This document shows, piece after piece, positions 1 to 64,000 of a stretch of 64,000 nucleotides of DNA. A model generated the notes under the pieces. That model did not search any database. It saw nothing but the letters and a program-made list of their open reading frames with translations, and was not told where the DNA came from. The translations under genes and the position numbers were made by a program. The DNA comes from Hyalangium ruber. Its GTDB lineage: Bacteria; Myxococcota; Myxococcia; Myxococcales; Myxococcaceae. Location of the stretch: NCBI RefSeq assembly GCF_034259325.1, contig NZ_JAXIVS010000001.1:310001-374000 (forward strand). Reading direction: 5' to 3'. How positions within the stretch are numbered: the stretch's first letter is position 1; each line of letters opens with the position of its first letter.

Positions 1-93
1 GGCCGCCTCGCGGCTGGGGATGCCCTCCCGCTCCGAGGCCAGAGCAACGCGGGTGGTCTGCCGGAACAGCTCGAAGAGCGGGGTACGGGCCAT
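1..93 (-). CDS. Probable flavin amine oxidase, N-terminal 31 residues only (partial)
   Basis: An ATG at 93 opens a frame (MARTPLFELFRQ...) that runs off the left edge. A ribosome binding site (GGAGG) lies a few bases upstream. The short start MARTPLF... followed by an amphipathic helix resembles the N-terminus of bacterial flavin monoamine oxidases. That would fit the location directly downstream of polyamine uptake and degradation genes, where an oxidase would deaminate putrescine or spermidine. No FAD-binding motif is inside the window, so the assignment rests on a short N-terminal resemblance and on context. Confidence 0.5.
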   Translation of the reverse strand, partial: MARTPLFELFRQTTRVALASEREGIPSREAA

Positions 94-214
94 GGTCCAT
101 CCTCCTGGGGGGTAGAGGCGCTACGAGGCGACATTCTGATTTTTGCCGAAATTGAGAAATTCCAGCAAGACCAGATAATCGTCCGAAAGTTGACGCCCCA
201 GGGGATGGCGTTTC

Positions 215-1483
215 CTACCCGGTCAGCGCGCTCTCCAGGAGCGACAGCCCTTCGGCGAAGACAGGCTCGGGGATGGTGAGCGGGAAGAGGAAGCGGAGGA
301 CGTTGGCGTAGACGCCGCAGGTGAGCAGCATCAGCCCGCGCTCGAGAGCCCGAGCCTGCACCGCGCGGGTGAAGTCCGGGTCCGGGGTGTGGCCACCGGG
401 CGCGCAGAACTCCACCGCCAGCATCGCGCCCAGCCCGCGCACCTCTGCCATTTGGGGCACTCGGGTCTTGAGCGCTTCCAGTCGGCCGCGCATCCGCTCA
501 CCGAGCTGATTGGCCCGCTGCACCAGGCCCTCTTCTTCGATCACGTCCAACACCGCGTGAGCCGCCGCGATGGACATCGGGTTGCCCGCGTAGGTGCCCC
601 CGAGCCCGCCCGGGGCCGGCGCGTCCATCACCTCCGCCCGGCCCGTGACGGCCGACAGCGGGAAGCCTCCCGCCAGCGACTTCGCCGTCGTCATGAGGTC
701 CGGCGCCACTTCGTGGTGGTCCATGGCGAACCACTTCCCCGTGCGCGCGAAGCCCGTCTGGATCTCGTCGGCGATGAGCAGGATTCCGTGCTCGTCACAC
801 AGGCGCCGCAGCGCCCGCATCAGCTCGGGCGGAGCCACGTAGAAGCCACCCTCCCCCTGCACCGGCTCGATGAGGATGGCGGCCACCCGCTTCGGCTCGA
901 TGTCCGCCTTGAAGAGGAGCTGCAGCGCCTTGAGCGTGTCCTCCACGCTCACCCCGTGCAGCGCCGTGGGGAAAGGCACGTGGTAGACCTCGGGCGGGAA
1001 CGGCCCGAAGCCCGTCTTGTACGGCACCACCTTTCCCGTGAGCGCCATGCCCATCATCGTGCGCCCGTGGAAGGCGCCGCTGAAGGCGATGACGCCGCTG
1101 CGCCCCGTGGCCGCGCGGGCGATCTTCACCGCGTTCTCGATGGCCTCCGCGCCCGTGGAGAAGAACGTCGTCTTCTTCGGGAACGCGCCCGGGGTGAGCC
1201 GATTGAGGCGCTCGGCCAGCGCCACGTAGCCCTCGTAGGGCACCACCTGGTAGGCGCTGTGGGTGAAGGCATCCAGCTGCGCCTTCACCGCCGCGACGAC
1301 CTTCGGGTGGCGGTGCCCCGTGTTGAGCACCGCGATGCCACCCGCGAAGTCGATGAAGCGGCGGCCCTCGACGTCCCACAGCTCCGCGTTCTCCGCGCGA
1401 GAGACGAAGAAGGGCGCCATCACCCCGACGCCTCGGGGAGTGGCGGCATCCTTGCGGCGCAGCAGGCTGGCGTTGTCTTTCAT
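215..1483 (-). CDS. gabT: 4-aminobutyrate aminotransferase (class III PLP aminotransferase)
   Basis: A 422-residue cytoplasmic enzyme that transfers the amino group of GABA (and perhaps related omega-amino acids) to 2-oxoglutarate, giving succinate semialdehyde. The class III fold is complete: a GAEAIENAVK phosphate-binding segment near 111-120, the FHGRT motif near 139, the cofactor-contacting Asp in LLIADEIQTGF (D239), and the Schiff-base Lys in TTAKSLAGGFP (K268). It is the last metabolic gene of the pot operon, 27 bp after the aldehyde dehydrogenase, whose product (4-aminobutyrate) would be its substrate. A 5-aminovalerate or putrescine aminotransferase activity cannot be excluded from sequence alone. 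Confidence 0.9.
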   Translation of the reverse strand: MKDNASLLRRKDAATPRGVGVMAPFFVSRAENAELWDVEGRRFIDFAGGIAVLNTGHRHPKVVAAVKAQLDAFTHSAYQVVPYEGYVALAERLNRLTPGAFPKKTTFFSTGAEAIENAVKIARAATGRSGVIAFSGAFHGRTMMGMALTGKVVPYKTGFGPFPPEVYHVPFPTALHGVSVEDTLKALQLLFKADIEPKRVAAILIEPVQGEGGFYVAPPELMRALRRLCDEHGILLIADEIQTGFARTGKWFAMDHHEVAPDLMTTAKSLAGGFPLSAVTGRAEVMDAPAPGGLGGTYAGNPMSIAAAHAVLDVIEEEGLVQRANQLGERMRGRLEALKTRVPQMAEVRGLGAMLAVEFCAPGGHTPDPDFTRAVQARALERGLMLLTCGVYANVLRFLFPLTIPEPVFAEGLSLLESALTG

Positions 1484-1510
1484 GGAGCGCTCCTTATCGG
1501 CGGCACGGGC

Positions 1511-2935
1511 TCAGTACTTCACCATCACGTGGCGCACCGTCGTGTAGTCCTCCAGTGCGTACATCGACAGGTCCTTGCCGTAGCCCGAGCGCTTCATGCC
1601 TCCGTGCGGCATCTCGCTCACCAGCATGAAGTGCGAGTTGATCCACGTGCAGCCGTACTGCAGCTCCGCCGCCACCCGCATCGCCTTGCCGATGTCCTTC
1701 GACCATACCGAGCTGGCCAGGCCGTACTCCGAGTCGTTCGCCCAGGAGATCGCCTCCTCCGGATCCTCGAAGCGCGTCACCGACACCACCGGACCGAACA
1801 CCTCGCGGCGGACGATCTCATCGTCCTGCCTCGCGCCCGCCACCACCGTGGGCGCGTAGAAGAAGCCCCCACCGCTGCCTGGCTTGCCTCCCGTGGTGAT
1901 CTCGATGTGCTTCTGCTGCGAGGCCCGCTCCACGAAGCCCGCCACCCGCTGGCGCTGCCGCTCGGAGATGAGCGGCCCCATCTCCACGCCCTGCCCGTCC
2001 GGCCCGCCCACGTTGATGGACGCCGCCGCGCTCGTCAGGTCCGAGACCAGCCGGTCATACACCTTGGCCCCCGCGTACACGCGGCACGCCGCCGTGCAGT
2101 CCTGGCCCGCGTTGTAGAAGCCGAACGTGCGGATGCCGGACACCACCGACTGCAGGTCCGCGTCGTCGAACACGATGACCGGCGCCTTGCCGCCCAGCTC
2201 CAGGTGCGTGCGCTTCAGACCCTCGGAGGCCGCCTGGAGGATCTTCTGCCCGGTGGAGACATCCCCCGTCACCGACACCATGCGGACCTGCGGCTGGGTG
2301 ACGAGCTTGGCGCCCACGCTCTCGCCCCGCCCCGTCACGATGTTGATGACGCCCGGCGGGAAGAGGCCGGCGATCAGCTCGCCCAGCTTCAGCGCCGTGA
2401 GCGGCGTCTGCTCGGAGGGCTTGAGCACCACCGTGTTGCCCGCCGCCACCGCCGGGCCCAGCTTCCACGCCGCCATCATCAGCGGGTAGTTCCACGGAGC
2501 AATCGAGGCCACCACGCCCAGCGGATCCCTGCGGATCATGCTGGTGTAGCCCGCCGCGTACTCACCGGTGGCCATGCCCGTCATGCACCGCGCCGCGCCC
2601 GCGAAGAAGCGGAACACGTCCGCGATGGCGGGGATCTCGTCATTGAGCGCCGCCGCGTACGGCTTGCCGCAGTTGCGAGACTCCAGCCGGGCGAAGTCCG
2701 CCGCCTTGGCCTCGATGGCGTCCGCCAGCTTGAGCAGCAGCGTGGCCCGATCCTTCGGCGGCGTGCGCGACCAGCCCGGGAAGGCCTTCTCCGCCGCCTT
2801 CACCGCCGCCTGGATCTGCGCGGGCGAGGCCTCGGGGACACGCGCCAGCACCTCGCCGGTGGCCGGAGCAAGGATCTCCTCTACCGCGCCCTCACCCGCC
2901 ACGAACTGCCCGTCGATGAACTGCTTGCCATCCAT
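1511..2935 (-). CDS. patD: NAD(P)-dependent gamma-aminobutyraldehyde dehydrogenase
   Basis: A 474-residue aldehyde dehydrogenase, the usual length. It shows the [11 protein letters not shown] substrate/cofactor segment (about 144-154), KPSEQTP (172-178), the general base Glu in LELGGKAP (E246) and the catalytic Cys in [11 protein letters not shown] (C280). The sequence around both catalytic residues is that of the PatD/YdcW group, which oxidises 4-aminobutyraldehyde to 4-aminobutyrate in putrescine breakdown. It sits 16 bp after potC and 27 bp before gabT in the same direction. Import, oxidative deamination, aldehyde oxidation and transamination are therefore encoded together. Confidence 0.88.
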
Positions 2936-2951
2936 GGGTCGTCTCCTTGTG

Positions 2952-3779
2952 TCACTTGCTGCTGCCGGCCACCTGCTCGGTGCCTCGGGTGAGGCGCCAG
3001 GCCAGCAAGAGGGGAATCGCGGTGATGATCATCACCAGCATCGCCACCACGTTCGTCACCGGCACGTCCCTCGGGCGCCCGAGCTGGTTGAGCATCCAGA
3101 TGGGCAGCGTGCGCTCGTGGCCCGCGGTGAAGGTGGTGACGATGATCTCATCGAAGCTCAGCGCGAAGGCGAGGATGCCGCCAGCCAGCAGCGCCGTGGC
3201 CATCTGCGGCAGCAGCACATAGCGGAACGTCTGCAGCCCGTCGGCCCCCAGGTCCATGGAGGCCTCCACCAGCGAGGTGGGCATGCGGCGCAGGCGGGCC
3301 ACCACGTTGTTGTAGACCACCACCAGACAGAAGGTGCCGTGCCCAGCGGCGATGGTCCAGAAGCCCATCTCCACCTCGGACAGCCGGAACGCCGACAGCA
3401 GGGCGATGCCGGTGATGATGCCCGGAAGCGCAATCGGCAGCGCGAACATCAGCGTGAGCGCCTCGCGGCCGAAGAACTGGCGCCGGGCGAGCACCAGCGC
3501 CGCCATCGTGCCCAGCACCAGGGACATCGCCGTGGCCGCCACCGCCACCTTCAGCGACAGGCCGATGGCCGCCAGCACGTCCTCGCGCTCGAAGGCCACC
3601 TCGAACCAGCGCAGGGTGAAGCCCTGGAGCGGGAAGCTGAAGGCGCTCTCCTCGGTGTTGAAGGCGTAGAGGCACACCACCAGGATGGGGAAGTGCATGA
3701 ACACCAGCCCACCCCAGGCCAGCAGCTTCAGCCACAGGGGAGCGCGGGGCCCTTCGGCCCCCACGGACTCAGAGCGCAT
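2952..3779 (-). CDS. potC: Spermidine/putrescine ABC transporter permease PotC
   Basis: A 275-residue inner-membrane permease with about six hydrophobic helices. The first is preceded by a short basic/polar N-terminus ([22 protein letters not shown]). The EAA-type cytoplasmic loop that docks to the ATPase is seen at [23 protein letters not shown]. It belongs to the PotC/YdcV type 2 permease family that imports polyamines. Its start overlaps the end of potB by 11 bp, which indicates translational coupling. Confidence 0.88.
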
Positions 3780-4701
3780 CGAAGGCCCCCAGTCGCCTGG
3801 CCATGGCCAGGTACGCGCCCACCAGGAGGATGGGCACCACGGTGAAGGAGGCCGCCAGGGGTAGGTTCCCCACCGAGCCCTGCAGCGTGTACACCATGGA
3901 GCCGATGAAGAGGCCCGGCGGGCCCACCAGCTGCGGGATGATGTAGTCGCCCAGCGTGAGCGAGAAGGTGAAGATGGAGCCCGCCACCACGCCCGGGAAG
4001 GACAACGGGAGGATGACGGTGCGGAAGGTCTGCGCCGGCTTCGCCCCCAGGTCCGCCGAGGCCTGGAGCAGCGCCGGAGGCACCCGCTCGATGGCCGCCT
4101 GGATGGGCAGGATCATGAACGGCAGCCACACATAGGTGAACACCAGGAAGCGGCCCAGGTTGGAGGTGGACAGCGAGGTGCCTCCCACGATGGGCTGCTC
4201 CAGCAGCCACTCCAGCGCGCCCGTCAGCCCCAGCTTGCCGATGAACCAGTAGATGATGCCGCCCTTGGTGAGGATGACCGTCCAGGCATAGGCCTTGACG
4301 ATGTAGCTGGCCCACATGGGCAGCATGATGGCGACGTAGAGCAGCCCCTTGGCGAGCCCCTGTGTGTAGCGCGCTACGTAGTAGGCGATCGGAAAGGCCA
4401 GCACCGCCGAGGCCACCGTCACCGAGGCGGCCATGCCCACCGTGCGCAGGACGATGTCGAGGTTGGTGTCCTCGACGAGCGCCTGGTAGTTCACCCAGGT
4501 GAACTCCGGCGTCACCGCCATGGTGAAGTCGTCGAAGGTGTAGAAGCTCTGGGCCAGCAGCGCCAGCAGCGAGCCCAGGTACACCACCCCGAACCACAGC
4601 AATGGCGGGGTGAGCAGCAGGAACAGGCGCAGCGTGCTCCGGCGGTAGAGCAGATTGGAGAGCTGTCGCCCCACTCCGGCGCTCGCGCTCGCCATGCTCA
4701 C
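3769..4701 (-). CDS. potB: Spermidine/putrescine ABC transporter permease PotB
   Basis: A 310-residue inner-membrane permease, partner of PotC. A cytoplasmic N-terminal tail precedes the first helix ([20 protein letters not shown]). The EAA loop [23 protein letters not shown] and several further hydrophobic segments follow. It resembles PotB/YdcU permeases. It overlaps the end of the ATPase gene by 4 bp and the following permease by 11 bp, the tight spacing of a co-translated ABC operon. Confidence 0.88.
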
Positions 4702-5714
4702 GCCCCCGGCTCCAGCTCCACCATGGCCTGCCGTGACCAGGCGACCCGCACCGTGTCTCCCACCGCGGGCTGGCCCACCGTCTCCTCGGTGTTGGGCACG
4801 TTCACCGCGAGCAGCGGCCCGCCACGCACCTCCACCGTGTAGCGGCTGGAGGCCCCGTGGTACTGCACGTCCACCAGCTTGCCGTCCACGCCCAGCCGCT
4901 CCGAGTCCACCTCGCGCACGAAGCGGATGTGCTCCGGGCGCACGGAGAAGGGCCGCTCCGCCCCGGTGAGCTGGCGCGCCAGCTCGCCCTCCAGCACGTT
5001 CGAGGAGCCCACGAAGCGAGCGACGAACACGGTACGGGGCTTGGTGTACAGCCCCTTGGGCGTGTCCACCTGTTCGATCTTCCCCTGGTTGAAGACGGCC
5101 ACCCGGTCCGACATGGACAGGGCCTCGCCCTGGTCGTGGGTGACGTAGATGAAGGTGATGCCCAGCCGCCGCTGGAGCGACTTGAGCTCCGTCTGCATCT
5201 GCTCGCGCAACCGCAGGTCCAGCGCGCCCAGCGGCTCATCCAGCAGCAGCACGCGGGGCTTGTTCACCAGGGCGCGCGCCAGGGCCACGCGCTGGCGCTG
5301 GCCTCCGGACAGCTCGGCCGGACGGCGCTGGCCGAAGCCCTTGAGCGCCACCATCTCCAGCGCGGCATCGGCCTCGGCGTAGCGGCGCTGCTTGTCCACC
5401 CCCTTCACCATGAGCCCGTAGGCCACGTTGTCCCGCACGGTCATATGCGGGAAGAGCGCGTAGTCCTGGAACACGGTGTTGACGTCACGCGCGTAGGGGG
5501 GAACCCCGGCGGCCTCCTTCCCATGGAGCAGGAGGCTGCCGGTGGTGGGCTGCTCGAAGCCGGCGATCAGGCGCAGGCACGTCGTCTTCCCCGAGCCGGA
5601 GGGACCCAGCAACGAGAAGAACTCCCCGTCCTGGATGGACAGGGAGACGGAATCCACGGCCCGCACGGAGCCGTAGTGCCGACTGATCTGCTTGAGCTCG
5701 ACGGCCTGACTCAC
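4698..5714 (-). CDS. potA: Spermidine/putrescine ABC transporter ATP-binding protein PotA
   Basis: A 338-residue cytoplasmic ATPase driving polyamine uptake. Walker A is GPSGSGKTT, followed by the Q-loop (VFQDYALFPHMTV), the signature LSGGQRQRVALARAL, Walker B (VLLLDEPLGALD) and the switch His (YVTHDQGEAL). A C-terminal TOBE-type regulatory domain follows (FSVRPEHIRF...VAWSRQ). I place the start at a GTG at 5714, five bases after the potD stop. This gives VSQAVELKQISRHYG, the usual PotA opening. A longer frame from 5777 would overlap potD by 58 bp and adds unrelated residues. Confidence 0.88.
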   Translation of the reverse strand: MSQAVELKQISRHYGSVRAVDSVSLSIQDGEFFSLLGPSGSGKTTCLRLIAGFEQPTTGSLLLHGKEAAGVPPYARDVNTVFQDYALFPHMTVRDNVAYGLMVKGVDKQRRYAEADAALEMVALKGFGQRRPAELSGGQRQRVALARALVNKPRVLLLDEPLGALDLRLREQMQTELKSLQRRLGITFIYVTHDQGEALSMSDRVAVFNQGKIEQVDTPKGLYTKPRTVFVARFVGSSNVLEGELARQLTGAERPFSVRPEHIRFVREVDSERLGVDGKLVDVQYHGASSRYTVEVRGGPLLAVNVPNTEETVGQPAVGDTVRVAWSRQAMVELEPGA

Positions 5715-5719
5715 GGTGC

Positions 5720-6868
5720 TCAGCGGCCGCCCATCACGCCGATGTAGTCCTGAGTCCACTTGCTGTAGGGGACGCATGTGCCCTGGCTAGCGCATTTGGC
5801 CACCGGCGTCTTCCAGAAGTGGACCTGCTCGAAGCGCTCGAAGCCGTTCGTCTTACAGAAATCCCCGCCACCGGGGGCCGCCGTCTTACAGGCCTCGGGC
5901 ACCACGGGGTTGGCGCCAAACCACTCGGCCAGCGCCGACTGGAGGTTCTTGTTGAGCGACCACTCCATCCACTTGTAGGCGCACACCGGGTTCTGGGCGT
6001 TGGTGTGCAGCATGGTGGTGTCCGCCCAGCCCGTGGAGCCCTCGGTGGGGATGGTGGAGTTGATGGGCTGCTTCTCGGCCTTGAGCGCGTTGACCTGGTA
6101 GGGCCAGGCGCTCGAGGCGGCGACGCCCTCGTTCTTGAAGTCGTTCATCTGCACGGTGACGTCGTGCCAATAGCGGTGCGTGAGCTGCTTCTGGGCGCGC
6201 AGCACCTTGAGCACCTCGGCGTACTGCTTGTCGTTGAGCTCGTAGGGGTCCTTGATGCCGAGCTCCGGCTTCTTCTTCATGAGGTACAGCGCCGCGTCGG
6301 CCACGTAGATGGGGCCGTCATAGGCCTGGACGCGGCCCTTGTTGGGCTTGCCGTCCGGCAGGTTCTGCGGCTCGAACACCACGGACCAGGAGGTGGGCGC
6401 CTCCTTGAAGACGTTGGTGTTGTACATGAGCACGTTGGGGCCCCACTGGTAGGGCACGCCGTAGTGCTTGCCCTCCACCGTGTGCCAGGGCGCGTTCTTC
6501 AGCCGCTCGTCCACCGTCTTCCACGAGGGGATGAGCTCCAAGTTGATCTCCTGCACCTTCTTGCCGTGGACCAGGCGCAGGCTGGCGTCACCGGAGGCCG
6601 TCACCAGGTCATAGCCGCCCTGGTTCATCAGGCTCACCATCTCGTCCGAGGTGGCCGCCGTCTTCACGTTGACCTTGCAGCCGGAGTCCTTCTCGAACTG
6701 GGTGACCCAGTCGTACTTCTTGTCGGTCTCGCCGCGCTCGATATAGCCCGGCCAGGCGATGATGTTGAGCTTGCCCTCGGGCTTGCCGAGTTGCTTCGGA
6801 GGGGCCGCCAGGGCCTGGCCCGCAGCAGCTACCACCAGACCCATCGCCAACGGCTTCAGGTTCAGCAT
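5720..6868 (-). CDS. potD: Periplasmic spermidine/putrescine-binding protein PotD
   Basis: A 382-residue extracellular solute-binding protein and first gene of the polyamine operon. The start is the ATG at 6868, preceded by AAGGAG 11 bases upstream, and it opens a Sec signal peptide (MLNLKPLAMGLVVAAAGQALA, cleavage near ALA-AP). A longer open frame exists upstream but lacks protein-like features. The mature part starts GKLNIIAWPGYIERG, typical of PotD/PotF. The C-terminal half has several unpaired-looking cysteines (PVCAYKW, ACKTAAPGGGDFCKTNG, CASQGTC), more than enterobacterial PotD and possibly disulfide-bonded. Confidence 0.88.
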   Translation of the reverse strand: MLNLKPLAMGLVVAAAGQALAAPPKQLGKPEGKLNIIAWPGYIERGETDKKYDWVTQFEKDSGCKVNVKTAATSDEMVSLMNQGGYDLVTASGDASLRLVHGKKVQEINLELIPSWKTVDERLKNAPWHTVEGKHYGVPYQWGPNVLMYNTNVFKEAPTSWSVVFEPQNLPDGKPNKGRVQAYDGPIYVADAALYLMKKKPELGIKDPYELNDKQYAEVLKVLRAQKQLTHRYWHDVTVQMNDFKNEGVAASSAWPYQVNALKAEKQPINSTIPTEGSTGWADTTMLHTNAQNPVCAYKWMEWSLNKNLQSALAEWFGANPVVPEACKTAAPGGGDFCKTNGFERFEQVHFWKTPVAKCASQGTCVPYSKWTQDYIGVMGGR

Positions 6869-6999
6869 CCGCGTCGCTCCTTGGAGTGAGGAAGGGTTCA
6901 CGCGGGCATGGCGAGCCGCCAAACGGCGCTGCCCCCCCGTGGAGCCCGGGAGGACTCTAGAGGAGGCAGCGGCCCTACTCAATGGATGTGGTGCGCGGA

Positions 7000-9675
7000 C
7001 TACGGGGCTTCCGGGAAGTGGACGACGACGCCGTTGCCCACGGCCCAGATGTCCTGCGTCGAGGCCGCGGCGATGTCCTTGAGGGCGGTGCTGCCGGAGT
7101 AGTGCTCCGTCCAACCCCCCACCCTGCCCCGGCGGATCTTTCCGTCCTCGCAGGCGATGTACGCGGAGGAGATGTCGAAGGCCACCACGCTGTTGAACCG
7201 TGTCGTCACGGAGGTGTCCTGGCTGGCGGAGTGCCAGGTGGTGTTCCCATCCCACCACCACAGGGTTCCCAGCGCGCCCACGGCGTAGGCATGGGTGTTG
7301 TCCCAGGCCCAGACTCCCCGCAGGGCTCGGTCGGTGCTGCTCGAGCTGAACGAGTGGTCGACGAGATTGCTGTTCGCGACAGCGTCGTAGCCCAAGATGT
7401 CGCTGTCGTTCTGCGGATCGATATTTCCGACGGCGAGAAGCTTGGAGGCCGACGCCCCATGGATGTCCTGGAAGCTCTCCCCGGAGGTCTTCTTGAAGAC
7501 GGGGTGGTTGCCGTAAGTCCACTCGTACACTTGCCCGACATCATTCACCACGTAGACGGTGGTGCTCGAACCGAAGCCGATGATGCCCGTCAGCGGCCGG
7601 TTGGACGTGGTCCCTCCGGTGGCGTTCACGGTGCTGCCCGTGGCGCACGACGCGCCCGGCAATGAGAGCGTCGCCAGGTTGCCACCGTCTCCCGCCATGA
7701 ATACCTGACCGGTGCCCGGCTGAACCCACACGGCTCTCCAGTTGACAGCGCCACACAGCGCGAACCGGGAGGTGAAGGCAGCACCCGCCGTAGCTCGGAA
7801 GGCCAGCGCGCCCGCATCTCCCGCGACCCAGACCGGATACCCGCCATCCCCCACCGCCACGGTGTTCCAGTTCCGGGCCGTCAGCGTCGCATCATTCAGC
7901 GGCTTCCAAATCTTGCCACCACAGACGTTCTCTTCGTCCTTCCCTCCGAAGCAGTTGTTGTCCCGATCGTCACAGACCTCGGTCCCACCGCCACGGTTGT
8001 GGGGGTCCGTGTCATCACAATCGTAGTCGTTCAAGACGTGGTTCGCGGGAGGCGACTGGGACGCGCACACCTTGGCCACGGGGCCGGCTGTCGCGCCCGC
8101 CGTGTCCGCGTCCGCGTCCGGGTAGTAGTTCACGGGAGGCTGCGCGTTGCACTCGGTGCCGGTCTCGTCCGCCTTGCACTGACGCGTGCCCGTGCAGGTG
8201 TCGTTCGTGCAGGCATTCCCCTTGTCAGCGAACGTCTCGTCGGTGCTGTTGTCGCAGTCGTCGTCCCGGCTGTTGCACGTCTCGGTGGCCCCCGGAAACA
8301 CCGTGTTGCGCGTGTCGTCGCAGTCGAACTGGGCCGTGGGAGCCACTCGGCCGCCAGGCTGCACGCAGTTCACCACCACGTCGCTCTGAAGCCCGTAGGT
8401 GTCGTTGTCCGCGTCACGGTACCAGTTCTTGTTGAAGCCCTCGTCGCTGCCGCCCACGCAGTTGTCGTCGATGTTGTTGCACACCTCGGTGGCGCCCGGC
8501 TTCACGTTCGCATTGGTGTCATCGCAGTCGAAGCCTGAGCCCGCGGTGACGTAACCCGTGGGCATGCGGCACCTCTGCACCATGCTTGCCTGGGCACCAA
8601 AGCTGTCGCCGTCCGCGTCGCGGTAATACGCGGTCGTCGGCAGCCCTTCGTCCACGCCACCGACGCAGTTGTTATCCACCTCGTCACACACCTCGGCCTT
8701 GCCCGGCGTGACCTGGGCGTTGGTGTCGTCGCAGTCGTTGCCCGTGGTGACGAGACCGGCCGGCTGCATGCAAGCCTTCACGGCCGCGCCCCCGCCCACG
8801 CCGTCGCCGTCGTTGTCCCGGAAATAGTCCGTCAGGGGCAGCCCTTCATCGACGCCGCTGACGCAGTTGTTGTCCACGCCATCGCACACCTCGGCCTTGC
8901 CCGGCGTGCGCTGGGCGTTGGTGTCGTCGCAGTCATTGCCGGAGATGACGTGGCCGGCCGGCTGCGCACAAGCCATCACGGCCGGGCCCGCCCCGGCGCC
9001 ATCGCCATCGCCATCGAGGTAGTAGCCCGTGAGGGTCAGCCCCTCATCCATGCCGTTGACGCAGTTGTTGTCCTTGCCGTCGCACAGCTCGGTCTTGCCC
9101 GGAGCGATGGTGTTGTCCGCGTCATTGCAGTCGTTGCTGGAGGCCACGAGACCCGCTGGCGCCGTGCAGCCCTTCGCCGCGGAGGTGCCCGCGCCCACGC
9201 CATCGCCGTCCTGATCGCGGAAGAAATCCTGCTGGAAGTTGCCCACCTGGGCGTCGTTGCAGTCCGTTCCCCTGGGAGCGGCCACGTAGCCGTCGTTGTC
9301 CACGTCCGGCGCGCTCAGCGCGACGAGCACCTCCTGCGTGCCCGGCTTGTCGAGGGTGAACTCCCGCGTCTCGCGGGCCACCTCCTGCCCCCCGCACTCC
9401 CGCTCATGAGCGGTGACGAAGACCTCCAGCGTGCGCCCCCAGTCGCTCCCGCGAAAGACGGCGAAGTCCGCGGACCGCACCGGGCGGCTGAACACCAGGG
9501 CCTGCTTGCTCTGCTGCTTCTCGGGGGCCGACTTGTCGCGCGCCAGCACGACGATGCAGCCCGCGTTGAAGTCGAAGGAGACGTCGACATGAACGGCGGC
9601 CTGCCGCTCATCCGGCAGGGAATCGCCACAGCCGACGAACAGCGCCACCAGGGACAAAAGAAGGCCACGCTTCAT
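7000..9675 (-). CDS. MopE-type putative metal-binding lipoprotein with C-terminal propeller-like domain
   Basis: 891 residues with a lipoprotein signal (MKRGLLLSLVALFVGC, lipid Cys 16). After an N-terminal beta domain (about 25-125) come about seven tandem units of 40-50 residues with the pattern DxDGDG...NDCDDTNA...PG..EVCDG.DNNC.GG.DEG, the MopE/'putative metal-binding motif' repeat. They are rich in acidic residues and paired cysteines, which suggests calcium or metal binding plus disulfides. The last ~290 residues (from about KIWKPLNDATL) carry repeated W-A-V-G strands (AVGDGGYPVWVAGDAG, VWAWDNTHAYAVGALG) typical of a beta-propeller. It is probably anchored at the cell surface; ligand and role are unknown. 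It has a 130 bp gap from the pot operon and is likely transcribed alone. Confidence 0.85.
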   Translation of the reverse strand: MKRGLLLSLVALFVGCGDSLPDERQAAVHVDVSFDFNAGCIVVLARDKSAPEKQQSKQALVFSRPVRSADFAVFRGSDWGRTLEVFVTAHERECGGQEVARETREFTLDKPGTQEVLVALSAPDVDNDGYVAAPRGTDCNDAQVGNFQQDFFRDQDGDGVGAGTSAAKGCTAPAGLVASSNDCNDADNTIAPGKTELCDGKDNNCVNGMDEGLTLTGYYLDGDGDGAGAGPAVMACAQPAGHVISGNDCDDTNAQRTPGKAEVCDGVDNNCVSGVDEGLPLTDYFRDNDGDGVGGGAAVKACMQPAGLVTTGNDCDDTNAQVTPGKAEVCDEVDNNCVGGVDEGLPTTAYYRDADGDSFGAQASMVQRCRMPTGYVTAGSGFDCDDTNANVKPGATEVCNNIDDNCVGGSDEGFNKNWYRDADNDTYGLQSDVVVNCVQPGGRVAPTAQFDCDDTRNTVFPGATETCNSRDDDCDNSTDETFADKGNACTNDTCTGTRQCKADETGTECNAQPPVNYYPDADADTAGATAGPVAKVCASQSPPANHVLNDYDCDDTDPHNRGGGTEVCDDRDNNCFGGKDEENVCGGKIWKPLNDATLTARNWNTVAVGDGGYPVWVAGDAGALAFRATAGAAFTSRFALCGAVNWRAVWVQPGTGQVFMAGDGGNLATLSLPGASCATGSTVNATGGTTSNRPLTGIIGFGSSTTVYVVNDVGQVYEWTYGNHPVFKKTSGESFQDIHGASASKLLAVGNIDPQNDSDILGYDAVANSNLVDHSFSSSSTDRALRGVWAWDNTHAYAVGALGTLWWWDGNTTWHSASQDTSVTTRFNSVVAFDISSAYIACEDGKIRRGRVGGWTEHYSGSTALKDIAAASTQDIWAVGNGVVVHFPEAP

Positions 9676-9732
9676 GGCCCTCCATCATACTCCCAGGTGG
9701 TCAGGTATCGACCACCACTTCAGTGGTATGGC

Positions 9733-10182
9733 TCAGGAGGCGCCCGGACGCCGGCTGAACAGGGCCGTGGCGATCTCGGTCATCACTGGCTCGCCCGTCT
9801 GGTTGCGCACCTCGAAGCGGAACTTGATGGCGCCCCGATCCGGCTTGCTCCGGGAGGGCGCCAGCGAGAGCACCTCGACCCGCACCGAGAGTTCGTCCCC
9901 GGGCCGCACCGGGCGCAGCCAGCGCAGCTCGTCCAGTCCCGGAGAGCCCATGCTCGCGGTGTTGCCCAGGATGTTCTCCACCACCAGCCGGTGGCAGATG
10001 GAGGCGGTGTTCCAGCCGCTGGCGATGATGCCTCCAAAGATGGAGTGACGGGCCGCCTCTTCGTCGATGTGGAAAGGCTGGGGATCGTACTGCCGGGCGA
10101 AGGTCAGGATCTCCTCGCGGGTCACCAAATAGGAGCGTGTCTCGAACGTCTCGCCCACCTGGAAGTCATCGAAGTAGCGCAT
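9733..10182 (-). CDS. MaoC-family (R)-specific enoyl-CoA hydratase/dehydratase
   Basis: 149 residues, one hot-dog domain of usual length, starting at the ATG at 10182 (MRYFDDFQVGETFET). The MaoC active-site region is visible as FARQYDPQPFHIDEEAARHSIFGGIIASGW, with the catalytic Asp/His in YDPQPFHID and the GG(I/L)IASG turn. Such proteins hydrate enoyl-CoA thioesters or act in fatty-acid and polyketide metabolism. It lies 17 bp downstream of the AraC-type regulator gene and in the same direction, so it is probably co-transcribed with it. The substrate is not predictable. Confidence 0.85.
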   Translation of the reverse strand: MRYFDDFQVGETFETRSYLVTREEILTFARQYDPQPFHIDEEAARHSIFGGIIASGWNTASICHRLVVENILGNTASMGSPGLDELRWLRPVRPGDELSVRVEVLSLAPSRSKPDRGAIKFRFEVRNQTGEPVMTEIATALFSRRPGAS

Positions 10183-10199
10183 TCGCGCGGCAGTATGCC

Positions 10200-11231
10200 T
10201 CAGCGGCTGGCGCCGTGACGCTGCCGAAATGCCTCCGGGCTCATGCCCCACCAGCGCTTGAAGGCGCGGTGGAAGACGCTCGGATCGCTGTAGCCCAGCA
10301 GAAAGGACACCTCGGCGATGGACACCCGCCGCTGCAGGAAGTCCGAGGCGCGCTCGCGGCGCAGCTCCTCGAGGATGGCCGCGTAGCTCTGCCCCTCCTC
10401 GGCCAGCCGACGCTGGAGCGTGCGCGCCGGCAGGTGGAGCGCTCGCGCCACGGCCGCGAAGGTGTAGTCCCCGCCGCCCAGCGAGCGCTGCAGGTAGGCC
10501 CGGACCCGCGCCACCACCCCGGGCGCCTCCGGTAGCTGGCTCAGCTCCCGCTGCACCTGGCGCTCGAAGATGGCGTGGACCAGCGCGTCGGCGTGGAGGA
10601 ACGGGAGGGCCGCGTCCTCGCGGGAGAACTCGATGTCGTTGGTGGGAGCCCTGAAGACGATGGGACAGCCGTAGCGCTCCCGGTGCTCGCGTGCGTCGGC
10701 CGGCTCTGGATGCACGAAGCGCACGCACAGCGGGGTGACGTTCTGCCCGGTGAGCAGGCGTGCGCCCTGGATGAACTGCGCCATCGCCATCTCCGACAGG
10801 TGCCGGTGCGCCGGCCGCCACGCGCCCACGGGGGTGTAGCGCACCCGAATGCCTCGCTCCGTCTCCTCCAGCTTGAGGCGCTCCCCATCCCCCCACACCC
10901 GCTGGTAGCGCACGCCCCGCTCGAAGGACTCGTGCAGGTTGGGGCTGGTGGCGATCACGGCCGAGGCCATGTCGTCCGGGTCCACCACCGGCAGGTTGGC
11001 CATGTGCAGCCCCAGGTTGTCATCCCCGCTGAGCTCCACCGCCCGCTCCAGCAGCGCGTCCAGCGTGGCGTAGGGGATGCGGTACTCCGGGTCTTCCAGC
11101 GCGGAGAGCGACAGGCCGAACTCCCGGCACAGTCGCTCGGAGGTGACGCCTGGCAGCTTCAGGGCGTCCAACACCTGCATGGCATGACGGACGCTTCGGG
11201 AGCCGAGGGCGGCGACGGCCGAGGAGGGCAT
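10200..11231 (-). CDS. AraC-family transcriptional regulator with arabinose-binding-like N-terminal domain
   Basis: 343 residues. The N-terminal ~200 residues (LKLPGVTSERLCREFGLSLSALEDPEYRIPYATLDALLERAVEL...) match the Arabinose_bd domain seen in OruR/ArgR-like AraC regulators. The C-terminal ~100 residues are the double helix-turn-helix (FAAVARALHLPARTLQRRLAEEG...VSFLLGYSDPSVFHRAFKRWWGMSPEAFR). It precedes the MaoC gene by 17 bp, so it may control fatty-acid or CoA-thioester metabolism. That link is inferred from position only. Confidence 0.87.
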   Translation of the reverse strand: MPSSAVAALGSRSVRHAMQVLDALKLPGVTSERLCREFGLSLSALEDPEYRIPYATLDALLERAVELSGDDNLGLHMANLPVVDPDDMASAVIATSPNLHESFERGVRYQRVWGDGERLKLEETERGIRVRYTPVGAWRPAHRHLSEMAMAQFIQGARLLTGQNVTPLCVRFVHPEPADAREHRERYGCPIVFRAPTNDIEFSREDAALPFLHADALVHAIFERQVQRELSQLPEAPGVVARVRAYLQRSLGGGDYTFAAVARALHLPARTLQRRLAEEGQSYAAILEELRRERASDFLQRRVSIAEVSFLLGYSDPSVFHRAFKRWWGMSPEAFRQRHGASR

Positions 11232-11326
11232 GCCCCGTATGTCTAGCGGCTCCGTGGCGCGCCCGGCAAACCGTTCTGGCGTCCGGTGTCAGTGCGCGGC
11301 CCCGGCTCCGGAGCCATCCTCGGGGC

Positions 11327-12157
11327 ATGGAAACCACGATGACGCCCTCTCGTACCTGGTGGCCGCGCCTCCATCTCTTCGAGTTGCTCGATCAGCGGTG
11401 GTACCCCGCCCCCCTGCGGGACCACTGCACCAACTACCTCGCCACCATCGCCCAGCGGATGGGCATCTTCGACGCGGTCGCTCCCCTGCTGCTCCGAGGC
11501 CTGGAGGCGGGTGGCACCGACACGGTGGTCGACCTGGGCTCGGGAGGAGGCGGGCCGCTGCCCCGGCTGTGCGACAGCCTGGAGCGAGAGCAGGGCCGGC
11601 GTGTCCGGGTGCTGCAGAGTGACTTGTTCCCGAACGAGCAGGCACGGCAGCGAGCGACCGCCACGGGCGCGGAGTACCTGGAGCAGCCCGTGGACGCGAT
11701 GCGGGTCCCCGCCGAGCTTCGAGGCATGCGGACGATGTTCAACGCCCTCCACCACTTCCGCCCGGAAGAGGCGCGGGCGGTGCTTGCCGATGCCCAGGCG
11801 CGGGGAGTCCCCATCGGCGTGTTCGAGGTGGTGGAGCGCTCGCCCAAGGGGGTGATCAGCTCCCTGTTCATCCCCCTGCTCGTCCTGGCCTTCACGCCCA
11901 TGCTGCGCCCCCTCACCCTGCCCCGGCTCTTCTTCACCTATGCGGTGCCCCTCCTGCCCCTGGCCATCTTCTGGGATGGGCTCGTCTCCACGCTGCGCGC
12001 CCACCGGCCCGAGGAGCTGCGGCGCATGACACAGTCGCTCACCCGCGAGGGTTACACCTGGGAGGTGGGCGTGGCGCACAAGCCCGGTAAGCCGCCAGTG
12101 ACGTACGTGCTGGGCCTGCCTGCTTCCTCGACCGCATCGAACGGGCGGAGGGGCTGA
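11327..12157 (+). CDS. Class I SAM-dependent methyltransferase with hydrophobic C-terminal segment
   Basis: 276 residues. The SAM-binding motif I is clear at about 66-77 (TVVDLGSGGGGP), followed by an acidic post-motif (VLQSDLFPNEQARQRA) and a FNALHHFRPEEARAVLADA segment like motif III. Unusually, residues about 180-225 are strongly hydrophobic (SLFIPLLVLAFTPML...FFTYAVPLLPLAIFWDGL), suggesting membrane association or a lipid-like substrate. It faces away from the AraC gene across a 95 bp divergent spacer. The substrate is unknown. Confidence 0.75.
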   Translation: METTMTPSRTWWPRLHLFELLDQRWYPAPLRDHCTNYLATIAQRMGIFDAVAPLLLRGLEAGGTDTVVDLGSGGGGPLPRLCDSLEREQGRRVRVLQSDLFPNEQARQRATATGAEYLEQPVDAMRVPAELRGMRTMFNALHHFRPEEARAVLADAQARGVPIGVFEVVERSPKGVISSLFIPLLVLAFTPMLRPLTLPRLFFTYAVPLLPLAIFWDGLVSTLRAHRPEELRRMTQSLTREGYTWEVGVAHKPGKPPVTYVLGLPASSTASNGRRG

Positions 12158-12208
12158 CCCGGGAGGGCTCGACCTTCTAGAGTGGGCGCCCTCTCACGGA
12201 GTGGCGCT

Positions 12209-15200
12209 ATGTCTCCCGGTCGTCTCCTCACCGTTCTTCTGCTGCTTTGCACGCTGACCGCCTGTTCGGGAGGCGGTCCCGAGGGGCCCTCCGACGCGGG
12301 GCCCCAGCCGGGAGACGCGGGCGACAGCGGCACGCCCTCCACTCCCGCCCCGGTCCTCCCCTCCACCACACTGGGGGAGAGCACCGTCGGCGCGGTCTTC
12401 GGGCGCAACCTGGGCGCCACGGGCGGCACCCCGCCCCTCACCTACTCCGCCCAGGGGCTTCCCGAGGGCATTACGCTCGACGCCCAGACAGGCACGCTCT
12501 CCGGCTCTCCCAGCACCGCCGGGAGCTTCGAGTTCGACCTCTCCGTCAGCGACAGCGCCGGCCTCGGGGACCAGGAGCGCTACGCGCTGGTCGTCTTCGA
12601 GGCTCCCCGGTTCGTCACCTCGGCCCTGCCGGTGGGGTTCGCTGAAGCGCCCTACTTCACCCAGCTCGAGGCCACGGGGGGGAAGCCACCCCTCACCTAT
12701 GCCATCAGCGGTGATCCCCTGCCGCCGGGGCTCGTCCTGGAGCCCTCCGGCGCCATCCGTGGCACCCCTTCCACCCACGGCACCTCCGCCGTCGCGTTCG
12801 TCGTCACCGATGCCCACGGCGTCGTGAAGCGTGCGCCCTTTACCCTCGAGGTGCGTCCCCCACCGCTCAGCATCAACCCCCCGCCCCTCAGCGACTCCTA
12901 CCGAGGCAGTCCTCTCTCCATCACCTTCACGGGCTCCGGAGGCGTCCTTCCCTATCGCTGGTCGCAGCTCTCCGGCACGTGGCCTCCGGGCACGACGCTT
13001 GGCAACGAAGGAGTCCTCTCCGGCACACCCACCACGCCCGGCACCTTCACCTTCACCGTTCAGCTCACCGATAGCCTGGGCAGCACGGCCACGCGGACAC
13101 TCTCCGTCACCGTCTACGAGCCGCCCTCCATCCCCGCGGTCACGCTCGGCGACGGGTACGTCTCCGAGCCCTACACCACCACCATCCCCGGCACGAACGG
13201 CAAGCCGCCGTATCACTTCATGCTCTCCCAGGGCGAATTGCCTCCGGGCCTGTCCCTCGCGAGCAATGGTGTCCTCTCCGGCACGCCCACGGCGTCGGGT
13301 ACCGCCTCCTTCGAGGTGACGGTGCGCGACACCAGCGGTCGCACCAGCGCACGCACCCTCGCGCTCTCGGTCTACGCCCTGCCGACGCTCCCCGCCACGC
13401 TGCCAGAGGCCCGCGTGGGGACCGCCTACTCGCAGCCCCTCCCCGTGTCGGGTGGCAAGCCGGCCTACTCTTTCGCGCAGGTGTCCGGCGACCTGCCCCC
13501 GGGCCTCCAGCTCTCCTCGGGCGTCGTCTCCGGCACGCCGCAGGCGGGCGGGAGCGCCTCCTTCACCGTGCGCGTCACCGATGCCAATGACCGCTCCAGC
13601 ACGCAGACGGTCAGCCTCTTCGTCCGCCATCCGCCTCGCATCACCACGACGGACCTGCCGGACGCCACCCTCAACACCTCCTATGTCCACGTCCTCGGCT
13701 ACACGGGTGGGCAAGGAACCCTGACCTGGGGCTACTCCGGCACCCTGCCTCCCGGCCTCTCCTTCGGCTCGGATGGCTCCGTGCGCGGCACGCCCAGCGC
13801 CACGGGCATCTGGTCCTTCACCGTCACTCTCGAGGACTCGATGGGAGGCGTGGACTCGCGGGTGTTCTCGCTCACCGTGCGCACCCTTCCTTCCGATGGG
13901 GGTACGCCGGATGGCGGCTCGGGGACCGATGGCGGTACGCCGGATGGCGGCTCGGGGACCGATGGCGGCACACCGGATGGCGGCACGCCGGATGGCGGCT
14001 CCGGCCCTGACGCGGGGGTGCCCTTCCGTGTGGCCCACTGGAACATCGAGTGGTTCGGCAGCGACACCCAGGGCCCACCCCGCTCCACGCCGCCGGGAGG
14101 CCCGGTGGACGCCGTCCAGTTCGCCAACGTGCGCGAGGTGCTGACGAGCTACGGCATCAACCTCTGGGGCCTGGTGGAGATCGTCGACAACGCGGACTTC
14201 GATGCGCTCAAGGCTCAGCTGCCCGGCTACGACGGCTTCCTGTCCAATGATCCGCGCGTCCAGTGGGGCTCCTCGTACTACAGCCCCACCGGGCAGAAGC
14301 TGGGCGTGCTCTACGACAGCCGCCTCACCTTCCAGAGCGCCGAGCTCATCCTCACCAGCGCCTCCAACGACTTCGGCGGCCGGCCTCCCATGCGGGTGGA
14401 CTTCCTCACGCCCATCCAAGGCGTGGAGTCACCGCTCACGCTCATCGTGCTCCACATGAAGGCCTTCGAGGATCAGGCCTCCTATGACAGACGCCAGCGC
14501 GCGGGCCTGGCGTTGAAGAACTACCTCGACGCGATGCCCTCCAGCCGGGTGTTCGTGGTGGGCGACTGGAATGACGACGTGGACGAGTCCATCACCCGCG
14601 AGGCGGGCATCCCGCTGCCCAGCCCGTACCAGAGCTTCGTCAACGACGGCACCGACTACACCTTCGTCACCGAGGTGCTGTCGTACGCGGGCGAGAGCTC
14701 CACCACGGACTTCCCGGACATGATCGACCACACGCTGGCCACGAACGAGGTGATGGCGCACTACCTCCCGCAGACGGTCCAGGTGCTGCGTCCGACGTGG
14801 ATCCCCGACTACGCGGGCACCACCAGCGACCACTACCCGGTGGTCAGCCAGTATGACTTCGGAGCCACTCCCACGCCGCCCACGCTCACCCTCACTGGCC
14901 CTACGGGCGGCACGTACTCGGCTGGCAGCCCGCTGGTCATCACCTGGGAGGCCTCGCCGGGCCTCGGCACCCTGGTGCTGTCGTACTCCCTGGACTTCGG
15001 AGTGACGTGGAACTTCCTGACCTACATCTTCGAAGAGGGCCCGGGCAGCTACACGTGGACGGTGCCGAACGTGGACAGCACGGGCGTGTTCCTGGGCATC
15101 GTCCCGCTGTACGCGTCCTGGCCGCGAGACACCAGCGACGTGCCGCTGACGTTCGTCGCCCTGCCTCCGCCGGCCGCGGTCTTCATCAATGAGTACCTGC

Positions 15201-15670
15201 CCAACGAGCCCTCCGGCACGCTGCCGGATGGCGGCGTCGGCGCGCTCACGGACTACGAGTTCGTGGAGATCGTCAACGGCGGCACCGAGCCGGTGGACCT
15301 GTCCGGCTGGAGCATCTGGGATGGCTTCCCCGACGTGCCGGCACGCCACGTGTTCGATGCCGGCACGGTGTTGCAGCCCGGCAAGGCGTGGGTGGTGTTC
15401 GGAGGCCCCTCCGCGTTCACGCCGGGCACGCCGAACACGGAGGCAGCCTCCAGCGGGCGGCTGGCGCTCAACAACAGCGGCACGGAGTACGTCACCCTTC
15501 GGGACGCCTCCGGACAGATCGCCAGCGAGAGCGTCTACTCGAGCACCCAGGACAACGTGTCCTTCAACCGCCAGGTGGATGGAGATCCGAGCTCAGGCTT
15601 CGTCCTGCATTGGGACATCAGCGGGTTCTGGTCCACCCCGGGGCGGCGCGCGAACGGCTCACCGTTCTAA
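12209..15670 (+). CDS. Lipoprotein with He-PIG repeats, an endonuclease/exonuclease/phosphatase domain and a lamin-tail domain
   Basis: 1153 residues from the ATG at 12209 (weak ACGGAG site upstream), with a lipoprotein signal (LLTVLLLLCTLTAC). About six He-PIG immunoglobulin-like domains (LPEGITLDAQTGTLSGSPST pattern) span about 40-560. An Asp/Gly/Thr-rich linker (DGGTPDGGSGTDGG repeats, 562-600) follows. Then comes an EEP-superfamily domain (about 607-884) with VAHWNIEWFG, LVEIVDN, GDWNDD, DMIDHTL and TSDHYPVV, covering the usual metal and phosphate-binding residues. A fibronectin-like stretch and a lamin-tail domain (about 989-1150, INEYLPNE...YEFVEIVNGG...VDLSGWSIWDG) end it. This is probably a cell-surface nuclease or phosphoesterase held out on a stalk. 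It could degrade extracellular DNA or prey nucleic acid, which is inferred. Confidence 0.85.
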   Translation: MSPGRLLTVLLLLCTLTACSGGGPEGPSDAGPQPGDAGDSGTPSTPAPVLPSTTLGESTVGAVFGRNLGATGGTPPLTYSAQGLPEGITLDAQTGTLSGSPSTAGSFEFDLSVSDSAGLGDQERYALVVFEAPRFVTSALPVGFAEAPYFTQLEATGGKPPLTYAISGDPLPPGLVLEPSGAIRGTPSTHGTSAVAFVVTDAHGVVKRAPFTLEVRPPPLSINPPPLSDSYRGSPLSITFTGSGGVLPYRWSQLSGTWPPGTTLGNEGVLSGTPTTPGTFTFTVQLTDSLGSTATRTLSVTVYEPPSIPAVTLGDGYVSEPYTTTIPGTNGKPPYHFMLSQGELPPGLSLASNGVLSGTPTASGTASFEVTVRDTSGRTSARTLALSVYALPTLPATLPEARVGTAYSQPLPVSGGKPAYSFAQVSGDLPPGLQLSSGVVSGTPQAGGSASFTVRVTDANDRSSTQTVSLFVRHPPRITTTDLPDATLNTSYVHVLGYTGGQGTLTWGYSGTLPPGLSFGSDGSVRGTPSATGIWSFTVTLEDSMGGVDSRVFSLTVRTLPSDGGTPDGGSGTDGGTPDGGSGTDGGTPDGGTPDGGSGPDAGVPFRVAHWNIEWFGSDTQGPPRSTPPGGPVDAVQFANVREVLTSYGINLWGLVEIVDNADFDALKAQLPGYDGFLSNDPRVQWGSSYYSPTGQKLGVLYDSRLTFQSAELILTSASNDFGGRPPMRVDFLTPIQGVESPLTLIVLHMKAFEDQASYDRRQRAGLALKNYLDAMPSSRVFVVGDWNDDVDESITREAGIPLPSPYQSFVNDGTDYTFVTEVLSYAGESSTTDFPDMIDHTLATNEVMAHYLPQTVQVLRPTWIPDYAGTTSDHYPVVSQYDFGATPTPPTLTLTGPTGGTYSAGSPLVITWEASPGLGTLVLSYSLDFGVTWNFLTYIFEEGPGSYTWTVPNVDSTGVFLGIVPLYASWPRDTSDVPLTFVALPPPAAVFINEYLPNEPSGTLPDGGVGALTDYEFVEIVNGGTEPVDLSGWSIWDGFPDVPARHVFDAGTVLQPGKAWVVFGGPSAFTPGTPNTEAASSGRLALNNSGTEYVTLRDASGQIASESVYSSTQDNVSFNRQVDGDPSSGFVLHWDISGFWSTPGRRANGSPF

Positions 15671-15700
15671 CGTGCCGCTGTCTGCCGGTAGAGTAGAGGA

Positions 15701-16633
15701 ATGCCCGTTCCTGACTACCAGTCCCTCATGCTCCCGTTCCTCCGCCAGCTGGGCGACGGACAGGAGTACCTCCTCAAGGACATGCGCGAGCGGGTCGCCG
15801 CCGATGTGGGCCTGACAGACAAGGACCGGGCCGAGCTGCTTCCCAGCGGGAACCAGTCCATCTTCGACAACCGCTTGGGTTGGGCGAAGACCTACATGGA
15901 ACGCGCGGGGCTTCTGCGCACCGTCAAGCGTGGCGTGTACCAGATCACCGAGCGCGGTCAGAAACTGCTCGCGCAGAAGCCTTCCCGCATCAGCAATGCG
16001 ACCCTGGCCGGCTACCAGGAGTTCAAGGACTTCGTCGAGCGCAGCAACGAGAAGCCCGCCCAGGCGGCGGAGCGCGAGGAGGAGGAAGCCACCGCTCGGG
16101 CGGACTCCCCCACCGCCACGCCCGAAGAAGCGCTCGAGAACGCCTACAAAGCGCTCCGCAAGAAGACAGAAGGAGAACTCCTGACCGCGGTGCTCCAGGC
16201 CAGTCCCCGCTTCTTCGAGCGCCTGGTGGTCGAGTTGCTCGTGAAGATGGGCTACGGCGGTACCCTCGAGGATGCCGGAAAGGCGCTGGGCCGCAGCCAT
16301 GACGGAGGGGTGGATGGGATGATCAAGGAAGACCCGCTCGGCCTAGATGTCATCTACGTCCAAGCCAAACGCTGGCAGAACACCGTAGGCCGACCCGAGG
16401 TCCAAGGCTTCGCGGGAACACTCGAGGGAGAGCGAGCCCGCAAGGGTGTCTTCCTCACCACCTCGACCTTCTCTCGGGAAGCCCGCGAGTACGTCGCGCG
16501 CATCGACAAGAAGATCGTCCTCATTGATGGCGTCCAGTTGGCCGGGCTGATGTTCGACTTCAGCATCGGCGTCAACTCCGTGGGTTCTTACGAACTCAAG
16601 CGCGTCGACTCGGACTTCTTCTCCGAGGAGTAA
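15701..16633 (+). CDS. mrr: Mrr-type modification-dependent restriction endonuclease
   Basis: 310 residues with the two-domain Mrr plan. An N-terminal winged-helix Mrr_N domain (about 1-90, SIFDNRLGWAKTYMERAGLLRTVKRGVYQITERGQ) is joined by a charged Ala/Glu linker to a PD-(D/E)XK catalytic domain (about 165-305). That domain has FFERLVVELLVKMGYGG, GRSHDGGVDGMI (Asp of the motif), DVIYVQAKRW (QxK in place of ExK, usual for Mrr) and GKGVFLTTS-like ARKGVFLTTSTFS. It cleaves methylated foreign DNA in the cytoplasm. It starts 30 bp after the preceding lipoprotein gene and its stop abuts the stop of the convergent kinase gene. Confidence 0.9.
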   Translation: MPVPDYQSLMLPFLRQLGDGQEYLLKDMRERVAADVGLTDKDRAELLPSGNQSIFDNRLGWAKTYMERAGLLRTVKRGVYQITERGQKLLAQKPSRISNATLAGYQEFKDFVERSNEKPAQAAEREEEEATARADSPTATPEEALENAYKALRKKTEGELLTAVLQASPRFFERLVVELLVKMGYGGTLEDAGKALGRSHDGGVDGMIKEDPLGLDVIYVQAKRWQNTVGRPEVQGFAGTLEGERARKGVFLTTSTFSREAREYVARIDKKIVLIDGVQLAGLMFDFSIGVNSVGSYELKRVDSDFFSEE

Positions 16634-18109
16634 TCACGGTGGGTGCGCCGTGGGCTGGCGCCGGGGAGGAAAGGAAGGCAGGTAACAGGCCCCCTTCCAC
16701 TCGTATGCATCCTCTCGGCATGGAAGCGTGGCGCGGGCCAGTTCGTACCAGCACCCTCCACGAAGCTCCACCTCGCCATTCTTGGTGCATGGAGGCCTGC
16801 GCTGACCGGGAAAGGGGCTCTCGGGCAGCGGGAGTCCCACCGCCGACACCTTTCTTTCCGTGAGCACGGTGGCGAGTGTCGAGGTGAGAGCGGCGCTGTC
16901 GGCCACCGCTACACTGCCCTCCTCTTGGGACCTCACTTCTGAAGCAACAGGAGCCGTCTCCTGCGCTCGGTGCAACCACGCCACGGTGAGCCCCGTAAGC
17001 AGCAGTGCAAGAATGGCCACCGCCAGCTCCGCTCCCCACCAGGGGACGACACCCCGATGCCGACTCTGCCGTGCTCGCGACGCTGTCTCACGCAGCGCCA
17101 GTTCCTCCCTCGCGGCCGCATCCTGCTCCACGACCTGCCCTACCCGCTCCGGGAAACGCCAACGAGGGTTGGGCTCGTTTCCCCAGCAGAACAGCGGACA
17201 CTCCCCCTCGGGCCCAGCACCTCGGGCCGCCTGCTCCAGCGCTTCGGCCGCCGCCGCTGCCCTGCCCCCAAAACGCTCCACTGGAGCCAAATCCAGCAGG
17301 CGAAGGATGAGGGACTCCAACTCCGGACTCACGCGAGGGTTGAGCTCTCGCGGTAGACGCGGCTCGGGTCCACCCTCGCGCCACACCTCGGCTCCTTCCT
17401 CGTCCGTGGGCGGATACTCATCTGTGACCAACCGCCACGCCGTCACGCCCAATGCGAAGAGGTCATCACACGCACTGGCTGGGTAATGCGCCGTGGGGTG
17501 ACGAAGAAAGACGCGGAGAAAAGCCTGCGCCTCGGGGCTGCGATAAGCAGGAGTACCCGGAGGCAGCAGCCGCCAGGTGAGCGTGGCCGCGCCCCGGTAG
17601 TGTCCCGCCCCGAAGTCCGTGAGGAAGACCCGGCCATCTCCAGGCCGTACCAGCACGTTGGAGCCCTTGACGTCCCGATGGACTCCACCCACTGCGTGCG
17701 TGGCCTCCAAGGCCCTCGCCACCTGCGCCAGCACTTGCAGGACTTGCCGCGAGGTGGGATTTCGCCGCGAGGCCCACTCATACAGCGGCTCGCCTTCCAC
17801 CCACTCCATCACCAGATAAGGAAAGGCTCCTGAGGAGTGCTCCCATACGCCATTGCCATGCAACTGGGGAACGTGGGGACTGTGGACGTGCGACAGCAAC
17901 CACGCCTCGCGGGCGAAGCGCTCATCTCGCGGGTGGATGGCTAGCTTGAGCGCGAGCGGGCCGGAGGCTTCGAGGCCTTCACGCTCCACACGGTAGAGCG
18001 TGCCGTAAGCGCCTCGGCCTCCCCAGGCCGCTATCCGCCACGGCCCCACCCGCATCCCCACAGGAAGGCTGAGCGGATCCACTTCCTGCGAGGGTCGCTT
18101 CGTTCCCAT
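16634..18109 (-). CDS. Transmembrane serine/threonine protein kinase with Cys-rich extracytoplasmic tail
   Basis: 491 residues from the ATG at 18109, chosen because GGAG lies seven bases upstream; the frame stays open to a GTG at 18139. The N-terminal kinase domain (about 20-290) has a glycine loop (GGRGAYG, 30-36), the ATP Lys in ALKLAI (K55), HRDVKGSN (D146) and DFGAG (165-167). It thus looks active, although the Gly loop is atypical. One membrane helix follows (ELAVAILALLLTGLTVAWLH, about 359-380). After it comes a tail with paired cysteines (PPCTKNGEVELRGGCWYEL...PCREDAYEWKGACYLP), seen in many myxobacterial kinases. The stimulus and targets are unknown. Confidence 0.88.
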   Translation of the reverse strand: MGTKRPSQEVDPLSLPVGMRVGPWRIAAWGGRGAYGTLYRVEREGLEASGPLALKLAIHPRDERFAREAWLLSHVHSPHVPQLHGNGVWEHSSGAFPYLVMEWVEGEPLYEWASRRNPTSRQVLQVLAQVARALEATHAVGGVHRDVKGSNVLVRPGDGRVFLTDFGAGHYRGAATLTWRLLPPGTPAYRSPEAQAFLRVFLRHPTAHYPASACDDLFALGVTAWRLVTDEYPPTDEEGAEVWREGGPEPRLPRELNPRVSPELESLILRLLDLAPVERFGGRAAAAAEALEQAARGAGPEGECPLFCWGNEPNPRWRFPERVGQVVEQDAAAREELALRETASRARQSRHRGVVPWWGAELAVAILALLLTGLTVAWLHRAQETAPVASEVRSQEEGSVAVADSAALTSTLATVLTERKVSAVGLPLPESPFPGQRRPPCTKNGEVELRGGCWYELARATLPCREDAYEWKGACYLPSFPPRRQPTAHPP

Positions 18110-18201
18110 GGGCATTCTCCAGCCAGGACGGCGCGCCACCGCCCAGTAGCCCTACCCTACCTCATGGGTCCTCAAGGCGCCTCCTGCTCCCCACCCGGCT
18201 G

Positions 18202-18272
18202 CCTCCAACCAGTTAGAGCCCTGAGGGGGCACCTCCAACCAGTTGGAGGTCTGGGGGTCGCCTCCAACCAGT
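18202..18272. repeat. Three direct copies of CCTCCAACCAGT at about 30 bp spacing
   Basis: Copies begin at 18202, 18232 and 18261. Adjacent units are also alike beyond the core, giving an imperfect 30 bp tandem repeat. The middle copy is followed by TTGGAGG, making a short palindrome (CCTCCAA..TTGGAGG). The array fills the 170 bp between the kinase start (18109) and the Sel1 gene stop (18280). It could be an operator cluster for the kinase gene or a remnant of repeat expansion; the sequence alone does not decide. Confidence 0.7.
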
Positions 18273-18279
18273 CCACCGT

Positions 18280-20739
18280 TTACTCAGCGCGGGCTTCCAG
18301 CTCAGCGGCCCGTTTCCTCAGCACATAGGCCCGAACCTCGTCCTGGGCGACTCCGATGCCCTGCTCGTAGCTCAAGGAGAGGTGGCGGCAGCCCTCGGCC
18401 GCCCCGTCGTCGCAGGACTTCTGGAACAGTTCGAGGGCGCGGCGCATGTCCTTCGGGACTCCGTCGCCATTCGCGTAGTTCACGCCCAGGTTGGCGCAGC
18501 CCCGAGCATACCCGCCCTCGCACCCCTTCTCGAACAACGCGGCGGCGCGGCGCATGTCCTTCGGGACTCCGCTGCCCTTCACGTAGCTATAACCAAGATG
18601 GACGCACCCCCGGGCGAGCCCGCCCGCGCAGGCCTTCTCATACATCTCGGCGACGCGGCGCGCATCCTGAGGGACTCCGGTGCCCTTCTCGTAGCTCACG
18701 CCGAGGTTGTAGCAACCCGAGGCATCTCCGCCCGCGCAGGCCTTCTCATACATCTCGGCGGCACGGCGCGCGTCCCGGGGAACGCCGAAACCATTCGAGT
18801 AGCTGACGCCGAGGTTGTGGCAGCCCACGGCCGCCCCGCCCTGGCAGGCCTTCTCGTACAACTCGACGGCGCGACGCGCGTCCCGTGGAACTCCAAGGCC
18901 GTTCTCATAGATCCCGCCCAGGTTGGCGCAGCCCGTAGCATCTCTCCCCTCGCAGGCTTTCTCATACAGCGCAGCGGCGCGGCGCGAGTCCTCGGGGACT
19001 CCGCTGCCCTTCGCGTAGCTGACGCCAAGGTGGTTGCAACTCTGTGCGAGTCCGCCCTCGCACATTTCAGCGGCACGGCGCAGCTCCTGAGGGACTCCGC
19101 TGCCCTTCGCGTAGCTCACACCCAAGTTGACGCACCCCTGGGCCAACCCGTCCTCGCAGGCCTTCTCATACAGCGCGAGGGCACGGCGCGCGTCCTTCGG
19201 GACTCCGTTGCCCTGCTCATAGCTCCCGCCGAGGTTGTTGCAGGCCAGGGCATCTCCGCCCTCGCAGGCCTTCTCATACAGCTTGGCGGCGCGGCTCGCG
19301 TCCTTCGGGACTCCGTTGCCCTTCGCGTAGCTGCTGCCGAGGTTGTTGCAGCCCAGGGCATCCCCGCCCTCGCACGCCTTCTCATACAGCTTGGCGGCGC
19401 GGCTCGCGTCCTTCGGGACTCCGCTGCCCTTCGTGTAGCTCACGCCGAGGTTGAAGCACCCCATGGCCGCTCCGCCCTCGCAGGCCTTCTCATACAGCTT
19501 GGCGGCGCGGCGCGCGTCCTGCGCCACTCCGAGGCCCTCCGCATAGCTCGAGCCAAGGTATGCGCACCCGAAGGCCACCCCGCCCTCACAGGCCTTCTCG
19601 AACAGCGCGGCGGCGCGGCGCGCGTCCTGAGGGACTCCGGTACCCCTCGCGTAGCTCAGGCCGAGGTTGGAGCACCCCTTGGCCTCCCCGCCCTCACAGG
19701 CCTTCTCGAACAGCGCGACGGCGCGGCGCGCGTCATAGGTGACCCCTTGGCCGTTGTCGTAGTTCAAGCCCAGATTGTTGCAACCCGTGGCACTGCCGCC
19801 CTCGCACGCCTTCTCATACAGCGCGGCGGCGCGGCGCTCATCCTGGGCCACTCCAAGGCCCCTCGCGTATCTCCCGCCGAGATTGTTGCAACCCTTGGCA
19901 TCTCCGCCCTCGCAGGCCTTCTCATACAACGCGGCGGCACGGCCCTCATCCCGCGGGACTCCGTTGCCCTGCGCGTAGTTCACGCCCAGGTTGAAGCACC
20001 CCGCGGCCATCTTCCCCTCGCACGCCTTCTCATACAGCGCGGCGGCGCGGCGCACGTCCTGCGCCACTCCGAGGCCGCTGTCGTAGCTCACGCCCAGGTT
20101 GAAGCAGCCCGCGGCATTTCCGCCCTCGCACGCCTTCTCGAACAACGCGGCGGCGCGACGCGCGTCCTTGGCCACTCCGAGGCCGCTGTCGTAACTCAAG
20201 CCCAGGTTGAGGCAGCCCGCGGCCGCTCCGCCCTCGCACGCCTTCTCATACAGCGCGACGGCGCGGCGCGCGTCTTGGGCCACTCCGAGGCCCTTCGCAT
20301 AGAACGCGCCGAGGTTGCTGCAGCTCGGGGCATTGCCGCCCTCGCAGGCCTGCTCATACAGCTTGGCGGCGCGGCCCTCGTCCTGAGCCACGCCGAGCCC
20401 ATCCGCGTAGCACACACCAAGATTGTTGCAGCCAAGGACTGACCCGCCTTCGCAGGCCTTCTCGAACAGCGCCGCGGCCCAAGCCTGGTCCTGAGGCACC
20501 CCGCTGCCATTCAGGTAGCGCAGGCCGAGGTCCAGACACCTCTGCGCAGGGCCTCCCGTGCAATCCTCCTTGACGTGCTCTTCCGCGACGCGCTCTTCCG
20601 CGACGCGCTCTTCCGCCTGATGGGAGGTGGCCTGGGGTGACGAGACCTCCTGCCGCCCCGTGGCACATGCCCCCAGCAACCCGAGGAAGACGCAGAGCCC
20701 CACGCTCCGCAGTGCCGCGATTCGGTGAGCTTCAGACAT
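18280..20739 (-). CDS. Sel1-like repeat lipoprotein, 21 cysteine-paired repeats
   Basis: 819 residues from the ATG at 20739, which opens a lipoprotein signal (CVFLGLLGACATG). After a short linker rich in EERVAEE repeats come 21 Sel1 units of 36 residues with the pattern GC.NLG..Y..G.GV..D..RAA.LYEKACEGG. Almost every unit has a Cys pair, as in the disulfide-clamped Hcp proteins of Helicobacter, which suggests a rigid periplasmic or surface solenoid for protein binding. One unit (near 19065) has lost four residues (YEKA) in frame. The DNA is a 108 bp tandem repeat, so unit number may vary between strains. Confidence 0.88.
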   Translation of the reverse strand: MSEAHRIAALRSVGLCVFLGLLGACATGRQEVSSPQATSHQAEERVAEERVAEEHVKEDCTGGPAQRCLDLGLRYLNGSGVPQDQAWAAALFEKACEGGSVLGCNNLGVCYADGLGVAQDEGRAAKLYEQACEGGNAPSCSNLGAFYAKGLGVAQDARRAVALYEKACEGGAAAGCLNLGLSYDSGLGVAKDARRAAALFEKACEGGNAAGCFNLGVSYDSGLGVAQDVRRAAALYEKACEGKMAAGCFNLGVNYAQGNGVPRDEGRAAALYEKACEGGDAKGCNNLGGRYARGLGVAQDERRAAALYEKACEGGSATGCNNLGLNYDNGQGVTYDARRAVALFEKACEGGEAKGCSNLGLSYARGTGVPQDARRAAALFEKACEGGVAFGCAYLGSSYAEGLGVAQDARRAAKLYEKACEGGAAMGCFNLGVSYTKGSGVPKDASRAAKLYEKACEGGDALGCNNLGSSYAKGNGVPKDASRAAKLYEKACEGGDALACNNLGGSYEQGNGVPKDARRALALYEKACEDGLAQGCVNLGVSYAKGSGVPQELRRAAEMCEGGLAQSCNHLGVSYAKGSGVPEDSRRAAALYEKACEGRDATGCANLGGIYENGLGVPRDARRAVELYEKACQGGAAVGCHNLGVSYSNGFGVPRDARRAAEMYEKACAGGDASGCYNLGVSYEKGTGVPQDARRVAEMYEKACAGGLARGCVHLGYSYVKGSGVPKDMRRAAALFEKGCEGGYARGCANLGVNYANGDGVPKDMRRALELFQKSCDDGAAEGCRHLSLSYEQGIGVAQDEVRAYVLRKRAAELEARAE

Positions 20740-21050
20740 GCGAGGGCCCCCAGTGCATGAGCAGGACGCTCCACGCGTCTTGCCCACCTGATGCGCGCCT
20801 CGTACCGTGCTTGAAGAGCCCCTGAGTCCAAGCAACCGCGTTCACTGTCATCCAGTGGACACACTGGTTTGAACCAGGTCGCCGCCGTCAACGCCACCAG
20901 TCACCGAAGCGTGAGCGGCGTCGCGGCTCATGGACGCGGCGTTGCTTGGCCGTCTGGACGCTCGCCTGGCAGACGAAAGCGGCCCGGCAGGTGGCGCTCC
21001 TTCAAGGTGAGCCTGACCTTTGGGAGCAAACCCGACTTCCGGAGCGCCCC
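20740..21050. other. 311 bp divergent intergenic region with two overlapping inverted repeats
   Basis: No gene was found. It separates the Sel1 lipoprotein gene (minus) from the short-chain dehydrogenase gene (plus), so both promoters should be here. The notable element is a pair of overlapping palindromes at 20852-20877, listed separately. I could not pick -35/-10 boxes with confidence. Confidence 0.5.
20852..20877. promoter_or_regulatory. Overlapping inverted repeats, possible operator
   Basis: CCAGTG-GACA-CACTGG (20852-20867) and CTGGTT-TG-AACCAG (20864-20877) are both perfect and share CTGG. They lie about 175-200 bp upstream of the dehydrogenase start and 115-140 bp upstream of the Sel1 gene start. 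This is the form of a site for a dimeric regulator such as TetR or LysR types, but no regulator gene adjoins it. Confidence 0.4.
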
Positions 21051-21872
21051 ATGTCCCACGCGCAGAGTTCCTCCCATCGTCCGTTCGCCGTCGTGACCGG
21101 GGCCTCGAGCGGTATCGGCTTCGAACTCGCGCGCGAGTTCCTGCAGAACGGCTTCGATGTGCTCATCACGGCGGAGGACACCGGCATCGAGGCTGCCGCT
21201 TCACGCCTTCGGCAGGTGGGCAGCGGCCGCGTCGAGTTCATCCAAGCAGACCTCGCCCTCACCGAAGGCGTGGAAGCGCTCTACGCGAGAATCCAATCCG
21301 CGGGCCGCCCCATCGACGCGATCGCGCTCAACGCGGGGGTAGGCGTCGGCGGAGACTTCACCCGCCAGACTTCGCTCGCGGAGGAGCTCCGGCTCATCCA
21401 GCTCAACGTCACCTCCACCGTCCACCTCGCCAAGCTCGTAGCGAAGGACATGATTCGGCAGAAGAGCGGGCGAATCCTCTTCACGTCCTCCATCGCATCC
21501 TTCCTGCCCTCACCATTCGAGGCTGTCTACGGTGCCTCCAAGGCTTTCGTGCAGTCGTTCTCGGAGTCGCTCCGGAACGAGCTCAAGGACGTGGGCATCA
21601 CCGTGACGGCGCTGATGCCAGGCCCCACGGAGACGAACTTCTTCCACCGCGCCGGCATGGACGACACGCGGGTCGGCAGGCAGGAAAAGGACGATCCCGC
21701 CCGGGTGGCGCGTCAGGGGTTCAAGGCCCTGATGGCAGGCAGAGAGAAGGTGCTGGCCGGCTCTTCGAAGAACAAGCTCTTCGGTCTCGCCGGGCGCTTC
21801 CTCCCAGAGCGCGTGAAGGCAGCCATGCACCGCCGGATGAGCGAGCCCGACTCCGTGCCACACGACGCCTGA
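21051..21872 (+). CDS. Short-chain dehydrogenase/reductase (SDR)
   Basis: 273 residues. The start is the ATG at 21051 with GGAG eight bases upstream; the frame continues further upstream without protein-like sequence. NAD(P) binding is shown by TGASSGIGFELA, then NAGVG, the catalytic Ser region FTSSIAS, and Tyr/Lys in YGASKAF. The form is a classical SDR. The C-terminal extension (LFGLAGRFLPERVKAAMHRRMSEPD) resembles DltE-like or short-chain reductases often fused to phage-like contexts, but no substrate can be named. Confidence 0.85.
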   Translation: MSHAQSSSHRPFAVVTGASSGIGFELAREFLQNGFDVLITAEDTGIEAAASRLRQVGSGRVEFIQADLALTEGVEALYARIQSAGRPIDAIALNAGVGVGGDFTRQTSLAEELRLIQLNVTSTVHLAKLVAKDMIRQKSGRILFTSSIASFLPSPFEAVYGASKAFVQSFSESLRNELKDVGITVTALMPGPTETNFFHRAGMDDTRVGRQEKDDPARVARQGFKALMAGREKVLAGSSKNKLFGLAGRFLPERVKAAMHRRMSEPDSVPHDA

Positions 21873-21905
21873 GCCCCCTGCACGGAGGGTGACCCACGGT
21901 GCCCC

Positions 21906-22712
21906 TTACCAGGGGCCGAGGGCGAACTCGAGCTGTGTGAGCTGCGAAGGGTTGAAGCCCGCGCCGAGGAAGAAGCGGTCACACAGGCCCTCCGGGACAA
22001 TGGCGCTCACAGCGAGGGACTTGCCAGGGTATGCGGCGGCCAGTGCCCGTAGGAGCCTGCGCCCTGCTCCCTTGCCACGCGCCTCGGGCTCCACGGCGAT
22101 GGCCCGCACCACGAGCGTAGGGGCGGAGACGTCTCCGAGCACCGCCACCGCGGGCCCGAGTCGGAATGCGCGAGCCGGGAGTGCCAGGCCCGCCACGGTG
22201 GCCGGCGCCAGCTGCCACGGCAGCCCCTCGGGCAGCAGCCGCGCACAGTCCACGGGCTCCACTTCCTCGAGCTCGGCGGGCTCCGGCGTCGGCGTCCCCA
22301 CGAAGCCCACCAACCGGCGCACCCGCTGGAACCCCAGGCGCTCATAGAGCTTCACCGCTGGAGTGTTCTGCTCGATGACCTCCAGCAGCATCCGGGTGTC
22401 CCCACGAGCCCGCGCCTCCTCCATCAGGGGACTCAGCATGGCGCCGCCCAGCTTGCGGTGGCGGTAGGCGGGGACGATCCCCATCCCCGCGACCCGGCTC
22501 ACCCGCCCTCGCCGCGCCATCAGCACCAGCCCTACCGGCACTCCCTCCACCCGTGCCACGCGGCTGTCCGCCAGCGAGATGTGCTCGCCGCGCACCCGAG
22601 CGTCGAACAGCAGCGGTGCATCCGGAATGGTGACGAAGTAGCCCTCGAAGGAGCGAGCGAAGAGCGTGGAGAGCTCCCGAAGGGAGAGCTCCGAGGCAGC
22701 AGTGAGTTCCAT
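21906..22712 (-). CDS. GNAT-family N-acetyltransferase, tandem GNAT domains
   Basis: 268 residues from the ATG at 22712 (MELTAASEL); a GTG at 22736 would overlap the upstream HxlR gene's stop. The first GNAT domain (about 1-145) has the acetyl-CoA motif VAGMGIVPAYRHRKLGGAML and AVKLYERLGF. The second half repeats the motif as IAVEPEARGKGAGRRLLRALAA, so it has two GNAT folds. Function is unknown. The HxlR gene lies just upstream on the same strand, so the two may be co-transcribed. Confidence 0.8.
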   Translation of the reverse strand: MELTAASELSLRELSTLFARSFEGYFVTIPDAPLLFDARVRGEHISLADSRVARVEGVPVGLVLMARRGRVSRVAGMGIVPAYRHRKLGGAMLSPLMEEARARGDTRMLLEVIEQNTPAVKLYERLGFQRVRRLVGFVGTPTPEPAELEEVEPVDCARLLPEGLPWQLAPATVAGLALPARAFRLGPAVAVLGDVSAPTLVVRAIAVEPEARGKGAGRRLLRALAAAYPGKSLAVSAIVPEGLCDRFFLGAGFNPSQLTQLEFALGPW

Positions 22713-22732
22713 TGGCAAATTCCAGGGCACCC

Positions 22733-23245
22733 TCACCGCCGGGTTTTCGGTGTCCTCCGAGCGCGGACTTCTTCGTAGGCGGCCTGCAACTGCTCGGCGA
22801 CAGAAGGCCCCGCGCGTTTCGCCGGGATCCCGAGATGCACCTCACGCAGCTCGGCCATGAACTGGCTCCACAGCGCCGGGCCGCCCTCCTCCAGGAGCTG
22901 CGCACGGATGCTGAGCTCCTCGGTGACCGGCAGGTACCGGCGCCCCCAAGCGCCCAGGTGCGCGAAGATGGGGACGAGCGCGATGGATTTCTCCGTCAGG
23001 CTGTAGATGCCCTTCTGCTTGTGGCTGGGATCGTCGGCCTTGGTGATCATCCCCTCCTCCAGCAGCATCTTCAGGCGGTCGGCCAGGATGTTGGACGAGA
23101 TGCCTTCTTCCGACTGCGTCAGCAGCTCGCGGAAGTGCCGCCTCCCACCGAACGTCATGTCCCGCAGGATGATCAGGCTCCAACGGTCCCCGAAGACCTC
23201 GAGCGAGAGATTGATCGGGCAACCTGAGCGGTGTGCGGCATTCAT
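22733..23245 (-). CDS. HxlR-family transcriptional regulator
   Basis: 170 residues from the ATG at 23245, preceded by an AGAAGG site. The HxlR core is complete: CPINLSLEVFGDRWSLIILRDMTFGGRRHFRELLTQSEEGISSNILADRLKMLLEEGMI, with the family's N-terminal Cys and winged helix. The C-terminal ~70 residues form a helical extension (LGAWGRRYLPVTEEL...). It diverges from a serine hydrolase gene across 98 bp that hold three copies of a 10 bp motif, so it very probably autoregulates and controls the hydrolase. Confidence 0.9.
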   Translation of the reverse strand: MNAAHRSGCPINLSLEVFGDRWSLIILRDMTFGGRRHFRELLTQSEEGISSNILADRLKMLLEEGMITKADDPSHKQKGIYSLTEKSIALVPIFAHLGAWGRRYLPVTEELSIRAQLLEEGGPALWSQFMAELREVHLGIPAKRAGPSVAEQLQAAYEEVRARRTPKTRR

Positions 23246-23261
23246 CCTTCTGCTCCCAGAA

Positions 23262-23322
23262 AACCGGTTGCATTCTCGCACCAGCGCCCCTACCCTGCAA
23301 CCAGTTGTATTCTGCAACCAGT
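23262..23322. promoter_or_regulatory. Putative HxlR operator cluster (TGCAACCAGT motifs)
   Basis: TGCAACCAGT occurs twice in the same direction at 23296-23305 and 23313-23322 (17 bp apart). A 9/10 match on the opposite strand lies at 23263-23272 (ACCGGTTGCA). All three are in the divergent spacer between the HxlR gene and the serine hydrolase gene. The arrangement of an inverted pair plus an extra direct copy suits a dimeric winged-helix regulator binding across both promoters. Confidence 0.65.
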
Positions 23323-23343
23323 CTGGGGTGGGAGGACCGAACG

Positions 23344-24654
23344 ATGCAACGTCAAGGGAACGGCGCAGGGCTCAGCCGCCGGAGCGTACTCTGGGGTGCC
23401 GCGGCACTCGGGGCGACGTGGGGCTGCACCCAGGCGGAAGTGCGGAAGCCGACAGCACCCGCGGGGCTCACCCAGGAGGGGCTCGATCGCCTGCACGCGG
23501 CAATGGCGGCCCATATCGAACGCGGAGAACTGCCGGGCGTCGTGACGCTGCTCAGCCGAGGCGGAGAGGTCCACGTGAACGCGCTCGGCATGCAGACCTT
23601 TGGCGGCACAGCGCCGATGCGGCGCGACACCCTCTTCCGCATCGCCTCGATGACCAAGCCGGTCTCGGGTGTGGCGACGATGATGCTGGTGGAGGAAGGG
23701 AAGCTCCGCCTCGACGAGCCGGTGGATCGCTTGCTGCCCGAGCTCGCAAATCGCAGGGTGCTCAAGCGCCTCGACGGGCCACTGGACGACACCGTGCCCG
23801 CCAATCGCCCGATCCTCGTCAGCGATCTGCTCACGCTGCGCATGGGCATGGGTGCGATCATGGCGCCGGGCGAGTATCCCATCGTCCAGGCCATGACCGC
23901 GCAGGGCGTCGCGGTCGGTCCCTGGCTGCCGAAGGCACCGAGTCCGGATGCGTGGATCCGCGCCCTGGGCTCCTTGCCGCTGATGCGGCAGCCGGGCGAA
24001 GCGTGGCTGTATGACACGGGCCTCACCGTCCTGGGCGTGCTGCTCGGACGCGCCGCTGGCCAGCCCCTCGAGGACTTCATGCGGGAGCGCATCTTCGAGC
24101 CGCTGGGGATGAAGGACACCCGCTTCAGCGTTCCGGCCGAGAAGCTCGACCGACTCCCCGCCAGCTACGTGCGCCCGCCTGGAGCGGAGAAGCTCGAGGT
24201 CTTCGACGCCGCCGGTCGAGACAGCCAGTTCAGCCACCCTCCGGGTTTCCCCTCCGCGTCCGGCGGCCTGATCTCGACGGCCGACGACTATCTGGCCTTC
24301 GCCCAGATGATGCTGAACCGGGGTGAGCACGGGGGCAAACGCCTCCTCTCGGAGCGCTCGATCGAGCTCATGACCACCGATCACATCACTCCCGAGCAGA
24401 AGGCGGTGTCGCTCTTCAGCCCAGGCTTCTGGGACAAGCGTGGATGGGGCTATGCCCTCTCCATCGTCCACAAGCATGAACCTGGGGAGCCTCGCGGGTT
24501 CGGCTGGGACGGCGGCTACGGCACCTCCTGCTACTGGGATCCGGAGACCGGGTTGATCGGCATCCTGCTGACTCAGCGGATGATGGACTCTCCGACCGCG
24601 CCACCGGCTTTCGTGGACTTCTGGCGCTCGGCCTACGAGGCGCTCGCGGCCTGA
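23344..24654 (+). CDS. Serine hydrolase / class C beta-lactamase-like protein, Tat-exported lipoprotein
   Basis: 436 residues from the ATG at 23344 (GGGAGG site upstream). The N-terminus has a twin-Arg motif (LSRRSVLWGAAALGATWGC) with a lipid Cys at 28, so it is probably Tat-exported and lipidated. The beta-lactamase fold carries the nucleophile motif SMTK (S102, K105), a YDT in the YxN position (AWLYDTGL) and a late GWDGGYGTS loop in place of KTG. This fits the EstB/6-aminohexanoate-dimer-hydrolase type rather than a true antibiotic lactamase. Expression is probably controlled by the divergent HxlR regulator. Confidence 0.85.
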   Translation: MQRQGNGAGLSRRSVLWGAAALGATWGCTQAEVRKPTAPAGLTQEGLDRLHAAMAAHIERGELPGVVTLLSRGGEVHVNALGMQTFGGTAPMRRDTLFRIASMTKPVSGVATMMLVEEGKLRLDEPVDRLLPELANRRVLKRLDGPLDDTVPANRPILVSDLLTLRMGMGAIMAPGEYPIVQAMTAQGVAVGPWLPKAPSPDAWIRALGSLPLMRQPGEAWLYDTGLTVLGVLLGRAAGQPLEDFMRERIFEPLGMKDTRFSVPAEKLDRLPASYVRPPGAEKLEVFDAAGRDSQFSHPPGFPSASGGLISTADDYLAFAQMMLNRGEHGGKRLLSERSIELMTTDHITPEQKAVSLFSPGFWDKRGWGYALSIVHKHEPGEPRGFGWDGGYGTSCYWDPETGLIGILLTQRMMDSPTAPPAFVDFWRSAYEALAA

Positions 24655-24670
24655 GGGAGCTTCAGCTCAA

Positions 24671-25358
24671 ATGGGCTTCATGTGGCGCCTCCTCCTGCTC
24701 CTGAGCCTTCTCCTCGGACTCCTGCGGCCCGCTGTCTCCCACGCATGCAGCTGCGCGGATGGGCCGGAGGTCTTTCCGCCAGAGGGCACCGTGCCTCCGA
24801 ACGTCACCTTCCTCGTGGGGAAGCTGGACTCGCAGAAGCTGCTGCTCCTGGACACGGAGGGGACACAGGTGCCGTTCCGCCAGGAGACGCTGGGCTACCG
24901 GCTGGTGCGGCTCCTTCCCGGCTCACCGCTCGAGGAGGGCAAGCGCTACTTGCTGGCGATCGATGTGGAGCAGCTGCGAGGCCGAGCGCGAGGGCTACAC
25001 CGTGCGGACCTCGGGGGCCGCGGATGACCGCGCGAGCAGTGATCAACTGGCCGTCGTGGTGGTCTCGGCGAAAGCGCCCGAGCGCATGTTGGCACTGCTG
25101 CCTCCCGGACAGCAGTACATGGGCAAAGGGTCGTGCATCTACAACTTCGACATCGCCAAGGAGCGAGGAGCGGAGGTGGCTCTTCGGAGCGTGGACCTCG
25201 CGGGCAACCTGTCGGAGCCCGGCCCCGCGATCAAGCTGTTCCGGGGGATGCCGATCGTGTTCGCGATGCTCTTCTTGAGCACGCCGGGGCGTGTCCTGCT
25301 CACCGTCGTCGTGCTGGGACTGGGCGGACTCCTCATGCTCGCGGTCCGGCGTAAGTAA
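24671..25358 (+). pseudogene. Secreted/membrane-anchored hypothetical protein, frameshifted near 24971-24977
   Basis: Two overlapping frames make one sensible protein of about 229 residues. The first (24671 to about 24973) has a signal peptide (MWRLLLLLSLLLGLLRPAVSHA) and CSCADGPEVFPPEGTVPPNV. The second (from TGC at 24975, to 25358) continues EAEREGYTVRTSG...CIYNFDIAKERGAEVALRSVDLAGNLSEPGPAI and ends in a membrane helix (RVLLTVVVLGLGGLLMLAVRRK). A single extra base (or two missing) at the CAGCTGCGAGG run explains the break. It may be a true pseudogene or a sequencing error. The family is unknown; the layout suggests a surface Ig-like protein with a C-terminal anchor. Confidence 0.7.
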
Positions 25359-25368
25359 AGAACACGGT

Positions 25369-25692
25369 TCAGTCGAAGTCGCGCACCGACGGCCGGCGTG
25401 GCGGCTTGGAGGGAGGAGTCCGCTTCTCCTTCTGCGAGCCCAACATGGACTCGCCAACATAGATGAGGAGGGCGATGAAGAGGACCAGCACGCCCGCGAT
25501 CCCCGGAAGCGTCGCGGTCATCCTGGTCGACTCGTCGCCCGAGGCCATCATGAAGCCGGCGACGAGCAGATCTCCCACGCCCACCACGAACGTGGGTTTG
25601 GTGAGGGAGCGCTGCGAGACGAAGAGGGACACGAAGAGCGCCACCACCATCAGCGCCGATACGACGAGCGTCGCCAGACTTAAAAGGAGCAC
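25369..25692 (-). CDS. Small membrane protein of unknown function
   Basis: 107 residues from a GTG at 25692 with a GAGG site nine bases upstream. Three hydrophobic helices are visible (LLLSLATLVVSALMVVALFVSLFV; VVGVGDLLVAGFMMAS; LPGIAGVLVLFIALLIYVG), followed by a basic cytoplasmic-looking tail (KEKRTPPSKPPRRPSVRDFD). It starts eight bases after the stop of the lipoprotein gene at 25700 and is probably co-transcribed with it. I do not recognise the family. Confidence 0.65.
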   Translation of the reverse strand: MLLLSLATLVVSALMVVALFVSLFVSQRSLTKPTFVVGVGDLLVAGFMMASGDESTRMTATLPGIAGVLVLFIALLIYVGESMLGSQKEKRTPPSKPPRRPSVRDFD

Positions 25693-25699
25693 TGGAGCC

Positions 25700-26263
25700 T
25701 CACCACGTCACGTCCCATGAGAGGGACACAGTGCCACCTTGCTCGGGGTACATCTCGCCTCGCGCCACGAAGCGGCGGGCGACCGGGTCGAACTCCTGCA
25801 CCTCGAGTTCTCCGCCGCCATGAACGTAGAAGTGGTGCTCCCGGTTGCCCAGGATGTCGAGCAGGCCTCCCGTGAACCCAGGGGCACGGCTCCCAGGAGC
25901 CGGCAGCTTCACGGGCGTCCCGCTCACCGGCCCCGAGAGGAAGGAGATGGAGGAGTAGCGCCAGGTCTCGATGCCGCCCCCCGCCAGAATGCATGCGGAG
26001 AACCAGACGTCATGAGCACCTCCGGGATGCGGCACGACAGAGACGGCGAGCCTCCACGTCCCGACGGAGCGGCCATCCACCGTGGCTTCGAAGCGTCCGG
26101 AGGCCTTCGAGTAGCTGTTCGGGTTGTAGTACGAGCACTCGGCGTCGCCGATCGGATCGATGACGTCGGGATCCGATGGAGGCGTGCCGTCACAGTCTGC
26201 GCCAGACAGACAGAGCGAGAGCAGAACGAGGGCAACGCACCGGGACAGAGGGGAGATCTTCAT
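25700..26263 (-). CDS. Hypothetical secreted/lipoprotein
   Basis: 187 residues from the ATG at 26263. The N-terminus (MKISPLSRCVALVLLSLCLSGADC) is a signal peptide, with an imperfect lipobox. The mature part is beta-rich with one early Cys (ECSYYNPNSYSKASGRFEATVDGRSVGTWRLAVSV) and resembles small single-domain secreted proteins common in myxobacteria. No catalytic motif is evident. It precedes the small membrane protein gene by 7 bp. Confidence 0.65.
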   Translation of the reverse strand: MKISPLSRCVALVLLSLCLSGADCDGTPPSDPDVIDPIGDAECSYYNPNSYSKASGRFEATVDGRSVGTWRLAVSVVPHPGGAHDVWFSACILAGGGIETWRYSSISFLSGPVSGTPVKLPAPGSRAPGFTGGLLDILGNREHHFYVHGGGELEVQEFDPVARRFVARGEMYPEQGGTVSLSWDVTW

Positions 26264-26317
26264 GACGTCACGCGATGATAGCCCTTGTGTATGCTCGGCT
26301 GCTCGCCGGAGCCCGTG

Positions 26318-29300
26318 ATGACCTCTTCCTTCCAGCACTCCTTCTGTACCCTGACGTTCGATTCCGACCTTCGCCGCCAGGGGTTCTCGGACTGGGTGGT
26401 TGGCAATTCCTTTGCCTTCTACAAGGGCCAGGGGCCTGCTCCCGCGAAGTCCGTGCTCTTCCTGGGAAGCCCAGGCACGGTGGGCCAGGCAGACAACCCG
26501 GTGCGGATCCAGCCAGAGAGCATCGGCTTCCCCGAGCTGATGGCCGTGAGCTCGGACAAGATGCTGTACCGCGAAGGGAACGACACGGTACGGCTGATGG
26601 TGTACGCGCCCCGGATGCACGGCGCGGTCACGCTCCTGCTCCAGCTCAACGGTACGGAGCTGACCCGTGTCCAGGTGGGCCTGGATGACAACGGCCTGGG
26701 CCTGTTCGAGCTGAGAGATCCCGTCGCCGGCGACTACACCGTGGAGCTGGGAGACGCGAAGACCTCCTTCACCGTCGCGGCCTACAAGCTCGCGCCCCTC
26801 ACGGGCCGGCTGGAGCAGGTACGCATCGAAGGCAGAAAAGGCTCGGAGACGCTGCACTTCTCCGCACGGCTGGAGACCTATGGAGCTCCGCTGACCGGCG
26901 GGGTGAAGGTGACGCTGGTGGATATGGGCAGCCATCCGCCCTCCCACAAGGCGACCCTGGCGCTCGAGGCCGATGCCACGGGACACCTCGAGGGTTCCCT
27001 GGCGCTCTCGGGCTCGGGCCCCTTCGCGCTGCAGGTGCAGGCCACGCGGGATGCGATGAAGACGGCCACCCTGCCCCTGCCCGGCTCACGCAAGGAAGAG
27101 CGCGAGGAGCTGGAGCTCTCCGTGTGGGGCAAGCGAAGGCTGGCCCGACTGGTGCCCTTTCAGGGTGCGACCGAGCATCGCGGGCTGTGGATCGGCGCTG
27201 GCAGCGAGAACAAGAGCACGCCCCTCTATTTGGAGGAGGAGGCCGGAAAGGCCTGGGTGCGCTTCCGGGCCGATATCGAGGCCTGGCGAGTGGTGGTGGT
27301 GGATGTCCACCATGGCTCGTTCCAGGAACTGTCCGGCGGTCCCGCCGAGGCGGGAACGAAGGTGAACCTGCCCGTGACCGGCACGTGGTCTCTGGTGCTC
27401 GTGGGGCTCTCCTACCTGGGCCATTGCTGGGAAGGCCGAGCGGCCATCGTCCTCCCCGGCAAGACGATGCAGGTGCGGGCCCCGAAGGTCGCGGGCCCGG
27501 GCGAAGAGGTGATGGTGGAGCTGCAGGGGGCGCCGGGTGCCAGCGCCTTCCTGCTCGTCAAGGATCAGCGCCTGCAGGTGGCTGACACGCCTGGGTCCAC
27601 GACCGCGGCGTCCCTGCGCAGGCAGCTCGAGCATGGACTGAGGCGCGTCACCGACGGCACATGCACTCAGACATTGGAGGACATTCTCCCGCAGCCCCCT
27701 CCTCCGATGCCGCCAGGGGGAATGCTTTTGGAGTCGGGAGCCGGCTTCTTCATGGACGATCTTCCCGTCCCATCGGCGGCGATGTCGCTACCCAGCGCGG
27801 CCCCTTTGATGATGGAGGACATGGACCCAGCGGAAGAGGAGGCCCCGGCGCGTGAGCAGCCGCGGGAAGGTCCGACCCGTAGCTCCTTCCCTGACGTCAT
27901 GCTGGCACGGCTGGTGCGACTGGATGGAGAGGGGAAGGCAAGCGTTCCCGTGAAGCTGGGAGATGGAATGGGAACCCTGGCCGTGGAGGCCTTCGCGGTG
28001 ACACGCGAGGACTGGGCGGTAGCCAGCGCGGAGCTTCTGGTGTCGAAGGAAGTCTTCGGCGAGCTGGTGCTGCCGCGCTTCGTGGCCGCGGGGGACCATG
28101 CCGAAGGCGTGCTGCACGTCCGAGTGGCCTCGGGACTGGCCACCGTCACGGTCCTGCGAGAGGGCCAGCCCGTGCGCCTGTTCTGCACGAATGAGAGCGG
28201 AGAGCGGCTGACCCTCGCGGCGCCCGGCCAGGTGGTGCGCTTCCCCGCCCAGGCCGGCCGCTACCAGGCGGAGGTCCGGGGCGAGTCCCTCGTGGATCGC
28301 TCCGAGGGCAAGGTGGAGGAGCCCGGCAAGCTGCTCTGGCTGCAGCAAGCGCTCCGGATGCTGGCGCCGGGAGAAGTCGTGGATCTGGATCAGGAGCCGG
28401 GAGGCCTGGCCCTCAAGGTCCTCCCCTCTCTGGACAAAGCCTTCGATCGGATGGTGGGAGGCCTTCGCGCCTACGAGCACGCCTGCTGCGAGCAGACGAG
28501 CGCCGTGCTGTTGGCGGCCACCGCCGCCTGGCTGACGGCCCAGGACGAGGACATGAAGCGCTCGGCGGCGGCGCACATGCGGGCCTGCATCGCTCGCGAG
28601 GAGTCCATGCACCTGCCTGGGAAGGGCTTCAAGAGCTATCCGCACAGCCCACCCGAGGTCTCCGGTTACTCCCCCGGGGCCACCTTCAACCTGCTCCAGA
28701 TGGACATGGTGAAGGCCTTCCCCTTGGACGCGGAGCTGGCGAGGTCCGTGGACCGCTGCCTGGAGATGGCACGGGATGCGGCGAAGGCCCATCGAATCGA
28801 TCCCGCCCCCGTGAAGCCGCAGTCGGCCCGGGAGGCCTATGGCCGCTCCTCGAAGTTCCCCGAGGACCGAGAGCGGATGGCCGCCTTCATCCGAGAGCGC
28901 ATCGAGCCGTGGCAGAACCAGAGCAAGGCCATCCTCAAGTTCAAGGCGCCAGCGATGCTCCCTGGGGCGTACCCAAACAACCCAGCGATGATCCGCTCGG
29001 AGACCGCCTTCGGGGCGGCGACCCTGATCGAAGCCGGAAGGCAGCACCTGCCCCATGGGTTGGCGCTGGCCAACACGGTGTTGGGCGCCATCCAGGAGAA
29101 TGGCAGCCTCTACTCCACGCTGGACTCGGTGGCCGCCATCACCCTGCTCGCGGCCCTGCGCAACGCCCGAGTCGCGATAGGGCCACAGGGGCGGATCCGC
29201 GTAGATGGGCAGGAGCTGACGCTCGCCGAGGCCCTCTCCCGCTCGAGCAGCCGCCGGGTAGAGTCCGTGGAGGGCCATGTCCAGGTGCAGGTGAACCGCC

Positions 29301-29752
29301 TGGTGGAGGAGGACTACACGGCGCTGGACGATGGCATGAAGGCCCAGGTGTCCCTGATGCACAAAGGCCGGAAATCCTCCCACCTGGTTCCCGGAGACTC
29401 GGTGGAGTTGGTCATCTCTCTGCAGAGCCAATACCAGGAGGGCGATCTGGTTCACGTCTTCCTGCCGGATGCGCTCTCCTGGGTACACGGAGGTGGTCAG
29501 GTCAAGCGCTTCTCCATGGACATGAAGGGCGAGAGCGAGCTCCGAGTCCCCCTGGCCGCCACGGGCCTGACGCTGGATAGCAACGGAGGCCCGGGCCGCC
29601 AGCACTTCGCCGTCTGCATCCGCAACATGTACGACGAGAAGCGGGGGAAGGGCTTCGGCCAGATCCCCGTGTCCGTCCACCGGCTCACCGCCTCCGGCCC
29701 CAGCGGGCTGGCACAGCGCGTCTTCAAGGGGATCAAGGATCTGATCGGATAA
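26318..29752 (+). CDS. Alpha-2-macroglobulin-like protein with CxEQ thioester motif, no signal peptide
   Basis: 1144 residues from the ATG at 26318 (GGAG eight bases upstream). Macroglobulin-type beta domains fill the first ~440 residues. A Pro/Met/acidic low-complexity stretch at about 445-525 (ILPQPPPPMPP...) sits where a protease bait region would be. A thioester domain follows, with YEHACCEQTSAV (C723, E725, Q726); eukaryotic A2M has GCGEQ. An alpha/alpha toroid-like region and a receptor-binding-like C-terminus follow. Bacterial A2M homologues trap proteases. Here neither a Sec nor a lipoprotein signal precedes the protein, which is odd for that role. It could be exported by another route or act inside the cell. 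Confidence 0.75.
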   Translation: MTSSFQHSFCTLTFDSDLRRQGFSDWVVGNSFAFYKGQGPAPAKSVLFLGSPGTVGQADNPVRIQPESIGFPELMAVSSDKMLYREGNDTVRLMVYAPRMHGAVTLLLQLNGTELTRVQVGLDDNGLGLFELRDPVAGDYTVELGDAKTSFTVAAYKLAPLTGRLEQVRIEGRKGSETLHFSARLETYGAPLTGGVKVTLVDMGSHPPSHKATLALEADATGHLEGSLALSGSGPFALQVQATRDAMKTATLPLPGSRKEEREELELSVWGKRRLARLVPFQGATEHRGLWIGAGSENKSTPLYLEEEAGKAWVRFRADIEAWRVVVVDVHHGSFQELSGGPAEAGTKVNLPVTGTWSLVLVGLSYLGHCWEGRAAIVLPGKTMQVRAPKVAGPGEEVMVELQGAPGASAFLLVKDQRLQVADTPGSTTAASLRRQLEHGLRRVTDGTCTQTLEDILPQPPPPMPPGGMLLESGAGFFMDDLPVPSAAMSLPSAAPLMMEDMDPAEEEAPAREQPREGPTRSSFPDVMLARLVRLDGEGKASVPVKLGDGMGTLAVEAFAVTREDWAVASAELLVSKEVFGELVLPRFVAAGDHAEGVLHVRVASGLATVTVLREGQPVRLFCTNESGERLTLAAPGQVVRFPAQAGRYQAEVRGESLVDRSEGKVEEPGKLLWLQQALRMLAPGEVVDLDQEPGGLALKVLPSLDKAFDRMVGGLRAYEHACCEQTSAVLLAATAAWLTAQDEDMKRSAAAHMRACIAREESMHLPGKGFKSYPHSPPEVSGYSPGATFNLLQMDMVKAFPLDAELARSVDRCLEMARDAAKAHRIDPAPVKPQSAREAYGRSSKFPEDRERMAAFIRERIEPWQNQSKAILKFKAPAMLPGAYPNNPAMIRSETAFGAATLIEAGRQHLPHGLALANTVLGAIQENGSLYSTLDSVAAITLLAALRNARVAIGPQGRIRVDGQELTLAEALSRSSSRRVESVEGHVQVQVNRLVEEDYTALDDGMKAQVSLMHKGRKSSHLVPGDSVELVISLQSQYQEGDLVHVFLPDALSWVHGGGQVKRFSMDMKGESELRVPLAATGLTLDSNGGPGRQHFAVCIRNMYDEKRGKGFGQIPVSVHRLTASGPSGLAQRVFKGIKDLIG

Positions 29753-29768
29753 CACACGTGGCAACAGC

Positions 29769-29791
29769 GGGTTCGATTGTCGCCGCCTCCA
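29769..29791 (+). repeat. tmRNA/tRNA 3'-end-like sequence, copy A
   Basis: GGGTTCGATT followed by GTCGCC and GCCTCCA has the form of a T-arm plus the 3' strand of an acceptor stem. It differs at two bases from copies B (41561) and C (44139). No 5' half of an RNA gene is present: the upstream DNA codes for the A2M-like protein. It lies 47 bp before the lipoprotein nuclease gene. It looks like an attachment-site remnant left by integration at an RNA gene 3' end. Confidence 0.55.
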
Positions 29792-29837
29792 CTTGTTTAT
29801 GCGCCGCAGGCAGAACCTCTTTCGTGAGGTAGCGTTC

Positions 29838-30620
29838 ATGCTGCACCGGGCTTGCATCACACTTCTGTTACTTCTTTCGGCCTGCGCAACAATGGAGCCG
29901 AGCCCGACAATGCCGGGCGTTCCGAAGGCGAGGGTTGCCAATCTTCAGCGGGCGGCTCAGTACCCTTGGACAGATGACGGGCACTGCGTGGCGCGAGAAT
30001 CCGTCAACGAGTGGCCGGTCTTGGCAGAGAGGTGCTACCACGCTCTTGACCGTGATCGGGTCAAGTTCCGCGATATCACAGGAAGGTGCGCTGTTGCCTC
30101 AGCAGGTGCGGCTGCCGTGGGCGTGGGGCTCTGTATCTTTGCGGCGCCTGAAATCGTCGTCGGGGCAGTGATTGTTGTTGGTGTCGTGGGGGTGGCAGTA
30201 GTCATCAAAGAGGAACTGGATGCGTATCAGCGAAACGCATCCCGCGAGAGTGGGAAGCCCAAGCCCCAAGCACAGCCATCCAACGAGCAGGAAACCGTCG
30301 CGAACCGAAAGCCCAAGCCGGAAGGGTCCCCGCTGGGTAAGGATTGGCTCCCACCTGTGTTCGTCAACGGCAAGCACTTCGATGCGCTGGTTCTTGCTAC
30401 ACGCACGCTATGGGAGGTCAAGACTGATAATTTCGATATACACTCTCCTCGCTCACAAGCGTTCTTCGCCAAAGTAAAGTTGCCGGAAATTCAGCGCGAG
30501 AAAAGACTCGCGGAAGCATGTGGGTATAACTTCGCCGTTGGCGTGCGAAGCGCAGCGCACAAAGCCGCCTTGCTCCGACTAGACCCCAAACTCGACATTG
30601 TCGTCATGGACTGGTGCTGA
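29838..30620 (+). CDS. Lipoprotein PD-(D/E)XK nuclease-like toxin (DUF6310-type), SitA-like
   Basis: 260 residues from the ATG at 29838 (GAGGT site). A lipoprotein signal (ITLLLLLSAC, lipid Cys 16) is followed by a linker and a Gly/Val/Ala-rich hydrophobic hairpin (about 84-122). A proline/lysine linker then leads to a C-terminal domain (about 168-260) with FDALVLATRTLWEVKTD. D182, E193 and K195 fit the PD-(D/E)XK nuclease core. The C-terminal domain resembles DUF6310 as I recall it. Lipid-anchored toxins followed directly by an immunity gene are the plan of the myxobacterial SitA proteins delivered by outer membrane exchange. G+C is visibly lower than in neighbours, suggesting recent transfer. 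Confidence 0.65.
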   Translation: MLHRACITLLLLLSACATMEPSPTMPGVPKARVANLQRAAQYPWTDDGHCVARESVNEWPVLAERCYHALDRDRVKFRDITGRCAVASAGAAAVGVGLCIFAAPEIVVGAVIVVGVVGVAVVIKEELDAYQRNASRESGKPKPQAQPSNEQETVANRKPKPEGSPLGKDWLPPVFVNGKHFDALVLATRTLWEVKTDNFDIHSPRSQAFFAKVKLPEIQREKRLAEACGYNFAVGVRSAAHKAALLRLDPKLDIVVMDWC

Positions 30621-30621
30621 C

Positions 30622-31380
30622 GTGTCATCCGCACAGAGTTCTCTACACCTCACAGTCTACGCGCCTGCGCTGGTGCGTAACGATGGGCGACCTCTCGCTA
30701 TCGTACATGGGATGGAGCGTGCCATTCCTGGACTGCGGCTGGGGTGGACGACTTCTGAGAAAGACGACCTCATTCCATTGCCGCACCGCGATGAGTGGGT
30801 CGCGACAGATAGGACAGACAACGGCTTTCCCTTCCTTTGCAATGATGACGACCATCGCGTCGTGACGCTTACCGGGTGGGAAAACGCGACGGGCCTTGCC
30901 GCAGGGGGGCCGCCTCATTTTGAAGTCCATGCGACGCTGCCACACGATGTAGCCGGAATCGCAGCGGCAGCGGATGCGCTGGAAGCCGCAGCGGAGGGCG
31001 CACGCGCGTTCTGGGGGCACGTGCTGCCGTCTAGCGTTGCCGATGCCGTGGCGCAGCAGTATCACCACCTGGGGGATGAGCGCCCCGTGCCACCTCATGG
31101 GCTGCCTTGGCTCAAGCACTCACGGGACATCTCCGCGCCTGAGATTCCGCATTACCTCGGGTGGCTGAACTACTGGTCGGCCGCTACCGCGCGAGCCCTC
31201 GGGTTCCCAGCCCCCGCGTGCGACGCCGAACTGCTCGCACGGGCGCGGCGCACGCCGTCGGGCGGGTGGGTAGTGCAGCTCACGGACGCACCGCTCGAGC
31301 TCGACAACCCCGCCCACCTGGACGCTCTCCTGCGGGCCTATGAGCGCTTCCCGGAAATCGGCGGGCGCTCAGCGCCGTGA
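30622..31380 (+). CDS. Probable cognate immunity protein (DUF5953-type)
   Basis: 252 residues from a GTG at 30622, one base after the stop of the lipoprotein nuclease gene, so the two are translationally coupled. It is a soluble acidic protein with no signal (VSSAQSSLHLTVYAPALVRNDGRPLAIVHGMERAIPGLRLGW...). This opening and the GWTTSEKDDLIPLPHRDEW segment resemble the DUF5953 family that I recall next to DUF6310 genes. Position and lack of signal fit a cytoplasmic protein that blocks the nuclease in the producer and its kin. Inhibition itself is inferred. Confidence 0.65.
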   Translation: MSSAQSSLHLTVYAPALVRNDGRPLAIVHGMERAIPGLRLGWTTSEKDDLIPLPHRDEWVATDRTDNGFPFLCNDDDHRVVTLTGWENATGLAAGGPPHFEVHATLPHDVAGIAAAADALEAAAEGARAFWGHVLPSSVADAVAQQYHHLGDERPVPPHGLPWLKHSRDISAPEIPHYLGWLNYWSAATARALGFPAPACDAELLARARRTPSGGWVVQLTDAPLELDNPAHLDALLRAYERFPEIGGRSAP

Positions 31381-31433
31381 AGTCTCTGCGCGGTGCGTCC
31401 CTGGGCGGGTGCTAGCAATGGGTCGAGGCTTTT

Positions 31434-31466
31434 GCCCGCGCGTCTCGCTCCTATGAACGCGCGGGC
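31434..31466 (+). terminator. Hairpin between convergent genes, possible terminator
   Basis: GCCCGCGCGT (31434-31443) and ACGCGCGGGC (31457-31466) form a perfect 10 bp G+C-rich stem with a 13-base loop. It lies between the immunity gene stop (31380) and the stop of the convergent lipoprotein gene (31510). There is no clear T-run after it on the plus strand, so an intrinsic terminator is plausible but not certain. Confidence 0.5.
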
Positions 31467-31509
31467 GGTCACCCCTCTGACTGACTCCCCTCTGGGACTC
31501 CTCCGCCGG

Positions 31510-33186
31510 CTAATGGTTGTCGCCGGGGAGCTCGCAGAGGTCGTGGTCCTGCAGCGGATTGACGTGGCCCTCCGCGTTGCCCGTCAGCGACTGGGCATAG
31601 ATGCCGCCATCGAAGCTCCCGTTGTGGAACGTGATGTGAGCGTACGGGGCCAGCACCGTGCCCCAGAAGCCGTAGCCCTGGGCGTTGATGCTCGTGGCAT
31701 CCCCGAAGTTGAAGAGCACCCCACGCTGATCAATGCCGCCAGCGAACGACTGGCCGAAGCCCGCGAAGGTGGCCGAGATGCCCTGGATGTTGAGCACCGC
31801 CAGCGAGCCGGCCGGCGCCTCGATCGACAGCAGCTTGGCGCCGGTGAAGTCGCTGGCGCTCACCTGGAAGACGTTCAGGTGGCCATCCGTGCCGCGCAGC
31901 ATGAGGCCGCCCCAGGACTCGCGCGTCGTCGTGCCGTTGACAGGCAGGCTGGCCAGCTGCGAGGACAGGTTGCGCAGCTCCGCGCCGCGTGCGGCGAAGT
32001 CGATGGGCGTACCCTGAGCCACGCTGCCCCGCGGGTAGATCACGCTCTGGTCGGCGCTGTAGCTGCCTCCGTGCCAGGCCTCACCCCAAACGCCACCGTT
32101 GCTGAGCGTCAGGTTGCCGCCGGCCACCAGCACGTTGGAGATGTTCGTGTCCGGCATCTCGTGGCCCACCGAGAAGTGGTTCATGGTGATGTTGCCACCG
32201 GCCGCCACCTTGCCCTCCACGTCCGTGCCCTCGGTGTAGTCCCCGAGCAGGAAGAGGTTGTAGTCATTGAGGCGGATCTGAAGCCCGCCCGAGGAGTCGT
32301 GGTAGCAGGTGCCGTCTTCGCCATTGCAGGTGTCCACCGTGCATGCGTTGCCGTCGTCGCAGTCCGCGTTGACGTGGCAGCCGGGATCGCACGCGTCGCC
32401 GATGCCGTCGGAGTCGAGGTCCTCCTGGCCGGGGTTGGAGACGCAGCGGCAGTTGTCGAGGTTGTCGGGGATGCCGTCACTGTCGCAGTCGGCGATCTGA
32501 TCGGTGTCGAGCAGCGCGTAGTCGAAGGCGAGGTAGGGCTCGTTGGGAGCGATGATGGTGATGACCACCCGGCCGTCCGTCATGGCGGACCACGGGACGA
32601 TGCCGTAGGCCATCTGCACGAGGCCGTCCTGGTTGCCACCCTGGAGCGTCAGCGTCCGCACCACGCCATCGACCCGGATGCTCGCGGGCGTCACGTCGTA
32701 GTCGCCAAAGACCAGGTTGATGTAGTGGTCCACGCCGTAGTCGATGTCACCGGGGACGGGCACGGTGAAGTCAAAGATGAAGGATTTGCCATCCGCGGCG
32801 CCCGCTTCCGTAAGCGAGCGGTCGGTGAGCTGCGCCCCGTTCGTTGCCGCGCGCTCGGCGGCGGAGCGGAAGTCGAAGTCGTCGTTGCTGCCGACCGCGG
32901 TGGAGCCGTTGCGGTTCCAGTCGGGCAGGTACTCTCCGGGCTCGATGCGGCCGTCGCCGTCGACATCCGCGGGCTGGGTGTGCGGAGCGCCCGAGGCACG
33001 AACCTTCCCGGCGGGGGAGATGCCGAAGCCGTCGATGTCGCCGATGAGCTTTCGCACCACGCTCGATTGATTGAGGTTGCGAGCACGTGCCCCCGCACCC
33101 TGCGGACTCTCAGAGGAGTCCACGGGCCCGCAGGCGGCGAGCGACAAGAGGACGGCAGCCAATGGCCGAACAAGATGGGTACGCAT
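31510..33186 (-). CDS. Choice-of-anchor-A surface lipoprotein with thrombospondin-3 repeats
   Basis: 558 residues with a lipoprotein signal ([11 protein letters not shown]). Residues about 30-240 form a beta domain with DxDGDG-type calcium loops ([21 protein letters not shown]). A thrombospondin type 3 segment follows ([14 protein letters not shown]...[15 protein letters not shown], about 243-280), then a Cys-rich unit ([20 protein letters not shown]). The C-terminal ~240 residues match the choice-of-anchor-A domain ([29 protein letters not shown]...VLNIQG...GVLFNF...[11 protein letters not shown]). It is probably exposed on the outer membrane with an adhesive or matrix role. It is transcribed alone. 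Confidence 0.85.
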
Positions 33187-33526
33187 GCGGTGTCTCCCAC
33201 TCCGACTAATAGAGGTTCACGATGTATTGAGGGATAGCGTGTTTTCCGGATCTGGGGTGGTGAGAAAGAAGTCGAGCGCCGTTGAACTCTCGGGAGCGCA
33301 CAGTCAGCCCCGCTTTTTCCAGTGGTGCCAACACCTTGCGGCCACACTTGCCCACGGGGAGCACCTGCTCACGCACACCGTGCGCGGCGGCCATCGCTGC
33401 TTGCTCGAAAGCTCGCGAGCAGGCAGCCACCATCGTCATGCCCTGAGAACTTCACCTCCCGATCAGGTGATGGTTGCTCAGAGGAGTGCATCCCACCTTG
33501 GGCTCGACCAGCCTTGGAGGTGTGCC
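33187..33526. other. 340 bp intergenic region with a possible gene remnant
   Basis: It contains the divergent promoters of the two flanking lipoprotein genes. On the minus strand 33206-33439 is an open frame of 77 codons ending [25 protein letters not shown]. The sequence looks protein-like but has no clear start signal, and it overlaps the space where promoters should lie. It may be the tail of a decayed gene. Nothing else was recognised. Confidence 0.35.
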
Positions 33527-34018
33527 ATGAAGATCCGCTCGCTTTCCGCGCTTGCGATGACGCTGTTCCTCTTCTTGGGAGGATGTGGCGGCGACGATGA
33601 GAGCAGCGAGGGTGATGACGGTGGAGGCGGCGATGAGAGGCGCTCTGGAGGTGAGCCGCCCGCGTTCTTGCTTCAAGGGTGGATCGTGCCGACCTCTGAC
33701 TTCACGGCGGCGACGTATGACTTCACCCAGATCGAGGCAGCAGGCCAGCGGACGGTCGAGATCCGTACGTGGCAGCGCATCGGGTCGCTCGGATGGCAAT
33801 CGATGCAGGCGTTCACCGCCCTCTTCACGGTGAACAACCAGCAGATCACCCTGAGCAGCCCGACGGGGTTCCAGGATGTGTGGCAGATCATCGCCGTAGG
33901 TCAGACCAGCATGACTGTCCAGAGTCAGCGAGATGGAACCACCTTCGAGTTGTTCAACTGCTTTGCCCCTGTCTGGCCGCCTCTGATCCTCGCCTCCACA
34001 CGCGGCTGCCAGCGTTGA
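33527..34018 (+). CDS. Small hypothetical lipoprotein
   Basis: 163 residues from the ATG at 33527 (TTGGAGG seven bases upstream). A lipoprotein signal ([13 protein letters not shown]) leads into a Gly/Asp/Glu-rich flexible linker ([17 protein letters not shown]). A compact beta-type domain of about 110 residues follows ([35 protein letters not shown]...), ending in two cysteines. No family recognised. It converges with the GPGG-repeat gene, whose stop lies 40 bp away. Confidence 0.7.
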
Positions 34019-34057
34019 CGGCCTGCCGGGCGCGGGCGCGGTGCCATCCCTGCCCGC

Positions 34058-34537
34058 CTACTGCGTCAGGTTGGAGCGAGAGGCGCCCGGACCACCCGGA
34101 CCACCCGGGCCACCCGGGCCACCCGGACCCGCAGGGGTGGAAAGACTGACGCCCGGGCCACCCGGACCACCCGGACCACCCGGGCCCACCAGGCTGACAC
34201 CCGGCCCCCCCGGGCCGCCAGGGCCACCAGGGCCCGTCACGGAGGCCCCCGGCCCATTGCGCCCGGAGCCGTCCCGAGCCTCGGTGAGCACCGGCTGCGC
34301 ACCGGGCATCGGCTGGACGGAGAAGGTCACACCACTCTGGGCCGCGCCGCCCACATAGATGTTCACGACCGTCGGCTGGGCCGGAGCCTGCGCTGAAACC
34401 GAGCCCGTGGCCTGGAACCCGCCGAGCATGCTCACGGGAACCTCGGTGAGATCTCCCGCCTCTCCCAACCGCTCCAGCTTCACTGCCGCGCCCGTCGTCG
34501 TGTCGACGGTGAGCAGATACTTCGTCTGGTTCGACAT
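34058..34537 (-). CDS. Gly-Pro-Gly-Gly repeat protein, candidate RiPP precursor for the adjacent radical SAM enzyme
   Basis: 159 residues from the ATG at 34537 (GGGAG site), 25 bp after the radical SAM gene on the same strand. Residues 1-94 form a folded-looking leader ([28 protein letters not shown]...[21 protein letters not shown]). Residues 95-151 consist of [12 protein letters not shown] blocks separated by VSLV and VSLSTPA, ending ASRSNLTQ. There are no cysteines and no signal peptide. The order (conserved leader, low-complexity repetitive tail, immediate maturase neighbour) is that of a modified peptide precursor. The alternative is a collagen-like structural protein unrelated to the enzyme. 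Codon third positions support this strand over the mirror GPP frame on the plus strand. Confidence 0.65.
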
Positions 34538-34562
34538 CTCTTCTCCCTGGGGTGACTTCACT

Positions 34563-36422
34563 TCAGTTGGACCTCGACAACTTCTCCGTTCGCAGCCCGT
34601 CCGGCAGCATCGCCACCGTGACGAGCAGCGCGCCGATGCTGGCGATGACGCTCTGATCGATGAACCGCTGGAGCGTCACCTCGGGCGCCGGGCCTGGGGT
34701 GCTCTCGGCCACGGCCCGCAGCACCTGCTCGCGCGAGGTGGGCGCATCGCACGCCAGCAGCAGGGCCAGCGCCTCCTCCGACAGCCGCTCACTGGAGCGA
34801 GAGCGGGTGAAGCGGCTGTCCACCAGGACGAAGCCGCCCTGCCAGTGTGGCCGCACGGCGAGCTCGCCACACTCGCGCCGCCGATGCCGCTCCTTCCACT
34901 CCTGGCAGAACGCGCCAATCGCGGCGCCGCGTTCGATCACCTGCCCGAACTGGGGGTGCTCGTAATCGAAGTAGTAGGCCAGCGCCTCCAGCGTCTCCTC
35001 CGGGAGGGGGAACACGTGCCGGTACGCGGCCATGGGCATGATGCGGGTGAACCCGTGCTCCCGCCAGCGCGCGTGGTTGGGGCTGAAGCGGTCCATCCGA
35101 ATCGGAGAGACCGCATCGGGCGGGCGCAGGTGCACCAGCTTGCGCAGCAGCGAGAGCGTGCGCTCGTAGTCGTCCAGGTCCTCCTGGGGGAACCCATAGA
35201 GGACGTTCCAGAGCGCCTCCACGCCGAGCTCCTGGCACCAGCGCAGCAGCGCCACGTTCTGCGCGCCGGAGACGCCCTTGCGCATCACCCGCAGCGTGCC
35301 ATCCGCCAGGCTCTCCACGCCGGCCTGCACGTGGGTGACGCCGGCCTCGCGCAGCTGCCGCACCTGGCGGCGCTTCAGGTTGGACTTGATCTCGAAGAAC
35401 TTATCCGTGCGCGCCGGCCGCTCCTCCCACAGGGGGAGCAAATCCTTGAAGGCGTCCATGCCCAGGATGTTGTCGGCGAACTGCAGCGGGAAGGGGCCGT
35501 GGCGACGCGCCAGCTCGTCGGTCTCCTCCAGCACCCGCTGGGGGCTCTTGCGGCGGAAGCCCATCGTCTCGCCATTCAGGCCGCAGAAGGTGCAGTGCGA
35601 GCGCGCCCCCCACCAGCAGCCGCGAGAGCCCTCCACGGGCAGCCACATGCCGTGGGCGAGCTGGGGCGCGCTGGTGCGCATGACGCGGAAGTAGTCCTCG
35701 TAGTCCGGGGTCCGCAGCGCATCGAGCAGCGCCGAGTCCGAGCCCTTGCCGCGCGGGGCCTCGCGAATCACCCCACCCTCCCGGTAGAGAAAGCCCGGAG
35801 GCACCTCGGGGCGGCCGTCGCGCAGGTTCTCGCAGAGCTGGGGGAAGGAGACATCCGCCTCGCTGGTGGCCACGTAGTCGAGGAACTCGAAGTGCTCCAT
35901 GTACTGGCGGCCCATGGCGGCCTCGAAGTTGGCGCCGCCGGCCACCAGCTTCACGTGCGGGTAGCGCTCGCGAATCATCCGCGCCAGGGCGAGCGAGGGC
36001 ATCGTCTGCTCGAAGGTGCTGGTGAAGCCCACCAGCGAGTACTGCCCCCAATCACAGGCCTCGAAGGCCAGGCGGAGGAACTGGGGCGCCAGCTCCTCCA
36101 GGGCCCAGATGGGGCCGCGCTGCTCGGGCGACAGGCCCCACACGGGGTGGTCCAGCACCTCGCGGGCGTAGGCCTCGCGGGCCGAGCCCCGGCGCCCATG
36201 GAAGGCCTGGGCAAAGGCCCACTCTCCGGCCAGCGCCGTCATCGGCGCCTCCGAGGTGAAGAAGGAGTAGGCCTCGGCGCCGAGCAGCTTCCACAGCAGG
36301 ACGTTGAAGTACTTGGTGTCGCACGCGATGCCCCGCTGCTTCACGGCCGCCTGGAGCAGCCCCGCGGCGAGGCTGGGGCGATTCACTGCGGCGAGGGGCA
36401 TGACCACCAGGGCAGTTTTCAT
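34563..36422 (-). CDS. RiPP maturation radical SAM C-methyltransferase (B12-binding, rSAM protein 1 type)
   Basis: 619 residues, cytoplasmic. The N-terminal ~200 residues are a cobalamin-binding Rossmann-type domain ([21 protein letters not shown]...[13 protein letters not shown]). The radical SAM domain has Fe-S ligands in [21 protein letters not shown] (C269, C277, C280), the unusual C-x7-C-x2-C spacing and the CGLNG tail of the RiPP maturation radical SAM protein 1 family (TIGR03975). The motif [11 protein letters not shown] and a C-terminal accessory region follow. Such enzymes methylate unactivated carbons in ribosomal peptides. The only candidate substrate nearby is the GPGG-repeat protein encoded 25 bp downstream. 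No peptidase or exporter is adjacent. Confidence 0.88.
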
Positions 36423-36512
36423 TAGCGGACACCGAGCCTAGGAACCCCTTGTACCCGCCGCAATGAACTTGAGGGGAGCCACCCGATTTCCCGGGCGGCC
36501 CGATCCGCGTGC

Positions 36513-36541
36513 TTGACAATCAATAAGCGCAAACTTATGAA
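36513..36541 (+). promoter_or_regulatory. Sigma-70-type promoter for the ArsR operon
   Basis: TTGACA (36513-36518) and TATGAA (36536-36541) are separated by 17 bp, an almost consensus housekeeping promoter and unusually AT-rich for this genome. The predicted transcription start, 6-7 bases after the -10 box, falls on the ATG of the regulator gene at 36548. There is no ribosome binding site before that ATG, so the mRNA is probably leaderless. Confidence 0.7.
36523..36538. promoter_or_regulatory. Putative ArsR-family operator ATAAG-N6-CTTAT
   Basis: A perfect inverted repeat ATAAG (36523-36527) and CTTAT (36534-36538) with a six-base spacer fills the promoter spacer and runs into the -10 box. 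ArsR/SdpR-type repressors bind similar AT-rich imperfect palindromes overlapping their own promoter, so this is the likely autoregulatory site. Confidence 0.6.
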
Positions 36542-36547
36542 TAGTGC

Positions 36548-36877
36548 ATGCAGAGCGCGGTCGTGGCCGAGGACAAGATCTTCCAGGCGCTGGCGGACCC
36601 CAGCCGCCGGGCGATCTTCGAGTCGCTCACGCGGGGCGAAGCGGCGGTGAAGGACCTCACGGCGCGCTTCGACATCTCGCAGCCCGCGGTCTCGCAGCAC
36701 CTCGCCACCTTGAAAGAGGCCGGCCTGGTGAACGGCCGGCGCGAAGGGCGCTGTGTCTACTACCGGGTGGAGCCGCGCGGACTGAAGCCGCTCATCGACT
36801 GGATCGCGCACTACCGCGCCTTCTGGACGGAGCACGTCGATCGCCTTGAAGAACTGCTGGAGAAAATGGACGAATGA
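36548..36877 (+). CDS. ArsR/SmtB-family winged-helix repressor
   Basis: 109 residues: FQALADPSRRAIFESLTRGEAAVKDLTARFDISQPAVSQHLATLKEAGLVNGRREGRCVYYRVEP, the typical ArsR helix-turn-helix and wing. It lacks the Cys metal site of arsenic sensors, so it belongs to the SdpR-like non-metal group. It overlaps the SRPBCC gene by four bases (ATGA), the standard pairing of such repressors with AHSA1-type proteins. It is probably autoregulated through the palindrome in its promoter. Confidence 0.9.
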   Translation: MQSAVVAEDKIFQALADPSRRAIFESLTRGEAAVKDLTARFDISQPAVSQHLATLKEAGLVNGRREGRCVYYRVEPRGLKPLIDWIAHYRAFWTEHVDRLEELLEKMDE

Positions 36878-37317
36878 ACCTCACCGACAAGACCGCCCCA
36901 TCGCAAACCGAATCGATTTCATTTGAATTCGATTTGAATCATTCGCCGGCGAAGGTGTGGCGCGCGCTCACCGACCCCGAGCTGCTCACCGAGTGGCTCC
37001 TGCCCGTCTTCGAGTTCAAGCTCGAGCCGGGGGCCGCGTTCAAATTCAAGACGCAGCCGTACCCTGGCTGGGACGGCAGCGTGAACTGCCGGGTGCTCGA
37101 GAGCGAAGCGCAGAAGAAGCTCAGCTACACGTGGGTCGTCGGCGACATGTTGGACACCGTCGTGACCTTCACGCTCACGCCCACGACCTCGGGCACCCGC
37201 CTTTCCCTCGTGCAGTCGGGCTTCAAGCCGGACCAGAAGCAGAACTTTGGTGGCGCGCGCTACGGCTGGAAGATGATGGGCGGGAAGCTCGTCGACCTGC
37301 TCGCGAAGATTTCTTGA
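36874..37317 (+). CDS. SRPBCC / AHSA1-like domain protein
   Basis: 147 residues forming a helix-grip START-like fold: ISFEFDLNHSPAKVWRALTDPELLTEWLLP at the N-terminus and SGFKPDQKQNFGGARYGWKMMGGKLVDLLAKI at the C-terminus, as in AHSA1/CalC-type proteins. These bind hydrophobic small molecules or act as stress proteins. Start and stop are fixed by the ATGA overlap with the ArsR gene, which indicates co-translation. The ligand is unknown. Confidence 0.88.
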   Translation: MNLTDKTAPSQTESISFEFDLNHSPAKVWRALTDPELLTEWLLPVFEFKLEPGAAFKFKTQPYPGWDGSVNCRVLESEAQKKLSYTWVVGDMLDTVVTFTLTPTTSGTRLSLVQSGFKPDQKQNFGGARYGWKMMGGKLVDLLAKIS

Positions 37318-37357
37318 GTCGCTCGAGGCTTCGGCCTCGTCTTCAGAGGAGAACCCA

Positions 37358-37576
37358 TTGAACTGGACGCATTGGATTCGGCAGATCCACCGCTGGCTGT
37401 CCCTTGTCTTCACGGTGGCCGTCATCGCCAACCTCATCGCCATGGGACAGGAGGAGCCTGCCGTCTGGGTGGGCTTCCTGGCACTGCCCCCGCTCATCTT
37501 TCTGCTGTTCACCGGGCTGTACTTGTTCGTGCTGCCGTATGCCGCCAGGTGGCGCAGCGGGCGACGCACCAGCTGA
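37358..37576 (+). CDS. Small membrane protein, third gene of the ArsR operon
   Basis: 72 residues from a TTG at 37358, supported by AGAGGAG six bases upstream. Two hydrophobic helices are seen (WLSLVFTVAVIANLIAMG and FLALPPLIFLLFTGLYLFVLPYAA), with basic ends (RWRSGRRTS). The MNWTHWIRQIHRWLS opening resembles small PepSY-like/DoxX-type operon partners of ArsR-SRPBCC pairs. It follows the SRPBCC gene by 40 bp. Its role is not known. Confidence 0.75.
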   Translation: MNWTHWIRQIHRWLSLVFTVAVIANLIAMGQEEPAVWVGFLALPPLIFLLFTGLYLFVLPYAARWRSGRRTS

Positions 37577-37690
37577 ACGCGCGGCCCTTCCCTCGCCTGA
37601 GGAAGCGGAGTGTCAAGGCGGAAGGTCCAGTGTGACTCCCCGTGCGGCCGCTACGCGCGAAGCACTTCGAGCGTGGGAGCCGGTTTCCAT

Positions 37691-39130
37691 ATGACAAGGG
37701 GTCCAGTTGCAAGACCGTGGCGGGTGGATCTGCCGCTGGAGCCCGCCAGCTCCACGCCGCTCTACCGTCAGCTCGTCCAGGCCATCGCCCGCGACATCCG
37801 CCGAGGAAGGCTGCGCCCGGGGGATGCTCTGCCCGGTACTCGCACGCTCGCGGAGGAGCTGGGCATCACGCGCAAGGTGGTCGTCACCGCGCTCGATGAG
37901 CTCGTCTCCCAGGGGTGGCTGGTCTCGCAGCCCGCGCGCGGAACCTTCGTCTCCCCTGCCCTTCCAGCCCATGCGGTCGCCGACGCCGAGCCCAGGCGGG
38001 CGGACGTACGTCAGGGGCCCGTGGGAGCAAGGCCCGCTGTCCTCACCTTGAACGATGGTTCCCCGGATGCACGCCTTGCGCCCCTGGAAGCCCTGGCGCG
38101 GGCGTATCGCAGAGCCCTGCTCCGACTCTCACGCAAGGGCCTCGGGTATGGAGACGCACGGGGTGACGCGGTGCTGCGGGAAGTCCTCTCCTCGTTCCTG
38201 AACCAGGCCCGAGGGCTCTCGAGCCGGCCGGAGCAGCTCGTCATCACCCGAGGCAGCCAGATGGCGCTGCTGCTCGCGGGCAAGGCGCTCGTCCGCCCGG
38301 GCGAGCTCGTCGCCGTGGAGTCCCCCGGCTACACGCCAGCCTGGGATGCGTTTCGGTTCGTGGGCGCGGAGCTGTGCCCTGTCCCCGTGGACCACGAGGG
38401 ATTGCGGATCGACGCACTGGAGCGGGTGCTCGCGCGTGGGCGGGTTCGCGCGGTCTACACGACGCCCCACCACCAGTACCCCACGACCGTCTCTCTCTCC
38501 GCGGCGCGGCGCCTAGCGCTCCTGTCTCTCGCGGCGAAGCACGGCTTCACCATCATCGAGGACGATTACGACTACGAGTACTACTACGCGTCACGTCCGC
38601 TCCTGCCCATGGCGAGCACCGACGAACTCCGGAGCGTGGTGTACATCGGCTCGCTCTCGAAGCTGCTCGCGCCGGGCATCCGAGTCGGATACCTCGTGGC
38701 GAACGAGTAGCTCCTCGAGAAGGCGGTGGAGGCGCGGGCGACGGTGGACCGGCAGGGAGAGCCCGCGCTGGAGCGCGCCGTCGCGGAGCTTCTCGAGGAC
38801 GGCGAGCTTCAACGGCACGCGCTCAAGGCACGTCGGGTGTACGAGGGGCGCCGGGATCACCTGGTGTCACGCCTGCGGACCCAGCGGCACCTGCGGGAGC
38901 TGCTCGAGTTCGATGTGCCCTCGGGAGGACTGGCCCTCTGGCTGAGGGCCAGGGACGGGATAGACGTGGAGGCGTGGAGCCGCCGCGCCGCCGCGCAGGG
39001 ACTCCTCTTCACGCCCGGCAGTGCGCATGGAGGGGAGCGGCTGGCGCGGCAGGGCTTTCGCGCTGGATACGCCGCGCTGGAACCACGGGAACTGGATGCC
39101 GCGGTCACGCTGCTCGGCAAGAGTGCGTAG
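37691..39130 (+). pseudogene. MocR/PdxR-type GntR-aminotransferase regulator interrupted by an in-frame TAG
   Basis: From the ATG at 37691 a GntR winged helix (PLYRQLVQAIARDIRRGRLRPGDALPGTRTLAEELGITRKVVVTALDEL) leads into a fold-type I aminotransferase-like domain with the PLP Lys in YIGSLSKLLAPGIRVGY. The reading frame stops at TAG (38708-38710) after VANE, then continues in the same frame (LLEKAVEARATVDRQGE...) to 39130 without other damage. One C-to-T change (CAG to TAG) would explain it. Unless the stop is read through, the product lacks the C-terminal ~140 residues. PdxR-like regulators control vitamin B6 or GABA genes; the target here is unknown. Confidence 0.8.
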
Positions 39131-39156
39131 GGGCGACGACCCCAGAGCCTCGTTGC

Positions 39157-39777
39157 TCACTGCGCGCTTCTGTCCCCTTGCCGCAGCGTCACGCTGCCCA
39201 GAAATCGGGCCTTGCCGATCATCTCCAGCGTGTGCCTGGCCGCTGAGAAGTGCGTGGAGTCCAGTGGGACGCACAACAGCGCGCGCTCGGCGGCCAGCGC
39301 CACCTCGAGGCCCACTGGGTTGGTGATGACCGAGTCGATGCAGATGACGCTCATCCCCCCCTGCTCCACGGAGGAGCGGAGGTCATGCACCAGACGGGGA
39401 GCGGCTCCAGGCCGCAGGCCCTCGGCGTCGATCAGCCGCAGGGGCCTCTGGCGGTACTGGTTGCCCACCGCGACGATGGCGCGCCCGGTTGCCAGGCCCG
39501 AGGTCCCCGGCTGGGCGGGCACCACCACCAGCGAGGACCACCGCTCCCGCTGAGTGAGCAGCGTCCACAGGTGCAGCAGCTCGTTGGGAACAGGCTCCGC
39601 GCTGGCCGGGGTCAGCTCGTTCGGGAACGAGGGCTCTTCCCGTGCGAGGGGCACAGGAGTCAGTCGGCTCTGTACCGCGGACCGAGGCCCAGAACGTCCC
39701 GCGCCGGAATTGTCCATTGGCTCGTGCATAGGCTCATCCAGTTCTCGGGTGGGAGTTCGGGTATCAGCTGGCGCCAT
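39157..39777 (-). CDS. Degenerate CpsD/Wzc-type tyrosine-kinase-like protein (probable pseudokinase)
   Basis: 206 residues; the start is taken at 39777, overlapping the sugar transferase stop by 14 bp, though internal ATGs at 39729 or 39717 are possible. After a disordered N-terminus, the segment SLVVVPAQPGTSGLATGRAIVAVGN aligns with the Walker A region of bacterial tyrosine kinases but lacks the GKS/T lysine. RLIDAEGLRP matches Walker A' in position (LIDADLRRP). VICIDSVITNPVGLEVALAAERALLCV matches Walker B. There is no Tyr-rich tail. It may be a non-catalytic regulator of polysaccharide assembly or a capping subunit. The family is inferred by pattern only. Confidence 0.5.
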   Translation of the reverse strand: MAPADTRTPTRELDEPMHEPMDNSGAGRSGPRSAVQSRLTPVPLAREEPSFPNELTPASAEPVPNELLHLWTLLTQRERWSSLVVVPAQPGTSGLATGRAIVAVGNQYRQRPLRLIDAEGLRPGAAPRLVHDLRSSVEQGGMSVICIDSVITNPVGLEVALAAERALLCVPLDSTHFSAARHTLEMIGKARFLGSVTLRQGDRSAQ

Positions 39778-41212
39778 TGCCCGTGAGGACCACGGGCACC
39801 GTCTTCACGATAAGCCTCAGGTCCGTCAGCAGGGTCCAGTTGTCGATGTACTGCATGTCCAGGTACATCCACTCCTCGAAGGAGATCTGGTTGCGGCCCG
39901 AGACCTGCCAGATGCAGGTAAGGCCGGGTCGCACCGACAGACGGCGGCGCTGCCAGGCCGCGTACTTCTCCACCTCCTTGGGTAGTGGCGGGCGCGGCCC
40001 TACCACGCTCATCTCCCCGCGCAGCACGTTGATCAGCTGGGGCAGCTCGTCGATGGAGTACTTGCGGATGAAGCGCCCGATGGGGGTGATGCGCGGGTCG
40101 TTCCTGATCTTGAACACCGGACCGGTTTGCTCGTTGAGCGCCTCCAGCTTGGCCTTCAACTCCTCGGCGTTGACCACCATGGAGCGGAACTTGAGCATGT
40201 CGAACGGCTTGCCGTGCAGGCCCACGCGCTGCTGCTTGAAGAAGATGGGGCCGCGCGAGGTGAGCTTGATGAGCAGCGCCACCGTCAACAGCAGCGGCGA
40301 GAGCACCAGCAGCGCCGCGGCCGAGGAGATGATGTCGAACAGGCGCTTGATGGCCATCTGATGCGGGGCGGGTGCGTGCGTGACGAAGTGCAGGTAGCCG
40401 TCGGCCACCACGTGGCTGGCCTCGGGGCGGGCGCGGTCCATGCGGAAGGGGTGAGCCGGCAGGGCGAACGGAATACCGAAGCGCTCGCACAGCTTGATGG
40501 CCGCCTGCATCTCCGCGCCGTGCTTCTGCACGTTGCCCGCGATGTAGACGAGGTCCACCGGCACCTGACACAGCGTCGCTTCGAGCTGCTCCACCTGCCC
40601 CAGCACGGGGCCGGGCACCTCGGATGACGCCTGCTCGGAGTGGAAGGCCAGGTAGCCCGCGATGCGGCGGCGGCCGTGCTTGAGCAGGTCCTCGCCCGTC
40701 AACCGCCCCATGGCGCCCACGCCGAGGATGAGCGCCTCGTCCACGGGGGCCTCGCGCGCCGCCAACCGGCGGAACACCAGCTGCCGCGCGGCCAGCACGC
40801 TCGTCCACAAGAGCAGTGGGAAGACGCTCAGCGCCATTACCGGCAGTTCCCCGCCGAGCAGCACCCGCTGCACGGAGAGCACACCCGTGAGGGACACCAC
40901 CGTGATGGACACCAGCGCCAGGTCATCCATCGGTGCCCGGTCCGAGACGCGCGGGTCGTACAGGCACAGCGCGCTGCCCACGAGCAGCCACACCAGCCCA
41001 GCGACACCCAGCATCAGCCACAGGTCCAGATGACCCAGCTGATGCGGGTACCCCATCAGTACCGTGGAGCCCAGCAGGGCGCTCATGACGAGCAGCAAGT
41101 CCACCAGCAGGTTCAGCTTCGCCGCGAATCCCGGGAAAAGTACGCCCAGGTTGGAGTGTTGCAGGGTGCTTCGGGAGGGCCCAGGCGGAGGGAGGCGCTT
41201 CAGGGGGTCCAT
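39764..41212 (-). CDS. Exopolysaccharide polyprenyl glycosylphosphotransferase (WcaJ/EpsZ type)
   Basis: 482 residues from the ATG at 41212 (GAAAGG site). An N-terminal membrane region of four to five helices (about 35-160) and a cytoplasmic CoA-binding-like domain (DEALILGVGAMGRLTGEDLL) precede the bacterial sugar transferase domain (about 280-482). That domain has the membrane hairpin KRLFDIISSAAALLVLSPLLLTVALLIKL, the Asp-Glu catalytic region DELPQLINVLRGEMSVVGPRPPLP and WQVSGRNQ. It attaches the first sugar-phosphate to undecaprenyl phosphate to start polysaccharide repeat synthesis. Myxococcus EpsZ and ExoE are of this kind. A sigma-54 promoter lies upstream. Confidence 0.88.
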   Translation of the reverse strand: MDPLKRLPPPGPSRSTLQHSNLGVLFPGFAAKLNLLVDLLLVMSALLGSTVLMGYPHQLGHLDLWLMLGVAGLVWLLVGSALCLYDPRVSDRAPMDDLALVSITVVSLTGVLSVQRVLLGGELPVMALSVFPLLLWTSVLAARQLVFRRLAAREAPVDEALILGVGAMGRLTGEDLLKHGRRRIAGYLAFHSEQASSEVPGPVLGQVEQLEATLCQVPVDLVYIAGNVQKHGAEMQAAIKLCERFGIPFALPAHPFRMDRARPEASHVVADGYLHFVTHAPAPHQMAIKRLFDIISSAAALLVLSPLLLTVALLIKLTSRGPIFFKQQRVGLHGKPFDMLKFRSMVVNAEELKAKLEALNEQTGPVFKIRNDPRITPIGRFIRKYSIDELPQLINVLRGEMSVVGPRPPLPKEVEKYAAWQRRRLSVRPGLTCIWQVSGRNQISFEEWMYLDMQYIDNWTLLTDLRLIVKTVPVVLTGNGAS

Positions 41213-41269
41213 CAGCACGGCCTTTCGTGGTGTCGATCCGGAGGGATGCAGGCGCGTTCCGGAGACAGA

Positions 41270-41284
41270 GCAGCATGCGTGCCA
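41270..41284 (-). promoter_or_regulatory. Sigma-54 promoter of the sugar transferase gene
   Basis: Read on the minus strand: TGGCACG-CATG-CTGC, matching the -24/-12 consensus TGGCACG-N4-TTGC at all but one base and keeping the GG and GC with correct 10 bp spacing. Transcription would start about 45 bp before the ATG at 41212. Use of sigma-54 implies an enhancer-binding protein, as known for Myxococcus eps genes. Confidence 0.65.
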
Positions 41285-41340
41285 CGGTTCTCCGTGCGTG
41301 GAATTCCGCGGGCCGCTCCCATCTCTCAGGCCGAAACGCT

Positions 41341-41365
41341 CCAGACCTGACATGTCAGCGTCTGG
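41341..41365. promoter_or_regulatory. 25 bp palindrome, candidate enhancer site
   Basis: Left arm CCAGACCTGACA and right arm TGTCAGCGTCTGG are reverse complements except for one extra base; the centre TGACATGTCA is perfect. It lies about 57-81 bp upstream of the -24 box of the sigma-54 promoter, the usual place for an NtrC-type activator to bind. Confidence 0.6.
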
Positions 41366-41560
41366 ATCGACGCGTCGGCGTCAGGATTGGACGCAAGGAC
41401 TGCCACAACGCCGCGCGCGCTCCGGGTCCTTCGAGCCGCTTGGGGTGAAATTGACCCGCGGACTCAAGAAGTCTTCAAGGGATGCCCAGGGCCGCGAGGA
41501 TGCGAGCCCCAAGTCCGAGAGCGGTCCCGTCGCCTACATCAGCACCCACCGTACCCGGTA

Positions 41561-41582
41561 GGTTCGATTCCCGCCGCCTCCA
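41561..41582 (+). repeat. tmRNA/tRNA 3'-end-like sequence, copy B
   Basis: GGTTCGATTCCCGCC followed by GCCTCCA, identical to copy C (44139) over 21 bases. The TTCGATT loop, CCCGC stem strand and CGCCTCC acceptor strand ending in A are those of a tmRNA or tRNA 3' end, but there is no matching 5' part upstream. Confidence 0.55.
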
Positions 41583-41625
41583 CTCGCTGAGCACCAGGTT
41601 CTCCGAGCCTACCGCCGACCTTCCG

Positions 41626-42402
41626 TCAGCGCGCGCGCGTCGCGGTCTTGGCGCGGGCGGGGACGGCCTTCGCCTTGGAGGTCTTCTTCGCCTCCATCGC
41701 CTTCCGCGCCTCGGTCTTTTCGCCCTTTCGAAGGGCGAGCGCCGCGGGGATCCACTCGGGCGGGTAGCTCGACGTGCAGCCCGGCGACACGGGCCTTGTG
41801 TCCCAGCGGCCGAGGCGCTTGCCCACTGCGATGGCCTCCGCCGTGTGCTCGGGGAGGTGGACGCCGATGTAACACAGGCACCAGTTGAGGCCTTCCTTGA
41901 CCACGTAGGGTGCGGAGGGCAGTTCCCGCTCGATGCGGGCGAGGGTGGCGCCGACGTCCAGGCCCTTCACTTTCCGTTTCGCGATGCGTTCCGCGAGGAG
42001 CCTCCACCCGGACCTTCGCATCAGTTCATCGGTCCCGTTCACCCACCGCGTCTGGAGGGTCTCGGCGATGGGCGAATAGACGAGCGCGCGAAGGATCAGC
42101 TCGTCCGCCAGCATCGGGTGGGCGAGCGGCTCGAGCATCCCGCGCGCCTCCTTCTCGGTCAGCGCCTTCGGATCCAGGATCATGCACGCCAGGAGTCGCG
42201 CCTCGTGGTTGCCGGTGGCCCACAGCTCCAGCCCGAGCGGGTGGTTCGTGCCGACGGTCTGCGCCAGGGCGCGGATCTTCCCCATGAGCACGCCATAGAC
42301 CTTGTCGCCCGCGCCATCGCGGACGTAGCGCGCTCGCACCTTCTCATCGCCTTGGCGCTCGAGCTGCTTCATCACCTCGGACTTCGTCATCGCTTTCGAC
42401 AT
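41626..42402 (-). CDS. DNA alkylation repair protein (AlkD-like HEAT repeats)
   Basis: 258 residues, all-helical (MTKSEVMKQLERQGDEKVRARYVRDGAGDKVYGVLMGKIRALAQTVG...). The HEAT-like repeats and the conserved GDEKVRARYVRDGAG-type opening are typical of the DNA alkylation repair family. These excise N3- and N7-alkylated purines. The lysine/alanine-rich tail (KTEARKAMEAKKTSKAKAVPARAKTATRAR) should add non-specific DNA affinity. It stands alone between two RNA 3'-end-like repeats. Confidence 0.85.
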   Translation of the reverse strand: MSKAMTKSEVMKQLERQGDEKVRARYVRDGAGDKVYGVLMGKIRALAQTVGTNHPLGLELWATGNHEARLLACMILDPKALTEKEARGMLEPLAHPMLADELILRALVYSPIAETLQTRWVNGTDELMRRSGWRLLAERIAKRKVKGLDVGATLARIERELPSAPYVVKEGLNWCLCYIGVHLPEHTAEAIAVGKRLGRWDTRPVSPGCTSSYPPEWIPAALALRKGEKTEARKAMEAKKTSKAKAVPARAKTATRAR

Positions 42403-42688
42403 CGGGGATCCTCAGGCGTGTCCAGCGCGCCGATACTAATACAACAGGACTTTGCGCCCCATTGACTCCAAAGAGCTCAAGGTCTCGCAGGGTCCCTCGT
42501 CGCGGGGGAGACAGTGGTTCTCCCCCAGGTGCTCAGCTTCGCGCGCGCATCCAGCGCAGGCGCTGCTGCAGCGAGTGCGCTTGGTCTGGCACCAGCGAGT
42601 TGCAGGGCCGAGCCCAAGAACTGGATGAAAGACACGGCACCGAACTGCCCACCGCGCAGACGCAGCCGCCGTACCCTCCGGGCCCGGA

Positions 42689-43261
42689 CTAAACCTCCTC
42701 GAACCTCGTGCCTGTGGCCCCTAGACGATCCAATGCGTCCTTGATCTCCCCGGAGACGAGCAGCGGGCCCTCCCAGCCCTCGCAGCGCAACACCTTCGCG
42801 CTTCCCACCTTGACCTTGTCGATGCGCATGTCACGCACAGAGGCATAGCGACCAACCATATACGGGGCTCCGTCTTCGTGAGTCCAAAGCCGGATCCGGG
42901 ATGCCTGTTCGTCGATGCAGCGGATGAGGCGTGTAGCCACGAGGATGAGATACTGATCTGGCTGGCCCTCCACATTCACGGGGAGCAGTTGCACATCACC
43001 CGGGGCCAGTTCCGCGAACATGGACGCAACCCGGACATGGACCACCGGGATGCCGATCCCCGCTTCCGTGAAGTCCAGTGGCTCGCCCGCGATCTCGACG
43101 GGGATTCTCAAGCGCTCTTGGATCTGGAGGGGTTTCCCGTCCGTGAACTGTGCGTCGTCCACTTTGAGGCCCTGACTGTTCCTTGGCATTGCCAAGTGCC
43201 AGCGGTGCGGGACATTCACATCGTCGGCTAGCTTGAAGAAACGCTGGGACATGGGCTCCAT
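42689..43261 (-). CDS. Imm11-family immunity protein (DUF1629), orphan
   Basis: 190 residues (or 187 from the ATG at 43252), soluble. The opening (QRFFKLADDVNVPHRWHLAMPRNSQG...DAQFTDGKPLQIQERLRIPVEIAGEPLDFTEAGIGIPVVH) and the ending (VGSAKVLRCEGWEGPLLVSGEIKDAL) match Imm11 proteins, which normally sit just downstream of polymorphic toxins. No toxin is adjacent: upstream is the BioY spacer, downstream the alkylation repair gene. It therefore looks like a resident immunity gene kept without its toxin. Confidence 0.75.
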   Translation of the reverse strand: MEPMSQRFFKLADDVNVPHRWHLAMPRNSQGLKVDDAQFTDGKPLQIQERLRIPVEIAGEPLDFTEAGIGIPVVHVRVASMFAELAPGDVQLLPVNVEGQPDQYLILVATRLIRCIDEQASRIRLWTHEDGAPYMVGRYASVRDMRIDKVKVGSAKVLRCEGWEGPLLVSGEIKDALDRLGATGTRFEEV

Positions 43262-43460
43262 CTAGCGCGGTTGTGACGCTGCGCCGGCGGTGAGCGCAGT
43301 GCCGTGAGCGGTTGCCGTCGTTTCCGACGGCGCGTTCGAGCACGGCTCAGGCGCGTGCCGGTAGCGGCGCGGGTGCATGCACCTCGCGCGTATGACAGGC
43401 TTCGGGCCCTGCGCCCGCTGCGGGAGGCACCGAGCCGCCCATGCCCCGGAGGGAACACTC

Positions 43461-44066
43461 ATGACAGGCACCCCGGCCACCCGGCCACCTCCTCGCGTCC
43501 TGGCCGATGCCTTCGTCCGCACGCGTGCCCACGAAGGGGCGCTCGTGCTCGGCGCGGCGCTCTTCACCGCGCTGCTCGCCCAGGTCTCCCTCCCGGTGCC
43601 CGGCTCCCCGGTGCCCATCACGGGACAGACGCTCGCGGTCGTCCTCACCGCTGCCGTGCTCGGGCCCGTGCGGGGCATGGCCGGGCAGCTCGCCTACCTC
43701 CTGCTCGGGGCGGTGGGACTGCCGTTCTATGCGAAGGCTGCCAGTGGCTTCGGGCACGTGCTGGGGCCCACTGGCGGCTACCTCGTGGGCTTCCTTCCCG
43801 CGGCCTTCCTCGTGGGCCTGGCGGCGCGGCACGGCTTTGACAGGCAGCCGTGGAAGGCGCTGCCCCTCTTCCTCCTCGGCCAGCTCGTCATCCTCGCCCT
43901 TGGCGCTTCCTGGCTCTCCGTGGTGGCCCCGCTCCCCTTCACCACGGCCCTTCAGAAGGGTTTCCTGCCCTTCCTCCCTGGCATGTTGCTCAAGGCCACC
44001 ATCGCCGGCCTGGGGGTGCCCCTCGCCTGGCGCAGGCTTGGCGCACCTTCCAGAACCAGCGGGTGA
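43461..44066 (+). CDS. bioY: Biotin transporter substrate-binding component BioY
   Basis: 201 residues from the ATG at 43461 (GGAGGG site). It has about six membrane helices and the BioY signatures LPVPGSPVPITGQTLAVVLTAAVLGPVRGMAGQLAYLLLGAVGLPFYA and GPTGGYLVGFLPAAFLVG. BioY is the S component of the energy-coupling-factor biotin importer. No ECF ATPase or T component is nearby, so it either uses a shared module or works alone. Confidence 0.92.
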   Translation: MTGTPATRPPPRVLADAFVRTRAHEGALVLGAALFTALLAQVSLPVPGSPVPITGQTLAVVLTAAVLGPVRGMAGQLAYLLLGAVGLPFYAKAASGFGHVLGPTGGYLVGFLPAAFLVGLAARHGFDRQPWKALPLFLLGQLVILALGASWLSVVAPLPFTTALQKGFLPFLPGMLLKATIAGLGVPLAWRRLGAPSRTSG

Positions 44067-44138
44067 GCGCCCAGGAGGGAACGAGGCAGCAGCCGGTAAC
44101 AGCGCGACCTGCTTAGGGGATTGCGCTCGCCTTGTTGT

Positions 44139-44160
44139 GGGTTCGATTCCCGCCGCCTCC
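44139..44160 (+). repeat. tmRNA/tRNA 3'-end-like sequence, copy C
   Basis: GGGTTCGATTCCCGCC then GCCTCC. The preceding GT lets GTGGG pair with CCCGC as a five-base T-stem with one wobble, so the T-arm is intact. It is followed by CTCTCG, not CCA. It sits in the 111 bp gap between bioY and the convergent PilT-paralogue gene. Confidence 0.55.
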
Positions 44161-44177
44161 CTCTCGAGAAGCCCTGC

Positions 44178-45881
44178 TCACTTCTGGGCAGGAGGGGGAG
44201 CCGCCTCCGCCGGAGGGTCCACTTTGTAGCCCGCGCGCTCCAGCATGGTCCTCATCTCGTTGCGGGCCACCGCCTTGTTGAGCGCCTCGACCGGGGCCAC
44301 CAGCTTCTTCTTGACCAGCTCCAACAAAGCGTCGTTGAGCATCATCATTCCGTGCCCGCGTCCGGTCTGCATCACCGAGGCGATCTGGAACGTCTTTCCC
44401 TCGCGGATCAGGTTGGACACCGAGCTGGTGCACAGCAGCACCTCTTGCGCCGCCACGCGACCACCGCCAATGCGCTTGCACAGCGTCTGTGAAATGACGC
44501 CCTTGAGCGACTCGGACAACATCATGCGAATCTGCGCCTGACGGTCCGCCGGGAACTGGTCGATGATGCGATCCACCGTGGAGGCCGCCGTGTTCGTGTG
44601 CAGCGTCCCGAACACCAGGTGCCCCGTCTCCGCCGTCTCGATGGCGATGGCAATGGTCTCCAGGTCTCGCATCTCACCCACCAGCACCACGTCCGGATCC
44701 TCGCGCAGCGCCGCGCGCAGCGCGTCCTTGAAGGAGTCGGTGTGGACGCCGATCTCTCGCTGGTTCACCAGGCACTTCTTGTTCGGGTGAACGAACTCGA
44801 TGGGGTCCTCGATGGTGATGATGTGGTCCTCGCGGTGCCGGTTGATGTAGTCGACCATCGACGCCAGCGTGGTCGACTTGCCCGAGCCCGTGGGACCGGT
44901 GACAAGCACCAACCCCTTGGTGAGGAAGCACAGGTCCAGAATCTGCTTGGACAGCCCCATCTCCTCCGCGCTGCGGATGGTGTTGGGGATCTGCCGCATC
45001 ACGGCGCCAATGCCCTTCCGGTCCGCGAAGACGTTGACGCGGAAACGTGCTGCCGGCAGCTCATACGCAAAGTCCGTATCGTGCTTCTTCTCCCACTGCT
45101 CCTTGTTCTTGTCTGGAGCGATGCTGAAGACCATCGACTTGAGGCGCGCCGAAGTCATCGTGCCGTGCTCCGATATCGGCACCATGTCGCCATCGATGCG
45201 CATGTGCGGCACCGTATCGCTGGACAGATGGAGGTCCGAGGCCCGGCGGGTCAGCATCTCCTCCAGGAGGGCAATCATCTGCGCCGCGCCCTCTTCCGTC
45301 CGCTCCCGGCTTCTGTCGACCAGTTCCAGGGAGGCGACGGGGGCAGGAGCAGGCGGGGGGGGCTCCGCTGGCGGCTTGGCCGCCGGAGCCGCCACCTTCG
45401 CGGAGAGTACCGGAACGGCCGGCTGGGACCCGCGAGCCGTGGCAGCGGGGCGAGGCGCCACGACGGGAGCCGCAGGAGCCGCCGGAGGGCTGGGCGGGGT
45501 GGCCATCTCCAGCGGCTCGGAAGGCGAGGCGAACTGGGGGCTCTCCTCTTCCAGATCGACCGTGCCATACATGGTGTGCGGGGCGAAGGGCACCATCGTC
45601 ACCCGCGCACGGTCCTTCTCCAGCTCGAACTTCACCTGCACCGCGCCCGCGGGTGAAGCGTAGGGAAACAGGGTGAGCCCTCCGGCCGGAAAGGACGCGC
45701 GCTGATCCGAAGGCACCAGCTCCGCGATCGCACCGATGATCTGCTGCGTCGTGAGCTGTTGCTTCAGGACTGGCAACAGCCCGGTGGTGGTGCGGATGCT
45801 CACCCCACTGCCGGTCTCCATGACGATTTCCAGACTAGAGTCTTTGAGCAACTTCTCGATGATGTAATCAAGTCTGGCCAT
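44178..45881 (-). CDS. PilT-family type IV pilus ATPase with N-terminal extension
   Basis: 567 residues, about 200 more than housekeeping PilT. Residues 1-110 are a separate alpha/beta domain. Residues 115-185 are a Pro/Ala linker. The PilT ATPase follows, with GPTGSGKSTT (329-338), the Asp box TIEDPIEFVHPNK, Walker B VVLVGEMRDLET and the His box TGHLVFGTLHTNTA. The AIRNLIRE-type segment is present as SNLIREGKTFQI. It should power pilus retraction or a related machine at the inner membrane. M. xanthus carries several PilT paralogues. The partner gene upstream ends four bases before this start, so the two are translated together. Confidence 0.88.
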   Translation of the reverse strand: MARLDYIIEKLLKDSSLEIVMETGSGVSIRTTTGLLPVLKQQLTTQQIIGAIAELVPSDQRASFPAGGLTLFPYASPAGAVQVKFELEKDRARVTMVPFAPHTMYGTVDLEEESPQFASPSEPLEMATPPSPPAAPAAPVVAPRPAATARGSQPAVPVLSAKVAAPAAKPPAEPPPPAPAPVASLELVDRSRERTEEGAAQMIALLEEMLTRRASDLHLSSDTVPHMRIDGDMVPISEHGTMTSARLKSMVFSIAPDKNKEQWEKKHDTDFAYELPAARFRVNVFADRKGIGAVMRQIPNTIRSAEEMGLSKQILDLCFLTKGLVLVTGPTGSGKSTTLASMVDYINRHREDHIITIEDPIEFVHPNKKCLVNQREIGVHTDSFKDALRAALREDPDVVLVGEMRDLETIAIAIETAETGHLVFGTLHTNTAASTVDRIIDQFPADRQAQIRMMLSESLKGVISQTLCKRIGGGRVAAQEVLLCTSSVSNLIREGKTFQIASVMQTGRGHGMMMLNDALLELVKKKLVAPVEALNKAVARNEMRTMLERAGYKVDPPAEAAPPPAQK

Positions 45882-45885
45882 GATC

Positions 45886-46356
45886 TCAGCGGGAGAGGGG
45901 TTCCACGTAAGCGACGTGACGTTTATTGACGAGCGCTACGCGCTTGTCCTGGATGAGACGAATAAATTGGGGGGCGTCGTTGAGATAATCATTGAGCCGG
46001 GTGCGGCCCTCGGGCTGCATATAGATGATAAGCCCCTGCAGCCGCTGTCCGTCCACCAGCCGGATCTCTACTTCATGCTCGGTCAGGATGGTGAGCCTGT
46101 CCTCCTCGCGGAGCTCGTGCTCGAGGTCGGTCCGGGCTACCGCGATGGCGACGCTGTTGAAGAAGGTGACCATCCCCGTTGCCACGTCCTGAGCGGGAAT
46201 GAACCGCGCCTCTCTGTTGAGGAGGTCCGACAGCCGCTCGTTCTCGCTGTAGTCTGGGACTCCCGCCGAGAGAAAGACAGACACCTCTCGCGCCTCACCG
46301 CCAGGGAGGATCACCTGGACGATGATGGGGCGTTTCGGAACTCGAAACTCTTCCAA
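45886..46356 (-). CDS. Conserved hypothetical protein, operon partner of the PilT paralogue
   Basis: 156 residues, soluble and beta-rich: VPKRPIIVQVILPGGEAREVSVFLSAGVPDYSENERLSDLLNREARFIPAQDV...DRLTILTEHEVEIRLVDGQRLQGLIIYMQPEGRTRLNDYLNDAPQFIRLIQDKRVALVNKRHVAYVEPL. The Lsm-like strand pattern near the C-terminus is seen in myxobacterial proteins of the DUF6812 kind, as far as I recall. It ends four bases before the PilT-paralogue start, which suggests it works with that ATPase, but the role is unknown. Confidence 0.7.
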   Translation of the reverse strand: MEEFRVPKRPIIVQVILPGGEAREVSVFLSAGVPDYSENERLSDLLNREARFIPAQDVATGMVTFFNSVAIAVARTDLEHELREEDRLTILTEHEVEIRLVDGQRLQGLIIYMQPEGRTRLNDYLNDAPQFIRLIQDKRVALVNKRHVAYVEPLSR

Positions 46357-46489
46357 GGAACCTGCCTCCTCACACTGAGGCCACGCCCTCCTGTGCGGGT
46401 GGATGGCCGTAGGTCACGCGCCAAGCGGAACCTGAATCCAGAGCGCATCCTATCGAGCGCTTGCCATCCCGCAAGGGCAGGAGCGCATG

Positions 46490-47704
46490 TCAGGTAGGCC
46501 CTTGACCGCCCCGTTGACGTAGCTCGCTCCACGCCTGGTTGAGCCGGCGCGTTTCTTCCGCCGCCAGCGCTTGGAGCTTCGGCCCCAGCTGCGCCACCTT
46601 GTCCGGATGGTACTGGGTGATGAGGGCGATGTAGGCCCGCTTCACCTCGGTCAGGGGCGTGCCCGGGGCCACACCGAGCACTTCCCACGGGCTGCTGGGA
46701 GCAGCGGCCTGGGCCGCGGGAGGGTCGTCTCCGCCCTCCTCCTCTTCGTCCGCGCGGGACTCTGGCTCGGGGGCCTCTTCTTCTTCTTCCTCGTCCTGGA
46801 GTGGAGAGGCTCCGAGTTCCTCCGCACATGGAGGACACAACAGCGTCTCACGGACGCCTGGGCTGCCCTCCTTCGCCTCGCCTTGCCCGGCGCGCGACTC
46901 TGGCAGCGTGTAGTCGCCGAAGCATTCGCCACACACCATCCGCCGGCAGTGCTCACAACGCGCGGCACAGTCCGCCTCATCGAGGGCTGTTCCGCAGGTG
47001 AAGCAATCCTCGGGCAGCGGTGCCTCTTCGCCGCACGAAGCACAGAAGGTCCACGTGGGATCGAGCTTCGCTTCGCATCCCACGCACGAGGGCGCATCCT
47101 CCTCTTCGGAGGGTTGCCAGCGCTGCGCCGTCGCACACCAGGGGCAGTACGGCATGAGCCACGCCACCCGGCCCTCGCATGTGCGGGAGCGGCAGTCGAA
47201 GTCGAGCGCATAGCCCTCGGCGGTGTCCGTGGCCTCGTTCTCTTCCTCGAAGGACTCGCCACAGGCCCAGCAACAATTGAACTCGAGGTGCGAGGGTGCT
47301 CCGCACGCGTCGCACATGGGGTTGTCGTGCTCGGCCTTCCAGGCCATCTCGACGCCGCACGTGGGGCAGCACCGCATCCACCGCACCGCGTGGAGGTGCG
47401 CGCAGGCGGCCTGGGCCGCACGCTTGCGATGGCCCGACGGCTCGGGGAAGGACGGCGCCACTCCTCGGGCCTCGAACGACTCCCACAGACAGCTGCCGCA
47501 AGCCTGCCTTCGGGAGGCTCGCGGCGAGGGAACTCCATCGGGGGCCCGGCGCTGGAAGAGCGCCTCCACGTCCGGCGAGCCCGAGTGCAGGCAGTCCTGG
47601 CACACGGCGTCACCACAGAGCTCGCAGTTCCCCGCGAGGCGGCGACCGCCAAGCCCCAGGAGGGCGGGCTTCAGGACTTCCAAGCAGCACGGGCACGCGG
47701 ACAT
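46490..47704 (-). CDS. Multi zinc-ribbon protein with C-terminal J domain
   Basis: 404 residues. The first ~300 hold at least seven CxxC-type pairs (CPCC, CELC, CQDC, CPTC, CDAC, CWAC, CPWC, CASC, CEHC), forming a chain of zinc ribbons or treble clefs. A strongly acidic linker (EDEEEEEEAPEPESRADEEEEGG) separates them from a J domain (about 340-400, SPWEVLGVAPGTPLTEVKRAYIALITQYHPDKVAQLG) with the HPD motif that stimulates Hsp70. It is probably a client-specific DnaK co-chaperone. The Zn module is unlike DnaJ's own zinc finger in number and position. Confidence 0.75.
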   Translation of the reverse strand: MSACPCCLEVLKPALLGLGGRRLAGNCELCGDAVCQDCLHSGSPDVEALFQRRAPDGVPSPRASRRQACGSCLWESFEARGVAPSFPEPSGHRKRAAQAACAHLHAVRWMRCCPTCGVEMAWKAEHDNPMCDACGAPSHLEFNCCWACGESFEEENEATDTAEGYALDFDCRSRTCEGRVAWLMPYCPWCATAQRWQPSEEEDAPSCVGCEAKLDPTWTFCASCGEEAPLPEDCFTCGTALDEADCAARCEHCRRMVCGECFGDYTLPESRAGQGEAKEGSPGVRETLLCPPCAEELGASPLQDEEEEEEAPEPESRADEEEEGGDDPPAAQAAAPSSPWEVLGVAPGTPLTEVKRAYIALITQYHPDKVAQLGPKLQALAAEETRRLNQAWSELRQRGGQGPT

Positions 47705-47714
47705 GCGTTCTTCC

Positions 47715-48296
47715 TCAGTGCTGGATGCGCGTGCCCAATACCTGGAGGAAGCCGGCGATCCAGCGAGGGTGCGCCGGCCAGGCGGGAGCGGTCACCAGGT
47801 TGCCGTCCACCACCGCCTCATCCACCGGAACTTGGACGTAGGTTCCCCGGGCCAGCGTCACCTCCGGGCCACAGGCTGGATACGCCGTGCAGCGCTTGCC
47901 CTCGAGCACCCCCGCGGCCGCGAGGAGCTGCAGCCCGTGGCAGATGGCGGCGATGGGCTTGCGCGCCTCGGCGAAGTGGCGGACCACCTGGAGCACCTTC
48001 GGGTCGAGCCGCAGGTACTCCGGCGCCCGGCCTCCCGGAACCACCAGCCCGTCGTACCCCGAGGCATTGATTTCGGCGAAGGTCGCGTTGACGGTGAAGT
48101 TGTGGCCCGGCTTCTCGCTGTACGTCTGGGCCCCATCGAAGTCATGCACGGCGGTGCGGATCGTCTCCCCGGCCTTCTTGTCCGGACAGACTGCGTGGAC
48201 CGTGTGCCCTACCGCCTGCAGGGCCTGGAACGGCACCATCACCTCGTAGTCCTCCACGTAGTCGCCCACCAGCATCAGCAGCTTCTTGCCAGCCAT
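47715..48296 (-). CDS. DJ-1/PfpI-family glutamine amidotransferase-like protein
   Basis: 193 residues from the ATG at 48296 with a strong GGAGGAGG site; an open frame further upstream lacks one. It has the nucleophile elbow [14 protein letters not shown] (C119) and the acidic partner GDYVEDYEV (E16), the family layout of PfpI peptidase/YhbO and DJ-1 type proteins. They act as stress-protective hydrolases, deglycases or chaperones in the cytoplasm. It is divergent from the acetyltransferase gene across 115 bp. Confidence 0.88.
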
Positions 48297-48411
48297 GGAA
48301 CCTCCTCCGGGTCGTGCGGCTCGCGCATGGTACGTCCCCTCCTCCGCCCACGCACGAAAGGCGCACCGAGGACCGAGCCTGCCACCCGATGTTCGGGGGT
48401 ATGCTGTGGCC

Positions 48412-48957
48412 ATGGCAGCCCCCATCACCTTCCGAGCCCTCTCCGAGGCAGACCTTCCCCTGCTACACGACTGGCTCTCGCGGCCGCATGTGGCCGAGTG
48501 GTGGGAGCCCACCCCGACCTTCGAGGAGGTACGCGAAGACTACCTGCCACGGCTCGCGCCCCAGGACGTGCGCCCGCTCGACGCCCGAGCGGGCGTGGTG
48601 CAGTACCTCGCCTATGAGGGCGACGTACCCTTCGCCTTCGTGCAGGCCTACCGAGTGATGGCCCATCAGCACGAGGGCTGGTGGCAGGACGAGACCGACC
48701 CGTGTGCCTTGGGAATCGACCAATTCATCGGCCTGCCCGATCGCCTCGGCCAGGGGCTGGGCACGCGCCTGCTGCGCGCCTTCCTCCAGTTCCTCTTCGA
48801 GGACCCTCGCGTCACCACCGTCCAGACCGACCCGAGCCCCGACAACGCACGCGCCATTGCGTGCTACCGCAAGGTGGGCTTCCGAGACGTCGGCCTCGTC
48901 ACGACGCCCGATGGGCCGGAGCTGCTGCTGCGCGCCACGCGAGACAGCCGAGCGTAG
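48412..48957 (+). CDS. GNAT acetyltransferase of the AAC(6') aminoglycoside type
   Basis: 181 residues from the ATG at 48412. The pattern [99 protein letters not shown] and [10 protein letters not shown] follows AAC(6')-I enzymes and their environmental relatives along its whole length. The GIDQFIG and QTDPSP(D/S)N segments are especially close. It could acetylate aminoglycosides or a related amino-sugar metabolite. Resistance is inferred, not shown. No mobile element surrounds it. Confidence 0.85.
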
Positions 48958-48969
48958 GCACACGGCCTG

Positions 48970-49707
48970 TCAGTAGGGACTCGCCGTGGGCCGCACGATG
49001 ATTTCGCTGACGTCGACGTCGGCGGGCTGCTCGACGGCGAAAGCAATGGCCCTGGCAATGGCCTCGGCGGGAATGGAGATCCGGCGGAACTCCTTCATCC
49101 CCTCCTTCGCCAAAGGATCGCTGATGCTGTCGGCGAGCTCCGACTCGGTGACTCCTGGCGAGATCACCGTCACCCGGATGTCGCCACCGACTTCCTGGCG
49201 GAGCCCCTCGGAGATGGCCATGACAGCGAACTTGGTCGCGCAGTACACGGCCGCCGTGGGAGACACCGCGTGGCCACCAATGGACGAGAGGTTGATGAAC
49301 TGCCCGCTCCCCTGCTTCTTCATCAGCGGCAGCCCGGCGGCGATGCCGTGCAGCACGCCCCGGATGTTCACATCAATCATCCGGTTCCACTCGTCAACCT
49401 TCAGCGCCTCCAGCTTGGACAGCGGCATGACGCCCGCGTTGTTGATGATCACATCCACGCGCCCGAACGTGCTCAGCGCGAAGTCCACGAAGGCCTCCAT
49501 GTCCTCGCGTTTGGACACGTCCAGCGCGCGGTACCGGGCCGAGCCTCCCTCGGCGGTGATGGCGCCCGCGATCGCCTCGAGCTTGTCGGTGCGCCTGGCG
49601 CCCAGCACCACGTGAGCGCCGTGCCTGGCGAGCAGGCGCGCCGCCGCCTCTCCAATTCCGCTGCTGGCCCCGGTGATGACGATGACCTTCCCCTTGATTC
49701 CGGACAT
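48970..49707 (-). CDS. Short-chain dehydrogenase/reductase (SDR)
   Basis: 245 residues, a classical SDR: KVIVITGASSGIGEAAARLLARHGAHVVLGARR (NADP-preferring Arg pair), IINNAGVMP, the catalytic FINLSSIGGHA and YCATKFAVMAISEGLR. It resembles YdfG/clavaldehyde-type oxidoreductases. It is divergent from an AraC regulator gene across 177 bp containing a widely spaced inverted repeat, which makes it the likely target of that regulator. Confidence 0.88.
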   Translation of the reverse strand: MSGIKGKVIVITGASSGIGEAAARLLARHGAHVVLGARRTDKLEAIAGAITAEGGSARYRALDVSKREDMEAFVDFALSTFGRVDVIINNAGVMPLSKLEALKVDEWNRMIDVNIRGVLHGIAAGLPLMKKQGSGQFINLSSIGGHAVSPTAAVYCATKFAVMAISEGLRQEVGGDIRVTVISPGVTESELADSISDPLAKEGMKEFRRISIPAEAIARAIAFAVEQPADVDVSEIIVRPTASPY

Positions 49708-49884
49708 GGATTCTCCTCAGTGGTTCGTTCAGGAGCCCGTGGCACGTGCGCCTCGGGACCGAGACAAAACTAAGAGCCCTCGCATGACCGCCGGTAGACC
49801 GTTCCTGGCGTGCTCTTGCCCAATCCTGCAAGCCCTCCGAGATACGGGGGGCACGCCACTCTGGACGCGGTAGTCTGATGCTCC

Positions 49885-50814
49885 ATGGCGACGAACACAC
49901 TCCTGCCTGAGCTGGCCGCATGGATCGATCGCTTCACCCCTCGTGACGGCGTGCATCCAACTGCCATCGAGCGCATGGCACTCATCCGCGCCTCGCGTCC
50001 CGGTGAGCCGCTCCACGCCCTTCATCAACCCGCCCTGTGTGTCATCGCCCAGGGGAGCAAGCAGGTGATGCTGGGCGAGGAGGTGTACCCGTATGACGCC
50101 TCGCAATGCCTCGTGGTCTCCGTGGACCTTCCCGTCACAGGCCAGGTGACACGTGCCACGCCCAAGACGCCTTATCTCTGCTTCCGCCTCGACCTGGACC
50201 CCGCCGAGCTCGCTGACCTGATCCTGAAGGCGAACCTGCCCCCACCCACACAGCGAGGCTCTTCCCGAGGCATGTTCCTCAGCCAGACCTCGCCGTTGCT
50301 GCTCGAGGCCGTGCTCCGGCTGGTGCGCCTGCTGGATGCGCCCGAGGACATCCCCGCGCTGGCGCCCCTGGCCATGCGCGAGATCCTCTACCGCCTGCTC
50401 AAGGGGGAGCACGGCTGGAAGCTGAGCCAGATCGCCACGGCCAACAGCCAGGCCCAGCGCATCGCCAAGACCCTTGGCTGGCTCAAGACCCACTTCGCGG
50501 AGCCGCTGCGCATCGAAGACCTCGCGCGAGCGGTACACATGAGTCCCTCCTCGCTACACCACCACTTCAAGGCCGTCACCGCCATGAGCCCGTTGCAGTA
50601 CCAGAAGCAGCTGCGGCTCCAGGAGGCTCGCCGCCTCCTGCTCAGCGAGGACGTCGACGTGGCCACCGCCGGCTTCCGCGTGGGCTACGAGAGCCCCTCC
50701 CAATTCGGCCGAGAGTACCGCCGGTTGTTCGGGAGGCCCCCCGGGTTGGACCTGCGCACCCTGATGCAGAATCCAGGAATTTCTCCTGGTTCTCGCCGCG
50801 CCCATCCAGGCTAG
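49885..50814 (+). CDS. AraC-family regulator (AraC_N plus double HTH)
   Basis: 309 residues. The N-terminal domain (LHALHQPALCVIAQGSKQVMLGEEVYPYDASQCLVVSVDLPVTGQVTRATP) is the AraC_N type found in regulators divergent from alcohol or short-chain dehydrogenases. The C-terminal HTH pair is RIEDLARAVHMSPSSLHHHFKAVTAMSPLQYQKQLRLQEARRLLL...VGYESPSQFGREYRRLFGRPP. It very likely controls the divergent SDR gene. The next gene, a histidine kinase, begins three bases after its stop. Confidence 0.9.
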   Translation: MATNTLLPELAAWIDRFTPRDGVHPTAIERMALIRASRPGEPLHALHQPALCVIAQGSKQVMLGEEVYPYDASQCLVVSVDLPVTGQVTRATPKTPYLCFRLDLDPAELADLILKANLPPPTQRGSSRGMFLSQTSPLLLEAVLRLVRLLDAPEDIPALAPLAMREILYRLLKGEHGWKLSQIATANSQAQRIAKTLGWLKTHFAEPLRIEDLARAVHMSPSSLHHHFKAVTAMSPLQYQKQLRLQEARRLLLSEDVDVATAGFRVGYESPSQFGREYRRLFGRPPGLDLRTLMQNPGISPGSRRAHPG

Positions 50815-50817
50815 AGA

Positions 50818-52490
50818 ATGCCTTCCATGTCGCGACCGCCCTCTCTACCGGTCCCCTCGCCGGCCCCGGCCCTGGGGGAGTTCGCCCGCACCCAGCGACG
50901 CGCGGGCCGCTCCGCCCTCGTGGGGCTGGCCATGCTGGGCCTGGTCTCCCTGGGCAGCCCCCTGCTCGCCTACCAAGAGGACGTCCAGAACGCCCGCGAA
51001 GAGGTGCTCGAGCACCTCTCCTCCCTGGCCCAGGTGCAGGCCGAGGCGTTAGGGGTACACCTGGGGCTGCTGGAGGCGGAGCTGCGGCGCCTGGCCGAGA
51101 ACCCGAAGCTCACCCTCAATGAGGGTCCCTCCGGCCCGGAGGTGACCGTGCTGGACAACGCCCTGCACCACACCCAGCTCTTCTCCGAGGGCGTGGCCCT
51201 GCTCTCCGCCTCGGGGCGCCGCGTGTGGAGCGATCCACCCCAGATGTCGCTGGGGGACTCCCCCTTGAGCACCCGCCCCTGGTTCCGAAGGGTGCTGGAC
51301 AAGGCTGTCTCGGACATCGATCTGCTGGAGCGGGACGACGGGCCCCTGGTGGTGGCGGTGCCCATCGTGCGTGAGGGGCAGGTGGTGGGCCTGCTGGTGG
51401 GCGAGCTGCGAGGGAGCGCACGCCCGCTGCCGGGAGTGCGGGCGAAGGGCACGAACGTCTCGCTACTCATGGCGAAGAACGGGAAGCTGCTCCTGCCCAT
51501 GCCCCCGTCGACCCTGGCCTGGACTTCGGAGCTCGCCTCGCGCGTGTTCGCGCTGGCCGAGCAGCCCGGGCTCATCTGCCTGCTGGGCAAGAACATGCTG
51601 GGCGCGGCGGCCCCAGTCCCCGTACCGGAGGGGGTCAACGGCATGCTGCTGGCCGTGCTGGAGGATGAGGAGCGGGACACCGCGGTGCTGCGGCGCCGCT
51701 TCCTCGGGCAGCTCTTCTTCCACAGCGCCCTGCTGGGCGGCACCCTGGTGCTCTTCACCCTGTTGTTGCGGCGCTCGTACCGCTCGCTGCTCGCCGCCGA
51801 GGACCGGCTGCGGCACCAGGAGACGATGGCGGCGCTGGGCTCGGCCAGCCAGCTCATCGCCCACGAGGTGAAGAACGCCCTCAATGGCATCCAGGCGGCC
51901 CTCTCGCTGCTGCGGCCTGCCACCAGCAGTGGCGAGGTGGCCCTGCCCGCCCTGCGCGCCCAGGTGCAGCGGCTGGGACACCTGGCGCGCTCGCTGCTGT
52001 CCTTTGGCGCGCCGCGGGCCGCCCAGCGTCGCCCCTGCCAGCTCAGCCTGCTGGTGGAGGAGGCGCTGCAGTCGGTGCGCATCCTGCCCGAGGCCGAGGA
52101 CGTGCCCTTGGGCGTGTCGCTGAAAGAGGGCCTCATCGTTCACGCCGATCCGGCGCTGCTGGTGGCCGCCATCGACAACCTGCTGCGCAACGCGGTGGAG
52201 GCGGGCGCGGTGGCGCGCGACACCGGCCTGCGCCCCAGCCCCTGGGTGCGGGTGAGCCTGGCCAGTGAGTCCGGCGAGGCCGTGCTGCTGGTGGAGGACA
52301 ACGCGGGCGGAGTGGATCCGGACCTGGAGCCGCGCCTGTGGGAGCCCTTCGCCACCGCGCGCGCCAAGGGCGTGGGGCTGGGGCTGCCCATGGCGCGTGC
52401 CGCCGTGGAGGCTCACGGAGGAAGCCTCACCTATACTCGTCTGCCCGAGGGCAGCCGTTTCAGCCTTCGCCTACCCCTGGAGAGCGACGC

Positions 52491-52494
<4 letters not shown>
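50818..52494 (+). CDS. Membrane sensor histidine kinase of the NtrB type
   Basis: 558 residues. One helix near 33-52 and another near 296-317 enclose a ~240-residue periplasmic sensor of the double-Cache type (LAQVQAEALGVHLGLLEAELRRLAEN...WFRRVLDKAVSDIDLLERDDGPLVVAVPIVREGQVVGLLVGEL). The phospho-acceptor is H349 in LIAHEVKNALNGIQAAL, followed by the ATP-binding N box (NLLRNAVEAG), G1 (VEDNAGGVDPD) and GVGLGLPMARAAVEAHGG. It overlaps the response regulator gene by four bases (ATGA). The periplasmic sensor suggests a small-molecule signal such as a carboxylate or bicarbonate; the ligand is not known. Confidence 0.88.
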
Positions 52495-53834
<1,340 letters not shown>

Positions 53835-53871
53835 GCAGGTATTCAAGGCTTTTTCATTCGCGTCGGCGGCA

Positions 53872-53888
53872 CTTCAAATTTTTTGAAG
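53872..53888. promoter_or_regulatory. Perfect inverted repeat CTTCAAA-TTT-TTTGAAG, candidate activator site or terminator
   Basis: CTTCAAATTTTTTGAAG is a 7 bp perfect palindrome with a 3 bp spacer, in strong contrast to the G+C-rich surroundings. It lies 54-70 bp upstream of the -24 box of the SulP promoter and 38 bp after the response regulator stop. Placement fits an NtrC-type enhancer; a weak terminator for the regulator gene is the alternative. Confidence 0.5.
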
Positions 53889-53903
53889 CCCTCCTTTCAT
53901 CCC

Positions 53904-53925
53904 CTCCGCTGACTTCAGAGCGGAG
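53904..53925. promoter_or_regulatory. Inverted repeat CTCCGCT-N8-AGCGGAG
   Basis: A perfect 7 bp inverted repeat with an eight-base spacer, ending 17 bp upstream of the sigma-54 -24 element. It could be a second regulator site or, read as RNA, a G+C-rich hairpin ending the response regulator transcript. Confidence 0.45.
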
Positions 53926-53941
53926 CCGGGCTCCACGCCCC

Positions 53942-53956
53942 TGGCACGCACCTTGC
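53942..53956 (+). promoter_or_regulatory. Sigma-54 promoter of the SulP-carbonic anhydrase operon
   Basis: TGGCACG-CACC-TTGC is an exact match to the -24/-12 consensus (TGGCACG-N4-TTGC) with correct spacing. Transcription would start near 53968, about 60 bp before the SulP ATG at 54029. An NtrC-type activator and its kinase are encoded immediately upstream. Confidence 0.85.
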
Positions 53957-54028
53957 GAGGTGAGTGCCGAACGCGCGCAGTGCTTCCGAGCGGAGGCACG
54001 GCGCCTTGGACAGCGTGGAGGCTGAGAA

Positions 54029-55573
54029 ATGAAGTCTGGCGTGGAGAAGGCTGGCTCCACCGGTTCGTTCCGGGACGTGCTGGCGAAAGATGTACCCGCC
54101 TCCTTTGTGGTCTTCCTTGTGGCCCTGCCCTTGTGCATGGGCATCGCCCTGGCATCGGGCGCTCCCATCATGTCTGGCCTCATCGCCGGCGTGGTGGGCG
54201 GACTGATCGTCGGCTCCTTCGGTGGCGCACCGCTGCTGGTGAGTGGCCCGGCGGCGGGGTTGGCGGTGATGGTGTTCGGCTTCATCCAGGAGCTGGGCTT
54301 CGCGACGACCTGCGCCGCGGTGGCGGCCGCGGGCCTGGTGCAGATGGCGCTGGGCGGCCTGAAGGTGGCGCGCGCCTCGCTGGGCATCTCCCCGGCCGTC
54401 ATTCACGGCATGCTCGCGGGCATCGGCATCCTCATCGTCCTGGGGCAGCTGCACATCGTCCTGGGCGGAGCGCCGCAGTCCAACGCCTGGGCGAACCTGC
54501 GTGAGCTGCCGGCCCAGCTGGCGGATCTGCATGGGCCCGCGACGATCCTCGGCCTGGTCACCATCGGCCTGCTGGTGCTGTGGCAGGTCATGCCCAACAG
54601 CCGCCTCAAGCAGGTGCCCGGGCCGCTGGTGGCGGTGCTGGGTGCCTCGGCGGCCGCGGCCATCTGGGGCGCGGACGTGAAGAAGGTGGAGCTCGCGGGT
54701 GACCTCTTCAGCAGCCTGCAGCTTCCCTCGCTGCCTCAGGGCAACTGGGGCGCCTTCATCACCGCGGTGCTCTCCCTGGCCCTGGTGGCCAGCGCCGAGT
54801 CGCTGCTGAGCGCGGTGGCCACCGACAAGCTGCACACCGGCCCGCGCTCCAACCTGGACCGCGAGCTGTTCGCGCAGGGCATGGCCAACACCCTGTCGGG
54901 TCTGGCGGGCGGCCTGCCCATCACCGGCGTCATCGTCCGCAGCGCCGCCAACATCGCCGCGGGGGCCAAGTCGCGCGTGTCCGCCATCCTGCACGGCGTG
55001 TGGATGCTGCTCTTCGTCACCCTGCTGGGCTCGATGCTGGGGCTGGTGCCCCTCACCGTGCTGGCGGGCCTGCTCGTCTTCGTGGGGGCGAAGCTGGTGA
55101 ACACGCACCACATCCAGGAGCTGCGCCGCCGCGGCGAGCTGTCCGTGTACGTGGTGACGGTGGCTGGCGTGGTGGGCATCAACCTGCTGGCCGGCATTGG
55201 CCTGGGCCTGGTGGTGGCCGTGGGTCGGCTGCTGTGGCGGCTGGGCCGGGTGAACGTCCAGGTGAAGCAGGCCGGTGAGGTTCACCAGGTGCGCGTGGAC
55301 GGCGCCCTGACCTTCGTCGGCGTGCCCCGGCTGTCGGCCGCGCTGGCCAGCGTGCCCGTGGGCGCGCAGGTGGAGCTGGACGTCGCGGTCGAGACGTTGG
55401 ACCACTCTGGCTACGAGGCTCTCGAGAGCTGGTGCCAGACGCATCGCAAGACGGGCGGCAAGGTGTGGATGGAGCCGCTCGAGGACATCTGGAAGCGAAA
55501 GGGCGGCAGCGCCGCCCCCAAGGACTCTGCTGTTTCCCCCCCGAATTCTCTCTCCGCGGAAGGTGCCCGATGA
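54029..55573 (+). CDS. SulP-family anion (probable bicarbonate) transporter
   Basis: 514 residues with about 11-12 membrane helices. The SulP opening FRDVLAKDVPASFVVFLVALPLCMGIALASGAPIMSGLIAGVVGG and the conserved QGMANTLSGLAGGLPITGVIVRSAANIAAGAKSR segment are present. A short STAS-like C-terminal domain (VHQVRVDGALTFVGVPRLSAAL...LDVAVETLDHSGYEAL) completes it. Its stop overlaps the start of a beta-carbonic anhydrase by four bases (ATGA), the SulP-CA pairing that points to bicarbonate transport rather than sulfate. Expression is from a sigma-54 promoter. Confidence 0.9.
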   Translation: MKSGVEKAGSTGSFRDVLAKDVPASFVVFLVALPLCMGIALASGAPIMSGLIAGVVGGLIVGSFGGAPLLVSGPAAGLAVMVFGFIQELGFATTCAAVAAAGLVQMALGGLKVARASLGISPAVIHGMLAGIGILIVLGQLHIVLGGAPQSNAWANLRELPAQLADLHGPATILGLVTIGLLVLWQVMPNSRLKQVPGPLVAVLGASAAAAIWGADVKKVELAGDLFSSLQLPSLPQGNWGAFITAVLSLALVASAESLLSAVATDKLHTGPRSNLDRELFAQGMANTLSGLAGGLPITGVIVRSAANIAAGAKSRVSAILHGVWMLLFVTLLGSMLGLVPLTVLAGLLVFVGAKLVNTHHIQELRRRGELSVYVVTVAGVVGINLLAGIGLGLVVAVGRLLWRLGRVNVQVKQAGEVHQVRVDGALTFVGVPRLSAALASVPVGAQVELDVAVETLDHSGYEALESWCQTHRKTGGKVWMEPLEDIWKRKGGSAAPKDSAVSPPNSLSAEGAR

Positions 55574-56271
55574 AGAAGCTCATTACTGGTCTGCTCGACT
55601 TCCAGCGTCACAGCCTGCCTCCCTACCGCGCCACGTTCGCGCGGCTGGCCAAGGGGCAGTCTCCCGACTGCCTGTTCATCACCTGCGCCGACAGCCGCGT
55701 GGTGCCCAACCTCCTGGTGTCCATGGATCCGGGCGATCTGTTCGTCATCCGCAACGTGGGCAACATGGTGTCGCCCGCGGATGATGCGGGCCAGTCCACG
55801 GGAGACCGCTCCGAGGCGGCGGCGCTGGAATACTCGCTGCTGCACCTGCCGGTGGAGGACATCGTGGTGTGCGGCCACTCCAGCTGCGGTGCCATGAAGG
55901 CGCTGCTGGCGGGCAATGCCGATGAGCGCTCCCCCAACCTCGGGGACTGGCTGAACCTGGGCCGCTCCGCGCTGCAGTCCCTGGAGCACGGCGGGCTGGT
56001 GGGCCAGGGGCTGCCGCCGGCGGATCAGCTCAGCCAGCTCAACGTGCTCCAGCAGATCAAGCACCTGCGCAGCTACCCGCTGGTGCGCCAGCGCCTGGAG
56101 GCCGGCACCCTGCGGCTGCACGGCTGGTGGTTCGACATCGGCAATGCGCAGGTCCATGCCTACCGCCCCGGCCGCGAGCGCTTCGTCCCCATCGACGAGG
56201 TCGAGGGAGAGCAGATGCTCGCGGAGCTGCGACACAGTGAGGTGGAGAAGTCCTCCACTTCAGCTGCCTGA
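55570..56271 (+). CDS. Beta-class carbonic anhydrase
   Basis: 233 residues from the ATG at 55570. The zinc site is complete: CADSR (C39, with the D41-R43 dyad) and HSSCGAM (H103, C106). It interconverts CO2 and bicarbonate in the cytoplasm. The four-base overlap with the SulP gene makes a co-translated unit that could turn imported bicarbonate into CO2 for carboxylases, or trap CO2, or buffer pH. No signal peptide is present. Confidence 0.93.
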   Translation: MKKLITGLLDFQRHSLPPYRATFARLAKGQSPDCLFITCADSRVVPNLLVSMDPGDLFVIRNVGNMVSPADDAGQSTGDRSEAAALEYSLLHLPVEDIVVCGHSSCGAMKALLAGNADERSPNLGDWLNLGRSALQSLEHGGLVGQGLPPADQLSQLNVLQQIKHLRSYPLVRQRLEAGTLRLHGWWFDIGNAQVHAYRPGRERFVPIDEVEGEQMLAELRHSEVEKSSTSAA

Positions 56272-56470
56272 GAGGCCAGGCAGCTCCTGCGACACTCCGA
56301 AGTGGTACGCGGAGCGTCGCAGGCCCATGATCATCCCATTGTAGGCCGTCACGACGCGGGCAGCTCCGGACGCGCTCGCGACGACCTTCAGCGGGATGAG
56401 ATGTTCTTCGCGCGGATGGGCGAGCCGTACCGCAGGTGCGGACGCCCACCGCGCGAGGCGTGGGTTACGC

Positions 56471-57121
56471 TCAGAACCCCCGTGTCGCGGCGCGCAGCCA
56501 GCGCCAGTACGCACCCAGGCCCGGCGAGACGCGCGCCTGCGCCCAGCGCACCCGCCTCAGCAGCTTTCCCGTCAGCCCCTTCACCATCGGATCGAGCAAG
56601 GCCATCGCCTCGGCACGCTGTCCCTGACGGGCCAGCAGTCGCGCCAGGTCCAGCTTCGGCTCGAAGAGATCCGGGTCGAGCGTGAGCGCCTCCTTCAGCA
56701 GGGTGATGGCCTCGCGGCGCTCCTCCTTGCGGTTCAGGTAGAGCCGGCCGCGCAGGAGCATCCGCACCGCATCCGGGCGGCGCCCCTTCTCCATGTTCAT
56801 CTTCGCCACCTGCTGCCACAGGCTGATGCGCTGCGGAAACGTCTCCGCCGCCTGCGTGTAGACAGCCAGGGCCTTGTCGGCGAAGCCCTTGTCCAGGTGG
56901 CCCTTGGCCGCCGCGTGGAAGCTCCCCAGCGCGGCCTCGGGCTCATTCGTTCGCGCCAGCAGCGGCGCCAGCTTGCCGTGGACGACGGGGTCCTGCGGCT
57001 CCAGCTCCAAGGCCTTGCGATACCCGGCGATGGCCTTCTTGAGCCGGCCCTTGGACCGGGCGACATCCGCATGGGTGATCAACTCGGAGCGAGTCGGCGG
57101 CGCTTTCTGTCGGAAGAGCAT
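56471..57121 (-). CDS. Tetratricopeptide repeat protein
   Basis: 216 residues, no signal peptide. Several TPR units are visible (HADVARSKGRLKKAIAGYRKALELEPQDPVVHGKLAPLLARTNEPEAALGSFHAAAKGHLDKGFADKALAVYTQAAETFP; REAITLLKEALTLDPDLFEPKLDLARLLARQGQRAEAMALL). The C-terminus is basic and aromatic (KLLRRVRWAQARVSPGLGAYWRWLRAATRGF). It is probably a protein-protein interaction adaptor. It follows the PheS-like gene by 33 bp on the same strand. Confidence 0.85.
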   Translation of the reverse strand: MLFRQKAPPTRSELITHADVARSKGRLKKAIAGYRKALELEPQDPVVHGKLAPLLARTNEPEAALGSFHAAAKGHLDKGFADKALAVYTQAAETFPQRISLWQQVAKMNMEKGRRPDAVRMLLRGRLYLNRKEERREAITLLKEALTLDPDLFEPKLDLARLLARQGQRAEAMALLDPMVKGLTGKLLRRVRWAQARVSPGLGAYWRWLRAATRGF

Positions 57122-57154
57122 GGGCGGTCGTCATCATACCGCCGCCCCATGGAC

Positions 57155-58288
57155 TCAGTGGGCTCGCGCCGCCCACTCCCACGCAGTGCCCTGATGCAGC
57201 GCCGCGTAGATGTCGTCACGCAGAATGTTGCACTCCTCGTGTGTCAGCGTGCGGTCCAGCGCGCGCAGCACCACCCGGAGCAGCACATTTTTCTGCCCTG
57301 GCGAAATCCCCAACCGCGTCACGGCCGCCGGCGGCAGCGCGTTGTAGGGAGTCTCCGCGCGGACCTCCACGCTCTCCACCATGTGCGCCCGCTCGCCGAG
57401 TGCGGCCCGGACCGCGTCTCCCAGCTCCTCGGGCGTCTCCTCCTCCCCGAGCACGAGGGACAGATCCCTCCGCACCTCTGGCATCGACGACACGGGGCGG
57501 TAGGGCGACAGGTCCAGCATCTGCGAGGCGATGCGGGGCTCCTCCGAGCGCAGCAGCCGGATGTCGTCCAACCCCTTGCGCAACATCAGGATGCGATCGA
57601 GCCCCAGCCCCATCGCCAGGCCCGTGGTGCGCCCGGGCTCCAGCCCGTTCTCCGCCAGCAGCGCCGGCAAGGCCAGACCGCACTCGCCGATCTCCACCCA
57701 TTGCGAGCCCTCACGCACGTCGATCTGCAGCCCATCCGTCGTGTACGGGTGCCGAGCGGGTTCCATGCGCAGCTCTCGCCCTGGCAGCACGGCGTGGACG
57801 AGCGTCTCGATCATCTCGCGCAGCTCCGCCACGCTCAGCGGAGGCCCCCGGCGAATGCGCCACAGGTCCATCTGGTGCGGCTCGCCAGTGTGCAGCCGGT
57901 CGATGCAGTCGCGCCGGTACACGAGCCCGGGACAGGCCAGCAGCACATCCTCGGCCGGAGCCGCCGCCAGCCGCCGCAGCAACCCCGGAATCATGGCCGA
58001 GGTCTGCGTGCGCAGCAGCGCCGTGTCACAGATGTAGCGCGTGTAGCGCGCGTCTCGCGCGGCTCCCTCGGGTGGGTAGTGAAGGTGATCGTAATTGTCG
58101 GCGATGGAGACGATGGGGCTCTGGCGGTGGATGCGAACTTGGCAGCCCCACGCTCCGCGCAGCGCCTCCAACGCGGAGGCGATGAGCTGCTGCAAGGCAT
58201 GGGGGCCATGGGCGGGGTCGGTGAGATCGCGGACGGACAGGGCGCGCCGAACATCCTCGGCGCTCAGCAGGGACACAGACGACAGCAT
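57155..58288 (-). CDS. PheS-related orphan class II ligase with FDX-ACB domain (SrmL-like)
   Basis: 377 residues from the ATG at 58288 (GAGAGG site eight bases upstream); an upstream ATG at 58327 is less well supported. The core resembles phenylalanyl-tRNA synthetase alpha: TRYICDTALLRTQTSAMIP (motif 2-like), DCIDRLHTGEPHQMDLW, WVEIGECGLALPALL and GLAMGLGLDRILMLRKGLDDIRLLRSEEPRI (motif 3). The C-terminal ~90 residues are an anticodon-binding FDX-ACB domain (SSMPEVRRDLSLVLG...GQKNVLLRVVLRALDRTLTHEECNILRDDIYAAL). The plan is that of monomeric mitochondrial PheRS. NCBI uses the name 'PheS-related mystery ligase SrmL' for similar proteins, as far as I recall. The true substrate is unknown. Confidence 0.75.
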   Translation of the reverse strand: MLSSVSLLSAEDVRRALSVRDLTDPAHGPHALQQLIASALEALRGAWGCQVRIHRQSPIVSIADNYDHLHYPPEGAARDARYTRYICDTALLRTQTSAMIPGLLRRLAAAPAEDVLLACPGLVYRRDCIDRLHTGEPHQMDLWRIRRGPPLSVAELREMIETLVHAVLPGRELRMEPARHPYTTDGLQIDVREGSQWVEIGECGLALPALLAENGLEPGRTTGLAMGLGLDRILMLRKGLDDIRLLRSEEPRIASQMLDLSPYRPVSSMPEVRRDLSLVLGEEETPEELGDAVRAALGERAHMVESVEVRAETPYNALPPAAVTRLGISPGQKNVLLRVVLRALDRTLTHEECNILRDDIYAALHQGTAWEWAARAH

Positions 58289-58576
58289 GGGAAACCTCTC
58301 GGATCGGAAGGGAAGCTCAGCGGACATTCCGGAGGCACCGGCGGACGGGCCGCCTGGCGCTACCGGCCTCGAATGCCCCCCCGGCGAGTCCGGGCGAGCG
58401 CATCACGCCGAGGTGGCGATCCGCTTCCGAGAGGAGTGCGCGCTACGGCAGCACGACCTCCCGACGCCCAGAGGGAGCCGGTGGGCTGCTAAATCGACGA
58501 GCGCACACCACGTGAAGCATGCCGTCATGGTTAACCGCGCCTCGCGCCGTTGGCAAGAGGCCGCTAGAGAACCCCC

Positions 58577-58927
58577 ATGAGCACCATGAGCCCCAGGTTG
58601 TCCTCACACTTCGAGGCCGAACTCCGTCAGGCCCAGGAGGCCGAGGCCCACGGCGAGCGCGAGGCCGCGTGGCGGTACCTCGAGCGCGCGCACATCCTCA
58701 GCCAGGCCCACGCCGGTCCGCATATCCGCGTGCATTGGAGGATGTTCACCTTCGCCTGGCGGACGCAGAATTACCGCGAGCTCCTCGGCCAGCTTCCCCG
58801 CCTCCTGCTGGCGGGCCCCGGCTCCCTCCTGGGGCGCGCGCCCCGGGGCAACACGGGCGGCACAAGCGTGGGAATCTTCACGCCCATGCCGATTCCCGAG
58901 GACCTTCAGGCCCTGCTCCGTGACTGA
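58577..58927 (+). CDS. DUF3703 family protein
   Basis: 116 residues, soluble: FEAELRQAQEAEAHGEREAAWRYLERAHILSQAHAGPHIRVHWRMFTFAWRTQNYRELLGQLPRLLLAGPGSLLGRAPRGNTGGTSV, the DUF3703 pattern with HxxVHW and GNTGG-like ends. Members often lie near copper or heavy-metal genes; none is seen here. Function unknown. A 288 bp divergent gap separates it from the PheS-like gene. Confidence 0.82.
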   Translation: MSTMSPRLSSHFEAELRQAQEAEAHGEREAAWRYLERAHILSQAHAGPHIRVHWRMFTFAWRTQNYRELLGQLPRLLLAGPGSLLGRAPRGNTGGTSVGIFTPMPIPEDLQALLRD

Positions 58928-58952
58928 GCGGGCCCAGGGCTCCTCGCCGGCG

Positions 58953-59189
58953 CTACTGCGCGGACGTGGCCTTCAGGCTGCAGTAGCCCGGAGCCGGGTA
59001 GCTGTACCAGGCACAGACGGACGGACAGTACTGCTGGGTGGTGTAGCTGCGGCACCAGGACTCGGGCGGCCCCTGCTGGGTCCGCTCGTCCACCGCCGCC
59101 GGAGCCTGCTCGGGGGCTACCGTCTCCTCGACACCGGCGCCACAGCCGCTGAGCAGACCCACCAGACCTACGAGAGCCAACAGACGCAT
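58953..59189 (-). CDS. Small cysteine-rich lipoprotein
   Basis: 78 residues from the ATG at 59189. A lipoprotein signal (MRLLALVGLVGLLSGC) precedes an acidic linker and a short domain with four cysteines (ESWCRSYTTQQYCPSVCAWYSYPAPGYC), which should form two disulfides. No family recognised; this kind of tiny Cys-rich lipoprotein is common in myxobacteria. Confidence 0.7.
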   Translation of the reverse strand: MRLLALVGLVGLLSGCGAGVEETVAPEQAPAAVDERTQQGPPESWCRSYTTQQYCPSVCAWYSYPAPGYCSLKATSAQ

Positions 59190-59396
59190 TCGGGTACCTC
59201 CAGTTGAAGGGAACCCGGAGCCTATGAAAATTCTGAGAATCCGGAAGACCAATTGGGCCCCCTGTTTACCTGGAGTGCAGTTCCTGGAATACTCCGCCCC
59301 AGGTGGAAAAAGCGGCACTTCCACGCAACCGTAAGACGCTCTTCCCGATAACTGGGGCAGGTTTTCCTACACCACCTCGCTGCCGAGAACTCCTCC

Positions 59397-60233
59397 ATGG
59401 CCATCAACGTCAACCGCGCTGCTCCGTCCACCGCCACCCGCACCACCGCCACCGCCGCGAGCACCGTGACGGCGCCGCCCGCGGGCATCCGCAAGGGTGA
59501 TGAGGGCCCGCAGGTGAAGCAGCTGCAGGACGCGCTGGTGAAGCTCAAGTACCTGACCGCGGCGCAGGTGAAGACGGGCCCGGGCGTGTTCGGCGCGCAG
59601 ACGGAGGCGGCGGTCAAGAAGTTCCAGGCGGACCAGAAGCTGCCCACCACCGGCTACTACGGAGACCTGACGCAGGCGGCCCTGAAGAAGGAGCTGGCCA
59701 AGGCGAGCGGCCCGGCCAAGCCGACCGAGCCCACCAAGCCGGGCGTCTTCAAGAAGCCGGCGGTCATCAACGCGCCCTCGCCCAACCAGGACTCGCGCAA
59801 CGGCGCGGACATCGACACCATCGTCCTGCACCACACCGGCACCAACAACGGCGCGGGGGATCTGGCCCACATGCGCAACGCCAACTCGAAGGTGTCGGCG
59901 CACTACATGCTCGACACCGACGGGAAGATCTACCAGCTGGTGGGTGACGAGAAGCGCGCCTGGCACGCGGGCAAGGGCGAGCTGCACGGCGTGCCCACGG
60001 ACGTGAACGGGCGCTCCATCGGCATCGAGATCGTCAACGACGGCAGCGGCAAGACGCCCTTCACGGACGCGCAGTACAAGGCGCTCACCCAGCTCGTCGG
60101 CTACCTGAAGCAGGAGCACAAGGTGCCGGCGGAGAACATCCTGGGCCACAAGGACGTGGCGGTACCCAAGGGCCGCAAGAGCGACCCGGCCGCCAACTTC
60201 GACTGGAACCGGCTGCGCAAGGGCATCGCCTAG
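59397..60233 (+). CDS. Peptidoglycan-binding N-acetylmuramoyl-L-alanine amidase (amidase_2), no signal peptide
   Basis: 278 residues. After a Thr/Ala-rich N-terminus comes a PG_binding_1 domain (about 30-100, GIRKGDEGPQVKQLQDALVKLKYL...GVFGAQTEAAVKKFQADQKLPTTGYYGDLTQAAL), a Pro/Lys linker and an amidase_2 domain (about 136-272). That domain has TIVLHHTGTN (zinc His 145/146), AHYMLDTDGKIYQLV and ILGHKDVAVPKGRKSDPAANFDW. It cleaves the amide between muramic acid and the stem peptide. No Sec or lipoprotein signal is present, so export would need another route such as lysis or a contractile system. Confidence 0.88.
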   Translation: MAINVNRAAPSTATRTTATAASTVTAPPAGIRKGDEGPQVKQLQDALVKLKYLTAAQVKTGPGVFGAQTEAAVKKFQADQKLPTTGYYGDLTQAALKKELAKASGPAKPTEPTKPGVFKKPAVINAPSPNQDSRNGADIDTIVLHHTGTNNGAGDLAHMRNANSKVSAHYMLDTDGKIYQLVGDEKRAWHAGKGELHGVPTDVNGRSIGIEIVNDGSGKTPFTDAQYKALTQLVGYLKQEHKVPAENILGHKDVAVPKGRKSDPAANFDWNRLRKGIA

Positions 60234-60277
60234 CCCCTGGATGATTTCGGGGCGCTCAGGCAGTTTGAGCCCTGTTC

Positions 60278-60688
60278 ATGCCTGTCCTGCGCCACGCCTT
60301 CACCCTCTACGCCGTACGTGAGCTCGGCCGGTTCTCCTCGTTCCTCTCCCGCGCGCGGGAGAGTGCGCCCCTGGAGGAGGGCCTGCGGTGCCTCCGCGAG
60401 GCGAGCGTGGCCACGCTGGGCATGGAGTTCGACACGCTGACGCGCTTCGACGCCGCCTCGGTCGTCGGCCTGTTCACCCACGCGGAGCAGGCACGCATCC
60501 TCGCCCGCCTGGTGGATGAGCGGGCGCGGCTCCTGGTGCAACACGGCCAGCTCCAGGCGGGGCTGGAGGACAGTGTGTATGCGGGGCAGCTCCTGGCGTG
60601 CTCGCGTCAGCGCTTCGGTGTGCCGAAGGATGCTCGGGCCGCGGAGGTGCTCCTGCGCGAGGTGGGCGAGCCCTCGGCGCTGGTGTGA
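60278..60688 (+). CDS. Conserved hypothetical protein
   Basis: 136 residues, soluble and helical (LREASVATLGMEFDTLTRFDAASVVGLFTHAEQARILARLVDERARLLVQHGQLQAGLEDSVYAGQLLACSRQRFG). No signal, no recognised motif. It lies 44 bp after the amidase gene in the same direction and converges with the SDR gene. Its high third-position G+C supports coding. Confidence 0.6.
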   Translation: MPVLRHAFTLYAVRELGRFSSFLSRARESAPLEEGLRCLREASVATLGMEFDTLTRFDAASVVGLFTHAEQARILARLVDERARLLVQHGQLQAGLEDSVYAGQLLACSRQRFGVPKDARAAEVLLREVGEPSALV

Positions 60689-60706
60689 GGTGCCCTCCCC
60701 TCCCGG

Positions 60707-61498
60707 CTACCAGGGGATGGGCTTGCGGTCTCGGAAGAACCCACCCATGGGCCCGTTGAGCGGGAGCGTCGCCGCCCAGACGATGGTGTCGGCGCCCTCC
60801 TCCACGCTCCGAGGCGCATGGGCCCCGCCCATGCGCGTGCGCACCCAGCCCGGGCAGACCGCGTTCACCCGCTGGGACTGGCCCTTCAGCTCCTCGGCCA
60901 GCAGGCGCGTGAGCGCGTTGAGCGCCGCCTTCGAGACGGCGTAGGCCGAGCGGGGCCAGCCCTTGCGCGCGTACTGCCCGCTCCGCACGTCCTCGATGAA
61001 CTCGCGCGCCAGCGCGGCCAGCGCCTCCTTCGTGGGCGGCGGCGGCTCGAAGCGGCGGCGAATCTCTGGTGAGAGGTTGTCCAGCGCCCCCGAGCCGCTC
61101 GACACCATGACGATGCGCGCGTTCGGCTCGAGCAGCGGCTGCAGGCGCTCCGTCAGGCGCAGCGGGCCGAAGAAGTTCACCGCGAGGGTGCGCTCGGCGA
61201 CGTTCACGTCGAAGCCCTCCAGGGTGAGGGCCGCGTTGTTCACGAGCCCCGAGAGCCGCTGATCCTGGCGCTCCAGGCGCACCGTCAGCGCGTCGATGCT
61301 CTCGGCGGAGGCCACATCCAGCGGCTCGAAGCTCACCTCCAGCCCCTGGGCGCGCAGCGCGGCGGTGGCCTCCTGACCGGCGGCCGGGTCCTTCGCCGTC
61401 AGCAGCACCCGCCTCCCGCTCCGGCCGAGCTGTCGACAGACCTCGAGCCCGATGCCGCGATTGCCCCCCGTGACCAGGACCGCTCCCTGCATGTTCAC
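60707..61498 (-). CDS. Short-chain dehydrogenase/reductase (SDR)
   Basis: 263 residues: AVLVTGGNRGIGLEVCRQLGRSGRRVLLTAKDP, LVNNAAL, IVMVSSGSG and YAVSKAALNALTRLLAEELKG. The form is that of the carbonyl-reductase-like or salutaridine-reductase-like SDRs (GNRGIG and an insertion with FEPPPPTKEALAALAREFIEDV). It overlaps the end of the FAD-dependent oxidoreductase gene by four bases, so the two probably modify the same metabolite. Confidence 0.87.
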   Translation of the reverse strand: MNMQGAVLVTGGNRGIGLEVCRQLGRSGRRVLLTAKDPAAGQEATAALRAQGLEVSFEPLDVASAESIDALTVRLERQDQRLSGLVNNAALTLEGFDVNVAERTLAVNFFGPLRLTERLQPLLEPNARIVMVSSGSGALDNLSPEIRRRFEPPPPTKEALAALAREFIEDVRSGQYARKGWPRSAYAVSKAALNALTRLLAEELKGQSQRVNAVCPGWVRTRMGGAHAPRSVEEGADTIVWAATLPLNGPMGGFFRDRKPIPW

Positions 61499-63033
61499 TC
61501 AGCCTCTCCTCTCCCCGAGCCCCTGCCTCGCAGGATACCCAGGCTCCAGCGGTTGGCGGCGATTCGAGCCGCGGTTCTCACGCCACCGAGCGCGGTGGCC
61601 AAGGTGCTCTGCCCCGGGAAGACGGAGTCCCCCACGAGCCACAGCCCGTCCATCACCGGCCGAGGGCTCAGCTCACGGTACTGGTGCAGCCCGGCCCGGC
61701 GCGGCACGCCTCCCACCGCCCCTCCCTCCCTTCGGGTGAAGCGCTCGAAGGTGCGCGGCGAGGCCGTCAGCTCATGCCGCACATCTCGAGCCCACTCGGG
61801 TGCGAGCCGCGTGAGCCCCTCTCGCATCCGAGCCTGGATTCCGGCCAGGTACCGGCCCTGCTCCTCGGGAGCGGCCCCAGCCAGCGTGCGCAGCGGCACA
61901 TGCGTGGAGACGGTGAGCGTGCGGTGCCCTGGAGGCGCCCGGCCCACGTCCGCCTCGCCGCTGATGGAGACGAAGAGGTGATTGCCCTCCACGAACGGGC
62001 TCGCCTCGTCCTGCACGAGCTCCAGGTGGCAGGCCTTGGCCGGAGCGCCCTCCGGAGCTCGCACCACCCGGTACAGCATGGCCGCGCCCCACCCTTCCGC
62101 CACGCGCTCGCCCAGCTCCACCAACCGGGGCAGTTGTTCGGAAGACGGGCCCAGCAGACGCAGCAGCCCCTGGGGCAGCACGTTGGCGGCCACGTGCCGG
62201 GCCCGCAGCTCTCCCCGGCGTGTCACCACCCGCCACCCTCCTGACTCGGGCGCCAGCGACTTCACCCGGTTGGCCAGCAGCACCTCTCCGCCGCCGCGGG
62301 TGATGGCCTCCACGAGCGCCTCCGCCAGCCGGCCGATGCCGCCGCGCACATGCCCCGTCCCGCGCCAGTAGTAGTCCATGGCCGCCATGGCGATGGGGGC
62401 CTCCGCCTCGGCGGCGCTGCACTGCACGGTGATCTGGCACAGCCCGTCGAGGTACGTCTTCAGCGGGGTGAAGCGCAGCAGGCCGAAGTGCTCCAGCACC
62501 GCACCGAGCGGGCGGCCCAACCAGCGCAGCAGGGACATATAGCGAGGCACGCGGGCCGCATGGCGCAGCAGGGAGCGCGCATCCAGGGGCGGCAGCAGTC
62601 CCGGCTCATCGAAGAGGGACCACAGGGCATCGGCCACCTGGCGCTGGTGCGCGAAGAAGCCCTGGAGCCCTCGAACCGGAGCGCCTGGCAGGCCGAAGAG
62701 CTGCCCCAGGAAGCGCTGGCGATCCCGGTAGACGCTCAGCCGCAGCGAGGGGGTGCGCAGCTCCACGAGGGGATCCAACCAGTCCACCTCGACCTTGAGC
62801 CCATGGCGGCGCACCCACTGGCCGAAGAGCTGCTCCTCGCCCAGCCCGGAGAACAGGGTGGCGCCCGCCTCGAAGGCGTAGCCATCCCGCCGGAAGGTGC
62901 TGGCACAACCGCCGGGGTAGTTGAGCGCCTCACATAGCGCCACCCGGGCGCCCCGCTGCACCAGGTCGAGCGCCGTGGCCATCCCGCCGAAGCCCGCTCC
63001 CACCACCACCGCGTCGTACCAGGACTCCGACAT
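61495..63033 (-). CDS. FAD-dependent oxidoreductase of the phytoene desaturase/carotene isomerase type
   Basis: 512 residues. The dinucleotide-binding fold is at the N-terminus (YDAVVVGAGFGGMATALDLVQRGARVALCEALNYPGGCASTFRRDGYAFEAGATLFSG). The C-terminal FAD contact is MDGLWLVGDSVFPGQSTLATALGGVRTA. It resembles the CrtI/CrtISO and retinol-saturase group more than classical CrtI. The likely substrate is a polyene or other lipid. It overlaps the SDR gene by four bases and no other carotenoid gene is near. Confidence 0.85.
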   Translation of the reverse strand: MSESWYDAVVVGAGFGGMATALDLVQRGARVALCEALNYPGGCASTFRRDGYAFEAGATLFSGLGEEQLFGQWVRRHGLKVEVDWLDPLVELRTPSLRLSVYRDRQRFLGQLFGLPGAPVRGLQGFFAHQRQVADALWSLFDEPGLLPPLDARSLLRHAARVPRYMSLLRWLGRPLGAVLEHFGLLRFTPLKTYLDGLCQITVQCSAAEAEAPIAMAAMDYYWRGTGHVRGGIGRLAEALVEAITRGGGEVLLANRVKSLAPESGGWRVVTRRGELRARHVAANVLPQGLLRLLGPSSEQLPRLVELGERVAEGWGAAMLYRVVRAPEGAPAKACHLELVQDEASPFVEGNHLFVSISGEADVGRAPPGHRTLTVSTHVPLRTLAGAAPEEQGRYLAGIQARMREGLTRLAPEWARDVRHELTASPRTFERFTRREGGAVGGVPRRAGLHQYRELSPRPVMDGLWLVGDSVFPGQSTLATALGGVRTAARIAANRWSLGILRGRGSGRGEAE

Positions 63034-63285
63034 GGCCCCAGGGATAACGACCTCCCGGCCTTCTCGCGCGTTGTGTCACTTGGAGCGCCGAAAATTGGCA
63101 CTCCCCGTCCTGCCGCGCACGGGTCTCCCCCTGATTTCGCGGGTCTAGACTGACCCGAGGGCTGGCACGGGCACTGCTTTGGGCCACGGCACGGTCCCCC
63201 TCACACGTCCTGTTCTCCCAACGGAGCCCCCGCTCCGTGCAGGAGGCGTGTGTCTCGTGGGGCCGCCAACCCGATGAGGAGCCCC

Positions 63286-64000
63286 ATGACACAGGTACAA
63301 CCCTACACACCTCGCATGCTGTGGATGACGGCGGTGCTCGCCTTCTCGCTGTGGAGTCCTGGAGCACGCGCCGAGCCTTCTCTCGAGCCCGACACCTTCG
63401 AGAAGGAGGACACCCATTCTCCCGCCAAGAAGCGCAAGCCCCAGCGCAACCTCCTCGTCACCACGATCAACCACTCGATGGTCATCGGGGAGAGAGGCGC
63501 TCTCTGGGTCTGGGGTGGCATCTCGGGCGAGCGCGCGGGGACCTTGCCGCAGATCGAGCTGGGTCAGGCCACGCCGGTGCGGATGCCCGGTATGAGCGGC
63601 GCGGTGTCGATCTCCTCTCTCAGAGAGGGGTACTTCTCCCTGGCGCTGATGAAGGACGGCACCGTGCAGGCCTGGGGGCTCAATCATTCCGGCCAGCTCG
63701 GCAACGGCACGACGGAGTCACCGCTCACGCGTGTCCAGGTGCTTGGACTGACCCATGTGGTGTCCCTCTCCGCGGGGACCAACCACTCGCTGGCCGTGCG
63801 CGCGGATGGCACGGTGTGGGCCTGGGGCCTCAACAGTTCCGGCCAGCTCGGAGATGGCACCACCCAGCGGCGGCTCGTGCCGGTACAGGTGCCTGGGCTC
63901 TCCAACGTGGTGTCCGTCTCGGCGTCTCTCACCCACTCGCTGGCGCTGCACGCGGACGGCACGGTGTCAGCTTGGGGGAGCAATGGCGCTGGTGAGCTCG
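63286..64000 (+). CDS. Secreted RCC1-repeat protein (partial, runs off right edge)
   Basis: Starts at the ATG at 63286 (GAGGAG site) and stays open to the window end (238 codons). A Sec signal peptide (MLWMTAVLAFSLWSPGARA) is followed by RCC1 repeats of about 50 residues: NHSMVIGERGALWVWGG, YFSLALMKDGTVQAWGLNHSGQLGNGTT, NHSLAVRADGTVWAWGLNSSGQLGDGTT and THSLALHADGTVSAWGSNGAGEL. These fold as a seven-bladed beta-propeller. Secreted RCC1-like proteins are numerous in myxobacteria; the partner is unknown. The rest lies outside the window. Confidence 0.88.
   Translation, partial: MTQVQPYTPRMLWMTAVLAFSLWSPGARAEPSLEPDTFEKEDTHSPAKKRKPQRNLLVTTINHSMVIGERGALWVWGGISGERAGTLPQIELGQATPVRMPGMSGAVSISSLREGYFSLALMKDGTVQAWGLNHSGQLGNGTTESPLTRVQVLGLTHVVSLSAGTNHSLAVRADGTVWAWGLNSSGQLGDGTTQRRLVPVQVPGLSNVVSVSASLTHSLALHADGTVSAWGSNGAGEL

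What the first reader, a model, noticed from the sequence alone, without database searches (positions are those of the whole stretch)
34058..36422. Radical SAM C-methyltransferase paired with a GPGG-repeat protein: possible new RiPP class
A maturase of the B12-binding RiPP radical SAM protein 1 family (C269/C277/C280 in a C-x7-C-x2-C motif) is followed after 25 bp by a 159-residue protein. That protein has a leader-like first 94 residues and a tail made of three [12 protein letters not shown] blocks. Known precursors for this maturase family, as far as I know, are not Gly-Pro repeats. A C-methylated collagen-like or polyglycine-II-like peptide would be a new product type. There is no transporter, peptidase or signal sequence, so the product might stay intracellular or be matured elsewhere.
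Basis: partly seen in the sequence, partly recalled or inferred. Interest (0 to 1): 0.82.

Follow-up and report, generated by a model that had tools for sequence, protein, structure and literature searches.

The report
Methylase paired with Gly-Pro repeat protein
A soil myxobacterium carries a conserved two-gene unit in which a vitamin-B12-dependent radical enzyme, of a family that adds methyl groups to peptides, sits beside a small protein with a constant front end and a fast-changing glycine-proline repeat tail, so the tail is probably its substrate, although no one has yet shown the chemistry.

Summary
On the minus strand, 36422..34563 encodes a RiPP-maturation radical SAM C-methyltransferase (TIGR03975, 586 bits against a cut-off of 282). 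After 25 bp comes a 159-residue protein (34537..34058) with a Gly-Pro repeat tail. In this genome the codon pattern for GPGGPGGPG occurs only in that gene.

The pairing is real. A profile of the first 42 residues finds the protein in 8 of 195 Myxococcota genomes. Each copy lies directly downstream of a rSAM 72-85% identical to the window's, and those rSAMs form one clade. In one genome the two genes are fused in frame. No other gene is shared. The leader (residues 1-38) is nearly invariant and the tail is hypervariable: seven have GPG[GA]PG units, one has none. That is the pattern of a RiPP leader and core.

The sister rSAM (about 62%) sits in a YcaO/ThcOx cluster with an NHLP-like leader peptide and a Pro-rich tail. 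Other sub-clades of the family lie beside different tandem-repeat proteins.

Most likely the rSAM iteratively C-methylates the repeat tail, by analogy with PoyC and the bottromycin enzymes (same Cx7Cx2C motif). The substrate link is well supported; chemistry, sites and function are inferred. No result here supports a collagen-like or polyglycine-II structure.

The parts
34563..36422 (-). B12-type radical SAM RiPP maturase (TIGR03975 rSAM_ocin_1), 619 aa; Cx7Cx2C at residues 269/277/280
   Evidence: 585.7 bits, cut-off 281.85; Cys triad invariant; fold of OxsB/TokK/TsrM/CysS
34566..34868 (-). C-terminal winged-helix domain of the rSAM (about residues 519-619), a candidate leader-binding (RRE-like) domain; assignment inconclusive
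   Evidence: three strands, three helices, wing; winged-helix matches, Z up to 7.0; PqqD only E 0.013 in 2 of 13 members
34538..34562 (-). 25-bp spacer with a ribosome-binding-site-like GGGAGAAGAG before the precursor ATG; similar arrangement in the relatives, stop codon lost in G004
34058..34537 (-). 159-aa precursor-like protein
34424..34537 (-). conserved leader, residues 1-38 ([38 protein letters not shown]), predicted beta hairpin
34061..34252 (-). candidate core: from about residue 96 to the end, three (GPG)n blocks separated by VSLV / VSLSTPA-type spacers

Best explanation
A two-gene RiPP-type module. The 159-aa protein is the precursor: residues 1-38 are the recognition leader, and the variable C-terminal part with [aliphatic/Ser/Thr]-GPG[G/A]PG units is the core. 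The radical SAM enzyme binds the leader, possibly through its C-terminal winged-helix domain. With cobalamin and SAM it makes repeated radical C-methylations along the core, most plausibly at beta-carbons of the Val/Leu/Thr/Pro residues in or beside each GPG unit, by analogy with PoyC and the bottromycin enzymes. There is no dedicated exporter or protease next to it, so release (if any) is done by housekeeping proteins or the product stays in the cell. Shown here: strict gene linkage, a conserved leader with a variable repeat tail, and the enzyme's family and fold. Inferred: that the protein is the substrate (about 0.8), that the reaction is methylation (about 0.65 overall), and the sites (unknown).
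For: Leader profile: 8 of 195 Myxococcota genomes at about E 1e-26 or better, next hit E 2e-3; all 8 lie directly downstream of a rSAM 72-85% identical to the window's. These rSAMs form one clade (SH-aLRT 99). In G004 the pair is one 771-aa ORF. Of 38 leader positions, 24 are invariant in seven full-length sequences while the tail is hypervariable. In five of six relatives compared, more leader codons differ silently than not. No other neighbour is shared: the Archangium APP1-domain neighbour is unlinked in the window genome and is present in G007, which lacks the pair. The sister rSAM (about 62%) lies in a YcaO + ThcOx cluster with an NHLP-like leader peptide ending PEPQPAPLPHPTPRPEPKPGPKK. 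The Cx7Cx2C triad is invariant in 28 aligned rSAMs; reviews report that motif for PoyC and the bottromycin enzymes, with Cbeta-methylation (PMC5682303, PMC11285071). The predicted fold matches OxsB, TokK, TsrM and CysS. Precedents for repeat cores and beta-methylation: TvgA/TvgB TVGG repeats (PMC9062424) and ApyD (PMC10635010).
Against: No chemistry was tested. One of the eight precursors (G080) lacks GPG units, so the repeat is not needed for the pairing. The precursor is long for a RiPP, with no Gly-Gly or other cleavage motif conserved across the family, and no protease or transporter gene was recognised nearby. The B12-binding domain match in Pfam is below its cut-off (17.2 against 32.1). 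The leader-binding domain is only weakly supported. In G002 the precursor is frameshifted after the leader, which is either a sequencing error or a sign that the tail is dispensable. Not every B12 rSAM of this broad type need be a methylase (OxsB is not).
Confidence: 0.62

Rival explanations
1. The rSAM modifies the repeat protein but by another radical reaction (cyclopropane or other C-C bond formation, epimerisation, desaturation), as TvgB does on TVGG repeats.
For: B12-rSAM enzymes include non-methylases such as OxsB, the top fold match; TvgB makes cyclopropylglycine on a repeat core.
Against: TvgB is not described as a B12 enzyme of this family in the passages read; the Cx7Cx2C members characterised so far (PoyC, bottromycin enzymes) methylate.
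Confidence: 0.15
2. The small protein is a stand-alone structural or scaffold protein that travels with the rSAM; the enzyme works on a different substrate, and the leader is a binding domain or chaperone.
For: The protein is long, has no conserved cleavage motif, and is fused to the enzyme in one genome. The tail is of low complexity with no required motif (G080).
Against: A short invariant head with a hypervariable tail is the usual leader/core signature; no other gene is shared among the eight loci to supply another substrate.
Confidence: 0.15
3. Decaying or incidental gene pair: the repeat tail is a slippage product of G+C-rich DNA without function and the pairing is inherited by descent only.
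For: Gly-Pro codons are G+C-rich; copy number and frame vary (G002 frameshift).
Against: Leader codons change mostly silently in most comparisons; leader kept in 8 of 8 and in differing neighbourhoods; repeat codons vary at third positions; no such repeat elsewhere in the genome.
Confidence: 0.05

Closest known systems
PoyC / PoyB of polytheonamide and the bottromycin radical SAM methyltransferases (Cx7Cx2C B12-rSAM Cbeta-methyltransferases)
   Same: Cx7Cx2C motif, B12-rSAM architecture, RiPP maturation, peptide substrate encoded nearby
   Different: Polytheonamide and bottromycin come from multi-gene clusters with other leaders and cores; here only two genes are conserved and the precursor has a new leader and Gly-Pro repeats. 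The PoyC and bottromycin sequences were known from papers only and not compared here.
Sister TOMM-type cluster in G041 (L056): rSAM about 62% identical with YcaO, ThcOx-like oxidase and NHLP-like leader peptide with Pro-rich tail
   Same: Closest paralogous enzyme, RiPP context, Pro-rich tail next to it
   Different: Different leader family and extra modifying enzymes
TvgA/TvgB (TVGG-repeat peptide and rSAM; PMC9062424)
   Same: rSAM acting along a tandem-repeat core
   Different: Other rSAM family and chemistry (cyclopropylglycine), with transporters and a dioxygenase in the cluster
ApyD (B12-rSAM, beta-methyltyrosine; PMC10635010)
   Same: B12-rSAM peptide Cbeta-methylase; weak profile match (69 bits)
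   Different: Well below the ApyD family cut-off (750 bits); different substrate and cluster

Membership tests
TIGR03975 (RiPP maturation radical SAM C-methyltransferase, rSAM_ocin_1) | score over the curated cut-off, full length | tested here: met
   585.7 bits against 281.85, profile 2-605 of 606
TIGR03975 (RiPP maturation radical SAM C-methyltransferase, rSAM_ocin_1) | radical SAM cysteine triad | tested here: met
   C269/C277/C280 invariant in 28 rSAMs
PoyC-type B12-rSAM Cbeta-methyltransferase | Cx7Cx2C motif | tested here: met
   motif reported for PoyC and bottromycin enzymes
PoyC-type B12-rSAM Cbeta-methyltransferase | cobalamin-binding domain | tested here: inconclusive
   Pfam B12-binding 17.2 bits, below 32.1, but the whole-protein fold matches B12-rSAM enzymes at E down to 7e-16
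PoyC-type B12-rSAM Cbeta-methyltransferase | methyl transfer to a peptide side chain | not testable with these tools
   needs co-expression and mass spectrometry
RiPP precursor | adjacent to a maturase, strictly linked | tested here: met
   8 of 8 genomes, none without
RiPP precursor | conserved leader, variable core | tested here: met
RiPP precursor | proteolytic release of the core | not testable with these tools
   no protease gene or conserved cleavage motif seen
RRE-containing maturase | PqqD-like winged-helix leader-binding domain | tested here: inconclusive
   winged-helix fold predicted; PqqD E 0.013 in 2 of 13 members
Collagen-like protein | long uninterrupted Gly-X-Y array | tested here: not met
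   blocks of 12-15 residues interrupted by spacers; tail modelled as disordered
NHLP / Nif11 leader precursor | NHLP or Nif11 leader profile match | tested here: not met
   no NCBIfam or Pfam match up to E 1, none in Pfam up to E 10

The most novel reading that the evidence does not exclude
Myxobacteria use Cx7Cx2C B12-radical SAM methyltransferases on tandem-repeat, often Pro-rich proteins as a general strategy. The GPG protein here is one of at least three such substrate families (others: RPE[VI]I.E[IV][GA]P-type repeats next to an AMMECR1-type protein, and GSAMSKYAA repeats with four tandem rSAMs). The products would be multiply C-methylated repeat polypeptides, perhaps retained in the cell, a RiPP type not described in the papers found.
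Probability: 0.3. Interest if true: 0.82.

Novelty: new variant of a known kind. Interest (0 to 1): 0.6.

Why it matters
If the pair works as inferred, it is a minimal (two-gene) C-methylation system with an undescribed leader that accepts widely varying repeat tails: a simple, testable route to repeatedly methylated Gly-Pro polypeptides. It also gives a set of natural leader/core variants, and a natural enzyme-substrate fusion, for working out how B12-rSAM enzymes of the PoyC type recognise and walk along a substrate, which is still unclear.

Tried and rejected
Reading the plus-strand GPPGPP ORF as a collagen was rejected: it is the antisense of the conserved gene. The APP1-domain gene downstream in Archangium was considered a third module member and rejected. 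Multiple alignments mixing lone precursors with rSAMs misplaced the precursors, so the first structure job used the natural fusion, one stop-read-through homologue (P0003) and rSAMs only; the leader part therefore rests on two sequences there. Docking of the leader on the enzyme could not be read: coordinates are not returned, and leader confidence is only pLDDT 70-76 (77-83 in the short construct). An RRE was not confirmed by sequence, and PqqD entries do not appear among the 50 structure matches listed. A search for papers joining collagen-like, RiPP and radical SAM found nothing relevant; a search for the family accession TIGR03975 found two metagenome papers (not read). Tree: only the quick version was used. 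Repeat enrichment near other TIGR03975 genes is modest (8 of 32 against 2 of 40 random regions, p 0.018 at the looser thresholds, 0.07 at the strict one, and loci of one clade are not independent).

Full report
What is there. The window lies in a 10.77-Mb genome of the family that also holds Archangium lansinium (family f1). The minus strand carries a 619-aa radical SAM protein (36422..34563) and, 25 bp further, a 159-aa protein (34537..34058). The enzyme matches TIGR03975, RiPP maturation radical SAM C-methyltransferase, over its whole length (585.7 bits, cut-off 281.85), with cysteines in C-x7-C-x2-C. The small protein matches nothing in NCBIfam or Pfam.

Is the repeat more than chance? The codon pattern for GPGGPGGPG occurs in the whole genome only in this gene. 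Its Gly codons use GGC, GGT and GGG and its Pro codons CCG and CCT. The relatives keep Gly-Pro units with other codons and other spacings.

Is the pairing real? Searched as a protein in the 96 genomes of the family, the first 100 residues hit 8 genomes well (including the window) and 3 marginally. Searched as a leader profile in 195 Myxococcota genomes, they hit the same 8 at about E 1e-26 or better, with the next at 2e-3. In all 8 the gene lies directly downstream of a rSAM; six relatives aligned to the window's rSAM are 72-85% identical to it, and G002 has the same order. An Archangium without the pair (G007) lacks both genes. In G004 the rSAM stop is lost and both proteins are one 771-aa reading frame, with the precursor's ATG and purine-rich upstream stretch retained. 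In the rSAM tree the eight form one clade, sister to the G041 paralogue of about 62% identity.

Anatomy of the precursor. In seven full-length sequences 24 of the first 38 residues are invariant; the rest is variable. Consensus leader: [38 protein letters not shown]. A hydrophobic stretch (VVNIYxGG) follows in most. The tails consist of units such as [48 protein letters not shown] and [13 protein letters not shown]080 has none. Leader codon differences to the window are mostly silent in most comparisons (for example 16 silent, 5 replacement against G003; equal, 7 and 7, against G041). The predicted structure of the natural fusion gives a beta hairpin for the leader (pLDDT 70-76) and a disordered tail.

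The enzyme. The model of the rSAM part (pLDDT mostly over 90) matches OxsB, TokK, TsrM and CysS, all B12-dependent radical SAM enzymes; by sequence only TokK is found. The C-terminal domain is a winged helix in the model, the fold class of leader-binding RRE domains, but sequence support for PqqD is weak, so this stays open. The Cx7Cx2C motif is shared with PoyC and the bottromycin methyltransferases, which act on beta-carbons of Val, Ile, Phe, Pro and others (PMC5682303, PMC11285071).

Surroundings. No transporter, protease or other RiPP gene is evident beside the pair in the window (judged from ORF sequences); upstream is an ArsR-like and AHSA1-like gene pair, downstream a lipoprotein-like gene. 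In the relatives the neighbours differ (kinase-like gene upstream and APP1-domain protein downstream in Archangium, AHSA1 protein in G041). The APP1 gene is unlinked in the window genome and is present in G007, which lacks the pair. The conserved module is therefore the two genes alone.

The wider family. 45 of 96 genomes of the family have a TIGR03975 protein over the cut-off. Its members lie next to quite different precursor candidates: NHLP-like leader peptides (L056, L070) and, notably, several unrelated tandem-repeat proteins: (PRPEIIREIAPHPP)n in L062, (EIRPLPEIRPIP)n in L065, (VRPPPVVMEVGP)n in L066, PRPPKPRPEVIMEVGP in L083, and (GSAMSKYAA)n in L058 with four consecutive rSAMs. Those with Pro-rich repeats form another clade than the window's. 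Against 40 random regions the excess of repeat ORFs is modest (8 of 32 against 2 of 40, p 0.018), but the pattern suggests that tandem-repeat substrates are a recurring partner of this enzyme family in myxobacteria.

Conclusion. The best reading is a two-gene RiPP-type module with an undescribed leader and a repeat core. That the repeat protein is the substrate is likely; that it is C-methylated is an analogy with characterised Cx7Cx2C enzymes; which residues are hit and what the product does are unknown. Collagen-like or polyglycine-II structure has no support here. No paper found describes this precursor, within an open-access library only.

Noticed in passing
L049 (G004:C25) 7028-9343: Natural in-frame fusion of rSAM and precursor by loss of the rSAM stop codon, with the precursor ATG and purine-rich upstream stretch retained.
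   Followed up: partly
L053 (G002) 8802-9440: Precursor frameshifted at a G run after the leader; the rest of the GPG tail is intact in another frame. Sequencing error or phase-variable switch.
   Followed up: no
L058 (G071:C1) 5129-13437: Four consecutive TIGR03975 rSAM genes after a 177-aa protein with about five perfect GSAMSKYAA repeats and a VVHIYIG stretch resembling VVNIYVG of the window protein.
   Followed up: partly
L062 1671-6893; L065 531-6004; L066 4684-10032; L083 304-5081: Recurring arrangement in another rSAM clade: a Pro-rich tandem-repeat protein near a TIGR03975 rSAM; where checked (L062) the gene between them encodes an AMMECR1 / phosphoribosyltransferase-like protein, with a similar protein in L083.
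   Followed up: partly
L056 (G041:C95) 1683-9949: TOMM-type cluster with NHLP-like leader peptide, YcaO, ThcOx-like oxidase, rSAM about 62% identical to the window's and an alpha/beta hydrolase; an arginase-like gene lies convergent beside it.
   Followed up: partly
L059, L060, L078, L079, L080: A set of TIGR03975 rSAMs (MSGDSVQVRFVVAPFLPEHQ-like start) sits behind a conserved ArsA-like ATPase, a 143-165-aa protein and a 930-945-aa protein; function unknown.
   Followed up: no

Follow-up and report, generated by a model that had tools for sequence, protein, structure and literature searches.

We report a gene at positions 57155..58288 (minus strand) of the window, i.e., the whole 64,000-nucleotide stretch of Hyalangium ruber DNA analyzed here, whose product is very probably a mobile auxiliary phenylalanyl-tRNA synthetase (PheRS) for emergencies: it would be induced by uncharged tRNA-Phe, could be translated without phenylalanine, and would probably provide tolerance to PheRS inhibitors. 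This reading of the sequences combines the predicted fold, the catalytic residues, the lack of Phe in the protein, a leader ORF, complementary RNA segments, tRNA-Phe genes at two phage copies, and the mobility of the gene. A family known at NCBI merely as "mystery ligase" is thereby given a function open to testing.

The srmL Gene and Its Genomic Context

The gene lies in an uninterrupted ORF (57155–58327, minus strand). We prefer the start at 58288, corresponding to M14 of the long ORF, because GAGAGG is situated a few nucleotides upstream of it and the same start and spacing are kept in close relatives. The resulting product, characterized by profile searches, composition, predicted fold, and alignment, is a Phe-free, single-chain PheRS paralog of 377 aa. 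In Pfam, the class II PheRS core comes first (tRNA-synt_2d, 1.3e-33), followed by FDX-ACB (3.2e-08). The protein belongs to the NCBIfam family NF051887, "PheS-related mystery ligase SrmL" (530.1 bits against a cut-off of 300), with the match spanning model positions 1–349 of 349 and residues 32–380 of the long ORF. The profiles of ordinary enzymes score far lower: TIGR00469 (pheS_mito), with its cut-off at 258.35, gave 110.4 bits, and the pheS profile gave 112 bits, far under its cut-off. The intact ORF, the NF051887 match and the Pfam domains confirm the initial annotation of an orphan, single-chain PheRS-like enzyme with an FDX-ACB domain.

The host genome contains a separate pheS (TIGR00468, 352.7 bits) beside pheT (TIGR00472, 835.6 bits) on another contig, and a separate pheS was found in all 14 srmL-bearing genomes checked (G000, G007, G027, G028, G045, and G060–G068). 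Hence, SrmL is not the housekeeping PheRS. The initial annotation had said as much, allowing that a genome devoid of other pheS and pheT genes would make this the normal enzyme; both genes are present.

A TPR gene (56471–57121, minus strand) is indeed situated downstream of srmL, as had been noted. The region downstream of the window srmL is common mainly to the two nearest relatives, and the TPR gene is therefore not a functional partner of the SrmL family. We saw neither an inhibitor cluster nor a biosynthetic one adjoining srmL, in agreement with the earlier remark that biosynthetic neighbors are lacking. On the opposite strand, a gene encoding a DUF3703 protein (58577–58927, plus strand) starts 57 bp from the start of the srmL leader.

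Predicted Fold and Active Site

The predicted model of SrmL (pLDDT 91.3) has human mitochondrial PheRS as its best structural match (Z 35.4, 343 residues), followed by the cores of bacterial PheS; against 5mgv, 343 residues were aligned with an rmsd of 2.8. The model thus predicts an architecture of the mitochondrial type, i.e., a single chain of the same fold with the core preceding FDX-ACB.

The active site was assessed in an alignment of 19 SrmL and 27 PheS proteins, with the roles of the substrate and ATP residues of PheRS taken from parts of PMC12447630. The positions of Mtb Arg201, Gln215, Thr258, Ala305, Gly309, and Arg312 are invariant in all 19 SrmL. The position of Glu217 is occupied by Asp in 18 of the 19, and that of Ser177 by Ser in 13 and Thr in six. 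The Phe-binding FPF loop of the bacterial enzymes is not kept: His and Tyr replace Phe255 and Phe257, respectively, in 19/19 SrmL, with the middle Pro retained in 17, and a Gly near the Phe pocket has become an invariant Glu. In SrmL numbering, these replacements are His180, Tyr182, and Glu202. Mitochondrial PheRS aligns with FPF where SrmL has HPY. In human cytosolic PheRS, the loop positions held by Phe in bacteria are occupied by Asn410 and Tyr412 (PMC12447630).

Absence of Phenylalanine from SrmL

By residue counts, 34 of 38 SrmL homologs contain no Phe at all. These counts leave out the 5′-truncated L060 and the ordinary PheS proteins L056 and L057, and they include two partial rows, L071 (broken frame) and L077 (where the first in-frame ATG leaves 255 aa), without which 32 of 36 are Phe-free. 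From the background of 1.4–7.2% Phe in the respective loci, the expectation for each protein is 4.5–26.5 Phe residues. The full-length SrmL lack no amino acid other than Phe; Trp, Tyr, His, and Cys are all present. Only 3 of 166 other ORFs of 300–450 aa in the fetched loci are Phe-free (mean 11.7 Phe), this background consisting of the longest non-overlapping ORFs, some of them possibly spurious. Each of the 27 bacterial PheS used contains 16–25 Phe. At the 18 alignment columns with Phe in at least 60% of these PheS, Phe is replaced throughout the 19 aligned SrmL. Such avoidance accounts for the change from FPF to HPY in the pocket loop.

The four exceptions are L055, L058, and the phage protein L074, with one Phe each, and phage L075, with six. 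The IMG/VR huge phages were found after the Phe rule had been noticed and hence served as its test: their five SrmL contain 0, 1, 6, 0, and 0 Phe (the last one partial), where 10–20 would be expected. SrmL from a 635-kb phage, found earlier, has none. Phage L075 is a clear exception, and strict avoidance of Phe is not universal. For an SrmL without Phe, it follows that its own translation needs no charged tRNA-Phe. The family is an extreme case of cognate bias, with one amino acid almost wholly purged across phyla and phages.

Leader ORF and Candidate RNA Switch

The window srmL is preceded by a short upstream ORF with a conserved Phe codon, MLHVVCARRFSSPPAPSGRREVVLP (25 codons and a stop, 58443..58520, minus strand, as are all features below). 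Putative promoter elements, assigned by consensus match, are TTGCCA (−35, 58551..58556) and, 17 bp past it, TAACCA (−10, 58528..58533); by eye, the nearest relatives have the same arrangement. The leader contains a conserved R-F-x-x-P pattern, whose Arg-Phe codons are CGA TTT (58491..58496). This TTT is the sole Phe codon in the window leader and srmL taken together. The initial annotation had noticed neither the leader ORF nor the lack of Phe in SrmL. Of 32 leaders, 29 have TTT as their Phe codon, although in nine genes of the window TTT occurs 3 times and TTC 71 times.

Short upstream ORFs with R-F-x-x-P were found at 31 of 33 srmL loci and in 11 of 13 lineage representatives; the latter count carries more weight, because the srmL sequences are related and not independent. 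The chance rate of the pattern per 300-nt upstream region is 0–8% in dinucleotide shuffles and 0.3–4% in random windows from the same loci. The two leaders that deviate, MTRIRPARGLFSIFKIPFD (L055) and MNTNTTFNFFFSHKMV (phage L061), contain three and four Phe. No clear leader was found in the IMG/VR phages L073, L074, and L075. A longer leader pattern matched exactly once in each of six srmL-bearing myxobacterial genomes, always immediately before srmL, and in none of eight genomes lacking an srmL over the cut-off; a search with a short pattern was too loose for use. The sole Rfam match was a snoRNA far under its gathering score. In L069, the leader ORF contains a tandem repeat, RRYCGPSSRPG / RRFSGPPSRPG, the former copy having Tyr where the latter has Phe.

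Two kinds of pairing may form the switch. The C-rich strand directly past the leader Phe codon can pair with a distal strand, and this pairing is above chance (≤10/300 shuffles) in 8 of 12 lineages; it is not above chance in the window (115/300), L069, and L070, and L047 is intermediate. In the window, the strand just past the leader ORF, CCTCTCGGA (58426..58434), is complementary over 9 bp (3/200 shuffles) to the ribosome-binding region of srmL, TCCGAGAGG (58295..58303), and the two are predicted to pair by complementarity and by the RNAfold structure. Pairing of the Shine-Dalgarno region at ≤12/200 shuffles was observed in only 9 of 33 loci. A scan detected terminator-like hairpins with U-tracts in L045, L048, L058, L061, and L076, and similar hairpins were also identified by eye in L046, L047, and L055; in phage L076, a leader with six Phe is followed by a hairpin and a T-run. 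We tentatively read the control of srmL as translational in myxobacteria and probably transcriptional elsewhere.

Distribution and Mobility

The srmL gene is rare, has no fixed neighbors, and occurs in scattered fashion among phyla, on plasmids, and in phages. NF051887 exceeded its cut-off in 5 of 60 near-relative genomes (the genome of the window included), in 2 of 396 Actinomycetota (one of them the center of the draw, with one additional broken copy), and in 1 of 398 Pseudomonadota (the center of the draw). One profile scan of genome contigs yielded 25 loci, comprising 23 SrmL and two ordinary PheS. Plasmid copies occur in Azotobacter, on Glutamicibacter pGnB68, where srmL adjoins cmx and is separated from tet(33) by about 8 kb, and in C. 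diphtheriae. The latter copy is 5′-truncated and lies between erm(X) and tet(65) (L060:9746–10651); the adjoining ORF we take to be an IS6-family transposase. Phage copies come from the 635-kb phage record and five IMG/VR contigs of 181–578 kb, and no further ones emerged when L061, L074, L075, and L076 were used to query viral sequences.

A 31-row tree separates SrmL from six PheS with full support. Within SrmL, bacterial phyla and phages are interleaved, e.g., Pseudomonas faucium groups with a phage (on a long branch), and one Myxococcota row stands beside Actinomycetota with support of only 84/86. No conserved neighboring genes were found outside close kin, srmL being the sole cross-lineage ORF apart from isolated scattered matches. 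Judged by shared flanking sequence, the Myxococcota loci fall into several groups (window/L033/L034; L035 and L037–L042; L043/L044/L066/L067), and L036, L068, and L069 share little or nothing. A rare, scattered gene without fixed neighbors shows the pattern expected of a self-contained mobile gene with universal partners.

Near srmL, a tRNA-Phe gene was found in only two of six phages. In phage L074, srmL is flanked on either side by a tRNA-Phe(GAA) gene, and of the 12 tRNA genes these two are the closest in each direction. In L077, tRNA-Phe precedes the srmL region by about 100 nt and is the second-nearest tRNA. In L073, srmL directly follows a HisRS-like ORF, with serS nearby. Beside bacterial srmL, only isolated tRNA-like calls were obtained, in two of the scanned myxobacterial loci, none of them Phe. 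Huge phages have been reported to contain up to 15 tRNA synthetases, PheRS not being among those named in the parts of the text concerned (PMC7162821). The srmL of huge phage L077 (L077:2996–3325) lacks a standard in-frame start in its 5′ part, which may reflect an assembly error or real recoding, and a 5-codon ORF, MGFSR, overlaps this region in another frame.

Proposed Mechanism and Alternative Explanations

Under the proposed mechanism, the ribosome would normally pass the leader Phe codon, and the leader RNA would fold so as to keep srmL off, with the ribosome-binding site of srmL hidden in myxobacteria and, in several other lineages, probably by means of a U-tract terminator. If the housekeeping PheS-PheT were blocked, charged tRNA-Phe would run out, the ribosome would stall at the leader Phe codon, and the OFF fold would be prevented, resulting in synthesis of SrmL. 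The Phe-free protein could be translated without charged tRNA-Phe and would then recharge the tRNA-Phe of the cell. From the features described above we infer the charging activity, the stalling, the direction of regulation, and inhibitor resistance.

More PheRS would not cure a shortage of Phe but would cure a loss of PheRS function. A PheRS gene that responded to uncharged tRNA-Phe and whose translation needed no Phe would match the expectation for a rescue enzyme acting upon PheRS failure, caused most plausibly by inhibition by a drug or toxin. Tolerance to PheRS inhibitors would be the likeliest benefit, since a second PheRS is of use only after failure of the first, and it fits the spread of srmL on plasmids and phages.

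The best candidates are tRNA-Phe for the acceptor and Phe for the amino acid, given the structural match with mitochondrial PheRS, the kept active-site residues, and the tRNA-Phe genes at phage copies. The HPY loop and the invariant Glu in place of Gly could nevertheless mean that another amino acid is the substrate, although human cytosolic PheRS likewise departs from FPF, and the His and Glu leave room for a Phe analog. An enzyme loading an analog, e.g., a hydroxylated or amino-substituted one, onto tRNA-Phe might serve controlled mistranslation under Phe shortage, or detoxification, and SrmL, like mitochondrial PheRS, has no editing domain. We consider this role unlikely, as avoidance of Phe, which changed all 18 Phe-rich columns, accounts for the His and Tyr, and conserved nearby genes able to make an analog are lacking. 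Still less probable is ligation to a non-tRNA acceptor (a peptide, carrier protein, or small molecule), which the initial annotation had suggested along with the charging of a tRNA for a side pathway. Such synthetase paralogs do exist, PoxA and aa:CP ligases being examples in the parts of a review concerned (PMC9437257). Neither suggestion found support: the Phe-codon leader, the Phe-free protein, the phage tRNA-Phe genes, and the match with mitochondrial PheRS point to the charging of ordinary tRNA-Phe upon failure of the housekeeping enzyme. A non-tRNA acceptor also sits poorly with the retention of FDX-ACB, the fit of the model to mitochondrial PheRS along its whole length, and the lack of a conserved neighbor as possible acceptor, and we rate it the least probable of the alternatives.

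Induction by another class of compounds was also considered. In the erm and cat systems, drug-arrest leader peptides induce resistance to ribosome-targeting antibiotics, and srmL might be induced likewise, its enzymatic activity serving that resistance. Two plasmid copies, one close to cmx and tet(33) and the other flanked by erm(X) and tet(65), would suit such a role, as would the conservation of R-F-x-x-P beyond the Phe. However, the divergent leaders of L055, L061, and L076 keep Phe and not R-F-x-x-P, there is overlap between x-x-P and the C-rich pairing strand, and a PheRS fold and Phe avoidance would be irrelevant to a drug acting on the ribosome, making this explanation highly improbable.

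Relation to Known Systems

The prediction is of a transferable, inducible defense against PheRS inhibitors, compounds that are being developed as drugs. It also suggests that natural PheRS inhibitors are still to be found. One fungal natural product is described, in part of PMC12447630, as inhibiting M. tuberculosis PheRS. When the literature was searched for natural inhibitors of PheRS and self-resistance to them, the only match, as judged by its title, was on ThrRS. A broader proposition, to which we give an even chance, is that SrmL is the founder of a class of emergency synthetases purged of their own substrate amino acid, which could thus be translated once the corresponding aminoacyl-tRNA has run out. 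Its scattered occurrence would then imply that PheRS-directed natural antibiotics or toxins are common in soil and water and mostly undiscovered; SrmL would be the transferable resistance gene, and huge phages would keep translation going with it.

No description of SrmL function or of a Phe-free PheRS was found in the literature searched, many subscription papers being outside its reach; judged by title and abstract, none of the papers retrieved on Phe-free synthetases dealt with this subject. Among the matches listed, those for SrmL or "mystery ligase" were all unrelated, and nothing specific on leader peptides and resistance appeared; PMC5571608, in the part concerned, is unrelated to SrmL. 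Auxiliary resistant synthetases for Ser, Ile, and Trp are covered by parts of a review of duplicated synthetases, whose main text has no mention of PheRS or "phenylalanyl" (PMC9437257). Avoidance of the cognate residue by biosynthetic enzymes has been argued to be an escape from a catch-22 in PMC4209129, the main text of which, so far as it was covered, mentions no tRNA synthetase. SrmL would extend this cognate bias to an aminoacyl-tRNA synthetase.

Among single-chain enzymes, human FARS2 (PDB 3cmq, 5mgv) resembles SrmL in having the PheRS core followed by FDX-ACB and no editing domain, whereas it shares only about 25% identity, has FPF instead of HPY, is a housekeeping enzyme, and contains Phe. 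In E. coli, the pheM leader with Phe codons controls the PheRS genes pheST. The Phe-codon leader before a PheRS gene is common to both systems, but the pheST enzyme is two-subunit, contains Phe and an editing domain, and is neither mobile nor auxiliary. The mupirocin-resistant IleRS2, a plasmid-borne extra synthetase according to parts of PMC9437257, is likewise encoded on mobile DNA and stands in for an inhibited enzyme, as SrmL would. In contrast, no inhibitor of SrmL is known, the two enzymes fall into different synthetase classes, and SrmL shows avoidance of its cognate residue.

Another parallel concerns tryptophan. Vecchione and Sello reportedly found in 2010 that the auxiliary, indolmycin-resistant TrpRS1 of Streptomyces coelicolor is regulated by ribosome-mediated attenuation. 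Like SrmL, TrpRS1 has an auxiliary position beside a housekeeping synthetase, and its leader-peptide attenuator, reported to read the enzyme's own cognate codons, has a candidate counterpart in the SrmL leader. TrpRS1 differs in the amino acid and in being a class I enzyme; its indolmycin resistance is also covered in parts of PMC9437257. Among the second TrpRS genes readable, some encode 0 or 1 Trp and some at least two (two in L113), compared with 1–4 in most other TrpRS. Cognate avoidance by auxiliary TrpRS is therefore suggestive in two genomes and not in others, and not established, Trp being too rare for a judgment. Possible parallels to SrmL are the second TrpRS of G175 (L114), which has no Trp and is situated behind a short ORF, MTSVPCRNWWRSS, and an auxiliary-looking TrpRS of G091 (L115) with one Trp, behind the short ORF MTTRTCTQLWWAA.
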